A program made the position numbers and the translations under genes. From assembly GCF_017302985.1 (NCBI RefSeq), contig NZ_JAFIMU010000012.1:62001-126000 (forward strand): DNA of 64,000 nt, given 5' to 3'. Of the stretch, positions 1-64,000 are shown piece by piece. Each line of letters starts with the position of its first letter. Position 1 is the stretch's first letter. The DNA is from Corallococcus macrosporus (GTDB taxonomy: Bacteria; Myxococcota; Myxococcia; Myxococcales; Myxococcaceae). The notes under the pieces are model-generated. The model ran no database searches. It had not been told where the DNA came from and worked only from the letters and a program-made list of their open reading frames with translations.

Positions 1-1
1 G

Positions 2-286
2 CAGCCCCAGCGCCGGCAGCCCCAGGAGTTCCAGGAACGCAAGGAGTTGACCCAGGCAGAGAAGGACGCCGCCAAGGCGCGCGCCATGGGCAACAACCTC
101 AACGGCTATGGCAAGGACGTGCAGATCAAGGAGACGCCCATTCCCTGGATGGCCATTGGCCTCGTGGGCATCGTCTTCCTCGTCGCCACGCCCTTCGCCA
201 TCCGCGCCTACCGCGGCACCGTGAAGGAGATGGCGGACACCAACACCTTCGGCGCCCGCGGCAACGCGACCGAGGACGAGGCCTAG
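2..286 (+). CDS. Small single-pass membrane protein, 5' end cut by the window
   Basis: The frame is open to the left edge, so the true start may lie outside; the first in-window start-like codon is a TTG at 47. The visible part is a charged, Gln/Lys/Arg-rich N-terminal segment, then one hydrophobic helix (IPWMAIGLVGIVFLVATPFA), then a short polar tail ending in an acidic cluster. This looks like a small inner-membrane protein with a cytoplasmic N-terminus. I do not recognise the family. It converges on the RtcA-like gene with only 16 bases between the stop codons. Coding status rests on codon use and the clear membrane helix. Confidence 0.6.
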   Translation, partial: QPQRRQPQEFQERKELTQAEKDAAKARAMGNNLNGYGKDVQIKETPIPWMAIGLVGIVFLVATPFAIRAYRGTVKEMADTNTFGARGNATEDEA

Positions 287-293
287 CGCCTCG
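277..293. terminator. Possible bidirectional terminator hairpin
   Basis: CGAGGC and GCCTCG form a perfect 6-bp stem around a 5-base loop that contains the stop codon of the first gene. It sits between two convergent genes. There is no T-tract, so this is only a candidate. Confidence 0.25.
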
Positions 294-302
294 CCTGCCG
301 TC

Positions 303-1379
303 TCACGCCGGGCGGACCTCCACGCTCCCGCCCGGCTCCACCTGGATGTGCACCGGCAGGAAGCGCCGCAGCACCTCCGCCTGGACCGTCAGCTCCCCGG
401 TGATGCGAGCGGCGGTGAAGCGCGTGGTCCCCGGCGTCACCGCCCCCAACCGTCCTGACGCCAGGAGCGCCGCCGGCAGCAGCAGCTGCTCCGCCAGGTG
501 CTCGTCGAGCGCGCCGCCCGTCTGCATGAAGCGCGTCAGGGCCTCCGCCGCCTCGCGCCCCACCCCTTCGGCGTCCAGGCCCCGCTCGCCCAGCGACGTG
601 AAGGCCGCCACGGTGTGCTCGAACTGCGCCAGCACGAACGTCGCGGACCCCTGCGAGCGCGTCACCGCGAGCGGCCGGTTGTCGGCCTCCGCCAGGATGC
701 CCCGCTCGCGCAGCGCGGCCACCGCGGCGCGGGACTGACGCTCCGCCACCGCGAAGGGCAGCCCGCCCACGAAGGACATCACCCGCACCTCGCGCAGCAC
801 GCCCCGCGCGGGCAGGTCCACGCGCACGGGCGGTTCGACAGGCGCGCCCACCTCCGCGGTGAACTCACCCGCGCCCTCCGGATGGAAGCCCGCGTGGGTG
901 AGCGACAACTGCACGGGCAGCCCGTACGCGCGCGCCACCGGCAGCCACGCCCCGACGAGCGCGTGGAAGCTGGGCCCACCGCGCAGGTGCGTGGCCCCGC
1001 GCAGCGTGAGCCGTCCGCCGCCCGCGAGCGCCAGCGGATACACCAGGCACTGGAAGAGCCGGGGCGTGCTGCCGGACGCGCCGGCCTCCAGCAGGTAGTC
1101 CCCCGCGCGCACGGGCCCGGGGGTGAAGCCCAGGCCGGTGGCGCCCACGACGGCGCCCTCGCTGGTGCCGCCGCACAGCGCCTCCGCGCCGCGCACGTAG
1201 GCCAGGTGCTGGGGACGCAGGCCCGCCGGCTCGCGGTGCTCGCGCAGCCCGGTGAGCTGGAAGGGACGGCCGGTGATGAGCGACAGGGACAGCGCCGAGC
1301 GGAGGACGTGGCCGCCCCCCTCCCCCAGGCTTCCGTCGAGCAGCACCCGCCCGGCGTCGGGCCGGTCGTGACCGGTCAT
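303..1379 (-). CDS. rtcA: RNA 3'-terminal phosphate cyclase-like protein (RtcA family)
   Basis: RtcA enzymes convert RNA 3'-phosphate ends to 2',3'-cyclic phosphates using ATP through a covalent histidine-AMP intermediate. The 358-residue length fits the family. The N-terminal signature GEGGGHVLRSALSLS (residues 19-33), the GASGSTPRLFQ segment and the DEHLAEQLLLP segment match well-conserved blocks. The C-terminal block that normally carries the catalytic His reads TGELTVQAEVLRRFLP (from residue 327), so the residue aligned with E. coli His309 is Glu329. The fold is confident, but cyclase activity is not assured; the non-catalytic Rcl1 branch of the family also lacks this His. The start is an ATG preceded by GGGAGG. 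No rtcB ligase gene is beside it. Confidence 0.88.
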   Translation of the reverse strand: MTGHDRPDAGRVLLDGSLGEGGGHVLRSALSLSLITGRPFQLTGLREHREPAGLRPQHLAYVRGAEALCGGTSEGAVVGATGLGFTPGPVRAGDYLLEAGASGSTPRLFQCLVYPLALAGGGRLTLRGATHLRGGPSFHALVGAWLPVARAYGLPVQLSLTHAGFHPEGAGEFTAEVGAPVEPPVRVDLPARGVLREVRVMSFVGGLPFAVAERQSRAAVAALRERGILAEADNRPLAVTRSQGSATFVLAQFEHTVAAFTSLGERGLDAEGVGREAAEALTRFMQTGGALDEHLAEQLLLPAALLASGRLGAVTPGTTRFTAARITGELTVQAEVLRRFLPVHIQVEPGGSVEVRPA

Positions 1380-1482
1380 GTCCCTCCCGTCATGGCGTGG
1401 CGTGGCGCGCGGCCTGGCAGGGGCCGCGCGCCGTGGTGGCGGGCGCGCAGCCTAGCAGACCGCGCGCGGGGGGACCGGGGAA

Positions 1483-3417
1483 CTACTCGTCCAGCGCGGG
1501 CAGGACGTTCACCTTCAACGCGCTGGGCTGGGCCGCCGTGTGGTGCAGCCGGTGCATCGCGCGCACGAAGTCCGTGGGCTTCGCCTCGTAGATGCTGGGC
1601 ACGAAGGTCTGCGGATTGCGGTCGATGAAGGGGAACCAGCTGGACTGCACCTGCACCATCAGCCGGTGGCCGCGCTGGAAGGTGTGGAACACGTCGTTGA
1701 TGACGAACTTCACCTTCGTCACCTCGTTGGGCGTGAAGGGCTTGGGCTGGGAGTAGCTGTCGCGGAAGCGGCCGCGGAACGGCTCCCCGCGCACCAGCGT
1801 CTGCTGCGAGCCCCGGTTGCGCTCGCCGGACTGCTCCTGCTCCTTCGTCCAGCCGGGCATCTTCCCGGGGTTCACGTCCACCAGCTTCACCACCCAGTCC
1901 GCGTCGCTGCCGGTGGTGGACACCCACAGCTCCGCCTCCAGCGGGCCCGCGAGCGTGAGGTCCTGGGTCAGCGGCGCCGTCTGGTACGTGAGCACGTCCG
2001 GCCGGCGCGAGGCGAAGCGCTGATCCTCCGTCATGTACGTCTTGGACCAGCCGGGGCTCAGGTCCGTCGTGTACGGCACGGGCTTCGCCGGGTCGCTCAC
2101 GTACTCGTCGAACGAGGCCTGCGCCGCCTTGGGCGCCTGGAACGTCAGCGCGCCCTGGGGCTGGAAGTACAGGCGCGTCTCCTTCGTGCCCTTGGGCGGC
2201 CACGCGTCCAACTGGCGCCAGCGGTTGGCGCCGCCCTCGAAGACGAGCGCCTCCGGCACGGCCGCGTCCGGGCCGCCCTTCAGGTGCTGCTTGAAGAAGG
2301 CCAGCGCCAGGTCCTGGTACGTGGTGCTGGTGGGGAAGCCGAACTCCGCGTCCCCCAGCGACGTGCCCTCGCCGCGCATCCAGCCGCCGTGCGGCCAGGG
2401 GCCCATCACCAGCGTGTTGGAGATGCCGGGGTTCTGCTTCTCGATGGCGGCGTACGTGCGCAGCGGCCCGTAGAGGTCCTCCGTGTCGTACCAGCCGCCC
2501 ACCACCATCACCGCCGCCTTGATGTTCTTCAGGTGCGGCAGCAGGTTCCGCGCCTGCCAGAAGGCGTCGTAGTTGGGGTGCGCGACGATGTCCTTCCAGA
2601 AGGCCACGTCGCCCTTGAAGTGCTGGGGCTCCACGTTGGCCACCGGGCCCAGGTCCAGGAAGAACTGGTAGGCGTCCGGGGTGCCGAAGTCATAGGGCTT
2701 CCACTCCACCTCGTCGGTGAGCGTGGGACGCGGCCTGCCGAAGGCGGCGAAGAAGTTGAAGGCCAGCTGCAGGTTGAGGGCGCCATGCCGGTGCATGTCG
2801 TCCCAGAACCAGTCCGCGATGGGGGCCTGCGGCGACACCGCCTTGAGCGCGGGGTGCGAATCGATGGCGCCCGCGGACGAGTAGAAGCCCGGATAGGAGA
2901 TGCCCCAGAGCCCCACCTTGCCGTTGTTGTTCGGCACGCGCTTCACCAGCCACTCGATGGTGTCGTACGTGTCGCTGCTCTCGTCCACGTCCTTGCCGCG
3001 CTTGCTGTCGCGGTGGGGGCGCACGTTGACGAACTCGCCTTCGGACAGGTAGCGGCCGCGCACGTCCTGGAAGGCGAAGATGAAGCCGTCCTTCTCGAAG
3101 GCCTGCGTGGCCATGCCCTTGGGGTAGCGGCCTGCGCCGTACGGGCCCACCGAGTACGGCGTGCGCGTGAGCAGCACGGGGTAGCGCTTCTGGGGGCTCG
3201 CGTCGTTGGGGACGTAGAAGGCCGTGAAGAGCTTCACGCCGTCGCGCATGGGGATGCGCACCTCGTACTTCGTGTAGTGCGACCGGAGGTACGCGGCGCG
3301 CTCCGCCTCCGGATCCGCGGGGGGCTTGGGCGGTGTGGCCTGGCCCTGCGCGAAGGCGGGACCGGCCAGGGAGAACAGCGCGAGCGCGGCCACGAGGCCA
3401 CGGCGGTGGAAGGTCAT
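1483..3417 (-). CDS. Secreted CocE/NonD-family hydrolase (X-Pro dipeptidyl-peptidase-like)
   Basis: A serine hydrolase of the CocE / X-Pro dipeptidyl-peptidase S15 group, which cleaves esters, acylated amides or X-Pro peptides. The start at 3417 is chosen because AGGAGGGGAGC precedes the ATG and the protein then begins with a signal peptide (MTFHRRGLVAALALFSLAGP, cleavage near AFA-Q). The nucleophile is in GISYPG (about Ser174), and the MGPWPHGGW segment should supply the His. The second half resembles the jelly-roll C-terminal domain of the family, ending with the typical GHRLMVQVQSSWFP block. At about 644 residues it fits secreted myxobacterial members. The substrate cannot be inferred. It is transcribed divergently from the ADYC-domain gene across a 300-base region with repeated palindromic motifs. 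Confidence 0.87.
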   Translation of the reverse strand: MTFHRRGLVAALALFSLAGPAFAQGQATPPKPPADPEAERAAYLRSHYTKYEVRIPMRDGVKLFTAFYVPNDASPQKRYPVLLTRTPYSVGPYGAGRYPKGMATQAFEKDGFIFAFQDVRGRYLSEGEFVNVRPHRDSKRGKDVDESSDTYDTIEWLVKRVPNNNGKVGLWGISYPGFYSSAGAIDSHPALKAVSPQAPIADWFWDDMHRHGALNLQLAFNFFAAFGRPRPTLTDEVEWKPYDFGTPDAYQFFLDLGPVANVEPQHFKGDVAFWKDIVAHPNYDAFWQARNLLPHLKNIKAAVMVVGGWYDTEDLYGPLRTYAAIEKQNPGISNTLVMGPWPHGGWMRGEGTSLGDAEFGFPTSTTYQDLALAFFKQHLKGGPDAAVPEALVFEGGANRWRQLDAWPPKGTKETRLYFQPQGALTFQAPKAAQASFDEYVSDPAKPVPYTTDLSPGWSKTYMTEDQRFASRRPDVLTYQTAPLTQDLTLAGPLEAELWVSTTGSDADWVVKLVDVNPGKMPGWTKEQEQSGERNRGSQQTLVRGEPFRGRFRDSYSQPKPFTPNEVTKVKFVINDVFHTFQRGHRLMVQVQSSWFPFIDRNPQTFVPSIYEAKPTDFVRAMHRLHHTAAQPSALKVNVLPALDE

Positions 3418-3534
3418 GCTCCCCTCCTCTTTCGTGAAAGAAATGCGGGGGAAAATGCGGAGGAAATGCATCTTGGGGGAAGCCGCCGGGGCAAGGAAGC
3501 TGGAACGCCCGCCGCATCGCGCCGCGCGCGGAGC

Positions 3535-3604
3535 GTGCAAGGTTTGCACAGCCTCCTCGCGTGCATGGGCATGCAGCGATTGCATCCACGGCAAGGTTTG
3601 CACA
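3535..3604. promoter_or_regulatory. Cluster of TGCA-containing inverted and direct repeats between divergent genes
   Basis: The 14-mer GCAAGGTTTGCACA occurs twice (3537-3550 and 3591-3604). The first copy lies in the inverted repeat TGCAA-GGT-TTGCA (3536-3548). Between the copies are TGCAT-GGGC-ATGCA (3562-3575) and another TGCAT at 3581. Repeated palindromes at regular spacing in a divergent intergenic region suggest operator sites for a dimeric regulator of the hydrolase, the ADYC gene, or both. Nothing else is recognisable in the 300-base gap 3418-3717. Confidence 0.5.
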
Positions 3605-3717
3605 CTCGGGACAAATCAGACACGCGTTGTCAATAACAGCCGCGTCCTTCGTTCCTTTGGCAACGGGGACGCGGTGGTGTGCCCCACGAACTTCGAAGGC
3701 CTGCGGGAGACGGACAC

Positions 3718-5304
3718 ATGAAGGCGAGCTTCACGACGTTGCGGCGGTGGTGTCTGGCGGTGGGGATGGTGACGGCCCTGGGCGCGGAGGCGGATCCGCC
3801 GCCGGTGAACAGCGCGCAGGGCACGCAGCTGCACGGCTCGGAGCGCTTCGAGACCGTGAACATCCCGCTGGACTCCTTCGAGACCGCCACTTCGCCCGCG
3901 GGGTTCACGTGCACGAAGTCCGCGCTGATGTTCGGCGGGCGGCTGGTGGGCATGCAGTCCTGCCCGGGCGCCAACCCACCGCTGTGGTTCCTGGAGGGGC
4001 CCGGCCTCGTGGGCGCGACCTTCCGCGCTCCCTTCGAGGGGCGCTCCGTGAAGCTCACCGTCGAGGAGGCCCGCTGTCACGAGAGCATCACGGGGCCCGC
4101 CGTCGCGTGCACGACGCAGAACCTGGCGGACGGCAAGGCGTTCTGGGAGTACCGCGTGACGGCGGCCACGGAGGACACCCTGTCCCAGCCGCTGTGCCCC
4201 ACGGGCAGCGGCTTCGCGCTGACGGCGCCCCACGCCTGGTCCACGGGCGGCGAGCTGCTTCCCAACTCCGAGTACTTCACCTTCGCCTGCGCGGCGAAGA
4301 ACGAGGGCACCGCGAGCCAGCCGTTCTTCGTGGGCGGCGGCGTCATCGCCAAGTGTATCGACTGGGGCTATGCGCCCTGGGCCTCCGGGTCGTTCACGCA
4401 GGCCGTCGCGCAGGAGTACCACCAGCTGTGCACGCGCATGGCCGCGGCGGACTACTGCGGCGAGGGCCGCAGCAACACGCTGGATGGGACGCCGCTGAAG
4501 TTCATGGGGCCGCAGGACGCCATCCTGCTGAACGCGGGGAACCTGCCGGCCACGCTGGAGGGCTACTCGCTGGAGGCCGTGTGGAAGGTGGATGACTGCG
4601 GCGACGTGCGGCCGCTGTGCCTGGGCAAGAAGCGCTGGGACACGCTTCCCCTGGAGGCCACGTGCGTGAACCGCAAGCTCCTCCTGGCCCCGCGTGCGAC
4701 GCGGCCGTGCGAGTCGATCAACCTGTCTTCGTACGCCAACGCGACACTGCTCGTGTCCTATTCGCTCTTCATCGACCGGTCGCTGGTGACGTTCAAGGAC
4801 GCGAACAACACCTACGTGACGACCACCGCGGTGACGGTGGATCAGGTGACCCTCGAAGGCGGCAAGAACGTGACGGGCATCTCCCTGGACATGGACGCGA
4901 ACGGGGTGGCGGACGCGACGCCGTACACCGCGCTGCGCAAGGAGGGGCCCATCCTCTCCCCGAAGCTGCCCGCCAACATCCGCGCGCGCATGAGCAACTT
5001 CATCAAGCCGCTGTACCGGTGCGCGGACGGCACCGGGCGCTACCTGCTCACGGACAAGTCGACGTGTGACGGCGTCCCCGGGTACTTCCTCAAGGTGCTC
5101 AACGGGGACCAGGGCATCGAGGGCTTCGTGTACAGCTCCGTGGACGTCACCAGCACGGGCCAGCGCCGGCCGCTGAAGCTGTGGCGGTCCCTAACGGTTC
5201 CGGGCGCTTTCGCCACGTCGACGCAGCCTCCGGCCGGGTTCGTCTTCGTCCGGGAGCTGGGCTACCTGCCGGCGGTGGGACAGCTGCCGGGACGGGACCT
5301 CTGA
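3718..5304 (+). CDS. Secreted ADYC domain-containing protein
   Basis: It contains the ADYC signature (ADYCGEGRSNTLDGTP, about residues 241-256 of this start), which defines a family common in Myxococcales and otherwise uncharacterised. The start at 3718 is preferred because GGGAGACGGACAC precedes the ATG and the product then opens with a signal peptide (MKASFTTLRRWCLAVGMVTA). About 14 cysteines in paired spacing along a 528-residue exported protein suggest disulphides. The C-terminal part (YRCADGTGRYLLTDKSTC onward) repeats the Cys-rich pattern. The gene is divergent from the CocE hydrolase and abuts the convergent kinase gene directly (stop codons at 5304 and 5305). The role is unknown. Confidence 0.8.
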   Translation: MKASFTTLRRWCLAVGMVTALGAEADPPPVNSAQGTQLHGSERFETVNIPLDSFETATSPAGFTCTKSALMFGGRLVGMQSCPGANPPLWFLEGPGLVGATFRAPFEGRSVKLTVEEARCHESITGPAVACTTQNLADGKAFWEYRVTAATEDTLSQPLCPTGSGFALTAPHAWSTGGELLPNSEYFTFACAAKNEGTASQPFFVGGGVIAKCIDWGYAPWASGSFTQAVAQEYHQLCTRMAAADYCGEGRSNTLDGTPLKFMGPQDAILLNAGNLPATLEGYSLEAVWKVDDCGDVRPLCLGKKRWDTLPLEATCVNRKLLLAPRATRPCESINLSSYANATLLVSYSLFIDRSLVTFKDANNTYVTTTAVTVDQVTLEGGKNVTGISLDMDANGVADATPYTALRKEGPILSPKLPANIRARMSNFIKPLYRCADGTGRYLLTDKSTCDGVPGYFLKVLNGDQGIEGFVYSSVDVTSTGQRRPLKLWRSLTVPGAFATSTQPPAGFVFVRELGYLPAVGQLPGRDL

Positions 5305-7941
5305 TCAAGGTACGGACGCGCACACGCGCATCCCGATGAAGGGGAAGCGTGTGCGCGGCTCGCCGTCGCCGTGGTTGTAGGCACGGGCGGTGAGCGCGTC
5401 CTGGTAGAACGACCCGCCGCCGTACGCGGGCGTGCCTTGCGTGTCCGTCACCAGCCACTCCCACACGTTGCCGGACAGGTCCGCTACGCCGAAGGGGCTG
5501 TCGGACGCGGGATGCGAGCCCACCGCGTCCGGACCGAAGGCGCGCGGCTTGCGGCCGTAGGTGGCGTCGAAGTTGGCGTCATCCGGCGCGAGCACCGGGC
5601 CGTGCGGATAGTCGCGCCCATCCGCGCCCCGGGCCGCGCGTTCCCATTCGCGCTCGGTGCACAGGCGCGCATGCGGCAGGCGGCCGGTGGCATCCAGCCA
5701 GGCGGTGTACGCGCGAGCGTCCTCCCAGGAGATGCCGGACACGGGGAAGCGGCGCCAGTCCTGTTCGGCGCGCAGGGCGCGGTCCTGGTAGCGCAGCGGC
5801 TCCCCTTCCCTCGCCCGGTACGTGACGCCTTCGTGCTCCAGGTGGAAGGTCCAGGTGCCGTCCGTGGCCGGGCGCAGCTCGATGGTGCCGAAGTAGTTGG
5901 TGCCTCGGGGCCTGCGTGCGGCGCGCTCGGAGGGGGGCAGCTCGCGGAGCCAGGCGAGCCAGTCCGCGTAGGTGACTTCGTGGCGCGCGATGAGGAAGGC
6001 GCCGGTGGTGAGCGGGTGCATCGGGCGCGTGCGGATGACGGTGCGGCGGATGGTCTCCGCGTCGCTGCTGCCGTAGAGGAAGCGGCCGGCGGGCACGTGG
6101 ACGTAGCCGTCCGGGACGTGCTCGGGGATGGGGACCTTGGCCCGGAAGGTCTCTCCGCGCGTGAGCATCACGGGGTGGTGGACGGGCGGACGGCCCGGGA
6201 GCGTGAACGTCAGCCGGTGCGAGCCGGGCTCCAGCGTGAGGCCGGAGGTCATGGGCGTCTTGTCGAAGACCCTGGGTTCGGACCAGCGCGGCGGGCCGCC
6301 AGGGATGGGCTTGAAGGTCTCGACGTGGATGACGGCGCCGGGCGGGTCGCTGTCCAGCTCCATCCGGACGGGCGCGGTCAGCTTCCGGCTCGTCTCGGCG
6401 CCGGTGTCCAGCGCATCGAGGTGCTCGGTCAGCGCGGTCTGCGTGCTGGGGTCGCGGTCCCGCTCCGCGACGAGGATGCGCTGGAGCAGGAGTTCGTTGA
6501 CGCGTTGATCCAGCGTGCGGTTCGAGCCCCGGCCCACGCGCGTTTGCGCGGCTTCGAGGATGGCGCTGGCGTCCTCGTAGCGGCGGGCCTGCTTCGCGCC
6601 CAGGTCCAGGGCCTGGGCCCAGGCGGTCTCCGCTTCGGCGGAGCGGTCGGTGTCGAACGCGGTGAAGGCCTCCATGCGAAGGGCTTCGATGCGGTCGTTC
6701 AGGGCGCGGCCTTCATCGACGAGGGATGCGGCGGAGGTCATCGCCTGCTCCGCGTCGAGCCGCCGGGAGCGCTCGCCCCACCAGTTGCCGCCGAGGAGGA
6801 CGGCCACCGCGAGCCCCGGGAGCGCGAGCACTCGGGTGACGCGGAGCCAGCGTGGACGCGGTGGCGGAAGCGCCGGAGCCGCGTTGCGCGAAGCGATGGA
6901 CTCCAGGGCTTCGCGCAAGGCGTCCGCGGACTCGAAGCGCGCGAATGGATCATGCGCGAGGCAGCGCGTGAGCACCGCCGCGAAGGACGCATCGACGCCG
7001 GGCACGGCGGCGTCCAACGGTTCGAAGACCCGGGGACGCAGCGGGGCCTCCGCGAGCGGTCCGGGCGTGGGACCGCCGCACAGCTCGTAGAGGAGCACGC
7101 CCAGCGAGAACAGATCGCTGCGGACCGTGGCGGGCTCCCCGCGCCAGACCTCGGGCGCCATGTAGAGCGGCGTCCCGATGCGGCCCGTGGACATCAGGTC
7201 CGCGGGACCGAGGAGGCGCTCGGGTGGAAGCGGTGTGGACGTCGCGGTCCGTTGCGCTGCGTCCGCGTTCGCCAGGTCCATGGCGCGCGGTGAGGCACCG
7301 CTGTCGGAGCGGCCTGTGCTCGCGGGATCCCTCGGCACGTCGATGGTCGCGGTGCGCCGGGGATCCGCGGTGCCCGGGACATCCACTGTCGCATCCCCTT
7401 GCACGGGTGCGGCTCGGGCCACCTCCGGCAAGTGCACGGGCGCCATCGCCACGTCGAGCAGCTTCGCCACTCCGAAGTCGAGCAGCTTCACCTGCCCGTC
7501 CTCGGTCAGCAGCGCGTTCGCGGGCTTGAGGTCGCGGTGCAGCACGCCCTGCCGGTGCGCCGCCGCGAGCCCCCTTGCCAGTCCTATCCCAATCTCCAGC
7601 ACGCGCGTCCACGGCACCGGCCGGGCCAGCCGGTCCAGGCTGTCCCCTCTCAAGAACTCGGAGACGAGGTACGGCCGGTCCTTCACCTCACCGACGCGGT
7701 GGATGCCCACCACGTTCGGGTGCTGCACCCTCGCGATCGCTCGCGCCTCCGTGCGGAAGCGCTCGCGCTGCACCTCATCCGGTGCGACGCCCGCGATGAA
7801 CTTCACCGCCACCAGCCGGTCCAGCACCGTGTCGTGCGCGAGGTACACCTCCCCCATCGCGCCGCGTCCCAGCGGCTGCACCAGTCGGTACTCCCCGAAC
7901 GTCGCGGGGGGCTGCCACGCTGGAAGCGGCTCGCTCCTCAT
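5305..7941 (-). CDS. Ser/Thr protein kinase fused to a formylglycine-enzyme/sulfatase-modifying-factor domain
   Basis: The N-terminal Hanks-type kinase has a Gly-rich loop (LGRGAMGEVY), Lys47, HRD at 135-137, DFG at 155-157 and GTPLYMAPE at about 256-264, so all catalytic residues are present. Between DFG and APE lies an unusual insertion of about 95 residues, rich in Thr/Ser/Asp/Pro with TVDVP and TIDVP repeats. A membrane helix follows near residues 367-386, then an alpha-helical region, then a C-terminal FGE-sulfatase domain (about 600-878: HVPAGRFLYG, SWEDARAYTAWL, SGNVWEWL, SFIG-like end). In such kinases the FGE-like domain is usually a non-catalytic sensor or binding module. The start codon overlaps the stop of the upstream sigma-54 activator (ATGA), indicating coupled translation. 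Confidence 0.92.
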   Translation of the reverse strand: MRSEPLPAWQPPATFGEYRLVQPLGRGAMGEVYLAHDTVLDRLVAVKFIAGVAPDEVQRERFRTEARAIARVQHPNVVGIHRVGEVKDRPYLVSEFLRGDSLDRLARPVPWTRVLEIGIGLARGLAAAHRQGVLHRDLKPANALLTEDGQVKLLDFGVAKLLDVAMAPVHLPEVARAAPVQGDATVDVPGTADPRRTATIDVPRDPASTGRSDSGASPRAMDLANADAAQRTATSTPLPPERLLGPADLMSTGRIGTPLYMAPEVWRGEPATVRSDLFSLGVLLYELCGGPTPGPLAEAPLRPRVFEPLDAAVPGVDASFAAVLTRCLAHDPFARFESADALREALESIASRNAAPALPPPRPRWLRVTRVLALPGLAVAVLLGGNWWGERSRRLDAEQAMTSAASLVDEGRALNDRIEALRMEAFTAFDTDRSAEAETAWAQALDLGAKQARRYEDASAILEAAQTRVGRGSNRTLDQRVNELLLQRILVAERDRDPSTQTALTEHLDALDTGAETSRKLTAPVRMELDSDPPGAVIHVETFKPIPGGPPRWSEPRVFDKTPMTSGLTLEPGSHRLTFTLPGRPPVHHPVMLTRGETFRAKVPIPEHVPDGYVHVPAGRFLYGSSDAETIRRTVIRTRPMHPLTTGAFLIARHEVTYADWLAWLRELPPSERAARRPRGTNYFGTIELRPATDGTWTFHLEHEGVTYRAREGEPLRYQDRALRAEQDWRRFPVSGISWEDARAYTAWLDATGRLPHARLCTEREWERAARGADGRDYPHGPVLAPDDANFDATYGRKPRAFGPDAVGSHPASDSPFGVADLSGNVWEWLVTDTQGTPAYGGGSFYQDALTARAYNHGDGEPRTRFPFIGMRVCASVP

Positions 7942-9740
7942 TCACCCGCCGGGCCCCGGCCTCGCGAGGGCGTGATGCGGTGCTGCTTCAGCTTGAACGC
8001 GAACGTGCGCAGCGGCATCCCGATGAGCTGCGCCGCCCGCGTCTGCACCCCACCCGTCGCCTCCAGCGCTTCCTGCATCCGCTGCCGCTCCAGCGTCCGC
8101 AGCTCCTCCGCCAGGTTCTGGAACACCTTCGGCGCCTCCGCGGCCCCTTCCGTCCGCACCGCCTCGGGCTCCTGCTGCGCGTCCGTCCCCGACCGCAGCG
8201 ACTCCGGCAGGTGCGACGGCTCCACCACCGGCCCCGGCGACGTGGCCACCGCGTACTCCACCGTGTTCTTCAGCTCGCGCACGTTGCCCGGCCACGCGTG
8301 CGCGCCCAGCACCTCCATGGTCGCGGCGGACAGGTGCAGCGGCGGACGCCCTGCCCTCGCGCATGCGTCCTCCATGAACGCCCGAGCCAGCAGCGGCAGC
8401 TCCCGGGGCCTGTCCCGCAGCGGCGGCAACACCACCACCGCCGCGGACAGGCGGAAGAACAGGTCCTGCCGGAACCGCCCCGCCTTCACCTCGTCCGCCA
8501 GCACCCGGTGCGTGGCCGCCACCACGCGCAGGTCCACCGGCCGCTCACGCGAATCCCCCAGCCGGGTAATCACCTGCTGATCCAACGCGCGCAGCAGCTT
8601 GGCCTGGATGGGCAGCGACAGCTCCGCGACCTCGTCCAGGAACAGCGTCCCGCCGCTCGCCCGCTCCAGCAGGCCCGCGCGCGCCCGGTCCGCGCCGGAG
8701 AACGCGCCCCGCTCGTGGCCGAACAACTCCCCTTCCACCAGGCTCTCCGGCAGCGCCGCGCAGTTGAGCGGCACGAACGGCTGCGCCGAGCGCGGCGACC
8801 AGTGATGCACCGCCCACGCCGCGTTCTCCTTCCCCGCCCCCGTCTCGCCGTGGATGAGCACCGGCAGCGGGCTCGCCGCCAGCCGTCGGAGCAGTTCGAA
8901 CAGGCGCATCAGCGCCGCGTCCGCCACCACCACCGACCGCTCGCCCAGCGCCAGCCGGTACATGGACGGTCCGCTGACCCGCACCTCCCCCGGGGCCGCC
9001 GCCAGCGCCGCCGCCTTCGCCGCGCCCAGCAGCGCGTCCCCCTGCATCCCGTCCCCCGGCGCCGACGCCAGCCCCGCCCGCACGCGCCCGGCCATCGGCG
9101 TGAGCACCGACACCAGGTGCGCCGCCGCCGCTTCCGCCTCCTCGCCGGACAGGTCCGGCAGGAGCACCATCAGCGTGCCGCCCACCTGCCCCACGCCGTC
9201 CATCAACCGCAGCGCGCCGTGCAGCGCCCGCACCAGCTCCACCTGCGGCACCCGCGCGGACTCCACCTCCAGCGCGAGCACGCTCACCGCCAGCCCCGAG
9301 CTGCGCACCCGGTCCAGCTCCTCGGAGAGCCGCGCCCGCAGCCCTTCCGCCTCCAGCGCCCGCCGCTCCGGCAGGGGCCGCTCGCCCCGGTGGAACACCA
9401 GCGTCACGTTGCCCAGCGTCACCACGTCGCCGCCGTCCAGCGGCCGGGTGCCCTGCACGCGCTCGCCGTTGACCCGCACGCCGTTGTGGCTGCCCAGGTC
9501 CGCGATGAACGCCTCGCCCTCCGCCACGCCCACCTTCGCGTGCTGGCGGCTCACCGACGCGTCCTCCACCAGGATGTCCGCCCCCGCCGCGCGGCCAATC
9601 ACCACCGCCCCCTCCCGGGGCAGCGGCACCAGCGTGGAGGTGTTCCCCTGCAACAGCAGCAGGTACAGCCGGTCCGCCGGGGCGGCGCGGGAGGCCCCCC
9701 TGCGGGAGTCCTCGGTGTCCATCAGGTCGCGTGACGGCAT
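7938..9740 (-). CDS. FHA domain sigma-54-dependent transcriptional activator
   Basis: An enhancer-binding protein whose N-terminal FHA domain (VVIGR, SVSRQHAKV, LGSHNGVRVNG, about residues 35-110) should bind phosphothreonine. A middle region of about 150 residues resembles a degenerate GGDEF domain (VGQVGGTLMVLLPDLSG). The AAA+ domain has Walker A GETGAGKE, sigma-54 contact loop GAFSGA in place of GAFTGA, Walker B GGTLFLDEV and a WPGNVREL block. A Fis-type helix-turn-helix closes the protein (TRAAQLIGMPLRTFAFKLKQ). It is co-transcribed with the downstream kinase, which overlaps it by four bases, so that kinase or a partner is a good candidate source of the phosphothreonine signal. The start ATG at 9740 follows CAGGGA; ATG 9722 is an alternative. 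Confidence 0.93.
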   Translation of the reverse strand: MPSRDLMDTEDSRRGASRAAPADRLYLLLLQGNTSTLVPLPREGAVVIGRAAGADILVEDASVSRQHAKVGVAEGEAFIADLGSHNGVRVNGERVQGTRPLDGGDVVTLGNVTLVFHRGERPLPERRALEAEGLRARLSEELDRVRSSGLAVSVLALEVESARVPQVELVRALHGALRLMDGVGQVGGTLMVLLPDLSGEEAEAAAAHLVSVLTPMAGRVRAGLASAPGDGMQGDALLGAAKAAALAAAPGEVRVSGPSMYRLALGERSVVVADAALMRLFELLRRLAASPLPVLIHGETGAGKENAAWAVHHWSPRSAQPFVPLNCAALPESLVEGELFGHERGAFSGADRARAGLLERASGGTLFLDEVAELSLPIQAKLLRALDQQVITRLGDSRERPVDLRVVAATHRVLADEVKAGRFRQDLFFRLSAAVVVLPPLRDRPRELPLLARAFMEDACARAGRPPLHLSAATMEVLGAHAWPGNVRELKNTVEYAVATSPGPVVEPSHLPESLRSGTDAQQEPEAVRTEGAAEAPKVFQNLAEELRTLERQRMQEALEATGGVQTRAAQLIGMPLRTFAFKLKQHRITPSRGRGPAGE

Positions 9741-9849
9741 TCCCTGAAAGAATGCCCAGGCCCATGAATTCCGGGCAACCTGGATGCCCGATTGATTTGC
9801 GGGTCAGGCCATGCGCGGTCCATGCTCCCCCGGGAGGAGAGGGACGCTC

Positions 9850-10344
9850 ATGGCCAAGATGCTGAAAGAAGGGGATTCGGTTCCGGACGTCACACTGCGG
9901 GGCCCGGGCGACGTGCCGGTGCGCCTGCGCGACCTGCTGGGTGACAAGGCGATGGTCATCTACTTCTACCCTCGGGACGACTCCCCGGGCTGTACCGTCC
10001 AGGCCTGCACCCTGCGGGACCAGTACCAGGACTTCACCGACGCGGGCGCGGACGTGGTGGGCATCAGCAGCGACTCCGCGGAGTCCCACGAGAAGTTCAT
10101 CGCGAAGCACCGGCTCCCCTTCCGCCTCCTCAGCGACCCGGATGGCGCGGCGCGCAAGGCCTTTGGCGTGGGCACCAACTTCCTGGGGCTTTTGCCCGGG
10201 CGGGTGACGTTCGTCGCCGACAAGGGCGGCACCATCCGCTACGCGTTCGACTCGCAGGTGCAGGTGAAGAAGCACGCGGAAGTGGCGCTGGATGTCGTCC
10301 GGTCGCTCACGGGCCAGGGAGCCGCTCCCACCCGTCCTGCCTGA
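9850..10344 (+). CDS. bcp: Thioredoxin-dependent peroxiredoxin (Bcp/PrxQ type)
   Basis: It reduces hydrogen peroxide and organic hydroperoxides using thioredoxin. The 164-residue product carries YFYPRDDSPGCTVQACTLRD; Cys48 is the peroxidatic and Cys53 the resolving cysteine, the CxxxxC spacing typical of PrxQ/Bcp with an intramolecular disulphide. The start at 9850 is supported by GGGAGGAGAGGG upstream and by alignment with the family N-terminus (MLKEGDSVPDVTL). It is cytoplasmic, without a signal peptide. Divergent from the sigma-54 activator, with 109 bases between start codons; no good -24/-12 element is visible in that gap. Confidence 0.93.
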   Translation: MAKMLKEGDSVPDVTLRGPGDVPVRLRDLLGDKAMVIYFYPRDDSPGCTVQACTLRDQYQDFTDAGADVVGISSDSAESHEKFIAKHRLPFRLLSDPDGAARKAFGVGTNFLGLLPGRVTFVADKGGTIRYAFDSQVQVKKHAEVALDVVRSLTGQGAAPTRPA

Positions 10345-10371
10345 CACACGCGTTTGCCCCGCGTTTCCCGG

Positions 10372-10377
10372 TAGACT
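10372..10377 (+). promoter_or_regulatory. Possible -10 element upstream of the first lipoprotein paralogue
   Basis: TAGACT, followed 8 bases later by ACGTCC, lies about 90 bases upstream of the start at 10468. The paralogous gene at 12787 also has TAGACT followed by ACGTCC in its upstream region (12721). The shared context supports a conserved -10 element, but no clear -35 is seen. Confidence 0.35.
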
Positions 10378-10467
10378 GATTCACGACGTCCCGGCGGTGG
10401 GAGCCCGGACGTCGCACCCCCGTCACGAGCAACAATGGGACGCCTCGGGTGGGCCGGAGGTCATGTC

Positions 10468-11937
10468 ATGCGGTTTCACTGGTTGCTGGGACTGTCGCTG
10501 TGCGTCGGCGGCTGCGCGAGCCTGACGAAGGACCTCCATGACGAGGGCCTGGCGGACGAAGAGGTGCCCACGGAGGAGACGGTGTACCTCGTGCCGCTGG
10601 ACGAGGCCCTCTTCACCATGCGGCGCGTCTTCGAGGAGCAGCGCTACGACGTCTTCGAGCGCGACGGCCACCACGAGCTCTACACGTCCGCGCACGAGCC
10701 CGGCATGAACCTCCCGGGCAACCGCACCTTCGAGCGCTACTTCGTGAAGGGCGCGGCGGTGGGCCCGCGCCAGTCCGTCGTCCGCGTCTTCCGCCTGCGC
10801 TACCGCGAGCAGGACACCAACATCGAGGTGAAGCCCAAGTGGCTCAACGAGCGCATCCAGGACGAGGAGAAGTACCTCGCCCGGAAGACGTTCGAGCGCT
10901 TCACGTTCGAGGGTGTGCCGGACATGGAGGGCTTCAAGATGGTGCGCGGCACGCGCGACCTGCCGCTGGAGCGCCAGTTGCTGGCGAAGCTGGAGATGGT
11001 GCCGTCGCTGGAGCTGGTGGGCGGCAGGACCACGGCGCCCGTGCGCTCCGTGCAGGTGGAGGGCTGGGGGGAGGACGGGGCCCAGCCGGTGAAGTGCGGC
11101 GAGCCGCTGCAGGGCGTGGAGCCGCTGCTCACGGCCGGGCACACGGTGCTGGTGGGCGATCCGCTGGGCACGCGCGAGCTGCCGGAGGTGGCCACGCGGA
11201 TGCTCTGCGACGCGGCGGAGAAGAAGCTGCCGGTGGCGCTGGCGCTGTCCATGCCGTCGGAGGACCAGGGCGCGCTGGATGACTACCTGGCCAGCGAGGG
11301 CCGCGGTCCGGACCTGGAGCGGCTGCTGGTGGTCAGCTCCTTCTGGCGCCGGGTGTACCAGGACGGCCGCAGCAGCGGCGCGCTCCTGCACCTCATCGAG
11401 CAGGCCCGCCGGCTGCGCGCGCAGGGCAACAGCGTCACGGTGCTGGCCTTCGACTCCAACAACGCGTCCGGCAACGCGCGCGAGGAGGAGATGGCGAAGA
11501 ACCTCATCGCGTACCGCCAGGCGAACCCGGACACGTGGCTGCTGGCGCTCGCGGGTGACGTGCACGTGCGCACGAAGCCGGTGAGCTGGAACAAGGACTT
11601 CGAGCCGCTGGGTGCACGGCTGACGAAGGCCCTGCCCTCCTCGCCGGTGAAGGCGCTGGAGGTGGGCTTCACGCGAGGCTCGCAGTTCTCCTGCCGCTTC
11701 AACGTCTGGGAGCAGGTGGACTGCAACGTCTTCGCGCTGAGCCCGACGCCGGAGCTGCGCCAGGAGCCGGGCACGCCGCGCAAGGTGGCCCTCTTCGACG
11801 CGCCCAGCGACAAGGGCTTCCACGGCCGGCTCTGGGTGGGAACGCTCAACGCCTCCCCGCCCGTCATCCAGCGCGCCGTCCCGCCCGTGGCCCAGCAGCA
11901 GCAGGGCGCCGCGAAGCCCGCGGCCCCCGCGCCCTGA
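10468..11937 (+). CDS. Lipoprotein with Tiki/ChaN-like domain, paralogue 1
   Basis: The start at 10468 gives a lipoprotein signal peptide ending in the lipobox LCVGGC and follows GGAGG at a good distance. The N-terminal third is an unassigned domain (VYLVPLDEALF to YREQDTN). The C-terminal half matches the general pattern of the Tiki/ChaN/TraB-like superfamily: GTRELPEVA, a helical stretch with DGRSSGALLHLIEQARRLR, VLAFDS, REEEMAKNL and a terminal LAGDVHVRT with the conserved His. Members bind metal or haem or act as metalloproteases; a function is not assignable here. The protein ends in an Ala/Pro/Gln tail. It is a close paralogue of the gene at 12787, and its stop abuts the convergent gene at 11938. 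Confidence 0.7.
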   Translation: MRFHWLLGLSLCVGGCASLTKDLHDEGLADEEVPTEETVYLVPLDEALFTMRRVFEEQRYDVFERDGHHELYTSAHEPGMNLPGNRTFERYFVKGAAVGPRQSVVRVFRLRYREQDTNIEVKPKWLNERIQDEEKYLARKTFERFTFEGVPDMEGFKMVRGTRDLPLERQLLAKLEMVPSLELVGGRTTAPVRSVQVEGWGEDGAQPVKCGEPLQGVEPLLTAGHTVLVGDPLGTRELPEVATRMLCDAAEKKLPVALALSMPSEDQGALDDYLASEGRGPDLERLLVVSSFWRRVYQDGRSSGALLHLIEQARRLRAQGNSVTVLAFDSNNASGNAREEEMAKNLIAYRQANPDTWLLALAGDVHVRTKPVSWNKDFEPLGARLTKALPSSPVKALEVGFTRGSQFSCRFNVWEQVDCNVFALSPTPELRQEPGTPRKVALFDAPSDKGFHGRLWVGTLNASPPVIQRAVPPVAQQQQGAAKPAAPAP

Positions 11938-12318
11938 TCAGCTACCGCTGACAGGCATTCCCTCGAAGGCCTCCCATCCGCCGGGAGGCACCGGGACTCC
12001 CATCGCGTCCAGACACTCGCGGGCCTGGGCGTTCCATCCAGGATTCATGAGGTGACCGGGAGGCGCGGCTGACAATGACTCAGAAAGCGCTTTCATCTTG
12101 GGAGCCGCCGCCCGGAAGCGCTCCGCATCGGGGCTCCCCCACGCCTTCGCACAGAAGACCGAGAGCGCCTCCATTCGAGCCTGGAGCACTGTTCGCAGTT
12201 CCTCCGCCGGAGCCTGGGTGCACCACCGTTCGTAGAGACGAGGCGCCGCCAGGACGGTCAGGAGGTTGAGCGCCTCTGCCACCAGCGCTGCGTCCTGCGC
12301 CCACGAATCCTCAGCCAC
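11938..12318 (-). CDS. Hypothetical protein, 126 residues
   Basis: A mostly alpha-helical, cytoplasmic-looking product beginning at a GTG codon, without signal peptide, membrane helix or recognisable motif. It overlaps the upstream cysteine-rich secreted-protein gene by 8 bases, so the two are probably co-translated. Both sit as a reverse-strand insertion between the two lipoprotein paralogues. Function unknown; the coding call rests on codon use and the tight overlap. Confidence 0.5.
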   Translation of the reverse strand: MAEDSWAQDAALVAEALNLLTVLAAPRLYERWCTQAPAEELRTVLQARMEALSVFCAKAWGSPDAERFRAAAPKMKALSESLSAAPPGHLMNPGWNAQARECLDAMGVPVPPGGWEAFEGMPVSGS

Positions 12319-12637
12319 AGAAGGGCCCCAGGCGAGCGTTGAAGGGCGCTGTGTTGAACAGCAGCGCCCTCCCCGTCACGGTGTCACCGCTCGTGCATGT
12401 GTAGACCGCCCATCCTGTGAAGACGAGGTTCTCCGTGCCCTTGATGAAGCAGTAGGGGCACTTGCCTTCACCACAGCTTGAGACGAAGCACGGCGTGTTT
12501 CCGCAGGTGACGGTCGCGGGCCAGCCGCGCCTGGCGCATCCCGGAGCCTTCGTCAGGGGTGGCTCCGCATGGGCTGTCGATAGCTGCAAGACGCCAAGCA
12601 TTCCGAGCCCCAGCAGCAGAGGTCCATGTCGCGGCAC
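12311..12637 (-). CDS. Small secreted cysteine-rich protein
   Basis: From the GTG at 12637 (preceded by GAAGGGGACC) the product is about 108 residues. It begins with a signal peptide (hydrophobic LLLGLGMLGVLQLSTAHA, cleavage near AHA-E). The mature part has eight cysteines (for example TCGNTPCFVSSCGEGKCPYC), consistent with four disulphides. A TTG at 12658 is an alternative start. Family not recognised. It overlaps the following gene by 8 bases. Possible roles such as a surface or secreted structural factor are speculative. Confidence 0.5.
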   Translation of the reverse strand: MPRHGPLLLGLGMLGVLQLSTAHAEPPLTKAPGCARRGWPATVTCGNTPCFVSSCGEGKCPYCFIKGTENLVFTGWAVYTCTSGDTVTGRALLFNTAPFNARLGPFCG

Positions 12638-12663
12638 GCGGTCCCCTTCACCCAGCAAACATC

Positions 12664-12682
12664 CGGAACATAGAGTGTTCCG
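12664..12682. promoter_or_regulatory. Operator-like inverted repeat between divergent genes
   Basis: CGGAACA-TAGAG-TGTTCCG is a perfect 7-bp-arm palindrome in the 149-base gap between the Cys-rich gene (minus strand) and the second lipoprotein paralogue (plus strand). It could be a regulator site for either gene. Confidence 0.4.
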
Positions 12683-12720
12683 TTCACGACCCGGGGGCGC
12701 AATCCCTTCACCCGGAGTGT

Positions 12721-12726
12721 TAGACT
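12721..12726 (+). promoter_or_regulatory. Possible -10 element upstream of the second lipoprotein paralogue
   Basis: TAGACT followed by CGG and ACGTCC, about 60 bases upstream of the start. It is similar to the element upstream of the first paralogue (10372). No convincing -35 is visible. Confidence 0.35.
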
Positions 12727-12786
12727 CGGACGTCCGGGGATGGCGCCTGCCTTGGGCTGTCTCCGTCCACGAACGGGGGCAGGACC

Positions 12787-14256
12787 ATGCGGTGGCACTG
12801 GACGCTGGGACTTCTTTGCATGACGGGGTGCGCGAGCCTCTCGCGCGGACTGGACGGGGATCCGCTGGACACGGAGCCCATCCCCACCGTGGAGCGCGTG
12901 TACCTGGTGCCGCTGGACGAGGCGATGTTCGTCGCCCGCCGCCTGCTCGAAGAACAGCGCCTGGACGTCTTCGAGAACAACACCACGCATGAGCTGTACT
13001 CCCAGTCCTGGGAGATTGGCGTGAACGTGCGCGGCAACCGCACCTTCGAACGCTACCTGGTGCGCCCCGAAGCCGTGGGCCCGCGCCAGTCCATCGTGCG
13101 CATCTTCCGGCTCCAGTACCGCGAGGCGGATGACGCCGTCGAGGAGCAGGTGCCCGAGCCGGGCAGCCAGCGGGCGAACGACCACTACTACAACCACTTC
13201 CGCGAGGTGTTCGCCCACGAGAAGTTCGAGGGCATCCCGCAGATGGAGGGCTTCAAGCTGCGCCGCGGCTTCCGCGACCTGCCCCAGGAGCGCAAGCTGC
13301 TCATGCGCCTGGAGATGGTGCCCTCGCTGGAGCTGGTGGGCGGCAAGGCGTCCATTCCCGTGCGCGACGTGAAGGTCGCGGGCTGGACCCCTGAAGCGTC
13401 CGACGCGGCGCCCCGCTGCGGCGACCCCGTGCAGGGCGTGGACGCGCTGCTCACCCCGGGCGGCACGGTGCTGGTGGCGGACCCCATGGGCACGCGCGAG
13501 CTGCCGGACGCCGCCGCGCGGATGCTCTGCGACGCCACGGCGAAGAAGCTGCCGGTGGCGCTGGCCCTGTCCGTTCCGTCCGTGGATCAGTCGGCGCTGG
13601 ACGAGTACGTGACGAGCGCCGGCACGGACGCGGACCTGGAGCGGCTGCTGGTGCTGAGCGACTTCTTCCGCCGCGTGGATCAGGACGGCCGCAGCAGCGC
13701 GGGCGTCATCCACCTGCTGGAGGCCGCGCGGCGCCTGCGGGCCCAGGGCCATGCCGTGTCCGTGGTGGCGTTCGACTCGAAGGGGGCGGCGGGCAACGCG
13801 CGCGAGGCGGAGATGGCGGCGAACCTGCTGGCCTTCCGGCAGGAGCACCCGGACGCGTGGATGCTGGTGCTCGCGGGCGACGTGCACGTGCGCACCGGTG
13901 GCGTGGGCTGGGATTCGAAGTTCGAACCCATGGGCCACCGGCTGGCGGCCGCCCTGCCCTCTTCATCCGTGCGAGCGCTGGACGTGGGCTTCGCGCGAGG
14001 CGCCCACTTCGCCTGCCGCTTCAACGTCTGGCAGCAGGTGGACTGCGACGTGCACGGCATCAACCCCTCGGCGGAAGCGCGCCAGGAGCCGGACTCACCG
14101 CGCAAGGTGGCCCTCTTCGACGCGCCAGGGGACACCGGCTTCCACGGCCGGCTCTACCTGGGCACGCTGAGCCCGTCCCTGCCCGTCCTCCAGCGCACCT
14201 CGAAGCCCGTGGCCCAGCAGCAGGCCCCCGCGAAGCCCGCGGCCCCCGCGCCCTGA
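12787..14256 (+). CDS. Lipoprotein with Tiki/ChaN-like domain, paralogue 2
   Basis: The 489-residue product aligns end to end with the gene at 10468: lipobox LLCMTGC, VYLVPLDEAMF, GNRTFERYLV, GPRQSIVRIFRLQYRE, LEMVPSLELVGGK, GTRELPDAA, REAEMAANLLAFR, LAGDVHVRT, and the same Ala/Pro/Gln tail. It differs mainly by a short acidic insert around residues 118-140. The C-terminal half fits the Tiki/ChaN-like superfamily with the conserved terminal His. The pair looks like a tandem duplication that has diverged. An AGGA sequence precedes the ATG. It converges on the subtilase gene across a strong hairpin. Confidence 0.7.
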   Translation: MRWHWTLGLLCMTGCASLSRGLDGDPLDTEPIPTVERVYLVPLDEAMFVARRLLEEQRLDVFENNTTHELYSQSWEIGVNVRGNRTFERYLVRPEAVGPRQSIVRIFRLQYREADDAVEEQVPEPGSQRANDHYYNHFREVFAHEKFEGIPQMEGFKLRRGFRDLPQERKLLMRLEMVPSLELVGGKASIPVRDVKVAGWTPEASDAAPRCGDPVQGVDALLTPGGTVLVADPMGTRELPDAAARMLCDATAKKLPVALALSVPSVDQSALDEYVTSAGTDADLERLLVLSDFFRRVDQDGRSSAGVIHLLEAARRLRAQGHAVSVVAFDSKGAAGNAREAEMAANLLAFRQEHPDAWMLVLAGDVHVRTGGVGWDSKFEPMGHRLAAALPSSSVRALDVGFARGAHFACRFNVWQQVDCDVHGINPSAEARQEPDSPRKVALFDAPGDTGFHGRLYLGTLSPSLPVLQRTSKPVAQQQAPAKPAAPAP

Positions 14257-14266
14257 GGCACCGACA

Positions 14267-14298
14267 GCGCGGGCCCCGGAGGAAACCGGAGCCCGCGC
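14267..14298. terminator. Bidirectional terminator hairpin
   Basis: GCGCGGGCCCCGG and CCGGAGCCCGCGC form a 13-bp stem with one mismatch around a 6-base loop, in the 55-base gap between convergent genes. There is no T-tract, as expected for a very GC-rich genome. Confidence 0.7.
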
Positions 14299-14311
14299 AC
14301 GTCGGATGCGC

Positions 14312-16612
14312 CTACGGCACCTTCGTGTTGAGCGACACGCCGCTCACGACCAGGGCGTAGTCCGCGTCCACCGCCGTCGTCTCCGTGCGCGCGTCCTGGA
14401 CCAGCTCCTCGGCCAGGACCTCCACCTTCCACGTGCCCGTGGCCGGGTTCGCGATGAAGACGTTCTCCACGGTGTCGACCTTGTTGGACACGCCTCCGGA
14501 CGTGGACACGTTGCCCGCCGTCAGGCCGTTGTTGCCCCAGTACACGGTGCCGTTGGGCGCCGTCACTCGCAGGGACAGGTCGTTGATGCGCGCCCGGGCC
14601 GCGCCCACCGTGCCCATGGGGTCCGTGTAGACCATCGTGACGTTGAGCTCCGTCTCACCGCTGGCCACGGCGAAGGTGTACGTCTTGGTGGCCAGCGGCG
14701 TGAGGACGTCCGTCTCGTCGACGACGAACGTCTTCGCCGCGCGGTCGTACAGGCGCTTCAGGTCGGACGTGCCCCAGCCCTGCTTGTTGCGGTCGATGTC
14801 CGCGTTGGCGCCGCCCGCGAGCCAGTTGTACTTCGCCGCGCCGTTGATCATCAGCGCCTTCGCCGTGGCCATCTGCGGGCGGCTGGTGAAGACGTCCGCC
14901 TTGCCGCCGTGGCCGGCCCACACGCCCTGGTGCCACATCTGGTGCAGGAGGCCGAAGTGGCCGGACGTCTGCGGCGTCGCGGAGCTGGTGCCGCTGAACT
15001 CCGTGTAGCTGCTGTCGGAGGAGCCGGACGCGCCCCGGATGCTGTCGTAGTAGAAGGCCAGGTCCGGCTTGATGCGGCCGTCCGCCGCCGGGCCGATGCT
15101 CGCGCCCGAGGACCAGCGGTCATCCGTGCGGGTCTGCGTGTTGTAGTGCCGGATGCCGCCCACGGAGACGATGTTCTTCGCCCACGCCTGCGGCCGCGAG
15201 TTGCGCGTGCCGCTGTTGCTCTGCGACTGCGTGCTCAACAGCGGCGCCTTGAAGAGGTAGTCGTCCACCTCCGCGGAGATGGTCGTGTACGACGTCGTCA
15301 GCGTGCTGCCCACGCTGGAGGTCTGGAACACCGCGCGGTACGGGCCGCTCGGGTTGATCAGCTCCTGGTTCGCCGTGTAGCGGGACTTGGTGCCGCCGAA
15401 CTGCGTGGACTCGCTGTAGAGGAAGAAGATGCCCTGCCCGGCCGGCAGCAGGCCCTTGGCCAGCGGATCCACGCCCTGGGCGAAGTTGTGGCTGTAGCAG
15501 CTGGTGCCGTGCAGCGAGCCGGAGGACGTGCCCACGCTGTGGATGATGGGCGCGGTGGGCCACTCGCGGTGGGTGGTGCGCAGCTCGGTGTCGAAGATCT
15601 CCCCGCGCACGCCCTGCCCCGTCCAGCCCTTGAGCCCCTGGATGTAGTTGGCGCCGCCCGTCTCACGCACGATGTCCATGTCCACCTCGCCGGGGCCACC
15701 CCAGCGGTCGATGAACTGCACCTCGTTGGCGCGCACGAGCGAGGCCAGTTGCTCCTGGCTGAGCGTGGCCTCCACGCGCAGGCCGCCCGGCTCCACCAGG
15801 TCCACCTTGCCGCCCAGCCGCTCCACCAGCGCCGTCACGCGGGCCTGCCGCGCGGCGCCGCGCTCGCCCAGCATGATGGAGTAGCGCTGGGGCGCCAGCG
15901 CCGCCGCGCGTCCGAGCAGCGCGTCCCGCAGCACCGGCTCCAGGCGCCATTCCGGGTGGTAGTCCCCCACCCAGCGCACGGCGGGCAGTTGGGCCACGCG
16001 CGCGCGGACCTCCGAGGGCATCTCCACCAGGTACGTGTGGTCCGACAGGAAGCGCAGCACCTTGCCGCCCGCGCTCTCGAGGGTCTCGCGGTACTCCGGC
16101 AGCGGCGTGGCGTGGAACTGCACCAGCGACAGCGCGTTGTCCCGGTCCGCCACCAGCGTGTTGCCCAGGAGCGGCGCGGTGCGCGCCAGCGGGTCGAAGG
16201 ACGCCTCCGCCAGCCGGATGAGGTACTCCTCCTGCTGCACGCGCCCCAGCAGCTCCGTGCCGCCGCGCGTGTACGCGGAGAAGGCGCGCTCCGTGCCGTC
16301 CGTCTGACGCTCACGCCAGACGTGCAGCTGGACGCCGGTGGCCTGCACCACGTCCAGGGTGCGCAGGGCGCTGACCGGCCGAGCCGTCTGGTGGAACACC
16401 AGCCCCGCCGGCGTCGCCAGCGTGGTGCCCCCCGCCTGGAGCGCCTTCGCCACCGCCGCGCCCGGGGCCGCCGGAGCCCGCGTCGCCGCTGAAGGGGTGC
16501 GCTCCACCGCGAGCGCGCCGGCAGGAACCGCGAGGGTGCAGCCCAGCACCAGCGCCGTCACCGGCCGCCAGCCACCACGAGACGTCGAGAACTGCTTCCG
16601 CATGTTCTGCAT
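14312..16612 (-). CDS. Secreted S8 family serine peptidase (subtilase) with C-terminal beta domain
   Basis: The start at 16612 has AAGGGAG upstream and gives a signal peptide after a basic N-terminus (hydrophobic VTALVLGCTLAVPAGALA). A propeptide-like region of about 250 residues follows. The catalytic triad is visible: Asp in GEIFDTEL, His in SLHGTSCYS, Ser in FSGTSSATPQTSGH. After the catalytic domain a beta-rich region (LNVTMVYTDPMGT to TGTWKVEVLAEE) resembles the proprotein-convertase P / pre-peptidase type domain often found in secreted subtilases. Total about 766 residues. Likely an extracellular protease for protein degradation or predation. The 251-base upstream region carries a GTAAT/ATTAC palindrome. 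Confidence 0.92.
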   Translation of the reverse strand: MQNMRKQFSTSRGGWRPVTALVLGCTLAVPAGALAVERTPSAATRAPAAPGAAVAKALQAGGTTLATPAGLVFHQTARPVSALRTLDVVQATGVQLHVWRERQTDGTERAFSAYTRGGTELLGRVQQEEYLIRLAEASFDPLARTAPLLGNTLVADRDNALSLVQFHATPLPEYRETLESAGGKVLRFLSDHTYLVEMPSEVRARVAQLPAVRWVGDYHPEWRLEPVLRDALLGRAAALAPQRYSIMLGERGAARQARVTALVERLGGKVDLVEPGGLRVEATLSQEQLASLVRANEVQFIDRWGGPGEVDMDIVRETGGANYIQGLKGWTGQGVRGEIFDTELRTTHREWPTAPIIHSVGTSSGSLHGTSCYSHNFAQGVDPLAKGLLPAGQGIFFLYSESTQFGGTKSRYTANQELINPSGPYRAVFQTSSVGSTLTTSYTTISAEVDDYLFKAPLLSTQSQSNSGTRNSRPQAWAKNIVSVGGIRHYNTQTRTDDRWSSGASIGPAADGRIKPDLAFYYDSIRGASGSSDSSYTEFSGTSSATPQTSGHFGLLHQMWHQGVWAGHGGKADVFTSRPQMATAKALMINGAAKYNWLAGGANADIDRNKQGWGTSDLKRLYDRAAKTFVVDETDVLTPLATKTYTFAVASGETELNVTMVYTDPMGTVGAARARINDLSLRVTAPNGTVYWGNNGLTAGNVSTSGGVSNKVDTVENVFIANPATGTWKVEVLAEELVQDARTETTAVDADYALVVSGVSLNTKVP

Positions 16613-16644
16613 TTCGGGCACTCCCTTCAAAGTGAGAAAAACCT

Positions 16645-16658
16645 GTAATACGCATTAC
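16645..16658. promoter_or_regulatory. Palindrome upstream of the subtilase gene
   Basis: GTAAT-ACGC-ATTAC is a perfect 5-bp-arm palindrome in an unusually AT-rich patch 33-46 bases upstream of the protease start. On the minus strand TTGAAA (a -35-like hexamer) lies 15 bases before TATTAC, so the palindrome overlaps a possible promoter and could be its operator. Confidence 0.4.
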
Positions 16659-16817
16659 GGCAGTATTTCAAGTCCTTGCCACTCAGTTGCAACAGGGCGT
16701 GCTTTTTGCGGCGTGGGTGTCCCTTCCAGGTGGGCGCGGGTGGTTCTGGAGGGGTCGCGGCGCTCAGGTTTCAGCATGACTTCCATCCCCGTGGTCCCGC
16801 CGTCCCGCACGGGGTAT

Positions 16818-16843
16818 GGGGACCTCCCATCGATGAGGTCCCC
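16818..16843 (+). promoter_or_regulatory. Leader hairpin upstream of the STM4013-family gene
   Basis: GGGGACCTC and GAGGTCCCC form a perfect 9-bp stem around an 8-base loop, ending 20 bases before the start codon at 16864. It could be a regulator site or an RNA hairpin controlling the cassette. No convincing Shine-Dalgarno sequence is seen between it and the start. Confidence 0.4.
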
Positions 16844-16863
16844 TCCCCGCCCCGTCGGCCCGC

Positions 16864-17676
16864 ATGCATGACCTGAACGCGCTGGTCGGCACGCACGACC
16901 TGCTCTTCCTCACGCTGGACACGCTCCGTTACGACGTGGCCCGTGAGGCGCTGGAAGCAGGCCGCACCCCCACCCTGGCCGCGCTGCTGCCCGGCGGCCG
17001 GTGGGAGGAGCGCCACAGCCCGGCGAGCTTCACCTACGCCGCGCACCAGGCCTTCTTCGCGGGCTTCCTCCCCACCCCCGTCACCCCGGGGCGCCACCCG
17101 CGCCCCTTCGCCCTGCGCTTCGAGGGCAGCGAGACGACGGGCCCCGGCACCTGCGTGCTGGACGCGCCGGACCTCGTCACGGGCCTGGCCGGGCGCGGCT
17201 ATCACACGGTGTGTATTGGCGGGACGGGCTTCTTCAACCAGAAGAACCCCCTGGGCCGCGTGCTCCCGGGCCTCTTCTCCGAGGCGCACTGGGACCCCTC
17301 GCTGGGCGTCACCGATCCCCAATCCACGGAAAATCAGGCATCACTCGCGGTGAAAATCCTGGGCGCCCTGCCCCGGGAGCAGCGGGTGTTCCTGTTCATC
17401 AACGTCTCCGCGCTGCACCAGCCCAACCGGCACTACGTGCCCGGGGCGACGGAGGACTCGAAGGCGACGCAGGCGGCGGCGCTGGCGTACGTGGACGGCC
17501 AGCTCGGGCGACTGTTCCAGGCGCTGCGCCGGCGGGGCCCCTCCTTCTGCATCGTGTGCTCGGACCACGGGACGGCGTACGGCGAGGATGGCTACTCGGG
17601 CCACCGGCTGGGGCACCCGGTGGTGTGGACGGTGCCCTATGGCGAGTTCGTGCTGACGGTAGACTCCGCGCCATGA
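16864..17676 (+). CDS. STM4013/SEN3800 family hydrolase (alkaline phosphatase/sulfatase superfamily)
   Basis: First gene of the STM4011-STM4015 cassette. The 270-residue product has the metal-binding Asp block of the alkaline phosphatase superfamily (LLFLTLDTLRYD, Asp19), a nucleophile-region pattern ASFTYAAHQAFFAGFLP in which Thr57 is the probable nucleophile, and a C-terminal metal site CSDHGTAYGEDGYSGH. No signal peptide is seen, so it should act in the cytoplasm on a phosphorylated, sulfated or similar substrate. Its stop overlaps the start of the next gene (ATGA), as does that gene with the third, so the three plus-strand genes are translationally coupled. The physiological substrate is unknown. 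Confidence 0.85.
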   Translation: MHDLNALVGTHDLLFLTLDTLRYDVAREALEAGRTPTLAALLPGGRWEERHSPASFTYAAHQAFFAGFLPTPVTPGRHPRPFALRFEGSETTGPGTCVLDAPDLVTGLAGRGYHTVCIGGTGFFNQKNPLGRVLPGLFSEAHWDPSLGVTDPQSTENQASLAVKILGALPREQRVFLFINVSALHQPNRHYVPGATEDSKATQAAALAYVDGQLGRLFQALRRRGPSFCIVCSDHGTAYGEDGYSGHRLGHPVVWTVPYGEFVLTVDSAP

Positions 17677-18986
17677 CGCGCCTGGAGTCGATGCTCGAAG
17701 GGACGCCATACGTGGCGTACCTCTACGGCTACCCGCACAAGACGGCCTACCGGCCGCTGACGCCCGCGCTGCCGCTGGAGGACGTCTGGGCGAAGGAGCG
17801 GCGGGACGCGCTGTTCCTCTACCTGCACGTGCCCTTCTGCGAGATGCGCTGCGGGTTCTGCAACCTCTTCACCGCCGCGGGCCCGAAGGAGGACGTCGTC
17901 GCCGCGTGGCTCGGCGCGCTGAAGCGGGAGGCCCGCCGGGTGAAGGACGCGCTGGGGCCGGCCACGTTCGCGCGCGCGGCCATCGGCGGTGGCACCCCCA
18001 CCCTGCTGGACGTCGCGGGGCTGGAGACGGTGTTCGATCTGACGGCGGAGCTGGGCGTCGACCCGCGCGACGTGCCCATGTCCGTGGAGGTGTCGCCGGA
18101 GACGGTGGACGCGGACAAGGTCGCGCTCTTGAAGGCCCGGGGCGTGGACCGGGTGAGCATGGGCGTGCAGAGCTTCCTGGAGGCGGAGGTCGCCGCGGTG
18201 AAGCGGCCGCAGAAGACGGCCCAGGTGGAGGCCACGCTGGACCTCTTGCGCAGCGCGGGCTTCCCCACGCTCAACCTGGACCTCATCTACGGCATCGAGG
18301 GTCAGACGGTGGAGACGTTCCAGCACTCGCTGGCGGCGGCGCTGAAGTACGCGCCGGAGGAGCTGTACCTCTACCCGCTCTACGTGCGGCCCCTCACCTT
18401 CCTCGGCAAGAAGTCGCGCGCGTGGGACGACCTGCGGCTGTCGCTCTACCGGGCCGGCCGGGACTTCCTCCTGTCACGCGGCTACACGCAGGTGTCCATG
18501 CGGATGTTCCGCGCGGCGCACGCACCAGCGGCTCGCGGCGTGGTGTACCGCTGCCAGGAGGACGGCATGGTGGGCCTGGGCGTGGGGGCGCGCTCCTACG
18601 CGGGCGCGGTGCACTACTCGTCGGAGTACGCCGTGGCCTCGCGCGAGGTGCGCGGCATCATCCAGGCGTACGTCGAACGGGACGCGGCGTCGTTCGGCGA
18701 GGTGCGCTACGGCTTCGTGCTGGACGCGGCCGAGCAGCGCCACCGGCACCTGGTGCTGTCGCTGCTCGCGGAGGGCGTGGACCCGGGCGTGTACCGCCAG
18801 CGCTTCGGCACGGAGGCGAAGGCGGACTTCCCGATGCTCGCGGAGCTGGAGGCGCACGGGCTGGCTCGCGACGTGGACGGCGTGTTCCAGCTCACGCCCG
18901 CGGGCGTGGAGCGCTCGGACCTGATTGGCCCGTGGCTGGACTCCGAGGCGGTGCGCGCGCGCATGGCGGAGTACGCCTGGCGATGA
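17673..18986 (+). CDS. STM4012 family radical SAM protein (HemN/HemW-like)
   Basis: The 437-residue product has the radical SAM motif VPFCEMRCGFC (Cys56, Cys60, Cys63), IGGGTPTLL for SAM binding, RVSMGVQSF and DLIYGIEGQT, all in the arrangement of the HemN/HemW branch. The fourth Cys next to the cluster in HemN is absent, and the C-terminal part differs, so haem synthesis is not implied. It begins within the stop codon of the hydrolase gene and ends within the start of the STM4011 gene. In known genomes STM4012 proteins occur with STM4011, 4013, 4014 and 4015; the reaction is undescribed as far as I know. Confidence 0.88.
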   Translation: MTRLESMLEGTPYVAYLYGYPHKTAYRPLTPALPLEDVWAKERRDALFLYLHVPFCEMRCGFCNLFTAAGPKEDVVAAWLGALKREARRVKDALGPATFARAAIGGGTPTLLDVAGLETVFDLTAELGVDPRDVPMSVEVSPETVDADKVALLKARGVDRVSMGVQSFLEAEVAAVKRPQKTAQVEATLDLLRSAGFPTLNLDLIYGIEGQTVETFQHSLAAALKYAPEELYLYPLYVRPLTFLGKKSRAWDDLRLSLYRAGRDFLLSRGYTQVSMRMFRAAHAPAARGVVYRCQEDGMVGLGVGARSYAGAVHYSSEYAVASREVRGIIQAYVERDAASFGEVRYGFVLDAAEQRHRHLVLSLLAEGVDPGVYRQRFGTEAKADFPMLAELEAHGLARDVDGVFQLTPAGVERSDLIGPWLDSEAVRARMAEYAWR

Positions 18987-19882
18987 AGCTCACCGTGCTC
19001 TACCGGGGCCCGCTGTCCGGCTGCAACTACGGCTGCGAGTACTGCCCCTTCGGCAAGTGGAAGCAGAGCGAGGAGGAGCTCACGAAGGACCGCGCGGACC
19101 TGGAGCGGTTCCTCCAGTGGGTGGAGTCGCGCACGCAGGACACCGTGTCCGTCTTCTTCACGCCGTGGGGCGAGGCGCTCATCTGGCCCTGGTACCAGCA
19201 GGCCCTGGCGCGGCTGACGCACCTGCCGCACGTGGAGCGCGCGGCGGTGCAGACGAACCTCTCCTGTCGGCTGGACTGGCTCGGCGACTGCCGCACGGAG
19301 AAGCTGGGCATCTGGGCCACGTACCATCCGGAGTGGATGAAGCGCTCGCGCTTCCTGGCCCAGTGCGAGCAGTTGTCGGAGCACGGCGTGCGGCACAGCG
19401 CGGGCATGGTGGGCTTCCGGCGCTTCGCGGACGAGGCGGAGGCCCTGCGCCGCGAGCTGCCCGAGGACACGTACCTGTGGATCAACGCCGTGAAGGACGG
19501 CCTGGACGCGTACACGCCCGAGGACGTGGAGCGCTTCACGCGCATCGACCCGCTGTTCCCGGTGAACAACACCCGCCACCCCAGCCGGGGCCGCGCCTGC
19601 CGTGGCGGCGAGTCCGTGCTGTCCGTGGACGGTGACGGCACCGCGTACCGGTGCCACTTCATCAAGGAGCCGCTGGGCAACCTCTACGCGCCGGACTTCG
19701 ACGCGGCGCTGAAGCCGCGCCCGTGCTCGAAGGACACGTGCGGGTGTCACATCGGCTACGTGCACCTGGAGTACCTGGAGCTGGACCGCGTGTTCGGCTC
19801 GGGGCTCCTGGAGCGCGTGCCCGCGACGCGGCTGTGGACGGGCGGCGCTCAGCGCAGCGCTTCGCGTATCTCCCAGTCGTAG
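18983..19882 (+). CDS. STM4011 family radical SAM protein
   Basis: A 299-residue radical SAM protein with CNYGCEYC near the N-terminus (Cys14, Cys18, Cys21). A second group of cysteines lies in the C-terminal third (206, 224, 248, 253, 255; CSKDTCGC), which could bind an auxiliary iron-sulphur cluster as in SPASM/twitch enzymes. It starts in the stop codon of the STM4012 gene. Its last 34 bases overlap the end of the convergent STM4014-family gene. The presence of two radical SAM proteins with an ATP-grasp-like partner suggests modification of a small molecule or peptide, which is inference. Confidence 0.87.
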   Translation: MKLTVLYRGPLSGCNYGCEYCPFGKWKQSEEELTKDRADLERFLQWVESRTQDTVSVFFTPWGEALIWPWYQQALARLTHLPHVERAAVQTNLSCRLDWLGDCRTEKLGIWATYHPEWMKRSRFLAQCEQLSEHGVRHSAGMVGFRRFADEAEALRRELPEDTYLWINAVKDGLDAYTPEDVERFTRIDPLFPVNNTRHPSRGRACRGGESVLSVDGDGTAYRCHFIKEPLGNLYAPDFDAALKPRPCSKDTCGCHIGYVHLEYLELDRVFGSGLLERVPATRLWTGGAQRSASRISQS

Positions 19883-20994
19883 ACGGACAGCCCGTCGCGC
19901 GTGAGGCCGGGGAGCAGGTCCCCGAAGGCGTTCGCCTCCAGCACGCGGTGGCCGTGGAAGAAGTCCTCGAACATCAGGTCGATGCCCACGTGGAGGCAGT
20001 CGTGCGCGCGGGCCACGGCGCGGCAGCTCTCCATTGCGGCCTCCCGCTCGCGGGGCGGCACGGCGGCGTGGAACGCGTCCAGGTCTCCCCGGTAGCCGCC
20101 CAGGTGCAGGTTGGTGATGGGCAGGCGGCTCTGGCGCACGACGGTGAAGGCGGGCTCGCCGCGCACGGTGAGGACGCGGCAGTCGAACACGTCCCCGCCC
20201 AGCCGCGCCTTGGGCCGCGCCTCCTCCACCTGCGAGCCCTCGCGCAGGAGGAAGGCCAGCACCGCGTCCACCTCCCGCGCGTCCGTCACGCGGCGCACCT
20301 TGAGGGAGTTGAACCAGCCGGTGGCGCCCCGGTGCAGGCTGGTGAGCAGCGAGCCTCCGGCGCCCTCCGCCCTGCCCGGCCGGTACATCGCGAGGCATGA
20401 CGCCGAGGAGCCGCAGGACAGCTTCACGAACGCCTCGCGGAAGTCCGCCGCGCGCAGGGCCTGCCGCAGGGCTTCCGGCGTGGCCCCCGGAGGCAGGTCC
20501 AGGAACGGCGGCACGGGGATGCCCAGGCCCGCGTACCGGCGCGAGGTGATCCGCTTGTCGAACAGGTCCGCGATGGCGCCCGGCGAGGACAGCACGCGCC
20601 AGCGGGGACGCAGGGCGAACCGGGCGGACAGGTCCTCCAGCACGCGCAGGAAGCCCAGGTGGTGCTGCCGCGGACACAGCACGCGGCCGTGTTCATCCGG
20701 CAGCGCGGCCAGCGCTTCCGGCGTCACGGTGTCGCAGCCGGTGCCGAGCGCATCGGTGTAACCGCGCTGGAGGAAGGCCCGCTCCACGGCCGCGTCCTCG
20801 CCCGCCGCGTCGATGCGGACGATGCGCTCCGTGTCGGGCAGCTCCAGGAGGACGTCGGGGGCGCGGGCCACCGTCTCCCATGCCACCACGTGCGCGGGGG
20901 GAAGCCCGGCGCGGCCCAGGGCCTCCTGGAAGAGCGTGACGCGCCGGTTCCCGGGGTTGCCGATGATCAGGAACGGCGGCGCGGCGGACGGCAT
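19849..20994 (-). CDS. STM4014 family protein (ATP-grasp-like)
   Basis: A 381-residue product with an ATP-grasp organisation: an N-terminal Rossmann-like part (FLIIGNPGNRRVTLFQEALG), a Lys-bearing strand (EAFVKLSCGSSASC) and a C-terminal metal-binding end (HVGIDLMFEDFF, VLEANAFGDLLPGL). Such enzymes join a carboxylate to an amine or thiol through an acyl phosphate, but here the acceptor is unknown. It lies 9 bases after the STM4015-family gene on the same strand and overlaps the convergent STM4011 gene by 34 bases. The start has only a weak ribosome-binding sequence, so coupling to the upstream gene is likely. Confidence 0.85.
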   Translation of the reverse strand: MPSAAPPFLIIGNPGNRRVTLFQEALGRAGLPPAHVVAWETVARAPDVLLELPDTERIVRIDAAGEDAAVERAFLQRGYTDALGTGCDTVTPEALAALPDEHGRVLCPRQHHLGFLRVLEDLSARFALRPRWRVLSSPGAIADLFDKRITSRRYAGLGIPVPPFLDLPPGATPEALRQALRAADFREAFVKLSCGSSASCLAMYRPGRAEGAGGSLLTSLHRGATGWFNSLKVRRVTDAREVDAVLAFLLREGSQVEEARPKARLGGDVFDCRVLTVRGEPAFTVVRQSRLPITNLHLGGYRGDLDAFHAAVPPREREAAMESCRAVARAHDCLHVGIDLMFEDFFHGHRVLEANAFGDLLPGLTRDGLSVYDWEIREALR

Positions 20995-21003
20995 GGGGAC
21001 GGG

Positions 21004-22359
21004 CTACTCGCCCACGGCGGCGTAGCGCGACTCCTCGTCGTAGGGCGTGCGCTGGTTGCCGCTCGCCACGGCCTGGGCGACCTTCGCCACGGCCTTCTGC
21101 CCCTCCTTCGTGAGGAAGTTCTGGGTGACGTCCAGGGACTTGAGGTGCCCGAAGGCCTTGGCGTTCTCCGCCAGCGTCCGAGCGCCCTCGTCGGACATCG
21201 TGCCCATGGACAGGTCCAGCTCCTGGAGCTGCGCCAGGATCTTCGACTTCGGCAGCGCCGCGCACAGGTCGTCGGTGAACTCCGCGTTGCGCAGGCCCAG
21301 CTTGCGCAGGGCCGGCACGCCCTCCGCGTCGAGCAGGGGCTTCAAGTCCTTCACGCCGCCGCCCGCGCCGTAGTTCTCCTGGCCGAACCAGATCTCCAGT
21401 GACTCCAGCTTGGGCCACTTCGCCTTCACGATGTCCTTCACCGCGCCCAGGTGCAGGCCGCCCGTCTCCACCGTGAAGGAGCGCAGCTCCGGCAGGTCGA
21501 TCTTCCCGAAGTCCACCTCGCCGCCACGCACGCGCAGCTCCTGGAGCTGGGGGTAGACCTTGTAGAGCGGCTTGAGGTCGCCCACCTGCGTCCAGGAGAT
21601 CTCCGTCTCGTCGGGGAACTCGAAGTCGCCGATGAACAGCGAGCGCAGCGGCGGCGCGGGCTTCGCCTTCGCGAGCACCTCCAGCGTGTCGTCGTATTCG
21701 TTCTCGCCGTCGAAGCTGGCCATGCCGATCGTCAGCCGGCTCAGGAAGCGCGCGGAGGGATGGGCCAGCAGCTCGCCCAGCAGCTCCGGGATGTCCGCCA
21801 CCGAGTCGTAGTCCACCTGACCCACACGCGCTTCGCGGATGAAGCCCAGGTGCCACTCGAGCTTGAGCGACTCGTCGGAGACGGCCTCCGCCAGCGACTC
21901 GCCCAGCAGCTCGTCGGCGTGCTCCTCGATGAACTTCTCCGCCTTCTTGCGCGCGGCCGTGGCCGTGGCCGCGGGGGCGTCCAGCGCGGAGTGCTGGATC
22001 CGGATGAGCTCGGCGCGCGGATCGCCCTCGCCCTCGAGCCATGCGGCGTACGCGAGGTAGCCCTTCACGTCGTCGGGCTTCGCGAGGATGGCGGCCTCCA
22101 GGTCCGGGTTGACGGCGGACTCGGCGGTGGCCTCTTCCCCGTCGCCGTCCGACCCTTCGGCGAGCGTGTAGCCCTTGCGCTCCTTCTCGTGGATCTGCGC
22201 CTCGTAGGCCTTCTTCGCCTCGGCCTTTGAGTCGAACTCCTCGACCTTCTCCTGGCCGTCGGAGCCGATGCGGCCCCAGCGCTTGGTCAGCGTGGTGCCC
22301 TCCAGGGTGATCTCCCAGAACTTGCTGGAGCTGCCTTCGGTGAACTCGTAACGGGGCAT
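21004..22359 (-). CDS. STM4015 family LRR protein with N-terminal WGR and TIGR02996 domains
   Basis: The C-terminal 300 residues match the STM4015 family pattern: TEISWTQVGDLKPLY, LQELRVRGG, LESLEIWFGQENYG, LRKLGLRNAEFTDD, LDLSMGTMSDEGA and the terminal RYAAVGE, a ribonuclease-inhibitor-like leucine-rich repeat. In front are a WGR domain (residues about 1-70, with WGRIGSDGQ) and a repeat-companion TIGR02996 segment (LEAAILAKPDDVKGYLAYAA then WLEGEGDPRAELIR). The STM4015 members I know lack these, so this is a fusion. WGR domains are associated with PARP and nucleic-acid or NAD-linked proteins. Start at 22359 chosen because the WGR fold begins at once. First gene of the minus-strand half of the cassette. 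Confidence 0.85.
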   Translation of the reverse strand: MPRYEFTEGSSSKFWEITLEGTTLTKRWGRIGSDGQEKVEEFDSKAEAKKAYEAQIHEKERKGYTLAEGSDGDGEEATAESAVNPDLEAAILAKPDDVKGYLAYAAWLEGEGDPRAELIRIQHSALDAPAATATAARKKAEKFIEEHADELLGESLAEAVSDESLKLEWHLGFIREARVGQVDYDSVADIPELLGELLAHPSARFLSRLTIGMASFDGENEYDDTLEVLAKAKPAPPLRSLFIGDFEFPDETEISWTQVGDLKPLYKVYPQLQELRVRGGEVDFGKIDLPELRSFTVETGGLHLGAVKDIVKAKWPKLESLEIWFGQENYGAGGGVKDLKPLLDAEGVPALRKLGLRNAEFTDDLCAALPKSKILAQLQELDLSMGTMSDEGARTLAENAKAFGHLKSLDVTQNFLTKEGQKAVAKVAQAVASGNQRTPYDEESRYAAVGE

Positions 22360-22398
22360 GCAGGGGACGCTAGAGGACCCCTCCTGCAACCTCAAGGC

Positions 22399-23715
22399 TC
22401 AGGGGCGCAGCAGCACCAGCTCCACGCGGCGGTTGAGCTCCCGGCCCCGGGGAATCAGGTTGGGGGCCTTGGGGCTGCGGTCGCCCAGGCCCACGGCCTC
22501 CACGCGGGAGGGGGCCACTCCGGCGCGGATCAGCATGTCCGCCACGGCGCGGGCGCGGGCGTCGGAGAGGCTCTGACGCGCGGGCTCGGGGACTTCCTTC
22601 GAGTCGGTGTGGCCCTCGATGCGCAGGCGGGCCTTCGGGTCGCGCACGAGCAGGTCCACCGCCAGGTCCAGGCCCGCGAGCGCCGTCTTCGCGGGCACGG
22701 GCTTCTTCTCTTCGAAGCTCAGGGGCTCGGGCAGCTCGATGCGGCCCTCCTGCACCTTGGCGGCCTTGGCGGCCTTGGGCGCGGGCACCAGCGCGAAGGC
22801 CAGTGACGCCTCGGCGCCGGCGCTCAGCTCCACCTGGCGCGTCTGCGCGAGGAACCCGTCCGCGATGAGGTCCACGGTGTACGCACCCGCGGACAGCGGC
22901 ACGTCCTGCGGCTTGCGGCCGGGGACGGTGAGCTTCAGGGGCTCGCCGTTGCCGCGCACGAAGGCGGTGGCGTTGGTGGGCTTCTTCGACGTCACCTGGA
23001 GCCGCAGGCGGCTGGGCGCCACGGGCGTGCGCTCCACGGGCGGCGTCACGGAGACGACGGCCTGCGGGGGCTTCACGCCCGCGTCCGGCACGGCCGTGGG
23101 CTGGGTGACCTTCACCGGCGCGCCGGCGTCCACCGGGGACGGCTTCACGGGCGGGGGCGCGGTGGCGACGGTGGGCTCGTCCTTCAGCGGCTGGATCATC
23201 TCCGCGGTGACGGCGTGGGTGAGCTTGAGCTTGAGGCGCGGATCCGGCGCGTTGGGGACGACGGCGGGAGACGCCTTCACCACGACGCGCAGGCCGCGCT
23301 GGGTCTGGAAGCCGACGGACGCGGTGATCTTCCAGAGGAAGCCGTTGGTCTCGCTGAACAGGCTCCAGGAGCCGTTGGTGTACGTGACGCGCGAGACGAG
23401 GGTGTGCTCGCCGGGTTCGACCTTCAGGTTCGCGAGCCGGTGCACACCGGGCGCGTTGAGCTCCTCCAGCGACGGGACGGCGAGCGGTTCGCCATCCAGG
23501 AGGAAGTCGGTCTCCACGAGCCGGTAGCCGTCCTCGGGCTTGAAGCCGGCGAAGAGGACCTGCACCTCGGAGGGGGACTCGGGGACCATGTCGCGCAGCT
23601 GGCGTTCCAGCTCCGCGCGCACCTGTTCCTCGCGCGACGTTTCGGCCGCGAGCGCACCCGGGGCCAGGAGTCCGGCGAGGACCAGTGACCCGATCTTGAG
23701 GAAGGAGGAATCCAC
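22399..23715 (-). CDS. OmpA family outer-membrane/peptidoglycan-binding protein
   Basis: From the GTG at 23715 the 438-residue product begins with a signal peptide (hydrophobic IGSLVLAGLLAPGALA). A beta-rich domain of about 180 residues follows, then a Pro/Thr/Val-rich linker, a PEGA-like segment (GAYTVDLIADGFLAQTRQVE) and a C-terminal OmpA-like domain (RLRIEGHTDS, SLSDARARAVADML, GLGDRSP, LNRRVELVL) that binds peptidoglycan. It probably anchors the outer membrane or a periplasmic complex to the wall. A longer open frame extends upstream, but only this start gives a signal peptide. The gene is divergent from the HlyD-like gene with 179 bases between starts. Confidence 0.82.
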   Translation of the reverse strand: MDSSFLKIGSLVLAGLLAPGALAAETSREEQVRAELERQLRDMVPESPSEVQVLFAGFKPEDGYRLVETDFLLDGEPLAVPSLEELNAPGVHRLANLKVEPGEHTLVSRVTYTNGSWSLFSETNGFLWKITASVGFQTQRGLRVVVKASPAVVPNAPDPRLKLKLTHAVTAEMIQPLKDEPTVATAPPPVKPSPVDAGAPVKVTQPTAVPDAGVKPPQAVVSVTPPVERTPVAPSRLRLQVTSKKPTNATAFVRGNGEPLKLTVPGRKPQDVPLSAGAYTVDLIADGFLAQTRQVELSAGAEASLAFALVPAPKAAKAAKVQEGRIELPEPLSFEEKKPVPAKTALAGLDLAVDLLVRDPKARLRIEGHTDSKEVPEPARQSLSDARARAVADMLIRAGVAPSRVEAVGLGDRSPKAPNLIPRGRELNRRVELVLLRP

Positions 23716-23894
23716 GAGGCGCCACGCAGCATGGCACAAGGCGCCCCGGGACGATGCAGGGATACAGCGCTGTAGAGGGAGCAGGCGGGCGCGACGGGCC
23801 TGTAGTGAGTCGGCGGGTTGACGGCTTCGCGGTGAATCCCCCGTTCCATCCAGTCCTGGCGCGGGGAGGCGGGGATGGATCATCCTGGCCGCGC

Positions 23895-24647
23895 ATGGAT
23901 CCGCGGCCTGACGCCCCACCGACGCCTGTCCCCTCCTCTCCCAGGGTGCCCGCCCGCTTTTCACGGCGGGCATGGGCCTGGAGCGCGGTGGGAGCGGTGG
24001 CGACGCTGGGGGTGCTGGCGGGGATGGTGCGGGTGGAGCGCTCGGCGCGAGGCTCGGTGCTACTCGAACAGGGCGAGTGGGTGGACGTCCCGGCGCCGGC
24101 CGAGGGGCGTGTGATGTCGGTGGACGTGGGGCTGAGCGAGCCGGTCCAGGCCGGGCAGGTGCTGGCGAGGCTGGAGACGGCGGCGGGGAGCGCGGAGGTG
24201 GTGGCGCCCCTGTCGGCGATGGTGGGCCGGTTGTCGGTGACGAAGGGGGCTCGGGTCACGGCGGGGCAGCCGGTGGCGGCGCTGTTGAATCAGGACACGC
24301 TGCCGTCGCTGCACGCGGTGTTCCCCGGCGAGTATCGGCCGGAGCTGGCCCCGGGCATGACGCTGGAGTACCAGCTGTCAGGGATGCCGGTCCCCTTCGA
24401 GGCGGTCATCGAGAAGGTGGAGACCCCGGAGGCCTCGCTCCAGTACGCGAAGGCGCAGCTGCCGGGCAGCGACGCGTTCGAACAGGGAGCGGTGCTGGTC
24501 CAGGCGCACGTGCCGTCCCGCAACTACGAACGGGACGGCAAGCAGCGCGTCTACAAGGACGGCATGAAGGGCCGGGCCCGGGTGAAGCTGGGAACCCAGC
24601 GGCTCATCGTCGCGTGGTTCCCGGGCCTGCGTGATGCGCTGCCGTGA
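23895..24647 (+). CDS. HlyD-like membrane-anchored periplasmic protein
   Basis: A 250-residue product with a short cytoplasmic N-terminus rich in Pro/Arg, one membrane helix (AWSAVGAVATLGVLAGMV) and a biotinyl/lipoyl-like hybrid motif (WVDVPAPAEGRVMSVDVGLS, QAGQVLARLE, VVAPLSAMVGRLSVTKGARV). A beta-barrel-like end resembles truncated membrane-fusion proteins. There is no long coiled-coil hairpin and no ABC or TolC gene nearby, so it is not a standard type I secretion adaptor. It overlaps the following lipoprotein gene by 17 bases. Start at ATG 23895 chosen because the upstream part of the frame looks non-coding. Confidence 0.7.
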   Translation: MDPRPDAPPTPVPSSPRVPARFSRRAWAWSAVGAVATLGVLAGMVRVERSARGSVLLEQGEWVDVPAPAEGRVMSVDVGLSEPVQAGQVLARLETAAGSAEVVAPLSAMVGRLSVTKGARVTAGQPVAALLNQDTLPSLHAVFPGEYRPELAPGMTLEYQLSGMPVPFEAVIEKVETPEASLQYAKAQLPGSDAFEQGAVLVQAHVPSRNYERDGKQRVYKDGMKGRARVKLGTQRLIVAWFPGLRDALP

Positions 24648-25359
24648 GGCGGGCCTGGTCGCGCTCCTCGCGACCCTGACGTCTGGCTGTGGGGCGACGC
24701 GCCCCATCCCTGGGGTCGTTCAGGGCTCCACGGGGGACGCATTGGCGAGCATCCCAGGCCCCATGCCCGCCTTCGGCCCATTTGATTCGTTTTCGGATGC
24801 CCTGCAGGCCGCGTGTCCGCTCATCCTGGGCAAGCCGCAAGCCACTGCGGGCAGACCCACAGGACAGAACTTCCAGCTGCGCTGGCGCCTCTCTCGCGAG
24901 TACTGCGCCTGGCTCTATTACACGCCGGACCGGAAGTACGAGATGAGCATGCTCGCGGCTGGCGCGTTGCATGACGATCCCCAGAAGCGCACCTGTGCTC
25001 TTCCCGCGACGGTGGACGACGCGCGCTACGCACCAGGGAGCCTGGGTTACGTTTTCGTCCTCCACAACCATCCCTACGACAATGTGTTGTCGGACCGCGA
25101 CATCCGGTTCATCGTCGACATGGCGGCCGAGCACGGTGTGACCGTGACGACGCATGCGGGTGAGGTTCCACTCTCCATCGTCGCCTTCTTCTCCCTCTCC
25201 GATAGCCTTGAGCATCCACCGTGTGACGGGTTCTTCCAGTACATCCCCGCGACCGGAGAGTTGTTGCGGTGGCTTCGAGGCGACGACGGATGGGGACGAC
25301 AGGTCATTGGTCGGGTGGAGTGGCTGGACGGCACGCGCTATCGCATCGTGCGCGAATAG
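24631..25359 (+). CDS. Lipoprotein with JAMM/RadC-like motif
   Basis: Starts GTG-ATG (24631 or 24634), inside the 3' end of the HlyD-like gene. It has a lipoprotein signal peptide with lipobox LTSGC (Cys19 from the ATG). The soluble part carries LHNHPYDNVLSDRDIRFI, close to the HxHP...SxxD zinc motif of JAMM/RadC proteins but one residue shorter between the second His and the Ser. Glu103 could be the upstream Glu. If real, this would be a lipid-anchored metalloprotease-like domain outside the cytoplasm. I cannot name the family with certainty. Confidence 0.65.
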   Translation: MMRCREAGLVALLATLTSGCGATRPIPGVVQGSTGDALASIPGPMPAFGPFDSFSDALQAACPLILGKPQATAGRPTGQNFQLRWRLSREYCAWLYYTPDRKYEMSMLAAGALHDDPQKRTCALPATVDDARYAPGSLGYVFVLHNHPYDNVLSDRDIRFIVDMAAEHGVTVTTHAGEVPLSIVAFFSLSDSLEHPPCDGFFQYIPATGELLRWLRGDDGWGRQVIGRVEWLDGTRYRIVRE

Positions 25360-25393
25360 GGACACGGGCCTTCGTGACGGAGAATCGCGGACG

Positions 25394-25957
25394 ATGAAGC
25401 CACGTGCGTCACTGCTGCTGATGGGGCTTGCCGTCGTCGGATGTGCTCGCGCGTTCGTCGCGGGCACTGCTCCGGTGCAGGATGACCGCTCTATCGTCTT
25501 CCCCCAGTTCTTCGAACAGGCCCCCGTCCAGGTCGGTGCGGCGGACACGCTTTTCGTCATCGATGGGACCGTGCTCCGGGCCCTGTCCCTGGCGGCGGAT
25601 GACTTCCTGCCTCCGGAGCGGCCCGATACAGCGTGCGCTGACCGACGCGCCTCTCATGTCTTCAGGGTCACCCAGCGCGAAGACATCGTCTTCATCCGCA
25701 TCGATGTGGACCCCGCGGCCTGCGGCGGCGCACGGCAGGGACTTGATTCTGGAGTGCGGTACGCCATCAGCCGAGATGGCCGCATCCTCCGGCGCGTCCT
25801 GGACGGCATGGAGCAGTACATCCCCACCACGGATGGCGGTGTCATGGAGAAGGCTGCGCCTGGCGTCTCGCCATCCTTCGACCCTGCGCACCCGCGTCCC
25901 CTGCCCTTCCTGGACGCCTCCAGGGACGCAGGCGGGCCTGACGCTCACGCGCCCTGA
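25394..25957 (+). CDS. Hypothetical lipoprotein, 187 residues
   Basis: An ATG start at 25394 follows GGAG. The product has a lipoprotein signal peptide with lipobox VVGC and a beta-rich soluble part with no motif I recognise, ending in a Pro/Asp-rich tail. It lies 34 bases after the JAMM-like lipoprotein gene on the same strand, so the HlyD-like gene and the two lipoproteins probably form one transcript. Its last 13 bases overlap the end of the convergent mrfB gene. Confidence 0.65.
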   Translation: MKPRASLLLMGLAVVGCARAFVAGTAPVQDDRSIVFPQFFEQAPVQVGAADTLFVIDGTVLRALSLAADDFLPPERPDTACADRRASHVFRVTQREDIVFIRIDVDPAACGGARQGLDSGVRYAISRDGRILRRVLDGMEQYIPTTDGGVMEKAAPGVSPSFDPAHPRPLPFLDASRDAGGPDAHAP

Positions 25958-27498
25958 CGCGAGAGCCGGCGCTCCAGGCGTTCCAGCCGGAGCTGGTGGT
26001 CCGCGGGAACCTCCACCGGGGCCGCCAGCCGCGCGTGGTACAGGGCCCGGGGCAGGTCCTTGAGGGAGTGCTCGTAGAGCTTCGTCAGCGACAGGTGCAG
26101 CACCGCGCCCTGGCCGGGCTTCGCGAACGTGAGCGCTCGCTGCAAATGCGCCACCGCCGTCTCGCAGTCGCCGGCACGGCGGCACAGGCGCGAGGCCAGC
26201 ACCAGTGCTTCGATTCCCACCGGACCTCCGCTCTCCGCGGCGGCCTTCGCGAAGGTCAGCGCCCGCTCCGCGTCCCCTGCCCTTTCCGCCACCTGCGCGA
26301 AGCCGAGCAGATCCCTCGGGTCCTGGTGCTCCGTGCCTTCCGACTGGAAGCGGCGCACCAGATCGCCCATCAGCGCCGCCAGCAGAAGGATGTCCTTCTG
26401 GTTGTGCTCCAGCACCGGCACCAGCTCCGACCCGTCCGTGCCGCGCAGGAAGCGGAAGTACAGCTCGGGGATCTGCGAACCGTCCACGTCCCCGACCCGG
26501 TGATGCCCCAGCACCTTCGACTCCAGGTGCACGAGCCGGGCGCCCTCGCCCCGGTGCTTGAACACGCGCCGCGCGCAGTGCAGCAGGTCCAGGTGCGGCA
26601 GCTCCTTCGGCACCGGCACCCGGTTGAGCACGAAGCGCGTGCGGAGCAACGGCCAGTCGAAGCTCTTGCCGTTGTACGTGACCAGGCAGGACGACGACGC
26701 CATGCGCTCGGCCAGCAGGCGCAGCATGGGCGCCTCCTCCCCCATGCGCCGCAGGAAGAGCTGCTGCACGCGCATGGAGCGGCCCTCGAACCACCCCAGG
26801 CCCACCAGGAACGGCACCGTGCCCGTGCCTCCCGCGAGCCCCGTCGTCTCCGTGTCCAGCATCAGCATCCGCGTGAAGTCCACCGACTCCAGCTCCGGAT
26901 GCAGCGCGAGCCCCGCCACCAGCCGCGCCTCCACGTCGAGCGCCGCCGCGACCGGCGCGATGCCGTGGCGGTGCTCTGGCGAGTACACCTGCTCAGCGAC
27001 GTGCACCGTGCCGTGTGGTGTGGACCGCGCCTCCACCGGCAACGCCCGGGGCTCGGGGACCGGCTCCACCGCCCTCCGAGCCGACGCCGTGCCCTGACGC
27101 TCCGCCCAGAACGACAGCATCTGGCGCAGCGCTTCCACCCGCGGATCCGGGACACCGGGCTCCGCAATCCCACCCCGCTTCGCCGCGAACCGCCGCCGCG
27201 CCTCCTCGCGCAGGTCCACGAGCCCGCTCGAGCGCCCGACCTCTGCCGAGGGGATGTTCTCCGGCGGTGTCACCTCGACGGCGGGCTCACCCTCCCCGTC
27301 CATCGACAGGCGCTTGCGCAGCGCCTGCACCAGCACCTCCGCGACGGTCGTCGTCCCCGCCTCTTCCGCCGACGGAACCCGAGGCGCCTCCACCGCCGGT
27401 GTCTCCACCACGGGAGCCACCACGGTGTTCACGGGCGCCCGGGCCTGACTGCCGGGGCCCGCGCTGCTGAGTCGGGACAGCTTGCGCTTCAGGTCCAT
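25945..27498 (-). CDS. mrfB: MrfB/YprB-type DEDD exonuclease with TPR tail
   Basis: Ribonuclease-H-like exonuclease domain of the YprB family: MLDTETTGL (Asp215, Glu217), SCLVTYNGKSFDWPLL, HLDLLHCARRVF and a terminal HNQKDILLL, a DEDDh-type arrangement. The first 200 residues are a low-complexity, disordered extension. TPR-like helices follow the nuclease (residues about 400-517). In Bacillus subtilis MrfA (YprA helicase) and MrfB (YprB exonuclease) act together in UvrABC-independent repair of mitomycin C damage. Here the helicase gene lies immediately upstream on the same strand with a 16-base gap, which supports the assignment. Confidence 0.88.
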   Translation of the reverse strand: MDLKRKLSRLSSAGPGSQARAPVNTVVAPVVETPAVEAPRVPSAEEAGTTTVAEVLVQALRKRLSMDGEGEPAVEVTPPENIPSAEVGRSSGLVDLREEARRRFAAKRGGIAEPGVPDPRVEALRQMLSFWAERQGTASARRAVEPVPEPRALPVEARSTPHGTVHVAEQVYSPEHRHGIAPVAAALDVEARLVAGLALHPELESVDFTRMLMLDTETTGLAGGTGTVPFLVGLGWFEGRSMRVQQLFLRRMGEEAPMLRLLAERMASSSCLVTYNGKSFDWPLLRTRFVLNRVPVPKELPHLDLLHCARRVFKHRGEGARLVHLESKVLGHHRVGDVDGSQIPELYFRFLRGTDGSELVPVLEHNQKDILLLAALMGDLVRRFQSEGTEHQDPRDLLGFAQVAERAGDAERALTFAKAAAESGGPVGIEALVLASRLCRRAGDCETAVAHLQRALTFAKPGQGAVLHLSLTKLYEHSLKDLPRALYHARLAAPVEVPADHQLRLERLERRLSRQGA

Positions 27499-27514
27499 GC
27501 GCCGTCCGTGCTCC

Positions 27515-29935
<2,421 letters not shown>

Positions 29936-30121
29936 AGGGCCGGCCACTGTACAGACGTGTACCCGGAAGGACAACGCGCGTCAGGACCTGTCGCGCCGGT
30001 CCCCGAGGAAGCGACCACCCACCCTCCAGCGGGGTGGTAGCCCGGCCCCGGACGCCTACCTGGACCGACGGCCCCACAAGCCTCGACGCGCGTCCCGGGT
30101 GGACCCTAGTGTCCCGCGCCC

Positions 30122-31369
30122 GTGGCGCTCGCGATCTTCCTCTTCACGTACATCTTCATCGCCGGGGCGAGGCTGCCCTTCGTCAAGCTGGACCGTCCCG
30201 GAGGCGCGCTCTTGGGCGCCACGCTGATGGTCGTCGCCGGGGTCGTCACGCCCGCGGAGGTCTTCGGCCACAGCTCGGACCGGGGCCAGCAGGCCATCGA
30301 CATGGACACCCTCGTCCTGCTGCTGGGGATGATGCTGCTGGCCGTGTACCTGGCGCAGGCGAACTTCTTCCGCGCCGCCGGGGCCAAGGCCCTCAAGGTC
30401 GCGCACACGCCCCGGCTGCTGCTGGTGGCCGTGACGTTCGTGAGCGCGTTCCTGTCCGCGTTCCTCGTCAACGACACCGTGTGCCTGTTCCTCACGCCGC
30501 TGGTGCTGGTGGTGGTGGAGGACGCGCGCCTGCCGCCCGTGCCGTACCTGCTGGCGGTGTGCATGGGCAGCAACAGCGGCTCCGTGGCCACGTTCACCGG
30601 CAACCCGCAGAACATGCTGATTCAAGGCGCGTCCGGCCTGGGCTACGCGCGGTTCGCCGCGTACATGGCGCTGCCCGCGGTGCTGTCCACCGCCATCGTC
30701 GCCGTGGCGCTCCTGTACCTCTTCCGCAAGGAGCTGCCGGCCGCGCGCTTCGACACGCATCCGCCCCCGCTGGAGGTGGACCGCCGGCTGCTCGCGCTGG
30801 GACTGGGGAGCCTCCTGGGCGTGGTGGTGGCGTTCTTCGCGGGCCTGCCCATGAGCTGGAGCGCGCTCGCGGGCGGCGTGCTGGTGATGTCGCTGTCCGG
30901 CCACGACTCGCGCGAGGCGCTGGAGCGCGTGGACTGGGTGCTGCTGCTCTTCTTCGCCAGCCTCTTCATCGTCGTGCACGGGGTGAACAAGGCGGGCTGG
31001 GCGGAGGAGATCCGCCAGCTGTTCTCCCCGCTGATGGCCGGGCCGCCGTGGCGCGAGACGCTGGGCTTCGCGGGCCTCACGCTCGTGGCGTCCAACCTCT
31101 TCAGCAACGTGCCCTTCGTGATGCTCGCGCGCGCGTGGGTGCCGGCGATGCAGGAGCCGGAGCTGGCGTGGCACGTGCTGGCGCTGGGCTCCACGCTGGC
31201 GGGCAACCTCACGCTGGTGGGCAGCGTGGCGAACCTCATCGTCTTCGAGGCCGCGCGCGGCAAGGTCCGGATGGGCTTCGTGGACTACCTGCGCGTCGGC
31301 GTGCCCGTGACGCTGATCAGCTTCGCCGTGGGGCTGGGCGTGCTCCTGGCCGAGCACGCCCTCTTCTAG
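30122..31369 (+). CDS. ArsB/NhaD-superfamily anion or cation transporter
   Basis: A 415-residue integral membrane protein with about 11 helices and the features of the ArsB/NhaD/citrate-transporter superfamily: a helix-hairpin with SAFLVNDTVCLFLTPL and SVATFTGNPQNMLI in the first half, and SNLFSNVPFVML and GNLTLVGSVANLIV in the second half. This is the inverted repeat typical of the fold. The substrate could be a dicarboxylate, arsenite or Na+/H+ and is not decidable from sequence alone. The start is a GTG without a strong ribosome-binding site. The gene stands alone, divergent from mrfA and convergent on the next gene. Confidence 0.85.
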   Translation: MALAIFLFTYIFIAGARLPFVKLDRPGGALLGATLMVVAGVVTPAEVFGHSSDRGQQAIDMDTLVLLLGMMLLAVYLAQANFFRAAGAKALKVAHTPRLLLVAVTFVSAFLSAFLVNDTVCLFLTPLVLVVVEDARLPPVPYLLAVCMGSNSGSVATFTGNPQNMLIQGASGLGYARFAAYMALPAVLSTAIVAVALLYLFRKELPAARFDTHPPPLEVDRRLLALGLGSLLGVVVAFFAGLPMSWSALAGGVLVMSLSGHDSREALERVDWVLLLFFASLFIVVHGVNKAGWAEEIRQLFSPLMAGPPWRETLGFAGLTLVASNLFSNVPFVMLARAWVPAMQEPELAWHVLALGSTLAGNLTLVGSVANLIVFEAARGKVRMGFVDYLRVGVPVTLISFAVGLGVLLAEHALF

Positions 31370-31386
31370 ACCGACGACTCGTTGCC

Positions 31387-32013
31387 TCAGCTACGCTCGA
31401 CCAGGACGCCGTCTCCGTGCGCAGCGACCGAGACGTAGAAGGCGCGGAGCTTCTTGAAGAGCCCCTCGACAAAACTCCTCACCTCTTCCGTCGGCTCAAT
31501 CCCGGAGTGCTTGTAGATATCGGGCGATTCTCCTACGGGAGGGCAGTGCCTCCATACGGACTCGAAGGGGAGCTCCTGCAACATGCGAGCGATGCGCTCC
31601 ACCGTCTCCGGCCGCGTGTAGCGCAGAGGGACATCCTGTCCCGAGAGAACGTGCTCGGCGATGATGGCCTCACCCAGAATCGCCATGTCGGCCAGGGTGT
31701 CCGCTTCCGTGCCCGGCTCGTCCCTCCGGTGTGCTGACAGGAAGAAGTGGAGCAGGTCCCAGTCCCGAGCGAGAAACAGGTTGAGCGTTCTCAGGTCGGG
31801 GCGCACCCGACGGAGCTCGAGCACGAGCTCCCAGAGCGTGCGTTCGTCGGGCTCCATCGGCATGCGGCGCGAGGCCTCGCGGAGCTCCAGCTTGGGGTCC
31901 CCGAACATGCGTATGGCCATGAAGAGGATGGAGCCAACGGCCACGTCCGTCCGGGCCACCTCCAGCAGCACGGAGGATGCAGGAACGGCCTGATAAGTCA
32001 TGTCGAATCCCAT
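31387..32013 (-). CDS. DUF1877 (YfbM)-like protein
   Basis: The 208-residue cytoplasmic product starts MGFDMTYQAVP and has LFLARDWDLLHFFLSAHR followed by AILGEAIIAEHVLSGQDVPL then RYTRPETVERIARMLQEL. This order matches the DUF1877/YfbM family (a W..LH..L block followed by Y.TPEEV..IA..L), although divergent. Function of the family is unknown. A GGGGGGAACC sequence precedes the ATG. It stands alone between the transporter and a lipoprotein gene. Confidence 0.55.
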   Translation of the reverse strand: MGFDMTYQAVPASSVLLEVARTDVAVGSILFMAIRMFGDPKLELREASRRMPMEPDERTLWELVLELRRVRPDLRTLNLFLARDWDLLHFFLSAHRRDEPGTEADTLADMAILGEAIIAEHVLSGQDVPLRYTRPETVERIARMLQELPFESVWRHCPPVGESPDIYKHSGIEPTEEVRSFVEGLFKKLRAFYVSVAAHGDGVLVERS

Positions 32014-32160
32014 GGTTCCCCCCAGCTGCGCGGTACGCGCGGCGTCGTACGCGCGGTCAGCGTACCGGCGCTGACTCAGGAGGCAGCGCTCGGGGCGCGA
32101 AGGGAGTCAACAGGCTGACAGCAGCGGGAGAATGCCCGCCTCAGCCCAGGCCGGCCCCAG

Positions 32161-32185
32161 AACCTGTCCGACAGTCGGACAGGTT
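32161..32185. repeat. Perfect 25-base palindrome
   Basis: AACCTGTCCGAC, one central A, then GTCGGACAGGTT: two perfect 12-base arms. It lies 6 bases after the stop codon of the lipoprotein gene at 32192 and upstream of the DUF1877-like gene. It could act as a terminator, or be a copy of a dispersed palindromic element. There is no T-tract. Confidence 0.75.
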
Positions 32186-32191
32186 CTTGGC

Positions 32192-33031
32192 TCAGGGATC
32201 CGGATCCGGCAGCTCGCCCGGAGGCAGCTGACGCTCGGGCGGCGTGGGCGCGGCAGCCGGCGCGGGCGCCGGGGTGACGGCGGAGGGCACGGTGTCCGGC
32301 GCGGCGTTGCCGGTGGGGGCCGAGCCCTTGCGGTTCGCGGGCGTCAGGTCCTTCACGAACATGTCCGCGACCTTGTCCAGCAGCTCCGTCATGGCCAGGC
32401 GGAACAGCTCCGGCTCCTTGCCGACCTTGAACGGATCCAGGTGCGGGGCCTTCTGCTCCACCGCGTCCAGGTCGAACGGCCGGCGCCACAGCTCCGAGCG
32501 CCCGTCCAGCCGGAACATGCGCCCGTAACCCTTGAGGTAGGCCCCCGCGTGGCCATCCTCGCTGCGCATGCCGAAGTCCTGGATGACGAACTCCACGACG
32601 GTGTCCGCGCCCAGCGGGGCCATCAGGTCGTAGTCCGGCGCGTTCGCGGGCACCTCCTCCACGAGGAAGCTCTCCAGCGCGGAGGCCACCCGGGCCGGAT
32701 CCACCGCGTCCGTCCACGGGGCCTCTTCCGGCAGGCGCGACAGGGTGGTGACGCGCAGGCGTTCGGAGAGCTCGAAGCGCGTGACGGCCTGCTGGAGCTT
32801 CACGGTGAGCCGGCGGTCCGCCTCCTTGGGCTCCAGCTTCTTGAGCTTGTCGGAGTACGCGCTGTCCTCCTGGAACACGCGGCTCTTGGGGCCCGCGCCA
32901 TCCTCGATGCGGGAAATGAAGGCGGGCCGCTGGACCCGGTCCAGGTCCGCGCCGGACAGACGCTGCGACGCGCACCCGGCGGTGAAGGCGATGAGGACTG
33001 CCGCGAAAAGGAGTCTTCGGCTTCGCACCAT
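32192..33031 (-). CDS. Hypothetical lipoprotein, 279 residues
   Basis: It has a lipoprotein signal peptide (VRSRRLLFAAVLIAFTAGC). A soluble alpha/beta domain follows with GADTVVEFVIQDFGMR and YLKGYGRMFRLDGRSELW, a pattern seen in outer-membrane-associated lipoproteins of unknown role. The C-terminal 50 residues are Pro/Ala-rich and probably disordered. It is divergent from the MshEN-domain gene with 90 bases between starts, and followed by a 25-base palindrome. Family not recognised. Confidence 0.65.
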   Translation of the reverse strand: MVRSRRLLFAAVLIAFTAGCASQRLSGADLDRVQRPAFISRIEDGAGPKSRVFQEDSAYSDKLKKLEPKEADRRLTVKLQQAVTRFELSERLRVTTLSRLPEEAPWTDAVDPARVASALESFLVEEVPANAPDYDLMAPLGADTVVEFVIQDFGMRSEDGHAGAYLKGYGRMFRLDGRSELWRRPFDLDAVEQKAPHLDPFKVGKEPELFRLAMTELLDKVADMFVKDLTPANRKGSAPTGNAAPDTVPSAVTPAPAPAAAPTPPERQLPPGELPDPDP

Positions 33032-33121
33032 GAGCCCAGGCTAACCCATCCCCGCCCCCCTGGCCTGTTTGCGACCCACCGAAAGCCTGGGGGGCGTCCG
33101 GCGCTGCTATGCTGCCCGGCC

Positions 33122-33877
33122 GTGAATCCTCCCCCTTCTGTTCCTCCCGGCCCGGGCCCCAACCGCAAGCGGCGGCTGGGAGAAATCCTGATGGACGCCG
33201 GCCTGCTCACCGAAACCCAGCTCCGCAGCGCGCTCGCCGAGCAGCGCAAGTGGGGCGGCCGGCTGGGCCTCACGCTGGTGCAGATGGGCGTCGTGGACGA
33301 AAGCTCCATGGTGCACGCCCTGTCGCGGCAGCTGGCCATCCCCACGGTGGACCTGGACACGCACGTCCCCGTCCCCCCCGCCCTCCAGGCCCTGCGCGTG
33401 GACATCGCCGAGCGCTACACCGTCTTCCCCATCGCCTACGAGCCCGGCGGCAAGACGCTCACGGTGGCCACGTCGGATCCGACCAACGTGGAGTCCCTCC
33501 AGGAGCTGGCCTTCCACTCCGGCCAGAAGCTCCAGGTGGTGGTGGCGACCGCGTCCTCCATCGAGCGCGCCATCCGGCACCACTACCACGGTGAGATCAC
33601 CTCCACGGCCGCCACGCCGCTGAGCTTCGGCATGGACGAGGCCACCTTCGAGCTGGCCCCGCCGCAGGCCGAAAGCGCCCCTCCCCCGCGCGCCCCCACG
33701 CCGCCGCCGGTGGTGCGCGACGCGGAGCTGGCGTCGAAGGTGGAGGCGCTCACGCAGCAGGTGGCGGACCTGGAGCGCATGGTGGCGCAGCAGGCCCGCG
33801 TGATGCGCGCGATGATGGATGCGCTGGAGGCCCGGGGCGCGCTGACCCGCGAGGAGGTCCAGGCGAAGGCCCGGTGA
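33122..33877 (+). CDS. Stand-alone MshEN (GspE N-terminal) domain protein, predicted c-di-GMP receptor
   Basis: Starts at a GTG. Residues 18-41 and 47-70 are two consecutive 24-residue motifs of the form RLGxxL..G.......L...L..Q, separated by exactly five residues (RKWGG). This is the c-di-GMP-binding signature described for MshEN domains. The rest of the domain (to about 155) matches the N-terminal part of GspE/PilB ATPases, but no ATPase follows. Instead there are a Pro-rich linker and a terminal coiled coil (VEALTQQVADLERMVAQQ). The gene ends 7 bases before a VgrG-like gene, suggesting an operon and a possible regulatory link to type VI secretion. Confidence 0.75.
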   Translation: MNPPPSVPPGPGPNRKRRLGEILMDAGLLTETQLRSALAEQRKWGGRLGLTLVQMGVVDESSMVHALSRQLAIPTVDLDTHVPVPPALQALRVDIAERYTVFPIAYEPGGKTLTVATSDPTNVESLQELAFHSGQKLQVVVATASSIERAIRHHYHGEITSTAATPLSFGMDEATFELAPPQAESAPPPRAPTPPPVVRDAELASKVEALTQQVADLERMVAQQARVMRAMMDALEARGALTREEVQAKAR

Positions 33878-33884
33878 TCACGGC

Positions 33885-35810
33885 ATGACGCTCCCCTTCT
33901 CCGAAAAGCTGAAGCTGGAGCTGACCGTCACCGCGGGCGAGCAGCCGTACGTCATCCCCGGCGGACAGGTGCGGGACTTCTCGCTGCGGATGACGCCCGC
34001 GGGCTTCCGCTGCTCGCTGACGTTCTGGACGGCGCTGGAGAAGGCGGACGCGGCGCTGTTCACCGCGTTCTGCAAGCCGGACCTGGTGCGGGTGCGGCTG
34101 GCGCTGTCCGCCGTGTTCGACCCGCCGCCCGCGCCGCTGGTGGTGCAGGGCATCGTCACGGAGAAGCGCGTCAGCGGCACCGCGCACGGCAACAAGGACA
34201 GCGTGGCGGTGGCCTTCCGCCAGTACACGGTGACCTTCGAGGACCCCGCGCGGGTGCTCTGGACGCAGCACCGCCCGGTGGAACTGCACACGGCGAAGAA
34301 GCTGTCGGACCTGCTGGACGCGCACAAGCCCGGCGGCCTGCTGCTCACCTACGACTGGGACGCGCTGGAAGAGAAGCACGCGATGGTGTGCCTGGGCATC
34401 GGCGACGACCACCCGGCCGCCAGCTTCTACGACTTCGTCCTCTGGTTCGTGGACACGCGCGGCGGCGTGCTCACGTACGACAGCCCCAAGGACACGTACA
34501 CCTTCTCCGCGAAGAAGCCGGCCACGGGCACCGTCACCGGGCTCAGCCGCAAGCACGTGGCGCGCGTGGACGTGGAGATGCCGCCGGTCATCCGCCACAG
34601 CGCGCGGGTGCTCAACGGCTTCGGCGCGGGCGCCACCACGGTGGCGCTGGAGCAGTCCCAGGCGGTGGCGGGCATCCAGCACGACGTGCTCGTGCGCACG
34701 CCCATCGCGGCGGAGGCGGAGCAGCGTCAGTCGCTGGAGAAGGGACGCCTGCGCGTGAAGAAGCGGCGCCTGCGGCTGACGTTCCTCGACGTGCCGCCCA
34801 TCGCGCTGCATCCGGGCGCGCTGATCAAGCTGGACGGCGCGCGGTGGAGCCCGGGCCTCGTGGGCCTGGGGGAGGACCTGCGCGTGGCGGAGCTGGCCTT
34901 CGACGGCGCGGGGCTCCAGGCCGGTCCGCACGATGGACAGCAGGAGGACATGGAGGGCTACTCGGTCACCCTGTCCGTGCTGCTGGAGCAGAAGTCGGAT
35001 CCGGTGCCGGAGCTGCCCGCGTACCGGCCGCCCCGCTACCCCATCTACGTGGAGGGCAAGGTGCACAGCCCCGGCGGCGAGGCCACGGACCGCATCTACC
35101 TCCAGGTGGACGATCCGAAGACGTCCGTGACGAACTACCGGGTGACCATCCCGCTGTGGAACAAGACGGTGAGCGTGCCGGCGGAGCCCGGCCACTTCCC
35201 GGGGACGTTCTACTTCCCCCCGTACAAGAACGAGCGGGCGCTGGTGGCGCTGCACTTCGACCACGCGGACCTGCACCGCTACCTGGACTGGGGCGAGGGC
35301 GTGCGCATGCCCCAGGACAGCCAGGGCGATCAGCTCCTCTTCGGCAAGAACGGCGAGAACCAGACGGCGCTGACGCACGACTTCCAGGACAACAAGCCGG
35401 TGTGGAACCTGGGGCGGGTGAACTCCAACGACACGGAGGTCATCCGCCTGTCCGAAGGCCATCTCCTCATCCAGACGAAGGAGAACCCCGGCGCCGCGGC
35501 CACCACGCCCACCTATGACGTGACGCCGCAGGTGGAGACGGCCAAGGGCGACCTCACGGCGGGCGTGGACGGCGCGGTGAGCAACGCGACGGCGGCCTAC
35601 AAGGAGTCCACGGCGGCGGTGAACGCGAAGCTGAACGCGGCGACGGAGGAGACGGGCGCGGCCCTCTCCGCCGCGGAGGCCCAGGTGAAGGGCAAGGCCG
35701 CCGAGTCCCGCGCGAAACTCACGGGCGCGCTCAACGGCCTGGACGGCCAGACGGGCGCCCTCGGTGGCGCCGCCGCGGATGCCAAGGCCGCGCTCGCGGG
35801 GCTGAAATGA
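33885..35810 (+). CDS. vgrG: VgrG-like spike protein without beta-helix needle, Ala-rich C-terminal extension
   Basis: The 641-residue product shares a gp27-like N-terminal region and gp5 OB-like region with the VgrG-like protein at 45520: PDLVxVxLxL, a YRHYTVxFxDPARLLWxQHxP-type segment, ASFYDFVxWFVxTRxGV, GHFPGTFYFPPYKNERALVA. It lacks the long beta-helix repeats of classical VgrG. The C-terminal 90 residues are an Ala/Lys/Glu-rich helical extension. The stop codon overlaps the start of the next gene (ATGA), so the long helical protein is made in fixed ratio with it. It probably forms the tip of a type VI tube. Confidence 0.72.
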   Translation: MTLPFSEKLKLELTVTAGEQPYVIPGGQVRDFSLRMTPAGFRCSLTFWTALEKADAALFTAFCKPDLVRVRLALSAVFDPPPAPLVVQGIVTEKRVSGTAHGNKDSVAVAFRQYTVTFEDPARVLWTQHRPVELHTAKKLSDLLDAHKPGGLLLTYDWDALEEKHAMVCLGIGDDHPAASFYDFVLWFVDTRGGVLTYDSPKDTYTFSAKKPATGTVTGLSRKHVARVDVEMPPVIRHSARVLNGFGAGATTVALEQSQAVAGIQHDVLVRTPIAAEAEQRQSLEKGRLRVKKRRLRLTFLDVPPIALHPGALIKLDGARWSPGLVGLGEDLRVAELAFDGAGLQAGPHDGQQEDMEGYSVTLSVLLEQKSDPVPELPAYRPPRYPIYVEGKVHSPGGEATDRIYLQVDDPKTSVTNYRVTIPLWNKTVSVPAEPGHFPGTFYFPPYKNERALVALHFDHADLHRYLDWGEGVRMPQDSQGDQLLFGKNGENQTALTHDFQDNKPVWNLGRVNSNDTEVIRLSEGHLLIQTKENPGAAATTPTYDVTPQVETAKGDLTAGVDGAVSNATAAYKESTAAVNAKLNAATEETGAALSAAEAQVKGKAAESRAKLTGALNGLDGQTGALGGAAADAKAALAGLK

Positions 35811-37930
35811 ACGAGCTGCGCGCGACGGTGGCGAAGCACAAGTCGACCGTGGAGGGCTTCGGCTCCGGCATCACGCCGCGCCTCTCCACCGCGAAGGGCG
35901 AAGTGGAGACCCTGGCCCAGGGCGTCGTGGAGCAGGTCGCCGCGCTGCGCCCGTCCATCTCCGGCTCACTGGGCGCGCTGCTCGCGCAGGTGAACGCGGC
36001 GAACGTGACGCTGACGGACCCCTCCCCCCGCTTCGACGCGCTCGCCACGGAGGTGCAGGGCCATCAGCAGACGCTGACGGCCTCCAGCACGACGGCGCGC
36101 ACGAAGGCGGAGTCGCTGGGCCAGGAAGCGACGGCGAAGAGCCAGGGGCTGGAGGCGCAGGCGAAGTCATCCGCCGAGTCGTCCCAGGGCCAGCTCACCG
36201 CGCTCCAGCAGCAGGTGGCCCAGAAGTGCGACGCGGACAAGAAGTCCTTCGACGCGAAGCTCGCGAAGCGCAAGGGCTCCAAGGAGGAGACGGAGGCCCG
36301 CCGCGCGCAGGGATACGCGCTGATTGATCAGACCCGCTCGCAGCTCACGCAGGACCTCACGGGCGTGGGGTCGACGATCGCTGCGGCGCTGGCGGCGGTG
36401 CTGGTGCGGCTGGCGACGTCCCGCGACGCGGCGACGGGCCGGAGCACGCAGCTCACGTCCACCCTGGACGGCGCGGTGAAGGACCCCGTGAGCGCGCTGG
36501 CCACGCTGCACCAGGAGATCGTCAACGCGGGCAAGACGACGAAGGACGCCCACCAGCAGCAGCAGTCCGCGCTGGAGACGCAGCGCAAGTCACTGGTGGA
36601 TCAGCTGATGGCCGCTGCCGCGGCGGCCGTGGCCATCGTGGACCCGCTGGACACCCAGGTGGCGCCGTCGCTGACGGCGGGCAAGACGCAGGCGGACGGG
36701 GCGCTGGACACGCTGGGCAAGACGATCGCCACACAGGTGGCCAGCGTCACGGCGCAGCTCACGGCGGTGGAGAAGCTCATCGACCAGGTGCAGAAGCAGG
36801 TGGAGTCCGCCATCACCACGGTGAGCGGCACCATCGATGGCCTGGTGCAGGGCGCGATCACGGCGGTGGAGACCCTCAAGGCGCCGCTGAAGGCGACGCT
36901 GGACGCGGCGTTCACCACGCTCGACACGCTGGTCGCGACGGTGAGCACCCTCAAGCAGCAGGTGATGGCGCTGTTCGAAGTCCTGCCCCAGAAGCTGGAG
37001 CAGCTTCAGACCCTCTTCCAGCAGATCGTCGGCTCGCTGGAGGCGCTGCTGGAGCGCGCCATGGGCCTCCTGGACGCCATCCCGGCCGCGGACCTGCCCA
37101 AGCCGCTGGTGAGCCCCGCGGTGCAGGGCATCACGCAGGTGGTGACGCAGATCACCACGCAACTGGGCACCCTCTCCTCCCAGGTGGGCACGCAGCTCAA
37201 GGCGGTGCAGGACACCATCGTGTCGCAGGTGGAGACGGTGCAGACGCAGGCGCAGACGCAGATCGACACGGCCACCACCCAGGCCGTGACGCAGATGGGC
37301 ACGCTCACGGACTCCATCCTCCAGGCCATCGAGCAGGCCTCCGCGCAGGTGGGCCAGGTCGTCGCCGCGGCCGTCACGCAGATCGGCACCGTGAAGGACC
37401 AGGGCGTGCAGCAGATCCAGGCCATGAAGCAGCAGGTGGCCGCGCGGGTGACGCCGCTGGACACGCAGGTGCCCCAGCGGCTGGAGGCCCTGGACGCGCA
37501 GGTGGGCTCCGGCATCGATGCGGCCGTGCAGGGCATGCAGACGGCGAGGGACTCGGCGGAGGGCCAGGTGACGTCCGCGAAGGGCCGGCTGGACTCGCAC
37601 CTGGGCACCACGAACACGTCCGTGACGGGCGGCCTGTCGTCGCTGGAGCAGGCCCGCACGGGCGCGGAGACGTCGCTCACCTCGCAGGCGGATCAGGCGC
37701 TCGCGGCCTTCAAGCAGCGCGCGGAGGGCCTGAAGTCAGGCGCCCAGACGCAGGTGGACTCCGTCTCCACCCAGGCCACGACGCAGAAGCCGCAGCTGCT
37801 CTCCCCGCTCGACGCGATTGGCGCCCAGCTCCAGGCGGGTGCCTTCGGGAAGCCGGTGACGGCGGCGAACGGCCGGGTGACGTCCGCGCTGAACGCGCTG
37901 GGGCCCCAGTTGGACGGCCTCGCGTCCTGA
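35807..37930 (+). CDS. Long heptad-repeat protein coupled to the VgrG-like gene
   Basis: A 707-residue, almost wholly alpha-helical protein of low complexity, rich in Ala, Thr, Gln, Val and Leu. It shows amphipathic repeats throughout (for example VTTQITTQLGTLSSQVGTQL and QTQAQTQIDTATTQAVTQMG), similar in character to apolipoprotein-like or phage tape-measure helices. No signal peptide or enzyme motif is visible. Its start lies in the stop codon of the VgrG-like gene, and the C-terminal tail of that protein has the same composition. It could be a VgrG cargo, a filament or a sheath-length element; this is inference. It converges directly on tssJ with one base between stops. Confidence 0.7.
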   Translation: MNELRATVAKHKSTVEGFGSGITPRLSTAKGEVETLAQGVVEQVAALRPSISGSLGALLAQVNAANVTLTDPSPRFDALATEVQGHQQTLTASSTTARTKAESLGQEATAKSQGLEAQAKSSAESSQGQLTALQQQVAQKCDADKKSFDAKLAKRKGSKEETEARRAQGYALIDQTRSQLTQDLTGVGSTIAAALAAVLVRLATSRDAATGRSTQLTSTLDGAVKDPVSALATLHQEIVNAGKTTKDAHQQQQSALETQRKSLVDQLMAAAAAAVAIVDPLDTQVAPSLTAGKTQADGALDTLGKTIATQVASVTAQLTAVEKLIDQVQKQVESAITTVSGTIDGLVQGAITAVETLKAPLKATLDAAFTTLDTLVATVSTLKQQVMALFEVLPQKLEQLQTLFQQIVGSLEALLERAMGLLDAIPAADLPKPLVSPAVQGITQVVTQITTQLGTLSSQVGTQLKAVQDTIVSQVETVQTQAQTQIDTATTQAVTQMGTLTDSILQAIEQASAQVGQVVAAAVTQIGTVKDQGVQQIQAMKQQVAARVTPLDTQVPQRLEALDAQVGSGIDAAVQGMQTARDSAEGQVTSAKGRLDSHLGTTNTSVTGGLSSLEQARTGAETSLTSQADQALAAFKQRAEGLKSGAQTQVDSVSTQATTQKPQLLSPLDAIGAQLQAGAFGKPVTAANGRVTSALNALGPQLDGLAS

Positions 37931-37931
37931 C

Positions 37932-38423
37932 CTACTTGGGCGTCGCGACGGCTTCGGGCGCCTTGGGCGCTTCCGGGGCCTTGGGGGCTTCCGCTGGCGT
38001 GGACTCCTGGGCCGGCACGCCCTTGGGCAGGTCCGTGCGGATGCGGCTCTCCTGCAGCTCGATGTCCACCGACCTGGGCACCGGCACGTCCAGCAGCGCC
38101 TGCCACGCGCCGTTGGGCGTCGTGAAGAGGAAGCTCACCGCCACCGCCTGCTCCGGCGGCAGGGGGATCTTCACCTGCTTCGTGCGGCTCGGGTAGATGA
38201 CCACCGTCTGGAGCACGGACTCGTCCGGGCTGATGACCTTGGCCGCGACGTCCGCGTAGCCCTCCGTCATCGTCGTCTTCGACACCGTGCGGATCAGCAT
38301 GTACAGCGGCCGGCCCTGGTTGGTGCCCGCCGGCGCCCTGACGTTCACCGTCAGGCTGGGCGCCGCGCAGCTGCCCGCCACCACCGCTGTCACCAGACCC
38401 GCCGCCAGCCTCACGCCCTTCAT
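37932..38423 (-). CDS. tssJ: Type VI secretion lipoprotein TssJ
   Basis: From the ATG at 38423 the 163-residue product has a signal peptide and lipobox VVAGSC, then a beta-sandwich region (LTVNVRAP, PLYMLIRTVSK, VVIYPSRTKQVKIPLP, AVSFLFTTPNGAW) in the pattern of TssJ. TssJ is the outer-membrane lipoprotein that binds TssM in the membrane complex. The C-terminal Pro/Ala/Glu tail is extra. The start overlaps the stop of tssM by four bases, and it is the last gene of the long minus-strand series. Confidence 0.82.
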   Translation of the reverse strand: MKGVRLAAGLVTAVVAGSCAAPSLTVNVRAPAGTNQGRPLYMLIRTVSKTTMTEGYADVAAKVISPDESVLQTVVIYPSRTKQVKIPLPPEQAVAVSFLFTTPNGAWQALLDVPVPRSVDIELQESRIRTDLPKGVPAQESTPAEAPKAPEAPKAPEAVATPK

Positions 38424-41400
38424 GGCACCACCCCACGGAATGGCGCCCAAGGCTCGCCGCGCAACCCGAAGCTGATCTCCAGCACCTTCTCGTTCGCTGC
38501 CAGCCCACGCCCCGGCAGCACCCACACCACGTTTGACTGGTCCGTCAGCGTCGCGGACTCCAGCAGGCGGAAGCAGTTCCACGAAGACTCGGACATCTCC
38601 ATGGAGCGGTAGCGCTTCCCGTCCCGCGACGGCGAGCGCAGCTCCACGCCGATGGACGACGGTTGCGGGCTCCACCAGCTCAGCGGGAACTCGCCCCACG
38701 CCGGCCGCTGGTTGAACCCGAACGACGCCGCGCCGCCGCACTTCAGGTACGACAGCGTCACGAAGCTGTCCGGCGTGGGCGCCGTCGGCAGCGGCAGCGG
38801 ACGCACCTGCATCGGGATGGGCCGGGGCTTGCCTTCGTCATCCCACAGCAGCTTCGACAGGCGGCCCAGTTGGCCCAGCGCGGTGAGCATGCGCGGCGGC
38901 AGGAGCAGCCGCGACTTCAGCGGATAGCGCAGCGACCAGTCCGTCCCGCGCTCCTCCACCACCGGCGACAGCACCTGGGTGACGTACTGCCAGAAGGCTC
39001 CGTCCTTGCGGCGCAGCACCTCCAGCTCCACCGGGTCCACTTCCTGCGACGCGCTGGGGTTGAACGGGTAGCGCTTGATGAGCGGATCCAGCGTGCGGCG
39101 GGCCTGGTACGTCCACTGCTCCGCGATGACGCGCTCCAGCTCCGCGCGACCCCGGTTGCGCACGACGACGAAGGGCTGGCGGAACGGCAGTCGGAACTCG
39201 CCCACCAGGCCGTGCTGATCCAGCCACGCGTCCACCCGGCGCAGGTACGAGTCCTCCTCCTCCAGCAGCATGCTCAGCGCCACGCGTCCCACCGGCGACA
39301 GCATCTCCGCCAGCTGCGAGCCCGCCGAGGACGCCATCGCACCAGTGGGCGCCGCGGGATCCTTGGGCGCGGCGGGCTTCACCGGCGCGGGCTTCACCCC
39401 GGACAGCTCCTGCTGAAGCTGCGACACCAGCGTGGTGTAGGCCGCCAGCTCCGTGAGCGCACCGGCCTTGTCCGGCGTCATCAGCTGCACCACCGGCTTG
39501 AAGGGTGCCACCGCCTCGCGCATCGGCGCGTAGTACTCGCTGTCCAGCGGACCCACGCCCGCGCGGACCGCCACGTCGCGCAGCATGGCCTCCAGCGGGG
39601 AGGACGGCTGCAGCAGCACGGACAGGTCGCTGGCCAGCGAGCCGCGCGGCGTGGTGCGGAAGCGGTAGCCCCGGTAGGTGGCGTAGAGGTCCTGGCCGTA
39701 GCGCTTCGCGAACGTCTCCACCTTGCCCTGCACGAAGGTGGCGCGCTCCACGGCCTCCTCGCGCGACAGGCTCGACTTGGCCAGCCGCTCGGTGAACTCG
39801 TCCACCAGGGGGCTCAGCTGCGCGTCGAAGGCGGCCTTGCCCAGCACCTTGCCCACCACCGGGGCCTGGCCGCTGGTGAACTCCGTCTCGTCGTCCCCCA
39901 CTCCCTCGGAGGCGACCTCGGACGTCGTCTCACCCGTGCGCGGGTTGAGCGCGTTGCCGTCGAACGGCGAGCGGCCCGTCTCCTTCAGCGTGCGCAGCAC
40001 CTTGTCCAGCAGCTGCCGCGACACGTCCATCGGGCGGAACTCGTAGTCGCGCCGCAGCACCTCCACCTGGTAGCGCGCGTCGCCGTCGCTGGGGGCGAAG
40101 AGGCCGTCCGCGCGGGTGAGCAGCTGCGCGGGCGTCATGCGGGAGGCAGCGCGCAGGGCGGCGTCCGCTTCGTCCTCCATGCGCAGGATGGCCTCCAGCG
40201 TCTGGCGGTTCTGGCGCAGCCAGTCCAGCGAGTCCAGCAGGCTGCCCACGCCCTTGAGCTGGCTTGCGTCCGGCTCCGCGTCCGACGCGTTGATGAGGTC
40301 CATCACCTTCCGCGCGGAGCTGTAAGGCGCCGTCTCCGCCAGCGAGGCGCGCAGCCGCTCACGGTCGTCGGCCAGCGCGCGCCACCGGGCCAGGTCCAGC
40401 TCCTTCGCGGCCAGCACGTCCTGCAGCTGCGTGAAGTGCTCGCGCCACGGGCCCAGCAGGCCGTCCATCGTCAGGTAGGCGAAGGGCCAGCGCGTCCAGG
40501 GGACGTTCTCATCGAAGGGCTTGTCGCTGGCGATGACGTAGTTGGCGATCATCGGCTCCGCGAGGCCCATCGCATCCAGCCAGTTGGGCTCCTGGTCCGC
40601 GCCGGACAGGCTCAACCCGAAGGCCTCCGCCGTCCAACCGAGCTGCTTCTTGTGCGCGCCGTGCACGCTGTGCAGCACGAACTGGCCCAGGTCCTCGTTG
40701 CGCGAGGCGTAGAGCACGCCCAGCGTGTAGAGCACCTGCTCCGGACGGCAGAGCGTCTCCTGGTGGCAGCCGTCGTCCACCGCCCGCGACGGGGTCAGCG
40801 GCGTGGCGCGCGTGCCCCGGCTGGTGAACGCGGGCGCGGGCTGGCAGCCGGGAATCTCGCTGGCGCATCGCCGGCACTGGTCCTGGCACTTCTCCAGCAT
40901 CGGCTTCAGGTAGGACATCCGGATGCTGCGCGCGAGCCGGGCCCGCAGCTCCTCCCACTCGTCGGTGAAGCTGTGGGCCAGGGGCGGCCAGTAGCGCGTG
41001 GCGCCCCAGAGGTCCTCCATGGCGCGCACCGCTTCGTTCGTCTGGGACTCCACCACGGAGCCGGACACGCTCTGGTTGCGCTCCTCCAGCCGCTGCACCG
41101 TCACCTGGAACGCGTCCAGCTTGTCCTGTGCGCGCAGGAGCAGCCGGTAGAAGTGCGCGTAGGCCAGCAGCACCGGCAGGCAGCACACCGCGACGATGGC
41201 CGCGCACCGGCGCAGGTGCGTCCAGCGGTAGTCCCGGACCAGCCGCTCCACGGGTTGATCCGCCCGCACCGCCAGCGCCCCGGTGGGCTGCGCGTCCTTC
41301 TCCTTCGACGTCAGGTAGATGCGCTGGAGGTTCAGCGGATACGCCAGCGAGCCGCCCTCCACCAGCGTGGACACGAAGCGCCCCAGCACCGCGAACGCCT

Positions 41401-42241
41401 CGCCGCCGCGCGAGTAGAAGGACGCCAGCCGCTCGAACGCGTCCGGCGCCAGGGAGGTGAGCCCCAGCGCCAGGTACTTCTCCATGGGCTGGAGCGCGTT
41501 CGCCAGCTCCCCTTCCCTGCCGGCCGGCGGCACCGCCAGTTGGAGCGGGACGCCGTTGGCGCGCAGGAGCTGCGCGAAGTCCGCGTAGCCGTCCAGCGTG
41601 TCCATGTGCGTGAGGACCAGCCGCGTCTCCACGGGCGCCTGGCACACCTCCGACAGGAGGTTGAGCTTGCCGCGCAGGAGCTGGGTGACGCGCTTCACCT
41701 CGTCCGGCGAGGTCTCCAGCAGCCAGCCCACCTTCAGGACGATGACGGCGCGGCCCACGTGCTTGCGCCCGAAGGTGGCCTTCCACAGCCGGCGCAGCGC
41801 GCGCCGCGCGTGGTGCGAGTCGTCCTCCAGCACGGGCGCGGACAGCTCCTGCACGACGACTTCCGGCCCCAGGAAGATCTTGAGGAGCGGGTCGTCCGTG
41901 TAGCTGGGCATGAACTGGCGCTGCTGCCGCTCCCAGTCCACCTCCGCCTCGATGAGGTCCGACTTGCCGCTGCCCGCGGGGCCCAGCACCACCAGCGTGG
42001 GGAAGTCCCGCACGGACGCGCGGAAGCGCCACGGCAGCTTCGCCAGGAACTGCTTGCGGATGGCCAGCAGCTGTCCCGACGCCAGCGGCTTCTGCTCGCC
42101 CGCGAGCGCCGGACCGCGCTGCTTGTGCTTGCGCCACCACAGCGTCACGCCCACGCCAATGGCCGCGAGCAGCACCACGATGCCCAGCACGAGCACCCAG
42201 TGGGCCTTCAACGCGGCCAGGATGGACTGGATCACGCCCAC
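38420..42241 (-). CDS. tssM: Type VI secretion membrane subunit TssM (IcmF family)
   Basis: The 1273-residue product begins at a GTG. It has two N-terminal helices in a hairpin-free arrangement (HWVLVLGIVVLLAAIGVGVT), a Walker A at 87-94 (GPAGSGKS) in a GTPase-like cytoplasmic domain, a further helix near 345-365, and a large periplasmic part that ends in the beta-rich domain which binds TssJ. This is the IcmF/TssM organisation. It forms the trans-envelope complex with TssL and TssJ. It overlaps tssJ by four bases and follows a small gene by two bases. Confidence 0.93.
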   Translation of the reverse strand: MGVIQSILAALKAHWVLVLGIVVLLAAIGVGVTLWWRKHKQRGPALAGEQKPLASGQLLAIRKQFLAKLPWRFRASVRDFPTLVVLGPAGSGKSDLIEAEVDWERQQRQFMPSYTDDPLLKIFLGPEVVVQELSAPVLEDDSHHARRALRRLWKATFGRKHVGRAVIVLKVGWLLETSPDEVKRVTQLLRGKLNLLSEVCQAPVETRLVLTHMDTLDGYADFAQLLRANGVPLQLAVPPAGREGELANALQPMEKYLALGLTSLAPDAFERLASFYSRGGEAFAVLGRFVSTLVEGGSLAYPLNLQRIYLTSKEKDAQPTGALAVRADQPVERLVRDYRWTHLRRCAAIVAVCCLPVLLAYAHFYRLLLRAQDKLDAFQVTVQRLEERNQSVSGSVVESQTNEAVRAMEDLWGATRYWPPLAHSFTDEWEELRARLARSIRMSYLKPMLEKCQDQCRRCASEIPGCQPAPAFTSRGTRATPLTPSRAVDDGCHQETLCRPEQVLYTLGVLYASRNEDLGQFVLHSVHGAHKKQLGWTAEAFGLSLSGADQEPNWLDAMGLAEPMIANYVIASDKPFDENVPWTRWPFAYLTMDGLLGPWREHFTQLQDVLAAKELDLARWRALADDRERLRASLAETAPYSSARKVMDLINASDAEPDASQLKGVGSLLDSLDWLRQNRQTLEAILRMEDEADAALRAASRMTPAQLLTRADGLFAPSDGDARYQVEVLRRDYEFRPMDVSRQLLDKVLRTLKETGRSPFDGNALNPRTGETTSEVASEGVGDDETEFTSGQAPVVGKVLGKAAFDAQLSPLVDEFTERLAKSSLSREEAVERATFVQGKVETFAKRYGQDLYATYRGYRFRTTPRGSLASDLSVLLQPSSPLEAMLRDVAVRAGVGPLDSEYYAPMREAVAPFKPVVQLMTPDKAGALTELAAYTTLVSQLQQELSGVKPAPVKPAAPKDPAAPTGAMASSAGSQLAEMLSPVGRVALSMLLEEEDSYLRRVDAWLDQHGLVGEFRLPFRQPFVVVRNRGRAELERVIAEQWTYQARRTLDPLIKRYPFNPSASQEVDPVELEVLRRKDGAFWQYVTQVLSPVVEERGTDWSLRYPLKSRLLLPPRMLTALGQLGRLSKLLWDDEGKPRPIPMQVRPLPLPTAPTPDSFVTLSYLKCGGAASFGFNQRPAWGEFPLSWWSPQPSSIGVELRSPSRDGKRYRSMEMSESSWNCFRLLESATLTDQSNVVWVLPGRGLAANEKVLEISFGLRGEPWAPFRGVVP

Positions 42242-42243
42242 GG

Positions 42244-42576
42244 TCAGCCGCCACTCCTTCCGGCCGGCTTCACGGCGAGCTGGAGCGCTTCCAGCACGTC
42301 CTCCGCCTCTTCCAGCGTGGCGGTGAGCTTCGCGCGCAGCTTCTCCTGCTCCGGAGGCGACGGCAGCATCCCGTCCCCAGGCGGATCCAGCGCCACCAGC
42401 CCCTCACGCACGGAGTCCAGCAGCGGCTGCACGCCCTCGCGCAGGGAGCCCAGCTCCGCGCCCACCTGCTGCTCCAGCGCGTCCAGCAGCGCGAGCGCCT
42501 TGGGTGGAGCCTTGGGCGCTGTCGCGGGAGCACGGCCGTCGCGTGTCGGGAAGGGCCTCAATTGGAGACCCACCAC
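42244..42576 (-). CDS. Small helical protein between tssL and tssM
   Basis: The 110-residue product starts at a GTG inside the last codons of tssL (19-base overlap) and ends 2 bases before tssM. It consists of a basic N-terminus, then two or three amphipathic helices (LALLDALEQQVGAELGSLRE, EKLRAKLTATLEEAEDVLEA). No signal peptide or membrane segment. Its position, wedged between TssL and TssM, suggests an accessory of the membrane complex, but I do not recognise the family. Confidence 0.6.
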   Translation of the reverse strand: MVGLQLRPFPTRDGRAPATAPKAPPKALALLDALEQQVGAELGSLREGVQPLLDSVREGLVALDPPGDGMLPSPPEQEKLRAKLTATLEEAEDVLEALQLAVKPAGRSGG

Positions 42577-43199
42577 AGGAAGATGGGCAGCCCCAGGACG
42601 ATGGCGGCCGTCACGGCGTAGTAGTGCACCGGGAAGTCGTAGACGGTGGGCACCGAGGACGGCACCACCGGCGCGGGCGGCGCCAGGGCGGCCGGCTGCG
42701 GGATGCGCTCGGAGAGGCGCTTCGACACATCGCGGATGCGCTCCGGCTGCCCCACGAGGCGGCCGGTGAAGCCCGCGGCCAGGCAGAAGCGGATCATCTC
42801 GAAGACGATGGTGGGGGTGTCATTGCGACGCAACTTCTCTTCCACGAAGTCGTAGAAGAGGTCGCCACCGGAGTCGACCTGGAACAGGTTCTGCTGCAGG
42901 AGCGGCCAGAGATGTTGCTCCGCGTCCGACAGCCGCCGCAGCACCCACTCATCCAGGAAGAAGACGAAGGGACGGATCAGATCCTCCACTTCGTCCGGAG
43001 TCATGTCCGCGCCGAACGCGGCGCGCAGGCGCTCCAGTTCCACCATGAGCGCCTGCTCCAGGTGGCCCAGGGCCTCCTGCCCCACCCTGCCCTGCGGACG
43101 GCGCGCACCCGGGGCCGGCTCGGCGGGCAGGGCCCGGTCGAGGAGCTGACGCACGCGACGCTGCGTGGCCAGGAGTGCGTTCCAATGCTCCAGTTTCAT
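42558..43199 (-). CDS. tssL: Type VI secretion membrane subunit TssL (DotU family)
   Basis: The 213-residue product has the DotU/TssL hook-shaped cytoplasmic domain (EDLIRPFVFFLDEWVL, LFYDFVEEKLRR, IRFCLAAGFTGRL) and a single C-terminal membrane helix (YAVTAAIVLGLPIFLWWV), the tail-anchored topology typical of TssL. No peptidoglycan-binding extension is present. TssL recruits TssE/TssK and the baseplate to the TssM-TssJ complex. The gap to tssF is 12 bases. Confidence 0.9.
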   Translation of the reverse strand: MKLEHWNALLATQRRVRQLLDRALPAEPAPGARRPQGRVGQEALGHLEQALMVELERLRAAFGADMTPDEVEDLIRPFVFFLDEWVLRRLSDAEQHLWPLLQQNLFQVDSGGDLFYDFVEEKLRRNDTPTIVFEMIRFCLAAGFTGRLVGQPERIRDVSKRLSERIPQPAALAPPAPVVPSSVPTVYDFPVHYYAVTAAIVLGLPIFLWWVSN

Positions 43200-43211
43200 G
43201 CGTGTGTTTGA

Positions 43212-44858
43212 CTATGTTGGAAGCTGTAGCGGCCCCAACCCGGCCACCGAGGCCTTGAGCTCGACGGTCGCCTCGTTGTTCCAAGCATCAAGCAGGTCCC
43301 TCAACTGCTCAAGAAAGCAGATGACGACAGGCTCGAAGCTCTGGTCGAAGGGCTCCATCACGGCCTCGTAGGCGTGGCGGATCCCCGAACCCTTGAGCGC
43401 GCTGTCGGGCACCACACTGAACTTCAACTCCTTGAGCCACGGAAGGACGCGGCGGAACGGGCTCTCCGCGGGGGTCCCCAGGTGACCCAGCAGGGCGACC
43501 ACCTCGTCCCGGCCCAGCGTGGGCTTCGCCTTCCATGCGAGGAATTGCGTCAACGCCTCGACATCATCCCGTAGCACGCTGTCGCGGTGGGGCTGGAGGC
43601 TGCCCACCGTCTGCCATTTCAGGCCCTCGATGTGACGGCCCGGCACGGACACCTCCACCCTGCCCGCCGCCTGCGCGGAGAACTGCGGCTGGTGCCACAG
43701 CGCCTCCAACACGATCTTGCGCGGCGCCGTGAACGCCTCCGGCATGCGCACGATGAGGCTCTGCCGGGACGTGAGCTTCTCGTCGAAGGTCTCGTCCACC
43801 TCGTAGCTGGGGCCCTTGCCGGGCAGGAACGCGGGCCGCAGCGGGGACAGGCCCGCCTTGGTCATCTCGAAGACGCCCGTCACCGAGTGCAGGCTGAACT
43901 CGCGCCCCGCGCTCATGCTGAGGATGGGGTGCTCCGCGCGCGTGCCGTCCGCCACCACCACCTGCGCGGGCTCCGCCTTCAGGTTCACCACCGGCACGGT
44001 GAAGAGCTGGAAGAAGTCCGGGTGCAGCGAGCGCCCCACCGTCCAGTCCTTGTCCAGGTCCAGGCAGAGGCAGAAGCGCATCCAGGAGCTGCCGCGCGGC
44101 GGCGGCACCTTCACGTGCACGAAGAGCTGCTGTTCCGGGAACTGGAAGAACGCGCGCAGGCGCTGGAACGGGTGCGCGTAGAGGCCGCCGTCGTCCGGCG
44201 CGGGCGGGTCCCGGTTGAAGGACACCTCGCAGGGGCTGCCCACGGAGTGCTCATCCGCCTGTTCGTCGTAGACGACGCTCACCTGCTTCAGGTGCTTGCG
44301 CAGCGCGTGGAACACCGCCAGCGACGAGCGGTACTCGTCCAGGTGCCGCACGTGCAGGCTGAGCACGTCGATGGGGTCCTTGCGCGCGAAGCGGGACTCG
44401 AAGCGCAGGATGAGCCGGTGGCCGCTTCGCACCTGCGGCACCACGTCCGTACCCTTGAGGAAGATGGGCAGCACGCGCAGGTCGCGCTGGAGGCGGAAGG
44501 AGCCCGCCACCCCTTCCGCGGGCGTCAGCCGCAGCTCCGTGCCCCGGGTGAGGAGCACCGGCTCCACCATCTTCTCCGTGGGCACGGCCTGCGCCATGGC
44601 GGCGGCGGGCACGGGCTCCAGGAGGAAGTCGAAGAAGCCCGCGAACAGCCGGCGCCAGGTGGAGCGCAGGTTGTGCAGCGTGGCGTGCCGCGTCTGCACG
44701 GAGAAGAACGCCATCGCCTCGATGAGGCGGCGCACGTCCGGGTCCTCGCGGTCCAACGGAGCCGCCGGGTGCCGCTCCTGGAAGCGCTGCCGGAAGCGCT
44801 CCAGCCCGTCCAGCTCCGACAGGAAGTCCAGGTAGATCTTCTCGGAGAAGTCCTTCAC
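43212..44858 (-). CDS. tssF: Type VI secretion baseplate subunit TssF
   Basis: The 548-residue product starts at a GTG and has the TssF/VasA N-terminus (DFLSELDGLERFRQRFQERH, DVRRLIEAMAFFSVQTRHAT). Downstream beta-rich segments (LTRGTELRLTPAEGV, LSLHVRHLDEYRSS) follow the family order. With TssG and TssK it forms the wedge of the baseplate. It is slightly shorter than most members (about 590). tssG is not adjacent but lies at 51871. Confidence 0.85.
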   Translation of the reverse strand: MKDFSEKIYLDFLSELDGLERFRQRFQERHPAAPLDREDPDVRRLIEAMAFFSVQTRHATLHNLRSTWRRLFAGFFDFLLEPVPAAAMAQAVPTEKMVEPVLLTRGTELRLTPAEGVAGSFRLQRDLRVLPIFLKGTDVVPQVRSGHRLILRFESRFARKDPIDVLSLHVRHLDEYRSSLAVFHALRKHLKQVSVVYDEQADEHSVGSPCEVSFNRDPPAPDDGGLYAHPFQRLRAFFQFPEQQLFVHVKVPPPRGSSWMRFCLCLDLDKDWTVGRSLHPDFFQLFTVPVVNLKAEPAQVVVADGTRAEHPILSMSAGREFSLHSVTGVFEMTKAGLSPLRPAFLPGKGPSYEVDETFDEKLTSRQSLIVRMPEAFTAPRKIVLEALWHQPQFSAQAAGRVEVSVPGRHIEGLKWQTVGSLQPHRDSVLRDDVEALTQFLAWKAKPTLGRDEVVALLGHLGTPAESPFRRVLPWLKELKFSVVPDSALKGSGIRHAYEAVMEPFDQSFEPVVICFLEQLRDLLDAWNNEATVELKASVAGLGPLQLPT

Positions 44859-44901
44859 CGCCCGCTCTCCCGCCGTACGTCCGTTGTTGCCATGTGTTCC
44901 G

Positions 44902-45504
44902 TCAGCCCAGCTTCACCAGCGTGCCGCCCACGCTGGTGATGGAGCCCTTCAGGTTCGCCATGCCGCTGCTCTCCAGGTCGAGCTTGCCGGTGCCGGACAC
45001 CTTGGTCATCGCGCCGGACATCTCCGCCTGGGACTTGCCGGCCAATTTCAGCGTCATGCCGTCCACCTTCGCCTCGCCGCCGGACGTCACCATCTCCGCG
45101 CCCGCGTTGCCCTTCATGGCCAGCTTGGACGTGGCCTCGATGTTCACGTTGGCGCTGGAGGACAGCTTCGCGTCGCTGGTGGCCGTCTGGGTGAGCTTGG
45201 CGCTGGACGTGAGCGTCATGTCCTTGGTGCTCTCCACCGTGAGCGTGTCCTGGCTGGTCCACTTGGAGACGCCCTTGGACTTCATCGTGAGGGTCTGCGT
45301 GTCGAAGGTGAGGTCCTTCACCGTCACGACGATGCTGTCCTGCTTCTGCACGATGGTGCTCGTCTCCTGCTGGCCCTTCACCGTGATGGTGATGCTGGTG
45401 CCGTCCATGACGACGGTCTGGGTGATCTGATCATCCGCGTTGTCGACCTGGACGGTGATGCCCTTCACCTTGTCCAGCTCGATCTTGCAAACCAGCGTGC
45501 CCAT
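44902..45504 (-). CDS. Stand-alone VgrG beta-helix needle protein
   Basis: The 200-residue product is a regular series of short beta-strand repeats (for example STKDMTLTSSAKLTQTATSD, SSANVNIEATSKLAMKGNAG) like the gp5 C-terminal beta-helix of VgrG (DUF2345/gp5 needle pattern), with Gly/Ser/Thr/Lys at turn positions. In classical VgrG this domain is part of the same polypeptide. Here it is encoded 15 bases after the gp27/OB-like vgrG gene, so the spike appears split into two chains. A GGGAGGGACCG sequence precedes the ATG. Confidence 0.75.
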   Translation of the reverse strand: MGTLVCKIELDKVKGITVQVDNADDQITQTVVMDGTSITITVKGQQETSTIVQKQDSIVVTVKDLTFDTQTLTMKSKGVSKWTSQDTLTVESTKDMTLTSSAKLTQTATSDAKLSSSANVNIEATSKLAMKGNAGAEMVTSGGEAKVDGMTLKLAGKSQAEMSGAMTKVSGTGKLDLESSGMANLKGSITSVGGTLVKLG

Positions 45505-45519
45505 CGGTCCCTCCCGCCG

Positions 45520-47193
45520 TCAGGCGGACTCTTCCTTCACCAGGATGAGCAGGTTGCCTTCCTTGAGTTCGATCTTCTCCGTGTCGCTTTCGTTCGTGCG
45601 CTGGAGGCGCCACAGCGGCTTGTTGTCCTCGTAGAAGTGCCGCATGGACGTGCCGCTCGTCGTGGTCTTGCCGACGAGCAGGTGCACGCCCTGCCCGTCC
45701 GAGGGCAGCCGCGCGCCCGCCCGCCAGTCCAGGTGGCGCTTGAGCCACGCACGCAGGAAGTCCAGCGCCACCAGCACCCGGGCGCCCTTGTAGGCCGGGA
45801 AGTAGAAGTGCCCCGGCTGCAGGTTCGCGTTGAAGGGCACCTGGATGATCTGGTTCGCGAAGAGCGGCAGCTTGACCTTGTAGCTGTCCAGCGAGGTGGC
45901 GTCGTCCGTGTACGCCTGCCAGGTCTCGTCCTTCTGCTCGCCCACCTCGCTGACGATGAGCCCCTCCACGAAGCGCGGATACACGGGCGCCGTGAAGGAC
46001 GGCAGGTCCACGTGCTTCTCGTCCTTCTTCTCCAGCCGCGTGGTGAAGGAGATGAGGTAGCGGCTCTCCGGCTTGGGCCGCCGCGCGCCCTCCTCCCCCT
46101 CCCCGGCCGCGCCCGGCTCGTCGCCCTCCGGGGGCAGCGGCTCCGCGCGCAGGCTCATCCGGCGCACGCGGAAGTCCTGCGCGGACGGCACGCCCGCGGC
46201 CTTCCACCCGGCCGTGTCCGGCAGCTTCACCAGCGCGCCCGGGGCGAAGGCCACCGCCGGGAAGCGGTTCCAGTCCAGCTCCACCTCCAGGCCGCGCACC
46301 TTGAGGCGCGCGGTCTCCAGCGTGACGCGGGCCTGCACGTCGTCCGCGATGTCCGTGCGCAGGAGCACGTCCTGCCGGATGCCGGTGACGGCCTGGGTGT
46401 TGGTGATGGCCTGGTTCTTGGGGCTCTCCGCGGCGGCGTTGAGGATGGCCACGTCGTGGCGCGCCACCTCCGGGAACACCACCGTCACGCTGTCCACGTC
46501 CGCCGCGCGCAGCGTGAGCGGCGTCCCGGTGGCGTCCTTCGCCGCGCGCAGCTGGTAGCCCTGCGCCGTGTAGTCGTACGCCATCACGCCGTTGCGCGTG
46601 TGCACGAACCAGACGACGAAGTCGTAGAAGCTGGCGCCGGACTCCGGCGTGAGGCCCAGGAAGATGAGCGGCAGCGTGGCGTCCAGCTGCGCGGCCCAGT
46701 CATTGGCCAGGGAGATCTTGTCGCCCTTGTGCGCGTCCAGCACGTCCTGCAGCGTCTTCTGCGTGTAGAGCACGCACGGGTGGTGCTGCGACCAGAGCAG
46801 CCGCGCGGGGTCCACGAAGCGCACGGTGTAGTGCCGGTAGGTGATGCCCGCGCCCTTCACCTGGGCGACGCTCTCCTCCGTGAGGGACTTGTCCAGCCCC
46901 AGCCCCTTCACCTTCAGCGACGTGAAGGTGGGCTTCGTCGCCGTGTCGGAGTGCACGGCCTTCAGCTCCAGCGCCACCTCCACCAGGTCCGGCTTGAGGA
47001 AGTCCGCCAGCAGCTTGTCCTGCTTCTGGCCGCCGTGCGCCGTCTCGTCGAGGACGCGGAACTCCACCCTGCCCTCGTGTCCCCAGCCGTGCAGGTCCAG
47101 CTCGAACGCGAGCACGTCCGACGAGGGGATGGCGTGCGCCGTCCCACCGATGGTGAGCGTGAGGCCCAGGTCCAGGCGGTCGGCGAAGGGCAT
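45520..47193 (-). CDS. vgrG: VgrG-like spike protein (gp27/gp5-OB part)
   Basis: The 557-residue product has the gp27-like domain (RHYTVRFVDPARLLWSQHHP, ASFYDFVVWFVHTRNGV) and an OB-like gp5 domain (GHFYFPAYKGARVLVALDF, HLDWRAGARLPSD), but ends shortly after it with no beta-helix. It is a paralogue of the plus-strand gene at 33885. Its start shares one base with the stop of tssE (TGATG), and the stand-alone needle gene follows by 15 bases. Together they would build the trimeric spike at the end of the Hcp tube. Confidence 0.78.
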   Translation of the reverse strand: MPFADRLDLGLTLTIGGTAHAIPSSDVLAFELDLHGWGHEGRVEFRVLDETAHGGQKQDKLLADFLKPDLVEVALELKAVHSDTATKPTFTSLKVKGLGLDKSLTEESVAQVKGAGITYRHYTVRFVDPARLLWSQHHPCVLYTQKTLQDVLDAHKGDKISLANDWAAQLDATLPLIFLGLTPESGASFYDFVVWFVHTRNGVMAYDYTAQGYQLRAAKDATGTPLTLRAADVDSVTVVFPEVARHDVAILNAAAESPKNQAITNTQAVTGIRQDVLLRTDIADDVQARVTLETARLKVRGLEVELDWNRFPAVAFAPGALVKLPDTAGWKAAGVPSAQDFRVRRMSLRAEPLPPEGDEPGAAGEGEEGARRPKPESRYLISFTTRLEKKDEKHVDLPSFTAPVYPRFVEGLIVSEVGEQKDETWQAYTDDATSLDSYKVKLPLFANQIIQVPFNANLQPGHFYFPAYKGARVLVALDFLRAWLKRHLDWRAGARLPSDGQGVHLLVGKTTTSGTSMRHFYEDNKPLWRLQRTNESDTEKIELKEGNLLILVKEESA

Positions 47194-47582
47194 CAGGTGT
47201 CCTCCGCCTGCACGCGCACCCGGCCGGTGGTGGAGTGGAACATCAGCCGCAGGTGGCAGGGGGTGCCGTCGAAGGTGCCCTTGCAGTCGAAGTACAGCCA
47301 CAGCGCGCTGTCGCGGCCGCGCAGCTTCACCTCGGGCTCCGACAGCCGGGGCTCGTGCTGGGTGATCTCCTGCTGGATTTCGGCGGTGAGCGCCTCCACC
47401 AGCTCGCGCGTGCCCAGCTTCTCCGTGTACCCGCCCAGCCCGAAGTCGTGCATGAAGAAGCCGTAGCCCTTCTTCGTGTTGAGCACGGCCTCGATGTTGC
47501 GCATCACGTGCTCCAGGCTGTCGCGCACGTTGGAGCGCTGGGAGCGTCCCGCGAACTTGTCCAGGAACGGTGCGCGCGCCAT
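47193..47582 (-). CDS. tssE: Type VI secretion baseplate subunit TssE
   Basis: The 129-residue product from the ATG at 47582 matches the gp25-like TssE fold: SVREHLENVLNTR-type start (here NVRDSLEHVMRNIEAVLNTK), GYGFFMHDFGLGGY, and an EPRLSEPEV segment followed by beta strands. TssE is the gp25-like baseplate wedge component that starts sheath assembly. It lies 5 bases after tssK and overlaps vgrG by one base. The upstream extension of the frame is not coding. Confidence 0.86.
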   Translation of the reverse strand: MARAPFLDKFAGRSQRSNVRDSLEHVMRNIEAVLNTKKGYGFFMHDFGLGGYTEKLGTRELVEALTAEIQQEITQHEPRLSEPEVKLRGRDSALWLYFDCKGTFDGTPCHLRLMFHSTTGRVRVQAEDT

Positions 47583-47587
47583 GGCGT

Positions 47588-48838
47588 CTAGCTCCTCCGC
47601 CAGAACAGCGACGTCTGGGCGCCCCGGAGCGCGGGCGTCACGTAGAAGGCCAGGCCGTCCTCGCGCAGCGCGTGCTGCCACTCCTCGCCGTTGCTCAGGA
47701 GGTACCAGTCAATCTCCGGTCCCAGCGCGTGCGGGAACGAAGGATAAGGCACGTGCTTGAACGGCACGCCCTTCAGGGCCTGGCGGCGCACCAGCGGCAG
47801 CCGCGAGGGGCTGGCCAGCTTCACGCCGTCCAGCGGTGTGCGCTCTCCGGGCTGGGTGCGTTGCACCAATAGGTACGCCTCGCTGGCGGAGCGGATCTCC
47901 GGCGGCAGCGGCGTGAGCTGGAACTGCCCTTCCTTCGCCTGGAAGGCCTTGTGCGTGGAGCGCGTGGCCTCCGGCTGGAAGCTGCGCTGGAGCAGGCGGA
48001 TCCACCCGCCCAGGGACTCGTTCAGCCCCTCGTGCTGGTACACCGGCATCTGATCATCCGGGAGCATCTCCAGGTAGCAGCACGCCTCGAAGTACAGCCG
48101 GCGGAGCGCGTCGAACAGGTGGTACGGGTGCACGTACACCTGCCGGAACATGTCCCGGCGCAGCGCGATGAGCCGCTGCACCTCGAAGAGCGCCCGGCGC
48201 GCGTTGGTGAGCCGGTCCGTGCGCAGGTACGTGTCGGAGATGTTCGTGAGCAGCTGCTGGCGCACCTGGTCCAACAGGTCGTCCAGCGTGGTGAGCAGCT
48301 TCTCCAGGAAGGGGTTGGGCCCCACGAGCAGCAGCGCGGGCACCCAGTCCGGGGACGTGTGCCACGCGCCGTCCTCGTCCTGGGACACGGCGGCCAGCCC
48401 CAGGGACGCGACGGTGCCGTCCAGCACCGGCTCCGTGGACAGCTGCAGCTTGTGCAGCACGCGCTGGAGCACCGGCGGATCATCCGCGTACAGGCGGATG
48501 CCCTCCGCGCTGACGGTTTCCTTCAGGACGTGCAGGTAGACGATGAACTCCGTCTTGCCCACGGCCTCCAGGGACAGGGGCGCGATGACGGCGTTGCCCG
48601 GGACGTCCAGCAGGTCCCCGGTCTTGGTGACGACGGTGAGCGCGGAGATGGACAGGCTGCCGCTCTGCAGGAGCGACTCGTTCCAGGCCATGTTCGCGAC
48701 GCCGTAGGACGGCAGGCCGGACAGCGTGGAGTGGAGGCGGATCTCCGCGTCCAGCGCGTCCTCCTGCGCGACGAAATGCTCCGGAAGAAGCGTCTGGCCT
48801 ACGTGCCAGCGGACCCGTGCGAGCTTGTACCGCTGCAT
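47588..48838 (-). CDS. tssK: Type VI secretion baseplate subunit TssK
   Basis: The 416-residue product has the TssK N-terminal block (RVRWHVGQTLLPEHFVAQED, SLSISALTVVTKTGDLLDVP), and the C-terminal half has the helical and beta regions expected (LRRLYFEACCYLEMLP, GPEIDWYLLSNGEEW). TssK trimers link the baseplate to TssL/TssM. It precedes tssE by 5 bases and follows the Hcp-like gene by 85 bases. Confidence 0.9.
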   Translation of the reverse strand: MQRYKLARVRWHVGQTLLPEHFVAQEDALDAEIRLHSTLSGLPSYGVANMAWNESLLQSGSLSISALTVVTKTGDLLDVPGNAVIAPLSLEAVGKTEFIVYLHVLKETVSAEGIRLYADDPPVLQRVLHKLQLSTEPVLDGTVASLGLAAVSQDEDGAWHTSPDWVPALLLVGPNPFLEKLLTTLDDLLDQVRQQLLTNISDTYLRTDRLTNARRALFEVQRLIALRRDMFRQVYVHPYHLFDALRRLYFEACCYLEMLPDDQMPVYQHEGLNESLGGWIRLLQRSFQPEATRSTHKAFQAKEGQFQLTPLPPEIRSASEAYLLVQRTQPGERTPLDGVKLASPSRLPLVRRQALKGVPFKHVPYPSFPHALGPEIDWYLLSNGEEWQHALREDGLAFYVTPALRGAQTSLFWRRS

Positions 48839-48923
48839 GCGCCGTTCTTTCCTTCCACCCGTCCAACCAGGCCGGGAGCGAGTGCTGCTCCCAGCCCGGT
48901 CTAGACGCGAAACGCGGCCAACG

Positions 48924-49508
48924 CTACTTGGCGGCCGCCTCGGTGATGCCCCACTTCTTCGCGATCTTCTTCGTCGACGAGGTGGCCAGGTTCAGCGACT
49001 GCTCGGACGCCTGCGGCTTGATGCCGATCTGGAACGTGAAGTTCTTGGGCGACTGCACTTCACGCGACTCGTTGTCCGCGACGGACATGTTCAGGTCGTC
49101 GCCGTTCTTCTCGAGCAGGCCCTTCATCTCCGCGTCGAGGAAGTTGGACTTGAAGTACTTCTTCCCGATGGGGTCGTACTCGTAGATGACGTACTTGAAG
49201 TTGACTTCGATGTTGCTGAAGTTGCCCAGCAGCATCTCCGCGATCTTCTGCTTGTTCGCCACCGACACCTGGCCGGAGAAGTACATGGCGTCCGTCACGC
49301 CCGTCTCCCACAGGTAGTGGTTGAGCACCGCGACGACCTTGTCCGCGATGGCCGCGTCCGGGTTCTCAGGATCCTTGATGCTCTCCTGATCCGGGGCCAG
49401 CGCCTCGCCGCCGATGGTGATGGCGGTGATGTAGCCCACGGGGCTTTGCTTGTCCTTCTTGAAGTTGAAGCCCTGATACACGTCCAGGTTGCGCGAAAAC
49501 TGGGGCAT
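48924..49508 (-). CDS. hcp: Hcp-like tube protein (TssD)
   Basis: The 194-residue product between tssC and tssK is beta-rich and lacks a signal peptide, with GYITAITIGGEAL, NYLWETG-type and IEVNFKYVIYEYDPIGKKYF segments. The genomic position matches the Hcp gene in myxobacterial type VI loci, and size fits a tube monomer. Sequence similarity to classical Hcp is weak, so the call depends on position and fold-like pattern. GGAG precedes the ATG. Confidence 0.65.
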   Translation of the reverse strand: MPQFSRNLDVYQGFNFKKDKQSPVGYITAITIGGEALAPDQESIKDPENPDAAIADKVVAVLNHYLWETGVTDAMYFSGQVSVANKQKIAEMLLGNFSNIEVNFKYVIYEYDPIGKKYFKSNFLDAEMKGLLEKNGDDLNMSVADNESREVQSPKNFTFQIGIKPQASEQSLNLATSSTKKIAKKWGITEAAAK

Positions 49509-49564
49509 CTGTCACTCCAGGGTAAGCGGGGCGGGCACTCGCCTGCCCCAAGTTGGGATGCGGC

Positions 49565-51052
49565 CTAACCGAGCCGCGACTCGAGCATCAGCTCCACGTT
49601 GAGGCCTTCGAACTGGATGTGCGGGAGCACGGCCAGCTTGCAGTCGTACCAGCCGATCTCACCGGGGCGCGGGAACACCGTCACGCTGCTCGCCTTGAAC
49701 GGGAAGCGGCGCACGGTGAGGTCGTCCGGGTTGGCCACGGTCGTGACGTAGTTGGACAGCCACGAGTCCAGCTGGCGCTGGATGTAGGGCGCGTCCGCCG
49801 TGTTGCCGATGTTGTCGCGCATGATGCACTTCACGTAGTGCGCCAGCCGCGTGACGGAGAACGTGTAGGCCAGGTTCGTGACGAGCTGCGAGTTCTCCGA
49901 GTCCTTGGGGTCCTTGAACGTCTTGGCGACCTTGGCGGACTGGGTGCTGAAGAACGTCGCGTCGCTGGAACCCTTGCGGTACACGAGCGGGATGAAGCCG
50001 CTCCGCGCGAACTCGTACTCGCGGTAGTCCGGGATGGCGATCTCCACCGGGGCCTTGATCTCTTCCTGGCCGCGCAGGGAGAAGGTGTCCACGGGCAGGC
50101 CGGTGATGAGGCCGCCGCCCTTGGGGCCGCGGATGGACTGGCACCAGCCGGAGATCTCGAACGCCTTCACCATGTTGCGCGCGAGCAGGATGGCGGAGTT
50201 GCCCCAGAGGTACTTGTCGGAGTCGCCGCGCGCCGTCTCGGTGAAGTTGAGGACGTCGCAGGGGTTCTTGTCCGGGTGCCAGGGCAGGCGCAGCACGTAG
50301 CGCGGGAAGGTCAGGCCCACGTACGCGGCCTCCTCCGTGTCGCGGAACGCGTTCCAGCGGCCGAACCGCGGGTGGGCCAGCACGCCCTCCAGGTTCTTGA
50401 TGGCCTCCATCTCCTCGATGGTCTCGCAGCCAAAGAACTTGTGGTTCACGGCGGAGATGAACGGCGCGTGCGCGGCGTTGGACACCTTGGCCATGCGCTG
50501 CAGCCAGGTCAGGTCCGCGGGCGTGGAGGAGAAGTCGTACAGGCCCACGATGGCGCCGAAGGGGCGGCCGCCGTACTGGTCGTACTCCTGGATGTAGACC
50601 TTGTCGAACAGCGCTCCGGCGAAGATGTTGCTGGAGTTGTTCTCGAAGTCCTCCGCCAGCTCATCCTTGGCGACGTCCAGGATGTCGATGGCGATGTTGG
50701 CCTTGAAGTTGGTGTGGCTGACCAGGTCGTCCAGGCCGCGCCACGTGGACTCCAGCTTCTGGAAGGTCTCGTTGTGGAGGATCTCGTTCATCTGCGCGTC
50801 GATCATGCGATCGATGCGGCTGATGACGTCCAGCACCTGGCCCTTGTCGAAGCGGGCGGTGTTGTCCGGGCCCTCGACGGGGGCGACGTTCTGGAGGAGC
50901 GCGGCGACGCTGGAGAGGAAGCGGCTCTCCAGGGTGACCTGCTGCTCGTCCACGGCGGGCGCGAAGTTGGTGGTGATCATCGGCGCCGATTCCTGGGGCG
51001 GATCGAGCCGGACGCTGCTGAACAGGCGCTTCAGATAGGTGGTCTCAGCCAT
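49565..51052 (-). CDS. tssC: Type VI secretion sheath large subunit TssC
   Basis: The 495-residue product has the TssC/VipB signatures: KLESTWRGLDDLV, FGAIVGLYDFSSTP, FISAVNHKFFG, LPWHPDKNPCDVLNF, YLWGNSAILLARN, and the C-terminal VTVFPRPGEIGWYDCKLAVL. With TssB it forms the contractile sheath around the Hcp tube. It starts 43 bases after tssB, with AAAAGGAC upstream, and is followed by the Hcp-like gene. Confidence 0.95.
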   Translation of the reverse strand: MAETTYLKRLFSSVRLDPPQESAPMITTNFAPAVDEQQVTLESRFLSSVAALLQNVAPVEGPDNTARFDKGQVLDVISRIDRMIDAQMNEILHNETFQKLESTWRGLDDLVSHTNFKANIAIDILDVAKDELAEDFENNSSNIFAGALFDKVYIQEYDQYGGRPFGAIVGLYDFSSTPADLTWLQRMAKVSNAAHAPFISAVNHKFFGCETIEEMEAIKNLEGVLAHPRFGRWNAFRDTEEAAYVGLTFPRYVLRLPWHPDKNPCDVLNFTETARGDSDKYLWGNSAILLARNMVKAFEISGWCQSIRGPKGGGLITGLPVDTFSLRGQEEIKAPVEIAIPDYREYEFARSGFIPLVYRKGSSDATFFSTQSAKVAKTFKDPKDSENSQLVTNLAYTFSVTRLAHYVKCIMRDNIGNTADAPYIQRQLDSWLSNYVTTVANPDDLTVRRFPFKASSVTVFPRPGEIGWYDCKLAVLPHIQFEGLNVELMLESRLG

Positions 51053-51095
51053 GGCGGAGTCCTTTTAAGTTCGGAAAGGGAGGAAGGAAGGCGGA

Positions 51096-51734
51096 TCAGG
51101 ACGCGGCGGGCGGCTTGGCCCCGGCGGCGACGGTGGCGGCGACGGCGGCCGTGGCGGCGGCGGCACCCGTGGCGGGCTTGGCGGCGGCGGCGCCGGCGGC
51201 GGGCGCGTCCGTCTTCGCCGTCTCTCCGGAGGGCAGACGCATGGTCTCGTAGCCCTTCAGCTCGTTGAGCAGCTCCTTGAGCTGCTCCGGCTTGGAGAAC
51301 AGCTCGTAGAGCTCGCGGCGCAGGTCCTTGCGGTTGTCGATGTTGGACTGCATCTCCACGAGGAGCGTCTTCAGGAGCAGCAGCGCCTTGAGCTTCGGCA
51401 CGTGCTTGACGATCTCATCCGGGTGGAAGGACTTCATCCGGTCGATGGGGAGCGTGACGTTCAGCTCCTCCTCCACGTCCGGGTTGATGCGGTTGGCGAC
51501 CTGGAAGTTGGCGGACATCTTCATGTCCTTCATCAACTCGTCCAGGTTGCGGCCGTCCACGGAGCGCAGCTTGCGCGTCTCCAGGTCCGTCTTGCGATCC
51601 TCGGAGGTGCCCAGCGAATAGTCGCCCATCACCAGCAGGCGCAGCGGCAGGTTCACCGTCTCCTGCTCGCCGTTGATGGTGGTGCGGTACGTGAGGGTGA
51701 TGCGGGATTTGGGCAACTGGTCCTGAATGGCCAC
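51096..51734 (-). CDS. tssB: Type VI secretion sheath small subunit TssB
   Basis: The start is GTG 51734, preceded by GGGAG; the upstream part of the open frame is not conserved. The 212-residue product has the TssB/VipA pattern: LPLRLLVMGDYS, RSVDGRNLDELMKDMK, LNVTLPIDRMKSFHPDE and LLLLKTLLVEMQSNIDNRKD. The last 50 residues are an Ala/Pro-rich tail not usual in the family. A possible promoter sits upstream at 51823-51852. Confidence 0.94.
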   Translation of the reverse strand: MAIQDQLPKSRITLTYRTTINGEQETVNLPLRLLVMGDYSLGTSEDRKTDLETRKLRSVDGRNLDELMKDMKMSANFQVANRINPDVEEELNVTLPIDRMKSFHPDEIVKHVPKLKALLLLKTLLVEMQSNIDNRKDLRRELYELFSKPEQLKELLNELKGYETMRLPSGETAKTDAPAAGAAAAKPATGAAAATAAVAATVAAGAKPPAAS

Positions 51735-51822
51735 GGTGACTCCCTGACGATCGCAGTGCGTTTTCTTCCCCCCGTACTGCTGGAGCCGCCCCGGGAGTAC
51801 GCCCTGCCGAGTGAACATTTAC

Positions 51823-51852
51823 AGCGTAGGCGCGATCAGGAATTCCCGTCAA
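51823..51852 (-). promoter_or_regulatory. Possible promoter for tssB
   Basis: On the minus strand TTGACG (51852-51847) and TACGCT (51828-51823) are separated by 18 bases, in the 136-base gap between tssG and tssB. The leader would be about 80 bases. The -35 is good, the -10 weak. Confidence 0.35.
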
Positions 51853-51870
51853 CCAGCCGACATGACAGGT

Positions 51871-52767
51871 TTAGCGGGGTTCGGATGATCGCAATTGTGC
51901 GGTGTCCCCCGTGAACAGGAGGACCTCCTGGGTCTGTTCCGGGCCTCCTACCAGGGGCTCGTAACCCAGATGACTGCCGTCCTGGAGCTTCGCGTAGCTG
52001 CTCTGATCGCGCAGGCACAGGACGACGGTGAGGGCGAGCGGCGTCTCCGCGAGGCTCGGGAGGATGCGGGTGTTGAGGCGCCGGCGGGCCTCCACGGCCC
52101 AGGGGATGCCGGTGCCGGAGTGCGGCTCGTTGAGGAACAGCCGCACCTCCACCCCGCCGGTGGGGACGGTGGCGAAGCCGCCCACCGCGCTGCCGTCTCC
52201 GAGCGCGGCGGCGCCCAGGCGGATGCCCTTGGCCTCGATGCGCTGGCGGCGCGTCTCGCGGCGCACCAGCACCTCCGCCTCGGGGAACACCTTCGCGAAG
52301 AGCCAGTGCAGGCTGCTGGGACACGCGAGCCGCAACAGGCGCAGCCGGTGCGAGGTGTTGTGCTCCCAGCCGGGCAGCAGGGACTCGTCGCGGTCCGGGA
52401 ACTGCCCCGCGAAGCGCGTCCGCAGCAACAGGTGGTCGAAGTAACCCAGGAAGTCAGCCATCGTGTCCTGCTCCAGGCGGTCCATGGCCTGGAAGAGGAA
52501 GGACGGCAGCGGCGTCTGGACGCTGAGCAGGCCCAGGTTGACGGTGATGACCACGCGCTTGCGCGGCTGACGGGTGAACTCGATGGCATGCACCAGGTGC
52601 GGCTGGTGCACGGTGCTGCGGTGGCTGCGGAACTCCACGTCCGCCTCGCCGTAGCCCTCCTTCGCGAGCAGGTCCAGGAGGGCCGGCACGTCGAAGCTGC
52701 GGATGCGCTCGGTGATGCGCTCCTCGACGGTGAGCTTGCGGCCCGGCTGTTCGCGCTCCAGTGCCAT
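51871..52767 (-). CDS. tssG: Type VI secretion baseplate subunit TssG
   Basis: The 298-residue product carries VPALLDLLAKEGYGEADVEF, HAIEFTRQPRKRVVITVNLG, SFLFQAMDRLEQDTMADFLG and a C-terminal beta region. This order fits TssG/VasB-like baseplate proteins, though it is divergent. TssG pairs with TssF in the baseplate wedge. It follows the IglI-family gene by 5 bases and precedes tssB by 136 bases. Confidence 0.65.
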   Translation of the reverse strand: MALEREQPGRKLTVEERITERIRSFDVPALLDLLAKEGYGEADVEFRSHRSTVHQPHLVHAIEFTRQPRKRVVITVNLGLLSVQTPLPSFLFQAMDRLEQDTMADFLGYFDHLLLRTRFAGQFPDRDESLLPGWEHNTSHRLRLLRLACPSSLHWLFAKVFPEAEVLVRRETRRQRIEAKGIRLGAAALGDGSAVGGFATVPTGGVEVRLFLNEPHSGTGIPWAVEARRRLNTRILPSLAETPLALTVVLCLRDQSSYAKLQDGSHLGYEPLVGGPEQTQEVLLFTGDTAQLRSSEPR

Positions 52768-52772
52768 GGGGG

Positions 52773-53849
52773 CTATTCGTCGTACTCGGAGCCGCCGCGG
52801 CCCTGGCGCGCTTGCGCGACGAGGAACGCGTCCAGGTCCACGCGGTAGAGCTGATCCATGGCGCGGAAGGACAGCGTCTCCGTGTTGTGCAGCATGGGCT
52901 CGATGGCCTCCGCGTGCTGCGCCAGGCCGTTGAAGAAGCCGGAGAAGAGCTGCGGCAGGTACACGCGCGGGTCGAACCGCTCCACGGTGGCGAGCACGTC
53001 CACGGCGATGACGCTGGCCTTGGTGTAGTCCTCGCGCTCCACCAGCGCTTCAAAGGCAGACAGCTTGCGCACCAGCTGCGCGAGCGCGGGCGACATGGGC
53101 AGGCTCGGACCGGCGTCGGGAGCCTCGGCGCGCGCGGCCTTCTTCTTCTTGGGCGCGGGGCGGACCTCTTCCTCCTCGCCGTCGTCCTCCTCTTCCTCGT
53201 CGTCGTCCTCGTCGGGAGCGGCGGCGAGCGCGGGCGCGGCGGCCTTGGGCTCCTCCGGCGGGGGCAGGAAGGGCACGCCCTGGGCGTGGGAGCGCAGCGT
53301 CCCGAGCAGCGTGCGCATGGCGTCCGTGCACGCGCTCTTCTGCAGGATGGCGAGGGCGGCGATGAGCGGGTCGCCCAGGGCCAGGGCCTCTTCCATGGGC
53401 TCGCGGTTGCCGGGTGCGTTCCAGGCCTGCCACTGCGCGTCCTTGAGGCGCGAGTGGTGCTCCAGGTGCTTGCCCATCATCTTGAGCAGCCAGCGCATGC
53501 CGGTGTCCGCGAAGACGATCTTCTTCTCCACCGGGCCGAAGAAGTCCCAGTTCTCCGTCAGCGTCCGCTTGAGGGAGCGGAACAGGACGGGCAGCGCCTT
53601 CATGCCGTCCGCGAAGAAGTGGCCGAAGAGGTACGGCCCCACGAGGCGCACGTCGCGCACGCCGTCGCGCAGCAGCTTCGCGGCGGCGCGGGCGGCGTCG
53701 GGGTACTCGCTCTTGGCGACGAGGCCGGTGATGGCCTCCAGGCGCGGATCCGGCCCCTCGGATTCGTCCAGCGGCACGGGGGCGCTGGTGAACTGCGTGT
53801 CGAGCAGCGTGAAGTCGACGGCCTCCAACACCAGCGCCGGGCTACCCAT
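52773..53849 (-). CDS. IglI-family type VI secretion protein
   Basis: The 358-residue product has two helical domains joined by a highly acidic then Lys-rich linker (residues about 215-245, runs of D/E then PAPKKKKAARAE). The N-terminal domain (LLDTQFTSAPVPLDESEG, YPDAARAAAKLLRDGVRDVR) and the C-terminal domain (FEALVEREDYTKASVIAVDV) resemble the IglI family named after the Francisella type VI locus. Its role there is unclear, though essential for secretion in Francisella. It overlaps the PAAR-like gene by 8 bases and precedes tssG by 5 bases. Confidence 0.6.
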   Translation of the reverse strand: MGSPALVLEAVDFTLLDTQFTSAPVPLDESEGPDPRLEAITGLVAKSEYPDAARAAAKLLRDGVRDVRLVGPYLFGHFFADGMKALPVLFRSLKRTLTENWDFFGPVEKKIVFADTGMRWLLKMMGKHLEHHSRLKDAQWQAWNAPGNREPMEEALALGDPLIAALAILQKSACTDAMRTLLGTLRSHAQGVPFLPPPEEPKAAAPALAAAPDEDDDEEEEDDGEEEEVRPAPKKKKAARAEAPDAGPSLPMSPALAQLVRKLSAFEALVEREDYTKASVIAVDVLATVERFDPRVYLPQLFSGFFNGLAQHAEAIEPMLHNTETLSFRAMDQLYRVDLDAFLVAQARQGRGGSEYDE

Positions 53850-54228
53850 CGATGGCCACCATCTGTCCGGGGGAGACGACCTGGATGACGCCGCCGTAGC
53901 TGCAGATGCACTTGGAGTTGCTCTCCAGCGCCGGCATGTTGCCGATGAGCACCTTGGGGCAGCCGGGCACCCACGGCGCCGCGGTGGCGGGGATGCAGGG
54001 CATGGGGGTGAGGACGCCCAGGGCCGCCGCGGTCGCCGCCGCCACCATGGGGTTCGCCAGCGAGTTGCACATGGCGAAGGGCAGGATGTTCACGAACGGC
54101 TTGTTGTCCATGATGTTCGCCGCGGGCGTCGTGGCCATCACGCGGTTCATGGGCAGGACCATCAGCGACGAGGGCGCCGCCCCGAAGCTGCATTGGAGCA
54201 TCGCTCCCATCACGACCTGGACACCCAT
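53842..54228 (-). CDS. PAAR-like DUF4280 spike-tip protein
   Basis: The 128-residue product starts at an ATG preceded by AAAAGGAGCGGCAC. It carries GAMLQCSFGAAPSSLMVLP, NIMDNKPFVNILPFAMC, CIPATAAPWVPGCP and SNSKCICSYGGVIQVVSPGQ, the pattern of DUF4280 PAAR-like proteins, with four or five conserved Cys. PAAR proteins cap the VgrG trimer and sharpen the spike. It overlaps the next gene by 8 bases. Confidence 0.82.
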   Translation of the reverse strand: MGVQVVMGAMLQCSFGAAPSSLMVLPMNRVMATTPAANIMDNKPFVNILPFAMCNSLANPMVAAATAAALGVLTPMPCIPATAAPWVPGCPKVLIGNMPALESNSKCICSYGGVIQVVSPGQMVAIDG

Positions 54229-54241
54229 GTGCCGCTCCTTT

Positions 54242-55957
54242 TCAGCGCGCTGGCGACGGGCCATCTTCACCCGAAGTGGCAGCGCTTTCCAGCAGTCGTC
54301 CCCGCAGCGCGGTGAGGGCCTGGAACATCGGGTCCTTCGCCTTGCGGTGCAGCGCGCCGGTGAAGAACTGCGAGGCGCACCACGCATCGTCGACTGCTCC
54401 CTTCACCCGGTGTGGAAAGAGCGGAAAGAACTCGATGCGGTCGGGCAGGAAGTCCCCGCCCAGGAGCATTTCGATGCGCCGGTTGATCTCCTGCTCGCCG
54501 GACGGGGGAGCGGGCGTGGCCCCGGTGAAGGCCAGGAGGATGAAGCGCGCGTGGCTGGCGAGGCCGCCGGTGGACACCGGCACCACGCTGGTGCCCGCGA
54601 GGAACGGCACGTCCTCCAGCGCGGCGGTGACCTCCTTCGCGGAGTAGGTGCGGCCGTCGTGCCGGAAGCCCTGCGTGCCGCCGTAGTGGTAGCGCTGGCG
54701 GATCCGCGCGAGCAGCACGTGGCCCGGCGGGCGGTCCTTGTCCGGCAGGAGCGTGAAGACGCCCACGTCCGTGGGAGCGCCCTGCCCGCTCTCGTTCGGA
54801 TCCTTCAGCGTCCACGCGCGGCCCGGCACGGGGAAGACGTCCGTGTGCACGTCCGTGGCGGGCTCCGTCACGCCGCGCGACGACATCAGCACCGCGCCGC
54901 CCGCTGAGGCGTCGATGAGGATGTTGGACGACGGCACGTTCTGGAGGCCGCACTGCTTCACCCAGGTGCGCCACGCCTGGGCGTCGTAGGGCTCCTCCGG
55001 GTCGCGGAACCAGTGCTGCACGTTGCGCAGGGAGGCCCGGTGGCGCAGGAGCAGGTCGCGCAGCTTCGGCGTGACGCCCAGGGCGCGCAGCGGGTTCTCC
55101 AGCAGCGGGGCCGGGTTGAGCGCCAGGTCCGCCATCTCCAGGTGCAGGTAGGTGGCGCCGCGCAGCAGCGTGGCGAAGAGGAGCGCCGGCAGGTGCTGGA
55201 GCACCGGGAAGTCCGGCGCCGCGAGCAGGTCCCCCGGCGAGAGGCCGAACGTGAGCATCCCGTCGCCGATGGCGCCCTTCCACGCGTCCTCCGCGGTGAG
55301 GGGCACGGGCGTGTGCGGCGGATCCACCAGCGGCGAGAAGAGCAGCCCCACCACGTCCGTGGGCTTGTACGTGTGCGACGTGAAGCCCGGCGCTCCCCTG
55401 CCCTGGCTCTTGAGCAGCAGTTGTTCGTGGCCCTTGAGGAGCGGGAGCTGGTGGGGCTCGGCGGCGATGAAGTCCGGCTTCAGCGCGGCCAGCCGGGTGG
55501 CCATGGCGCGCGGGCCCATGGGCGGCAGCAGCGTGAAGCAGCCTCCCAGCTTCAGCGTGGCCAGGAGCGACACGAGCAGCTCCTGCCCCACCCCATGGAC
55601 CAGGCAGACCTTCATGCCCGGCTCGACGCCCTGATCCATCCACTCGCTGGCGCGGCGCGAGGCCAGGTCGTGCAGCGCGCGGTAGCCCACGGCCTGCCAG
55701 CCCTGGATGCGCGCGTGCGTGCGGAACGCGGGGCGCTCCAGCGCGACGTGGCGCACGATGAGGTCGTGGAAGAAGTCGTACTGCTGGCCCGGGCGGCTCT
55801 TGGGCGGCGGGACGCCCCGGCCCGCGTGGGCCTCCGCGAGCGCGGCGGCGAACCCGTCCGGATCCTCCCAGCTCTCCTGCCACCACTTCGGGGCTCCGGA
55901 CTCCGGAGCGAAGCCGGCTTCCAGCTGCCGGAGGATGTCCTTCACGTCGAAAGGCAT
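54242..55957 (-). CDS. Degenerate adenylate-forming (ANL) enzyme-like protein in the type VI operon
   Basis: The 571-residue product has the N-terminal order of acyl/aryl adenylating enzymes (GYRALHDLASRRASEWMD, VEPGMKVCLVHGVGQELLVS, LLATLKLGGCFTLLPPMGPR, LKPDFIAAEP). The ATP-binding loop normally TSGTTGxPKG is replaced by LLFSPLVDPPHTP. The C-terminal adenylation motifs are also weak. It is therefore probably not an active ligase. It lies between the PAAR-like gene and a gene of unknown function, 13 and 6 bases away, so it clearly belongs to the secretion operon. It may be a scaffold or chaperone-like adaptor for the spike. Confidence 0.7.
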   Translation of the reverse strand: MPFDVKDILRQLEAGFAPESGAPKWWQESWEDPDGFAAALAEAHAGRGVPPPKSRPGQQYDFFHDLIVRHVALERPAFRTHARIQGWQAVGYRALHDLASRRASEWMDQGVEPGMKVCLVHGVGQELLVSLLATLKLGGCFTLLPPMGPRAMATRLAALKPDFIAAEPHQLPLLKGHEQLLLKSQGRGAPGFTSHTYKPTDVVGLLFSPLVDPPHTPVPLTAEDAWKGAIGDGMLTFGLSPGDLLAAPDFPVLQHLPALLFATLLRGATYLHLEMADLALNPAPLLENPLRALGVTPKLRDLLLRHRASLRNVQHWFRDPEEPYDAQAWRTWVKQCGLQNVPSSNILIDASAGGAVLMSSRGVTEPATDVHTDVFPVPGRAWTLKDPNESGQGAPTDVGVFTLLPDKDRPPGHVLLARIRQRYHYGGTQGFRHDGRTYSAKEVTAALEDVPFLAGTSVVPVSTGGLASHARFILLAFTGATPAPPSGEQEINRRIEMLLGGDFLPDRIEFFPLFPHRVKGAVDDAWCASQFFTGALHRKAKDPMFQALTALRGRLLESAATSGEDGPSPAR

Positions 55958-55963
55958 GGGTGT

Positions 55964-56878
55964 CTAGCGGGAGGGAAAGTCGAAGCCGACCTTCACCATG
56001 AAGCGGACCTTGGAGCGCACGTTGCTGTCCGAGGGGTAGTCGATCGGGGTCGCCCCGCGCTTCGCCGGCTGCTGCTGCTTCGCGCGTTCGATGGACGTGG
56101 GCACGACGGCGCGCACCAGCGGGTGGCGGGCCTGGAGCGGCGGCACGTGCATGTCCACGTCGCGGCCGAAGAGCCACGCGCCACAGCGCCAGAGGACATC
56201 GTGGCGCCGGGTGAGCAGCGTCCAGAAGCGATCGCGCGTCTCCGTGGCCTCGAAGAGCAGCGGTGAGGTCCCGGTGTCGCGGGCCTCGCCCGGGGCCACG
56301 AGCAGGGCGCGCAGTTGCTGCGCGACACGCTCCACCTCGTTCACGTCCTCGGGCGTCACGGGCGAGCGGCCGGCGAGCTTCGCCTCGTGCTGGCGGAACA
56401 GCGCCACGAGTCCCAGGCAGTCCCCCACCACGTCGCGGTGGCCCTCGCCGTGGGCGGCCGACACGTCGCTCGCGGTGAGGAAGGAGGCCTCCGCGAGCGC
56501 CTCCGCCGTCTTCAGCAGCTTGCGGCGCAGTTGCTGGGCGCGGTCGAAGAGGCCTCCGAAGGCGCTGGCCCGCATGTCGCGCTGGACTCGGAGCGCCGCG
56601 AAGGCCAGGCCCTGGGCGAGGAGCGGCAGGTCGCGCAGCTCGGCGATGGTCACGCCCGGCAGCGTGGCGACCTCCGCCTCGCGGGCCAGCACGCTGTCCA
56701 CGCCGCGCTTCGTGTTGTGGAAGGCCAGCGCGATGTTGGAGCGGCACTCCTCCACGGCGCCTTCGAGGGCTCGCGCGGGGGCGACGAACGCGTCATAGCC
56801 GGGCTCGGAGCCAATGGCTTCCAGCTCGGCGATGTCGTCGGGCCCCAATCCCGCTGTCGCGTGCTGGCCTCCAGCCAT
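55964..56878 (-). CDS. Hypothetical type VI locus protein, first gene of the operon
   Basis: The 304-residue, mainly helical product has no signal peptide or membrane segment. Visible blocks include LPLLAQGLAFAALRVQRDM, ASAFGGLFDRAQQLRRKLLK and SKVRFMVKVGFDFPSR at the end. It precedes the ANL-like gene by 6 bases. There is no Shine-Dalgarno sequence, and a possible promoter just upstream would make a leaderless mRNA. A TssA-like role is possible, since no other TssA is recognised, but the sequence does not show it. Confidence 0.6.
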   Translation of the reverse strand: MAGGQHATAGLGPDDIAELEAIGSEPGYDAFVAPARALEGAVEECRSNIALAFHNTKRGVDSVLAREAEVATLPGVTIAELRDLPLLAQGLAFAALRVQRDMRASAFGGLFDRAQQLRRKLLKTAEALAEASFLTASDVSAAHGEGHRDVVGDCLGLVALFRQHEAKLAGRSPVTPEDVNEVERVAQQLRALLVAPGEARDTGTSPLLFEATETRDRFWTLLTRRHDVLWRCGAWLFGRDVDMHVPPLQARHPLVRAVVPTSIERAKQQQPAKRGATPIDYPSDSNVRSKVRFMVKVGFDFPSR

Positions 56879-56885
56879 GCAGGGC

Positions 56886-56914
56886 AGGATAGCGGGCGCT
56901 TCCGGGTGTCACAA
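56886..56914 (-). promoter_or_regulatory. Possible promoter of the type VI operon
   Basis: On the minus strand TTGTGA (56914-56909) and TATCCT (56891-56886) are separated by 17 bases. The -10 ends only 7 bases before the ATG at 56878, so transcription would begin at or next to the start codon (leaderless mRNA). Confidence 0.4.
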
Positions 56915-57025
56915 CCTGGCGCCCTGCCCCGCTTTCCCGTGGGCCTGACGGGTCGTCCGGCGTGAGTCCGACCGGGTGACTTCGCGGGTGGGACGCGGGC
57001 CGTGGGACCCGTGAGGGCGCCTGCC

Positions 57026-58984
57026 TCAGACGAGGATGAGGTCCTCGTCGTCGGTGTCCGGCGCGGCGTCCGCTCCGGTGCCCAGCACGTGCTGCGTGCG
57101 GCGCAGGCGTTCGTCGCTGAGGTCCGACACGAGCATCAGCACCTGCGGGTGGCTGGAGATGAGCGAGTCGAAGTCCTCGCGCGGCAGGCGCAGCAGCGTC
57201 GTGTGGCGCGAGGCCTCCACGGTGGCGGTGGCCGGGGTCTTCTGCAGGAGGGAGATCTCTCCGAAGAGGTCCCCTTCCTTCAGGCGCGACAGCGGCTGCC
57301 CGTTCTTGTGGACCTCCACCTCGCCGGAGAGGACGACGTAGAGGCCGTCGGTGGCGTCGCCCTCGCGGATGATGACGTCGCCGCGCTCGACGTCGCGGGC
57401 CCGGAAGCGCTCCACGAGTCCGCGACGGTCCTGGCGGTTGAACGGCCGGAACAGCGCGGAGCTGTTCATCACGTTCGCGAGGAGGCGCTCGCGGCAGAAC
57501 TTCTTGAGGGCCTTCGCCACCGGCGGGTGGCTGCGCGACAGCGTGGCGAGCACGGAGGCGGAGATCTCGAGCACCTGCGTGTCGTCGGAGAGGGACTCCA
57601 CGGAGGCGGCGCGCGGGGCTCCGGACAGGAGCGCCATCTCGCCGAAGAAGGCTCCGTCCGCCAGCGTGGCCAGGTCCTGGCGGCGGCCGTCCTCCTCGCG
57701 GAAGACGCGCACGCTGCCCTCGCAGATGACGTAGAACGCGTCGCCGTGCGTGCCCTGCGCGAGGATGCGCTCACCGGGGCCGAAGCGGCGCAGCGGGCAG
57801 CGCTCGAAGAGCTGGATGAACGCGTCGCGCGGCAGGTCGGAGAAGAGCGGGATGGAGGGCAGCGCGTCCCAGGTGCCGGTGGTAGGCTCGGCCTCCTCCG
57901 TCAGCTCGTAGACGGGCTCCTCTTCGGTCGCGTGTTCGGACAGGCCGCGCTGGGCCGCGAGCTCCACCGCGTGCAGCAGCGAGTCCGCTTCGATCTCCAG
58001 CTCCGTGAAGCTGGAGACGCGCAGGGACGCGCGCCACGGCTCCGGGGCTCCGGCGGTGGTGGGCACCACGGAGGCTCCGGCGGCGGGCGTGACCGTGCTC
58101 TTGGCGGGCGCATCGGTACGGCGCGGGCGCAGGCCTGGAGGTGCCGCTTGGGAGGAGGCCTTCGGCTCGGTGGGGGCCGGGGCGGTGTCGGGACCCGTGA
58201 TGGGCGGCGCGAGGGCCTGCCAGCGTCCGCTGGGTGTCCGGGTCTGGGGAAGCTCGGGCATGGGGGATGGGGACGGCGGGGGGCGCGGCGGCGCTACACG
58301 GACGGACTGGCCCGTCGGAGCGGCTTCGGCCGGTGAGGCGGACGGCGGAGGAAGGGTTGGCGCCGGGGCGGCAGTGACTGGCTGATCCGACGCTTCGGGC
58401 GTCAGGTCCCAGGCGGGTTCGTCTTGGGTGGGTTCGACCTGCACCTCGACGGAGATGACGACTTCGGTGTCATCCGTGGCGGGCGCTTGGGGCAGGGCCA
58501 GCTCCGGCGGGAGCGAGTCCGACAGGTCCACCGGCACGCCTTCCGCCTCCAGGGGCGCGGGGGGCGCGGCGGGTTTCGGAGTGGGCGGGGCCTCGTGCTG
58601 GGTGATCAGGCTCGCGGGGGGCTGCTGGGGCGCTGCGTCCTTCGGCTTCGCCCTGGACGTGGCCGGCGTGCCCTTGCGCGCGTACAGATCCGCGAGCATC
58701 TGCTGCACGCCCTGATGGGACGGATCCAGCTCGAGGATCAGCTTGCTCGCGGCGATGGCGCGCGGCAGGAAGCCCTCCTTCGCGAAGCCCTCCGCCGCGG
58801 ACTGGTACGCGGAGATGGCGCGGTCCTGCTGCCCGGCCTTGGCCCACGCGTCGCCCATTCGCAGCCGGCTCTGGTGGTCCTTCGGATCCGCCTGGCAGTA
58901 GTCCTGGTACAGCTCAGCGGCCTTCGCGAACCGGCCCTTGCTGAAGGCCTCCGTCGCCTTGTCCTTGAGCGCGCGCAGCTCCAT
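57026..58984 (-). CDS. TPR protein with two cyclic-nucleotide-binding domains
   Basis: The N-terminal 115 residues form TPR-like helices (FSKGRFAKAAELYQDYCQAD, QDRAISAYQSAAEGFAKEGF). A 250-residue Pro/Ala/Thr linker follows. Two consecutive cNMP-binding domains occupy about 375-640 (GERILAQGTHGDAFYVI, GAFFGEMALLSGAPRAASVE; then GDVIIREGDATDGLYVVLSG, GDLFGEISLLQKTPATATVE). Both retain the FGE(M/I)(A/S)LL phosphate-binding cassette and the following Arg or Thr pattern. No DNA-binding domain, so it is not a CRP-type regulator. Likely a cytoplasmic cyclic-nucleotide sensor. It directly follows the HEAT lipoprotein gene (stop and start touch). Confidence 0.85.
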   Translation of the reverse strand: MELRALKDKATEAFSKGRFAKAAELYQDYCQADPKDHQSRLRMGDAWAKAGQQDRAISAYQSAAEGFAKEGFLPRAIAASKLILELDPSHQGVQQMLADLYARKGTPATSRAKPKDAAPQQPPASLITQHEAPPTPKPAAPPAPLEAEGVPVDLSDSLPPELALPQAPATDDTEVVISVEVQVEPTQDEPAWDLTPEASDQPVTAAPAPTLPPPSASPAEAAPTGQSVRVAPPRPPPSPSPMPELPQTRTPSGRWQALAPPITGPDTAPAPTEPKASSQAAPPGLRPRRTDAPAKSTVTPAAGASVVPTTAGAPEPWRASLRVSSFTELEIEADSLLHAVELAAQRGLSEHATEEEPVYELTEEAEPTTGTWDALPSIPLFSDLPRDAFIQLFERCPLRRFGPGERILAQGTHGDAFYVICEGSVRVFREEDGRRQDLATLADGAFFGEMALLSGAPRAASVESLSDDTQVLEISASVLATLSRSHPPVAKALKKFCRERLLANVMNSSALFRPFNRQDRRGLVERFRARDVERGDVIIREGDATDGLYVVLSGEVEVHKNGQPLSRLKEGDLFGEISLLQKTPATATVEASRHTTLLRLPREDFDSLISSHPQVLMLVSDLSDERLRRTQHVLGTGADAAPDTDDEDLILV

Positions 58985-61102
58985 TCACCGCGCCCCGCCG
59001 GCCGCCGTGCCTTCCTTCGTCGGCGAGGCGCCCGCGGCGACGCGGACCTCCCGGAAGTAGTCGCCCTTCAGCGCGTCCAGCGGCTCCGCCTCCACGCCCG
59101 AGTTCATCTTGCGCAGCGCCGTGGCCGCCGCGGCGCGGATCTCCGGCAGGTCGTGGTACAGGTCGCGCCCCACCACCTCCGCGGACTTCGCGTCGCCAAT
59201 GACTCCCAGCGCCAGCAGCACGTCGCGCCGGGCCACGCTGTTGGAGTCGTCCAGCGCCTTGAGCAGCGTGGGCACCGCGTCCTTCGCGCCCATCCGTCCC
59301 AGGAGCTGCGCCGCGAGCGCCGCCTCCGCCCCACCCTCCTTCACCACGCCCTGCAGCGCCTCCGACGAGGACGCGGGCGGCGCTCCGACGCGCTTCAGCG
59401 CGTCCAGCACCACCAGCTTCTCGCTGCCCATCTTCGGCAGCGATGCCACCAGCGCCAGCTGCCCGGCCTCACCCTGCTCCGCCAGCGCCAGCGCCAGCGT
59501 CTTCTGCAGCTCGCGGTCGGGCTCCAGCAGCGCCGCGCGGGCCACCTCGATGCCTTCGGGTCCCACGGACGTGAGCCCCACCAGCGCCGCCGCGCGCAGC
59601 ACGGGGCTGGCGTCCTCCGCGTAGCCCTTGAGCACCTCCAGCGCTCCGGGCGCCTTGAGCGTGCCCAGCGCGGTCAGGAGCGTGGCCAGCGGCTGCAGCT
59701 TCGCGGGATCCACGTCGTCGCTCAGCTCCGAGGGGACTCGCGGCGGGACCACCACGCGGCCGGCCTCCTTCGCGCGGGCCGCGTTCAGCGCCTGGAGCCG
59801 CTCGAAGAGCTGCGCGTGCTTGGCGGAGCGGTTGTCTTCCGCCCCCTTGAGCGCCTCCGGACGCGGCGCCGACGGATCCATGTTGGCGGCGTACTTCTGC
59901 GGCAGCGCCTGCGTGACCCAGTCCGCGCGCAGCGCCGTGAGCCCGGCGACCTCCTGCTCGTAGAGCTTCTGGATGACGGGCACCACGGAGGCGTCGCGCA
60001 CGTGGGTCACGGCCTCCACCGCGAGCGTGCGCAGCGCCACGTCCGGCTGGTTCAGCCACGGCGTCACCTTGGGCAGCAGCGCCTGCGCCGCCGGGCCCAG
60101 GCCCGTCACCGCCTGGAGTCCCGACGCCGCGGTGGCCGGGCGCGAGAGCCGCTCCGCGATGGGCTCCGCCGGGCAGCCGCCTCGTGAGCGCATGGCGTGG
60201 CCGGCGTCCAGGGCCTCGTCCCGGGCGCCGTCGAGCGCGATGGCGCACAGCGCGGCGTCCGTCGTGGGCGTGCGCGGGAAGGTCAGGATGGCCTCGGTGG
60301 CCAGCGGGCTCACCGCGCTCTTCTCCACCGCCACGGCCTGGAGCTTCGTCGCGGCGGTCGGGTCCTGCAGCTTCATCAGCGCGCCGATGGCGGACTCGCG
60401 CAGCTCCGGGAAGCTCTCGTCGAGCAGCAGCGCGATGGGGGCCACCGCGCGGGTGTCGCCCGCGTCTCCCAGCCCGCGCACGGCGGCGGCGGCGAGGATG
60501 ACCTGGCTGTCGCGCACCATGGGCAGCAGCCGGTTCACGGCCTCCGCTCGGCCGCTCTTGCCCAGCTCTTCGGCGGCGCCCACGCGTTCGGGGAGCGCGC
60601 CTTCGGTGAGGGCCAGGAGGTTGCGGTCCCAGAGGCCCTTGGACTCGGCGGCGACGACGGTGGCCATGGCGCCGGGGACGTTGGCGCTCTTGAGCGCCTG
60701 GACGATGACCTGGCGCGTGGCGCGGCCCCGCCGTCCGTACTGGAGCGTGAGGTACGCCTTGGCCTTGTCGCTCTTCACCTTGGCGAGCGCCAGGGCGGCC
60801 TGGCCCTGCACGGCCTCGTCCGGATCCTCCAGGAGCTCTCCGAGCAGGTCCACGACGCGCGAGTCCTGGCTCTCCCCGAGCGCTCCGGCGGCCTCGCCCC
60901 GGACGATGGCGGAGAGGTCCTTGGCGGCGCGGGTGAAGAGGACCAGGTCGTCCGGGTTGTTCTGCGCGGCCAGCTTCTTCACGGCGGCGGCGCGGACTTC
61001 AGGACGGGGGTCCTGGATCTCCGCGAGGAGCTGATCCCGGTTGCCATTGCACCCGACGAGCAGGGTCAGGGCGAGGAAGAGGGGTCGCACGCGGATTCGC
61101 AT
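58985..61102 (-). CDS. HEAT-repeat lipoprotein
   Basis: The 705-residue product begins with a lipoprotein signal peptide (lipobox LLVGC, then NGNRDQLLAEIQ). Almost all the rest is HEAT-type helical pairs (PRPEVRAAAVKKLAAQ, DSRVVDLLGELLEDPDEAVQ, DSQVILAAAAVRGLGDAGD, DSNSVARRDVLLALGVIGDA). A scaffold role at the inner or outer membrane is likely; partners unknown. Its stop codon is immediately followed by the ATG of the cyclic-nucleotide-domain gene. A possible -10 (TATAAG) lies at 61147-61142. Confidence 0.85.
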   Translation of the reverse strand: MRIRVRPLFLALTLLVGCNGNRDQLLAEIQDPRPEVRAAAVKKLAAQNNPDDLVLFTRAAKDLSAIVRGEAAGALGESQDSRVVDLLGELLEDPDEAVQGQAALALAKVKSDKAKAYLTLQYGRRGRATRQVIVQALKSANVPGAMATVVAAESKGLWDRNLLALTEGALPERVGAAEELGKSGRAEAVNRLLPMVRDSQVILAAAAVRGLGDAGDTRAVAPIALLLDESFPELRESAIGALMKLQDPTAATKLQAVAVEKSAVSPLATEAILTFPRTPTTDAALCAIALDGARDEALDAGHAMRSRGGCPAEPIAERLSRPATAASGLQAVTGLGPAAQALLPKVTPWLNQPDVALRTLAVEAVTHVRDASVVPVIQKLYEQEVAGLTALRADWVTQALPQKYAANMDPSAPRPEALKGAEDNRSAKHAQLFERLQALNAARAKEAGRVVVPPRVPSELSDDVDPAKLQPLATLLTALGTLKAPGALEVLKGYAEDASPVLRAAALVGLTSVGPEGIEVARAALLEPDRELQKTLALALAEQGEAGQLALVASLPKMGSEKLVVLDALKRVGAPPASSSEALQGVVKEGGAEAALAAQLLGRMGAKDAVPTLLKALDDSNSVARRDVLLALGVIGDAKSAEVVGRDLYHDLPEIRAAAATALRKMNSGVEAEPLDALKGDYFREVRVAAGASPTKEGTAAGGAR

Positions 61103-61141
61103 CGTTCTCCCGGAGCGGCGGACGGTGAAGCCAGGCGGTGC

Positions 61142-61147
61142 TTATAT
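61142..61147 (-). promoter_or_regulatory. Possible -10 element for the HEAT lipoprotein gene
   Basis: TATAAG on the minus strand, about 40 bases upstream of the start at 61102, in the only AT-rich patch of the 97-base gap. No good -35 is visible. Confidence 0.3.
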
Positions 61148-61199
61148 CAACGCCCTCCCGGGCCGCCCACCGACGGAGCGACCCAGGAGGACGGATGTT

Positions 61200-63866
61200 C
61201 TAGCGGGAGCGGCCACCGCGAGGAGGCGGACGGCCTGCCCCTCCCCGAGGCGCCTTGCTGCTCCAGCGGGGCTCGGCGTCGCGCGTCTTGCGCTCCTTGA
61301 AGTCCTGGTAGCCGCCGCCGCGCTCACCCGGGGGTGCCTTCTTCACGCCCGCGCGGACGATGCGCTCGCCGGAGCTACTGGACGCGGACTCACCGCCGCG
61401 CGACCGGCTGCCGGAGGACTCACCGCGAGGCTTGAAGTCCCGGCGCTCGGGACGACCCGCGGACTCACCGCGAGGCTTCCACTCCCGGCGCTCCGGGCGG
61501 TCGCCACCCGCACCCGCGGGCTTGCCGAAGCCACGGCCCCGAGGAGCACCGCCCTCGTCACCGCCACGGCCCGCGGGCTTGCCGAACCGGCTGCCACCGG
61601 AGGGCTTGCCGAAGCTGCGTCCGCGAGGCGCGCCGCCTTCGTCTCCGAAGGAGCGACCCCGAGGAGCGCGGTCGTCACCGCCACGGCCCGCACCGGCGGG
61701 CTTGCCGAAGCCGCGGCCACGAGGAGCGCCACCCTCATCACCGAAGCGGCCCGCGGGCTTGCCGAAGCCGCGGCCGCGAGGAGCACCCCCCTCTTCGCCG
61801 CCGAAGCGGCTGCCACCGCGCGACGCACCGCCCTCGGAGCGACCGGCACCGGCGGGCTTGCCGAAGCCGCGGCCACGAGGGGCACCGCCTTCATCACCGA
61901 AGCGACCGGCAGGCTTGCCGAAGCTGCGTCCGCGCGGCGCGCCACCCTCGTCACCGAAGCGACCCGCTGGCTTGCCGAAGCTACGGCCGCGCGGCGCGCC
62001 ACCCTCGTCACCGAAGCGACCGGCCGGCTTGCCGAAGCTACGGCCACGAGGAGCGTCGTCACCGCCACGCCCCGCACCGGCCGGCTTGCCGAAGCTACGG
62101 CCACGAGGGGCACTGCCCTCTTCGCCACCGAAGCGGCTCGCGGGCTTGCCGAAGCTGCGTCCACGAGGCGCTTCGTCACCGCCACGACCCGCACCGGCCG
62201 GCTTGCCGAAGCTACGGCCACGAGGGGCACTGCCCTCTTCGCCACCGAAGCGGCTCGCGGGCTTGCCGAAGCTACGGCCGCGAGGCGCTTCGTCACCGCC
62301 ACGACCCGCACCGGCCGGCTTGCCGAACCGACCGCCGCCACGCGGCGCTCCACCTTCGTCACCGAAGCGGCCCGCGGGCTTGCCGAAGCGGCCCGCGCCG
62401 CCCTCGGAACGACCGGCACCGGCAGGCTTGCCGAAGCTGCGGCCACCACGCGGCGCGCCGCCCTCTTCGCCACCGAAGCGGCTGCCACCGGCCGGCTTGC
62501 CGAAGCTACGGCCGCGAGGAGCACCCCCCTCGTCACCGCCACGGCCCGCCGGCTTGCCGAAACGCCCGCGCGGTGCTTCGTCACCGCCACGGCCCGCGCC
62601 AGCCGGCTTGCCGAAACGGCCGCCACCGCGCGACGCACCGCCCTCGGCACCGAAACGGCCGCCGCGCGACGCACCGCCCTCGCGGGCCGGCTTGCCGAAC
62701 TTCGCGGCGCCCCGGGGTGCACGCTCACCGTCAGCCTTGCCCGTACGGCCCGCGCCTCGCGCGGCCTTGCCGTAGGTGGCGCCTTCCGCGGCGTCGGACT
62801 CCGTCACTTCCTCACCGTCGTCGTCGAACGACGGCACGTCATCCAGGTCCAGGTCCGCGTCGCCGCCGTCCGTCTCCAGCGTCGCCCCGCGCTTCGCGAA
62901 CTTCGGCGGACGCGTGCCACCGTCCTGCACGCCCTTCCACTCCTTGCGCTCCGGACGCGCCTCGCGGGTCTTCGGTCCCGTCGGCGCCTTCTTCTCCGTG
63001 CGCTCCGCCTTGCGAGGCGCCACCGGCGCGTCGTCGTCCATGGACAGCTCGACGTCGTCGTCATCCGGCCCGTTGAAGCCCGGCGCGGAGCGCCCGTGAC
63101 GGCGCGGCGGCAGCTTCAGCTCGGCGGCGTTCGGCTGCGCGCGGCCCTCCGCCACCTCCGTGAGCTGGTTCACCTCGGAGACCTTCAGCGGACGCAGCTC
63201 GCCGGGGCGCAAGCCCTCCACGCCCACGCCCGCGTAGTTCGGACGGAACAGGCGCACCACCGGGTGCCCCACCGCCGCGCACAGGCGCTTGATGAGGTGC
63301 GGACGGCCTTCCGCGACGACGATCTTCAGCCAGGTGTTGCGCTCGGCCTTCTCGAAGATGTCCACCGACACCGGCGTGGCCATGCCGTCTTCCAGCCGGA
63401 CACCGCCGCGCAGCTTCTCCAGCGTGGGCATGTCCGGCACGCCCTTCACCTTGGCCAGGTACGTGCGCGGCACCTGGAAGGACGGGTGCGTGAGCTTGTG
63501 CGCCAGCGCCCCGTCATCCGTGAAGAGCAGCGCCCCTTCGGCGTCGTAGTCCAGACGGCCCACGGGGAACAGGCGGCGGCCCGTCTCCTCCAGGTAGCTG
63601 GCCACCGTGGGCCGGCCCTGCGGATCCGACAGCGTCGTCACGACGCCCACGGGCTTGTAGAGCAGGTAGTACGACGATTCTTCCGGCGGCGTGACGAGCT
63701 TCCCATCCACGGTCACCAGGTCCACCCCGGGCTCCACCCGGCTGCCCAGCTCCGTCACCGTCTCGTTGTTCACTCCGACGCGACCGGAGGTGATGAGTTC
63801 TTCCGCGTGCCGGCGCGAAGCCACTCCCGCGCGAGCCAGGTACTTCTGCAAACGTTCCGCCGCCAT
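61200..63866 (-). CDS. rluB: RluB/RsuA-family pseudouridine synthase with long Gly/Arg-rich repeat tail
   Basis: The first 245 residues are a complete RsuA-type pseudouridine synthase: S4 RNA-binding domain ([20 protein letters not shown]), [12 protein letters not shown], catalytic motif GRLDYDAEG with Asp106, and [19 protein letters not shown]. RluB modifies helix 80 region of 23S rRNA in E. coli. The remaining 640 residues are low complexity: an acidic/basic linker, then about 20 copies of an [23 protein letters not shown] unit, then a basic tail. This RGG-like tail could bind RNA or drive condensation. It follows a gene end at 63894 by 27 bases. Confidence 0.88.
61500..62720 (-). repeat. 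In-frame coding repeat array in the rluB tail
   Basis: About 20 units of 51-60 bases encoding FGKPAG, a Gly/Arg spacer and APRGRS-like ends. The array is in frame throughout. Units are imperfect but share long identical stretches, so it may expand or contract by recombination. Confidence 0.9.
62072..62305 (-). repeat. Two tandem 117-base units within the array
   Basis: 62072-62188 and 62189-62305 are almost identical (39 codons each), differing in only a few bases. This is the most recent-looking duplication in the array. Confidence 0.85.
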
Positions 63867-63893
63867 GCCTTGCCTTCTTCCAGTTGCCGCCCG

Positions 63894-64000
63894 TCACTCG
63901 GGCTTGGGCCCCTCGCTATCACCCTTCTCGGGCGATGGGGGGCTTTCCAGGATGCTGGAGCTGACCTTCTGGCTCCGCTCCGCGGCGGCCATGGCCTCCT
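63894..64000 (-). CDS. 3' end of a gene, possibly scpB (cut by the window)
   Basis: The minus-strand frame is open from the right edge to a TGA at 63896-63894. The visible 34 residues are a charged, disordered C-terminal tail (EAMAAAERSQKVSSSILESP and then PSPEKGDSEGPKPE). In many bacteria, including myxobacteria, scpB (chromosome segregation) lies just upstream of rluB, which is the only basis for the name. The gap to rluB is 27 bases. Confidence 0.5.
   Translation of the reverse strand, partial: EAMAAAERSQKVSSSILESPPSPEKGDSEGPKPE

Follow-up and report, generated by a model that had tools for sequence, protein, structure and literature searches.

The STM4011-STM4015 genes encode two radical SAM enzymes, a hydrolase, an ATP-grasp protein and an LRR protein, and the locus raises the question of what these enzymes act upon. 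A literature search on STM4011-STM4015 found nothing on function or reaction; in the accessible parts of the papers, the locus tags were found in two tables, one listing sigma54 sites and one from a study of positive selection. Here, we analyze the cassette in a 64,000-nucleotide stretch of Corallococcus macrosporus DNA (the window) and across genomes.

The cassette and its genomic neighborhood

An earlier note, made from the window sequence alone, described a complete cassette. All five genes are present where it placed them, the STM4011-STM4014 homologs score over the NCBIfam curated cut-offs (Table 1), and both of the ATGA overlaps it reported between the plus-strand genes are read in the sequence (17673-17676 and 18983-18986). 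Completeness holds by homology, but the LRR protein falls under the NF038076 cut-off of 275 bits; it is homologous to STM4015 across the LRR body and the tail and is therefore denoted STM4015-like. No Rfam model matched the window at the gathering score, and PADLOC models of anti-phage defence gave only weak partial matches to the cassette proteins (best 4.7e-08 over 102 residues).

Table 1. Cassette features in the window (positions count from the first letter of the window)
Feature	Position	Strand	Evidence
STM4013/SEN3800-family hydrolase P0001, alkaline-phosphatase/sulfatase superfamily, 270 aa	16864..17676	+	NF038075, 423.2 bits vs cut-off 250
STM4012-family radical SAM enzyme P0002, HemN-like, 437 aa	17673..18986	+	NF006067, 595.1 bits vs cut-off 380
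STM4011-family radical SAM enzyme P0003, C-terminal SPASM/twitch-like cysteine pattern, 299 aa	18983..19882	+	NF038073, 408.2 bits vs cut-off 200
STM4014-family ATP-grasp protein P0004, RimK/LysX/ArgX-like, 381 aa	19849..20994	-	NF038074, 359.4 bits vs cut-off 175
STM4015-like protein P0005 (WGR + TIGR02996 + LRR), 451 aa, proposed substrate/scaffold	21004..22359	-	NF038076, 239.3 bits
WGR domain of STM4015-like protein, residues 6-66	22162..22344	-	Pfam PF05406, 66.4 bits vs cut-off 22
TIGR02996 domain of STM4015-like protein, residues 85-124	21988..22107	-	47.7 bits vs cut-off 29.05
C-terminal tail RYAAVGE of STM4015-like protein	21007..21027	-	abuts stop codon 21004-21006

The cassette genes co-occur across genomes: among 193 Myxococcota genomes, STM4011 scores over the cut-off in 61 and STM4014 in 60, and the two sets are identical except for a single genome (G178), the assembly of which is 78% complete. 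All five genes lie within the retrieved stretch at 67 of the 89 named loci. The broad conservation that had been claimed, from Salmonella to actinobacteria, is confirmed, and the range reaches well past these groups. In the viral collection, all five genes are found on one contig (L120), the other 28 loci being weak matches to the radical SAM parts.

As a check, the note had also suggested looking for a conserved small precursor gene close to the cassette. No such gene was found among the 3049 ORFs of 18-75 aa located up to 2 kb away from the cassette in loci L032-L120: no family is present in more than 4 taxon groups, and the biggest families resemble shadow ORFs of a DUF6745 pair. Among the listed clusters of ORFs of at least 70 aa, the DUF6745 protein and a protein of about 100 aa are found in 15 taxon groups each, and phmmer detects each in 34 loci. 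A HAD hydrolase is found near the cassette in 13 loci, including 8 Myxococcus-like ones; in addition, a HAD of the Cof type adjoins STM4011 in Salmonella, and an STM4011-HAD fusion is found in Bacteroides. None of these three partners is universal and none was detected in the window by phmmer, so they were rejected as core members of the cassette. No peptidase, protease or exporter was recognized by eye among the listed neighbor clusters that recur in at least 6 taxon groups.

A conserved C-terminal tail on STM4015

The STM4015 proteins share a conserved C-terminal tail, R-[YF]-x-A-V-[GS]-Glu-stop, which is a new observation; this short segment is preceded by a variable, often acidic linker. 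The terminal Glu is found in 117 of the 120 distinct STM4015 ends in the surveyed loci (129 hits, 127 kept after dropping two that run off the contig), many of which stem from close relatives in Corallococcus, Myxococcus and Streptomyces. The three copies without it in this first survey are from L049, L064 and L074. In the same loci, a terminal Glu is found in 5 of 106 STM4011, 2 of 105 STM4013, none of 106 STM4012 and none of 78 STM4014 proteins. The STM4015 alignment (A8) consists of 43 of the 58 stretches from 43 selected loci plus that of the window, and its invariant last column stems partly from this choice; because L049 and L074 are among the 15 omitted stretches, the fair count is 117 of 120. 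The other alignments include 39 of 40 (A7), 37 of 42 (A9) and 37 of 41 (A10) stretches plus that of the window, and all 43 (A6). The R and Y positions of the tail are not conserved in Salmonella and Bacteroides. In the 9.8 Mb genome that includes the window, the tail pattern matches a single site, RYAAVGE of the STM4015-like protein.

The N-terminal parts vary while the tail is constant: a WGR-containing model matches 8 of 36 rows, TIGR02996 matches 6 and DNA-ligase models match 1. The AlphaFold model of the STM4015-like protein (pLDDT 92.6) has its best PDB fold match in 2ra8, the solved structure of the Bacteroides fragilis homolog Q64V53, which likewise combines a WGR part with LRRs and for which the alignment, ending in SYPMITE, reaches residue 354 of 362. 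This structure was deposited as an uncharacterized protein, and a literature search on 2RA8 or Q64V53 found no mention in the papers covered.

The presence of the tail can be compared with that of the enzymes. STM4011 over the cut-off together with STM4015 is found in 68 of 150 Streptomyces genomes, and in all 68 the match extends to the last position of the profile; the 35 of these that were read letter by letter each contain a Glu-ending copy. Conversely, all 4 STM4015 genes in the Streptomyces genomes without STM4011 over the cut-off are tail-less, with the ends SVGPLTY, RYVSIAV and SICVEGLP, or broken off ahead of the tail. Among Myxococcota, 11 genomes have an STM4015-type hit (E<=1e-8) without STM4011 over the cut-off, and the tail is found in two of the nine examined (G118 and G166 left out). 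In both of these, G012 (93% complete) and G162 (89% complete), the tail is on an STM4015 homolog, which in G162 is a 166-residue ORF; both lack an STM4013 match as well. These comparisons support, at the sequence level, a dependence of tail upkeep on the cassette, with G012 and G162 as the two exceptions. The Myxococcota set is weaker evidence than Streptomyces because several of its tail-less members are remote homologs.

Tail-less STM4015 copies are also found despite the presence of STM4011, among the fetched Myxococcota in G102, G108, G110, G115, G125, G126 and G069, and as one copy each in G074, G113 and G135. At the DNA level, a tail pattern that accepts TGG for a stop and thus over-counts, with sums made by hand, gives 124 matches vs 43 for the reversed control in the 61 STM4011-positive Myxococcota genomes (at least one match in 59), and 46 matches (in 35 genomes) vs 72 for the control in the other 132. 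Loss of the tail upon loss of the enzymes would likewise be accounted for if the tail were only a tag, for docking to a cassette enzyme or for capping the LRR fold, and itself chemically unchanged; by itself, however, this explanation, which we deem improbable, leaves unexplained both the position of Glu as the very last residue and the presence of a ligase of the class that acts on C-terminal Glu.

The cassette enzymes

This ligase is STM4014. The first hits of its profile against PDB are LysX (1uc8, 1.7e-6) and RimK (5zct, 4.1e-6), the top 5 sequences all belonging to this group. A Foldseek search with the AlphaFold model of the window protein (pLDDT 95.0) ranks ArgX complexed with LysW first, and the best VIA-align row is ArgX as well (Z 23.3, rmsd 2.6, 267 aligned residues). 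ArgX, LysX and RimK fill the first 8 VIA-align rows (Z 23.3 to 22.1), but by a narrow margin: the leading row is only 2.1 over the first other fold (Z 21.2), and the lower of the eight rows, including the RimK/LysX row at position eight (Z 22.1), tie with other ATP-grasp folds under the rule of VIA-align itself. Further down the PDB profile and Foldseek lists are biotin carboxylases and D-Ala ligases. STM4014 (381 residues) exceeds LysX (280) by about 100 residues in length, and K147, K191, D339 and N355 are invariant in 44 rows. The protein described in the earlier note as ATP-grasp-like is thus an ATP-grasp protein, for which profile and fold ranks point to RimK, LysX and ArgX as the closest relatives by best match.

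RimK acts at a protein C-terminus, adding Glu residues to ribosomal protein S6. It shares the ATP-grasp fold with STM4014 (VIA-align Z 23.1 to 22.3, 271-276 aligned) but, in contrast to RimK, STM4014 has radical SAM enzymes and an LRR partner of its own encoded beside it. LysX couples the C-terminal Glu of LysW, through its gamma-carboxyl, to an amino group, according to the accessible part of the source (PMC10433800).

The radical SAM enzyme STM4011 contains eight invariant cysteines (C14, C18, C21, C206, C224, C248, C253 and C255; 38 chosen rows). The SPASM/twitch signature consists of CX3CX2C and the auxiliary-cluster pattern CX(9-15)GX4C, and STM4011 fits both, with C14-C18-C21 and with C206, G219 and C224, all invariant in these rows. 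The Pfam SPASM model matches 21 of the 38 members at E<=0.5 (best 0.00052), the window protein not being among them. The STM4012 profile matches HemN (1olt, 2.2e-59) and NocN (9p2u, 3.8e-38). In contrast to the HemN coproporphyrinogen oxidases, STM4012 lacks the fourth cysteine after CX3CX2C (CHKLCYFCGC in HemN vs the consensus CemrCGfCnL).

The hydrolase STM4013 matches Pfam Sulfatase (33.6 bits vs cut-off 25), with D19, T57, H185, D234, H235 and H247 invariant in 40 chosen rows; T57 is presumably the nucleophile. The combination of a sulfatase match with a SPASM-like enzyme could indicate that STM4011 makes formylglycine on STM4013, in the manner of anaerobic sulfatase-maturing enzymes. Formylglycine formation, however, requires Cys or Ser, and residues 50-70 of STM4013 include no invariant Cys or Ser in the 40 rows, T57 being the invariant residue. 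Given that this explanation also fails to account for STM4014 and STM4015, we regard it as highly unlikely.

A possible modification of the STM4015 tail

We consider it probable that the cassette encodes a modification system of the protein-templated kind, with the C-terminal tail of its own LRR protein, STM4015, as the substrate. The guess in the earlier note, that a small molecule or peptide is made or modified, fits this proposal but missed the likely substrate, the LRR protein's own tail. We infer that the cassette enzymes chemically change the tail, the near-invariant terminal Glu of which, as judged from sequence comparison, is kept where they are present. By homology with RimK acting on S6 and LysX/ArgX acting on LysW, STM4014 would activate a carboxylate of this Glu as an acyl phosphate and join an amine or amino acid to it. 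The SPASM-like STM4011 and HemN-like STM4012 might then act either on the group so attached or on the R-Y/F residues close by, and a phosphate- or sulfate-type group might be removed or transferred by STM4013, which a HAD phosphatase would assist in some genomes; these two steps are the least certain. The LRR body would serve as a docking or scaffold part.

Three rival explanations can be set beside this proposal. The first is a stable modification, whereby one or many LRR proteins permanently carry at their C-terminus a prosthetic group installed by the cassette and are active with it. The diversity of N-terminal parts in front of a constant tail agrees with this possibility, as do the two to four Glu-ending copies per stretch at 24 of the 71 named loci with any such copy and, in particular, the 13 tailed ORFs across 12 contigs in one genome (G182) with a single STM4011 and a single STM4013 match. 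G182, however, is a draft assembly with a completeness of only 80%, copy number may also rise for carriers or precursors, and the LRR proteins have no assigned activity; we give a stable modification clearly less than an even chance.

The second is that the LRR protein is a recyclable carrier, on the terminal Glu of which a small molecule is built and then released, like lysine on LysW. This is a possibility that we hold to be rather doubtful. A RimK/LysX/ArgX-type ligase together with a terminal Glu behind an often acidic linker is what such a carrier would have, and the LysW/ArgW systems similarly combine a carrier-type protein, in which a short conserved motif precedes the terminal Glu, with a RimK-like ATP-grasp ligase (LysX/ArgX). 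LysW, however, is a small Zn-binding protein ending in EDWGE (last residue Glu54), whereas STM4015 has an LRR body several hundred residues long and ends in RYxAV[GS]E, often occurring in several copies per genome, and the partners are LysZ/Y/J/K in the LysW system and two radical SAM enzymes plus a hydrolase here. There is no LysW-type Zn ribbon (by eye, the window protein has one Cys), the recurrent neighbor clusters described above include no recognizable peptidase, and the 13 tailed ORFs of G182 would be odd for a recyclable carrier.

The third is a RiPP in which the LRR part would be a giant leader and the final residues a core peptide, to be modified by the radical SAM enzymes and released by cleavage. 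The SPASM-like nature of STM4011, the auxiliary-cluster region of which resembles SkfB (weak E 0.0042), and the short conserved segment behind a variable linker are compatible with this scenario, but it is unlikely: most RiPP cores vary, in contrast to the STM4015 segment, which is almost identical across phyla; 13 leaders would serve one core in G182; and the searches near the cassette found neither a small dedicated precursor nor, by eye, a protease or exporter.

Because there are many tailed LRR proteins per genome, we lean towards the finished group remaining on the LRR protein rather than being released. Two known systems partly resemble the proposed tail modification. In pearlins, the C-terminus of a carrier peptide is the site at which amino acids such as 3-thiaglutamate are assembled, with radical SAM tailoring, as described in the accessible part of PMC9303977. 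The growth and radical SAM tailoring of a group at a carrier C-terminus are common to both, but pearlins use a PEARL (tRNA-dependent peptide ligase), whereas the scaffold here is an LRR protein; no Pfam PEARL match was found in the five cassette proteins at E<=0.1. The PsnB-type graspetide ligases, which are among the top Foldseek rows of STM4014, are also ATP-grasp enzymes with a ribosomal peptide as the substrate. Graspetide ligases form side-chain macrocycles in small precursors, in contrast to the STM4014 cassette, near which no small precursor was found.

With the STM4015 tail as the proposed substrate, the function of the cassette becomes testable by mass spectrometry. If the proposal is correct, LRR proteins would join the scaffolds for C-terminal Glu chemistry, the RimK/LysX ligase group would be linked to radical SAM enzymes, and one modification would be common to many phyla. 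Tentatively, this could be a new class of protein modification, in which LRR proteins with a common ...AV[GS]E tail have the terminal Glu loaded by a RimK/LysX-type ligase and converted with two radical SAM enzymes into a shared prosthetic group, such that one cassette serves from 1 to at least 13 LRR proteins per genome in bacteria ranging from Bacteroidota and Salmonella to Streptomyces, cyanobacteria and myxobacteria. Carriers of the tail other than LRR proteins were also sought: in 10 pattern-matching regions, the LRR profile matches 3 of the 9 tail-ended ORFs that were read, and the remaining ones are short, fragments or likely chance matches, apart from a 155-residue ORF without an LRR match in G126 (L227), which carries a good tail.

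Composition and distribution of the cassette

The five genes that the earlier note placed in the window are all found where it had put them (see table), the two ATGA overlaps that it described among the three plus-strand genes are present, and STM4011 and STM4014 share 34 bases at their 3' ends. The assigned names hold for four of the five proteins, which score above the NCBIfam cut-offs, but not strictly for the LRR protein, which falls under the STM4015 cut-off (239.3 vs 275 bits). This protein contains a TIGR02996 domain and, at its N-terminus, a WGR domain; among the STM4015-type proteins compared with domain models, a single one matches DNA-ligase and exonuclease models, perhaps through a BRCT-like domain that takes the place of the WGR domain of the others. 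STM4011 has a single match in this genome and STM4015 a single gene, within which a weak second matching stretch also falls. Judged by eye, one of the two flanking genes encodes a subtilisin-like protease that is secreted and the other a protein whose C-terminus resembles OmpA; neither has an evident link to the cassette.

Coordinates of the cassette and of associated features (L, loci fetched for comparison)
Feature	Sequence	Position	Strand	Remark
STM4013	window	16864-17676	+	
STM4012	window	17673-18986	+	
STM4011	window	18983-19882	+	
STM4014	window	19849-20994	-	downstream of STM4015-like gene
STM4015-like	window	21004-22359	-	ahead of STM4014
Cassette flanks	window	14312-16630; 22399-23973	-	
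Five-gene cassette	L120	1318-7161		IMG/VR contig
Plasmid cassette	L036	5513-9530		Bacteroides finegoldii
Tailed ORF	L227	2460-2927		genome G126
DUF6745 protein and ~100 aa protein (examples)	L032; L053	7884-9214; 5223-6694		
HAD phosphatase (examples)	L037; L036; L043	8834-9568; 7965-9530; 6017-6799		

Relatives of STM4011 are encoded on plasmids of Deinococcus, Streptomyces, Embleya, Nonomuraea, Methylobacterium, Paenibacillus, Bacteroides and Salmonella (13 plasmid records). When a single genome was scanned for each species, at least 592 pattern matches were obtained, at least 582 of which encode a relative; the best 80 of these (at least 582) relatives were kept. All five genes lie inside the fetched stretch in 67 of the 89 named STM4011 loci (L032-L120), where the most common arrangement, with all genes on a single strand, is 4015-4014-4013-4012-4011 (43 loci), followed by the split order seen in the window (12 loci). 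Among 193 Myxococcota genomes, 61 have STM4011 over the cut-off and 60 have STM4014, the sole difference between the two sets being an assembly that is 78% complete (G178), and all 61 STM4011-positive genomes contain a STM4015-type match at E<=1e-8. The earlier note had held that a lack of co-occurrence across genomes would refute its reading; by these counts the genes do co-occur, and that objection therefore fails.

Several individual loci deserve mention. An 18.7 kb contig from the IMG/VR viral collection (L120) encodes all five genes in order; it may either come from a bacterium and have been misfiled as viral, or represent carried cargo. The record titled Comamonas sp. KCTC 72670 (L048) encodes a cassette resembling those of Myxococcus, and its neighbour clusters are those of the Myxococcus loci as well; this assembly is probably mislabelled or contaminated. 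In the B. finegoldii plasmid cassette, which may be decayed or reduced, STM4013 is found only as a short remnant and a STM4012 match is absent.

The C-terminal tail of STM4015 proteins and its retention

The STM4015-like protein of the window ends in RYAAVGE, and the end of its gene is the only site of the tail pattern in the genome. Glutamate is the terminal residue of each of the eight STM4015 proteins first aligned (seven genera, six phyla) and of 117 of the 120 distinct STM4015 ends in loci L001-L120 (Asp in 2, Gly in 1), or 102 of 105 when only named records are counted; the corresponding counts for the other families in the same loci are 5/106 for STM4011, 2/105 for STM4013, 0/106 for STM4012 and 0/78 for STM4014. 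Each of the three non-Glu ends (L049, L064, L074) lies beside another copy in the same locus that ends in Glu. Upstream of the terminal residue, the 120 ends contain Arg at -7 (106), Tyr or Phe at -6 (111), Ala at -4 (86), Val at -3 (90) and Gly or Ser at -2 (89), and the tail is preceded by a weakly conserved Asp/Glu-rich stretch. In the Salmonella and Bacteroides proteins the Glu is present and the RY is not. A 44-row alignment of selected rows (mean column identity 25%) has nine invariant columns, the terminal Glu among them; the rows left out include two copies without terminal Glu. In one Myxococcota genome (G126), a 155-residue ORF that does not match the LRR profile carries a good tail at its end, RYVAVGE, and is a candidate for either a frame-shifted remnant or a non-LRR substrate.

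Among 150 Streptomyces genomes, STM4011 is over the cut-off in 70, STM4015 was found in 72, and both are present in 68. In every one of these 68, one or more STM4015 matches extend to the last profile position, and a Glu-ending copy is present in each of the 35 that were read letter by letter. In the four genomes with STM4015 and without STM4011 over the cut-off, the protein ends in SVGPLTY (G223), RYVSIAV (G266) or SICVEGLP (G293), or the frame has a stop ahead of the tail, the final residue before this stop happening to be Glu (G265); STM4011 is broken or a remnant in G265 and G293, the better piece in G265 scoring 175 bits against a cut-off of 200. Calculated by hand, the chance that the four tail-less genomes among the 72 are the four lacking STM4011 is 1 in 1,028,790, assuming a tail in all 68 and ignoring shared ancestry. 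Running counter to this pattern, two Streptomyces contain STM4011 without a STM4015 match (G299 and G213, the latter with a truncated STM4011 match), and three STM4011-positive ones (G229, G276, G234) carry an extra STM4015 copy that has lost the tail. In Myxococcota, 11 genomes have a STM4015-type match with STM4011 not over the cut-off, and the tail is present in two of the nine fetched, namely G012 and, as a 166-residue ORF, G162. Both lack a STM4013 match and are real exceptions unless the drafts (93% and 89% complete, respectively) are missing the genes. With these two exceptions, both the tail itself and its reliance on the cassette are supported at the sequence level.

Enzyme classes and a proposed reaction on the tail

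The first five PDB sequences matched by the STM4014 profile are LysX (1uc8, 1.7e-6; 3vpd) and RimK (5zct, 4iwx), followed by biotin carboxylases at 5.6e-5; the local alignments cover the D-x-R and R...TN segments. In a Foldseek search with the AlphaFold2 model (pLDDT 95.0, pTM 0.92), ArgX complexed with LysW ranks first (E 6.5e-11), RimK and PsnB rows follow, and D-Ala ligases are lower. The top eight VIA-align rows are ArgX, RimK, LysX and Thermococcus LysX/ArgX, from ArgX (Z 23.3, rmsd 2.6, 267 aligned) to Z 22.1 in row eight, and the remaining ATP-grasp enzymes start at Z 21.2; because the tool counts Z differences below 1 as ties, assignment of STM4014 to the RimK/LysX/ArgX class is favoured, not proven. 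According to one report, LysX couples the Glu at the C-terminus of LysW, through its gamma-carboxyl, to an amino group; LysW ends in EDWGE, and the E54A substitution in the carrier ArgW causes arginine auxotrophy (PMC10433800).

STM4011 contains the radical SAM cysteines and five further invariant cysteines, spaced in a manner consistent with an auxiliary cluster of SPASM/twitch-like type; Pfam SPASM is matched at E<=0.5 by 21 of 38 members, and in the PDB only SkfB, a peptide-modifying enzyme, is matched by the profile at E<=0.01 (0.0042). STM4012 is HemN-like (1olt, 2.2e-59; NocN, 3.8e-38) but lacks the fourth cysteine of HemN. STM4013, in which the invariant residues include T57 and D234-H235, shows partial-length matches to sulfatases, nucleotide pyrophosphatases and phosphoethanolamine transferases. 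A solved homologue of STM4015 is 2ra8 from B. fragilis, in which the aligned stretch terminates in SYPMITE.

By analogy with its enzyme class, STM4014 would load the C-terminal Glu of STM4015, and the radical SAM enzymes STM4011 and STM4012 together with the hydrolase might then work on the loaded tail; for the steps after ligation and the nature of the attached group, we can offer only guesses constrained by enzyme class. The product could be released, with STM4015 serving as a carrier or as the source of a RiPP, or could be retained on the LRR protein as a stable modification. Many tailed LRR proteins can accompany a single cassette: a draft that is 80% complete (G182) contains 13 tailed ORFs on 12 contigs vs one STM4011 and one STM4013 match, scattered tailed copies are likewise present in G126, G184 and G069, and several Streptomyces have them elsewhere in the genome. 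Of the 71 named loci with a Glu-ending copy, the fetched stretch contains one such copy in 47, two in 20, three in 3 and four in 1. With so many tailed proteins per genome, retention seems likelier than release.

Within the literature covered, which leaves most subscription papers outside, none of the mentions of STM4011-4015 locus tags concerns function, and searches by NCBIfam names, PDB entry, domain names and combined terms found nothing.

Other genes recur near the cassette. Two of them, each present at 34 loci, encode a ~100-aa protein and a DUF6745 protein that contains LRR-like repeats; both proteins have conserved C-termini of their own (..Y.P..ET in the DUF6745 protein and ..QREY.P..R.V.D in the ~100-aa protein). 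A HAD phosphatase adjoins the cassette at 13 loci; it is of the Cof type in Salmonella and apparently fused to STM4011 in B. finegoldii.
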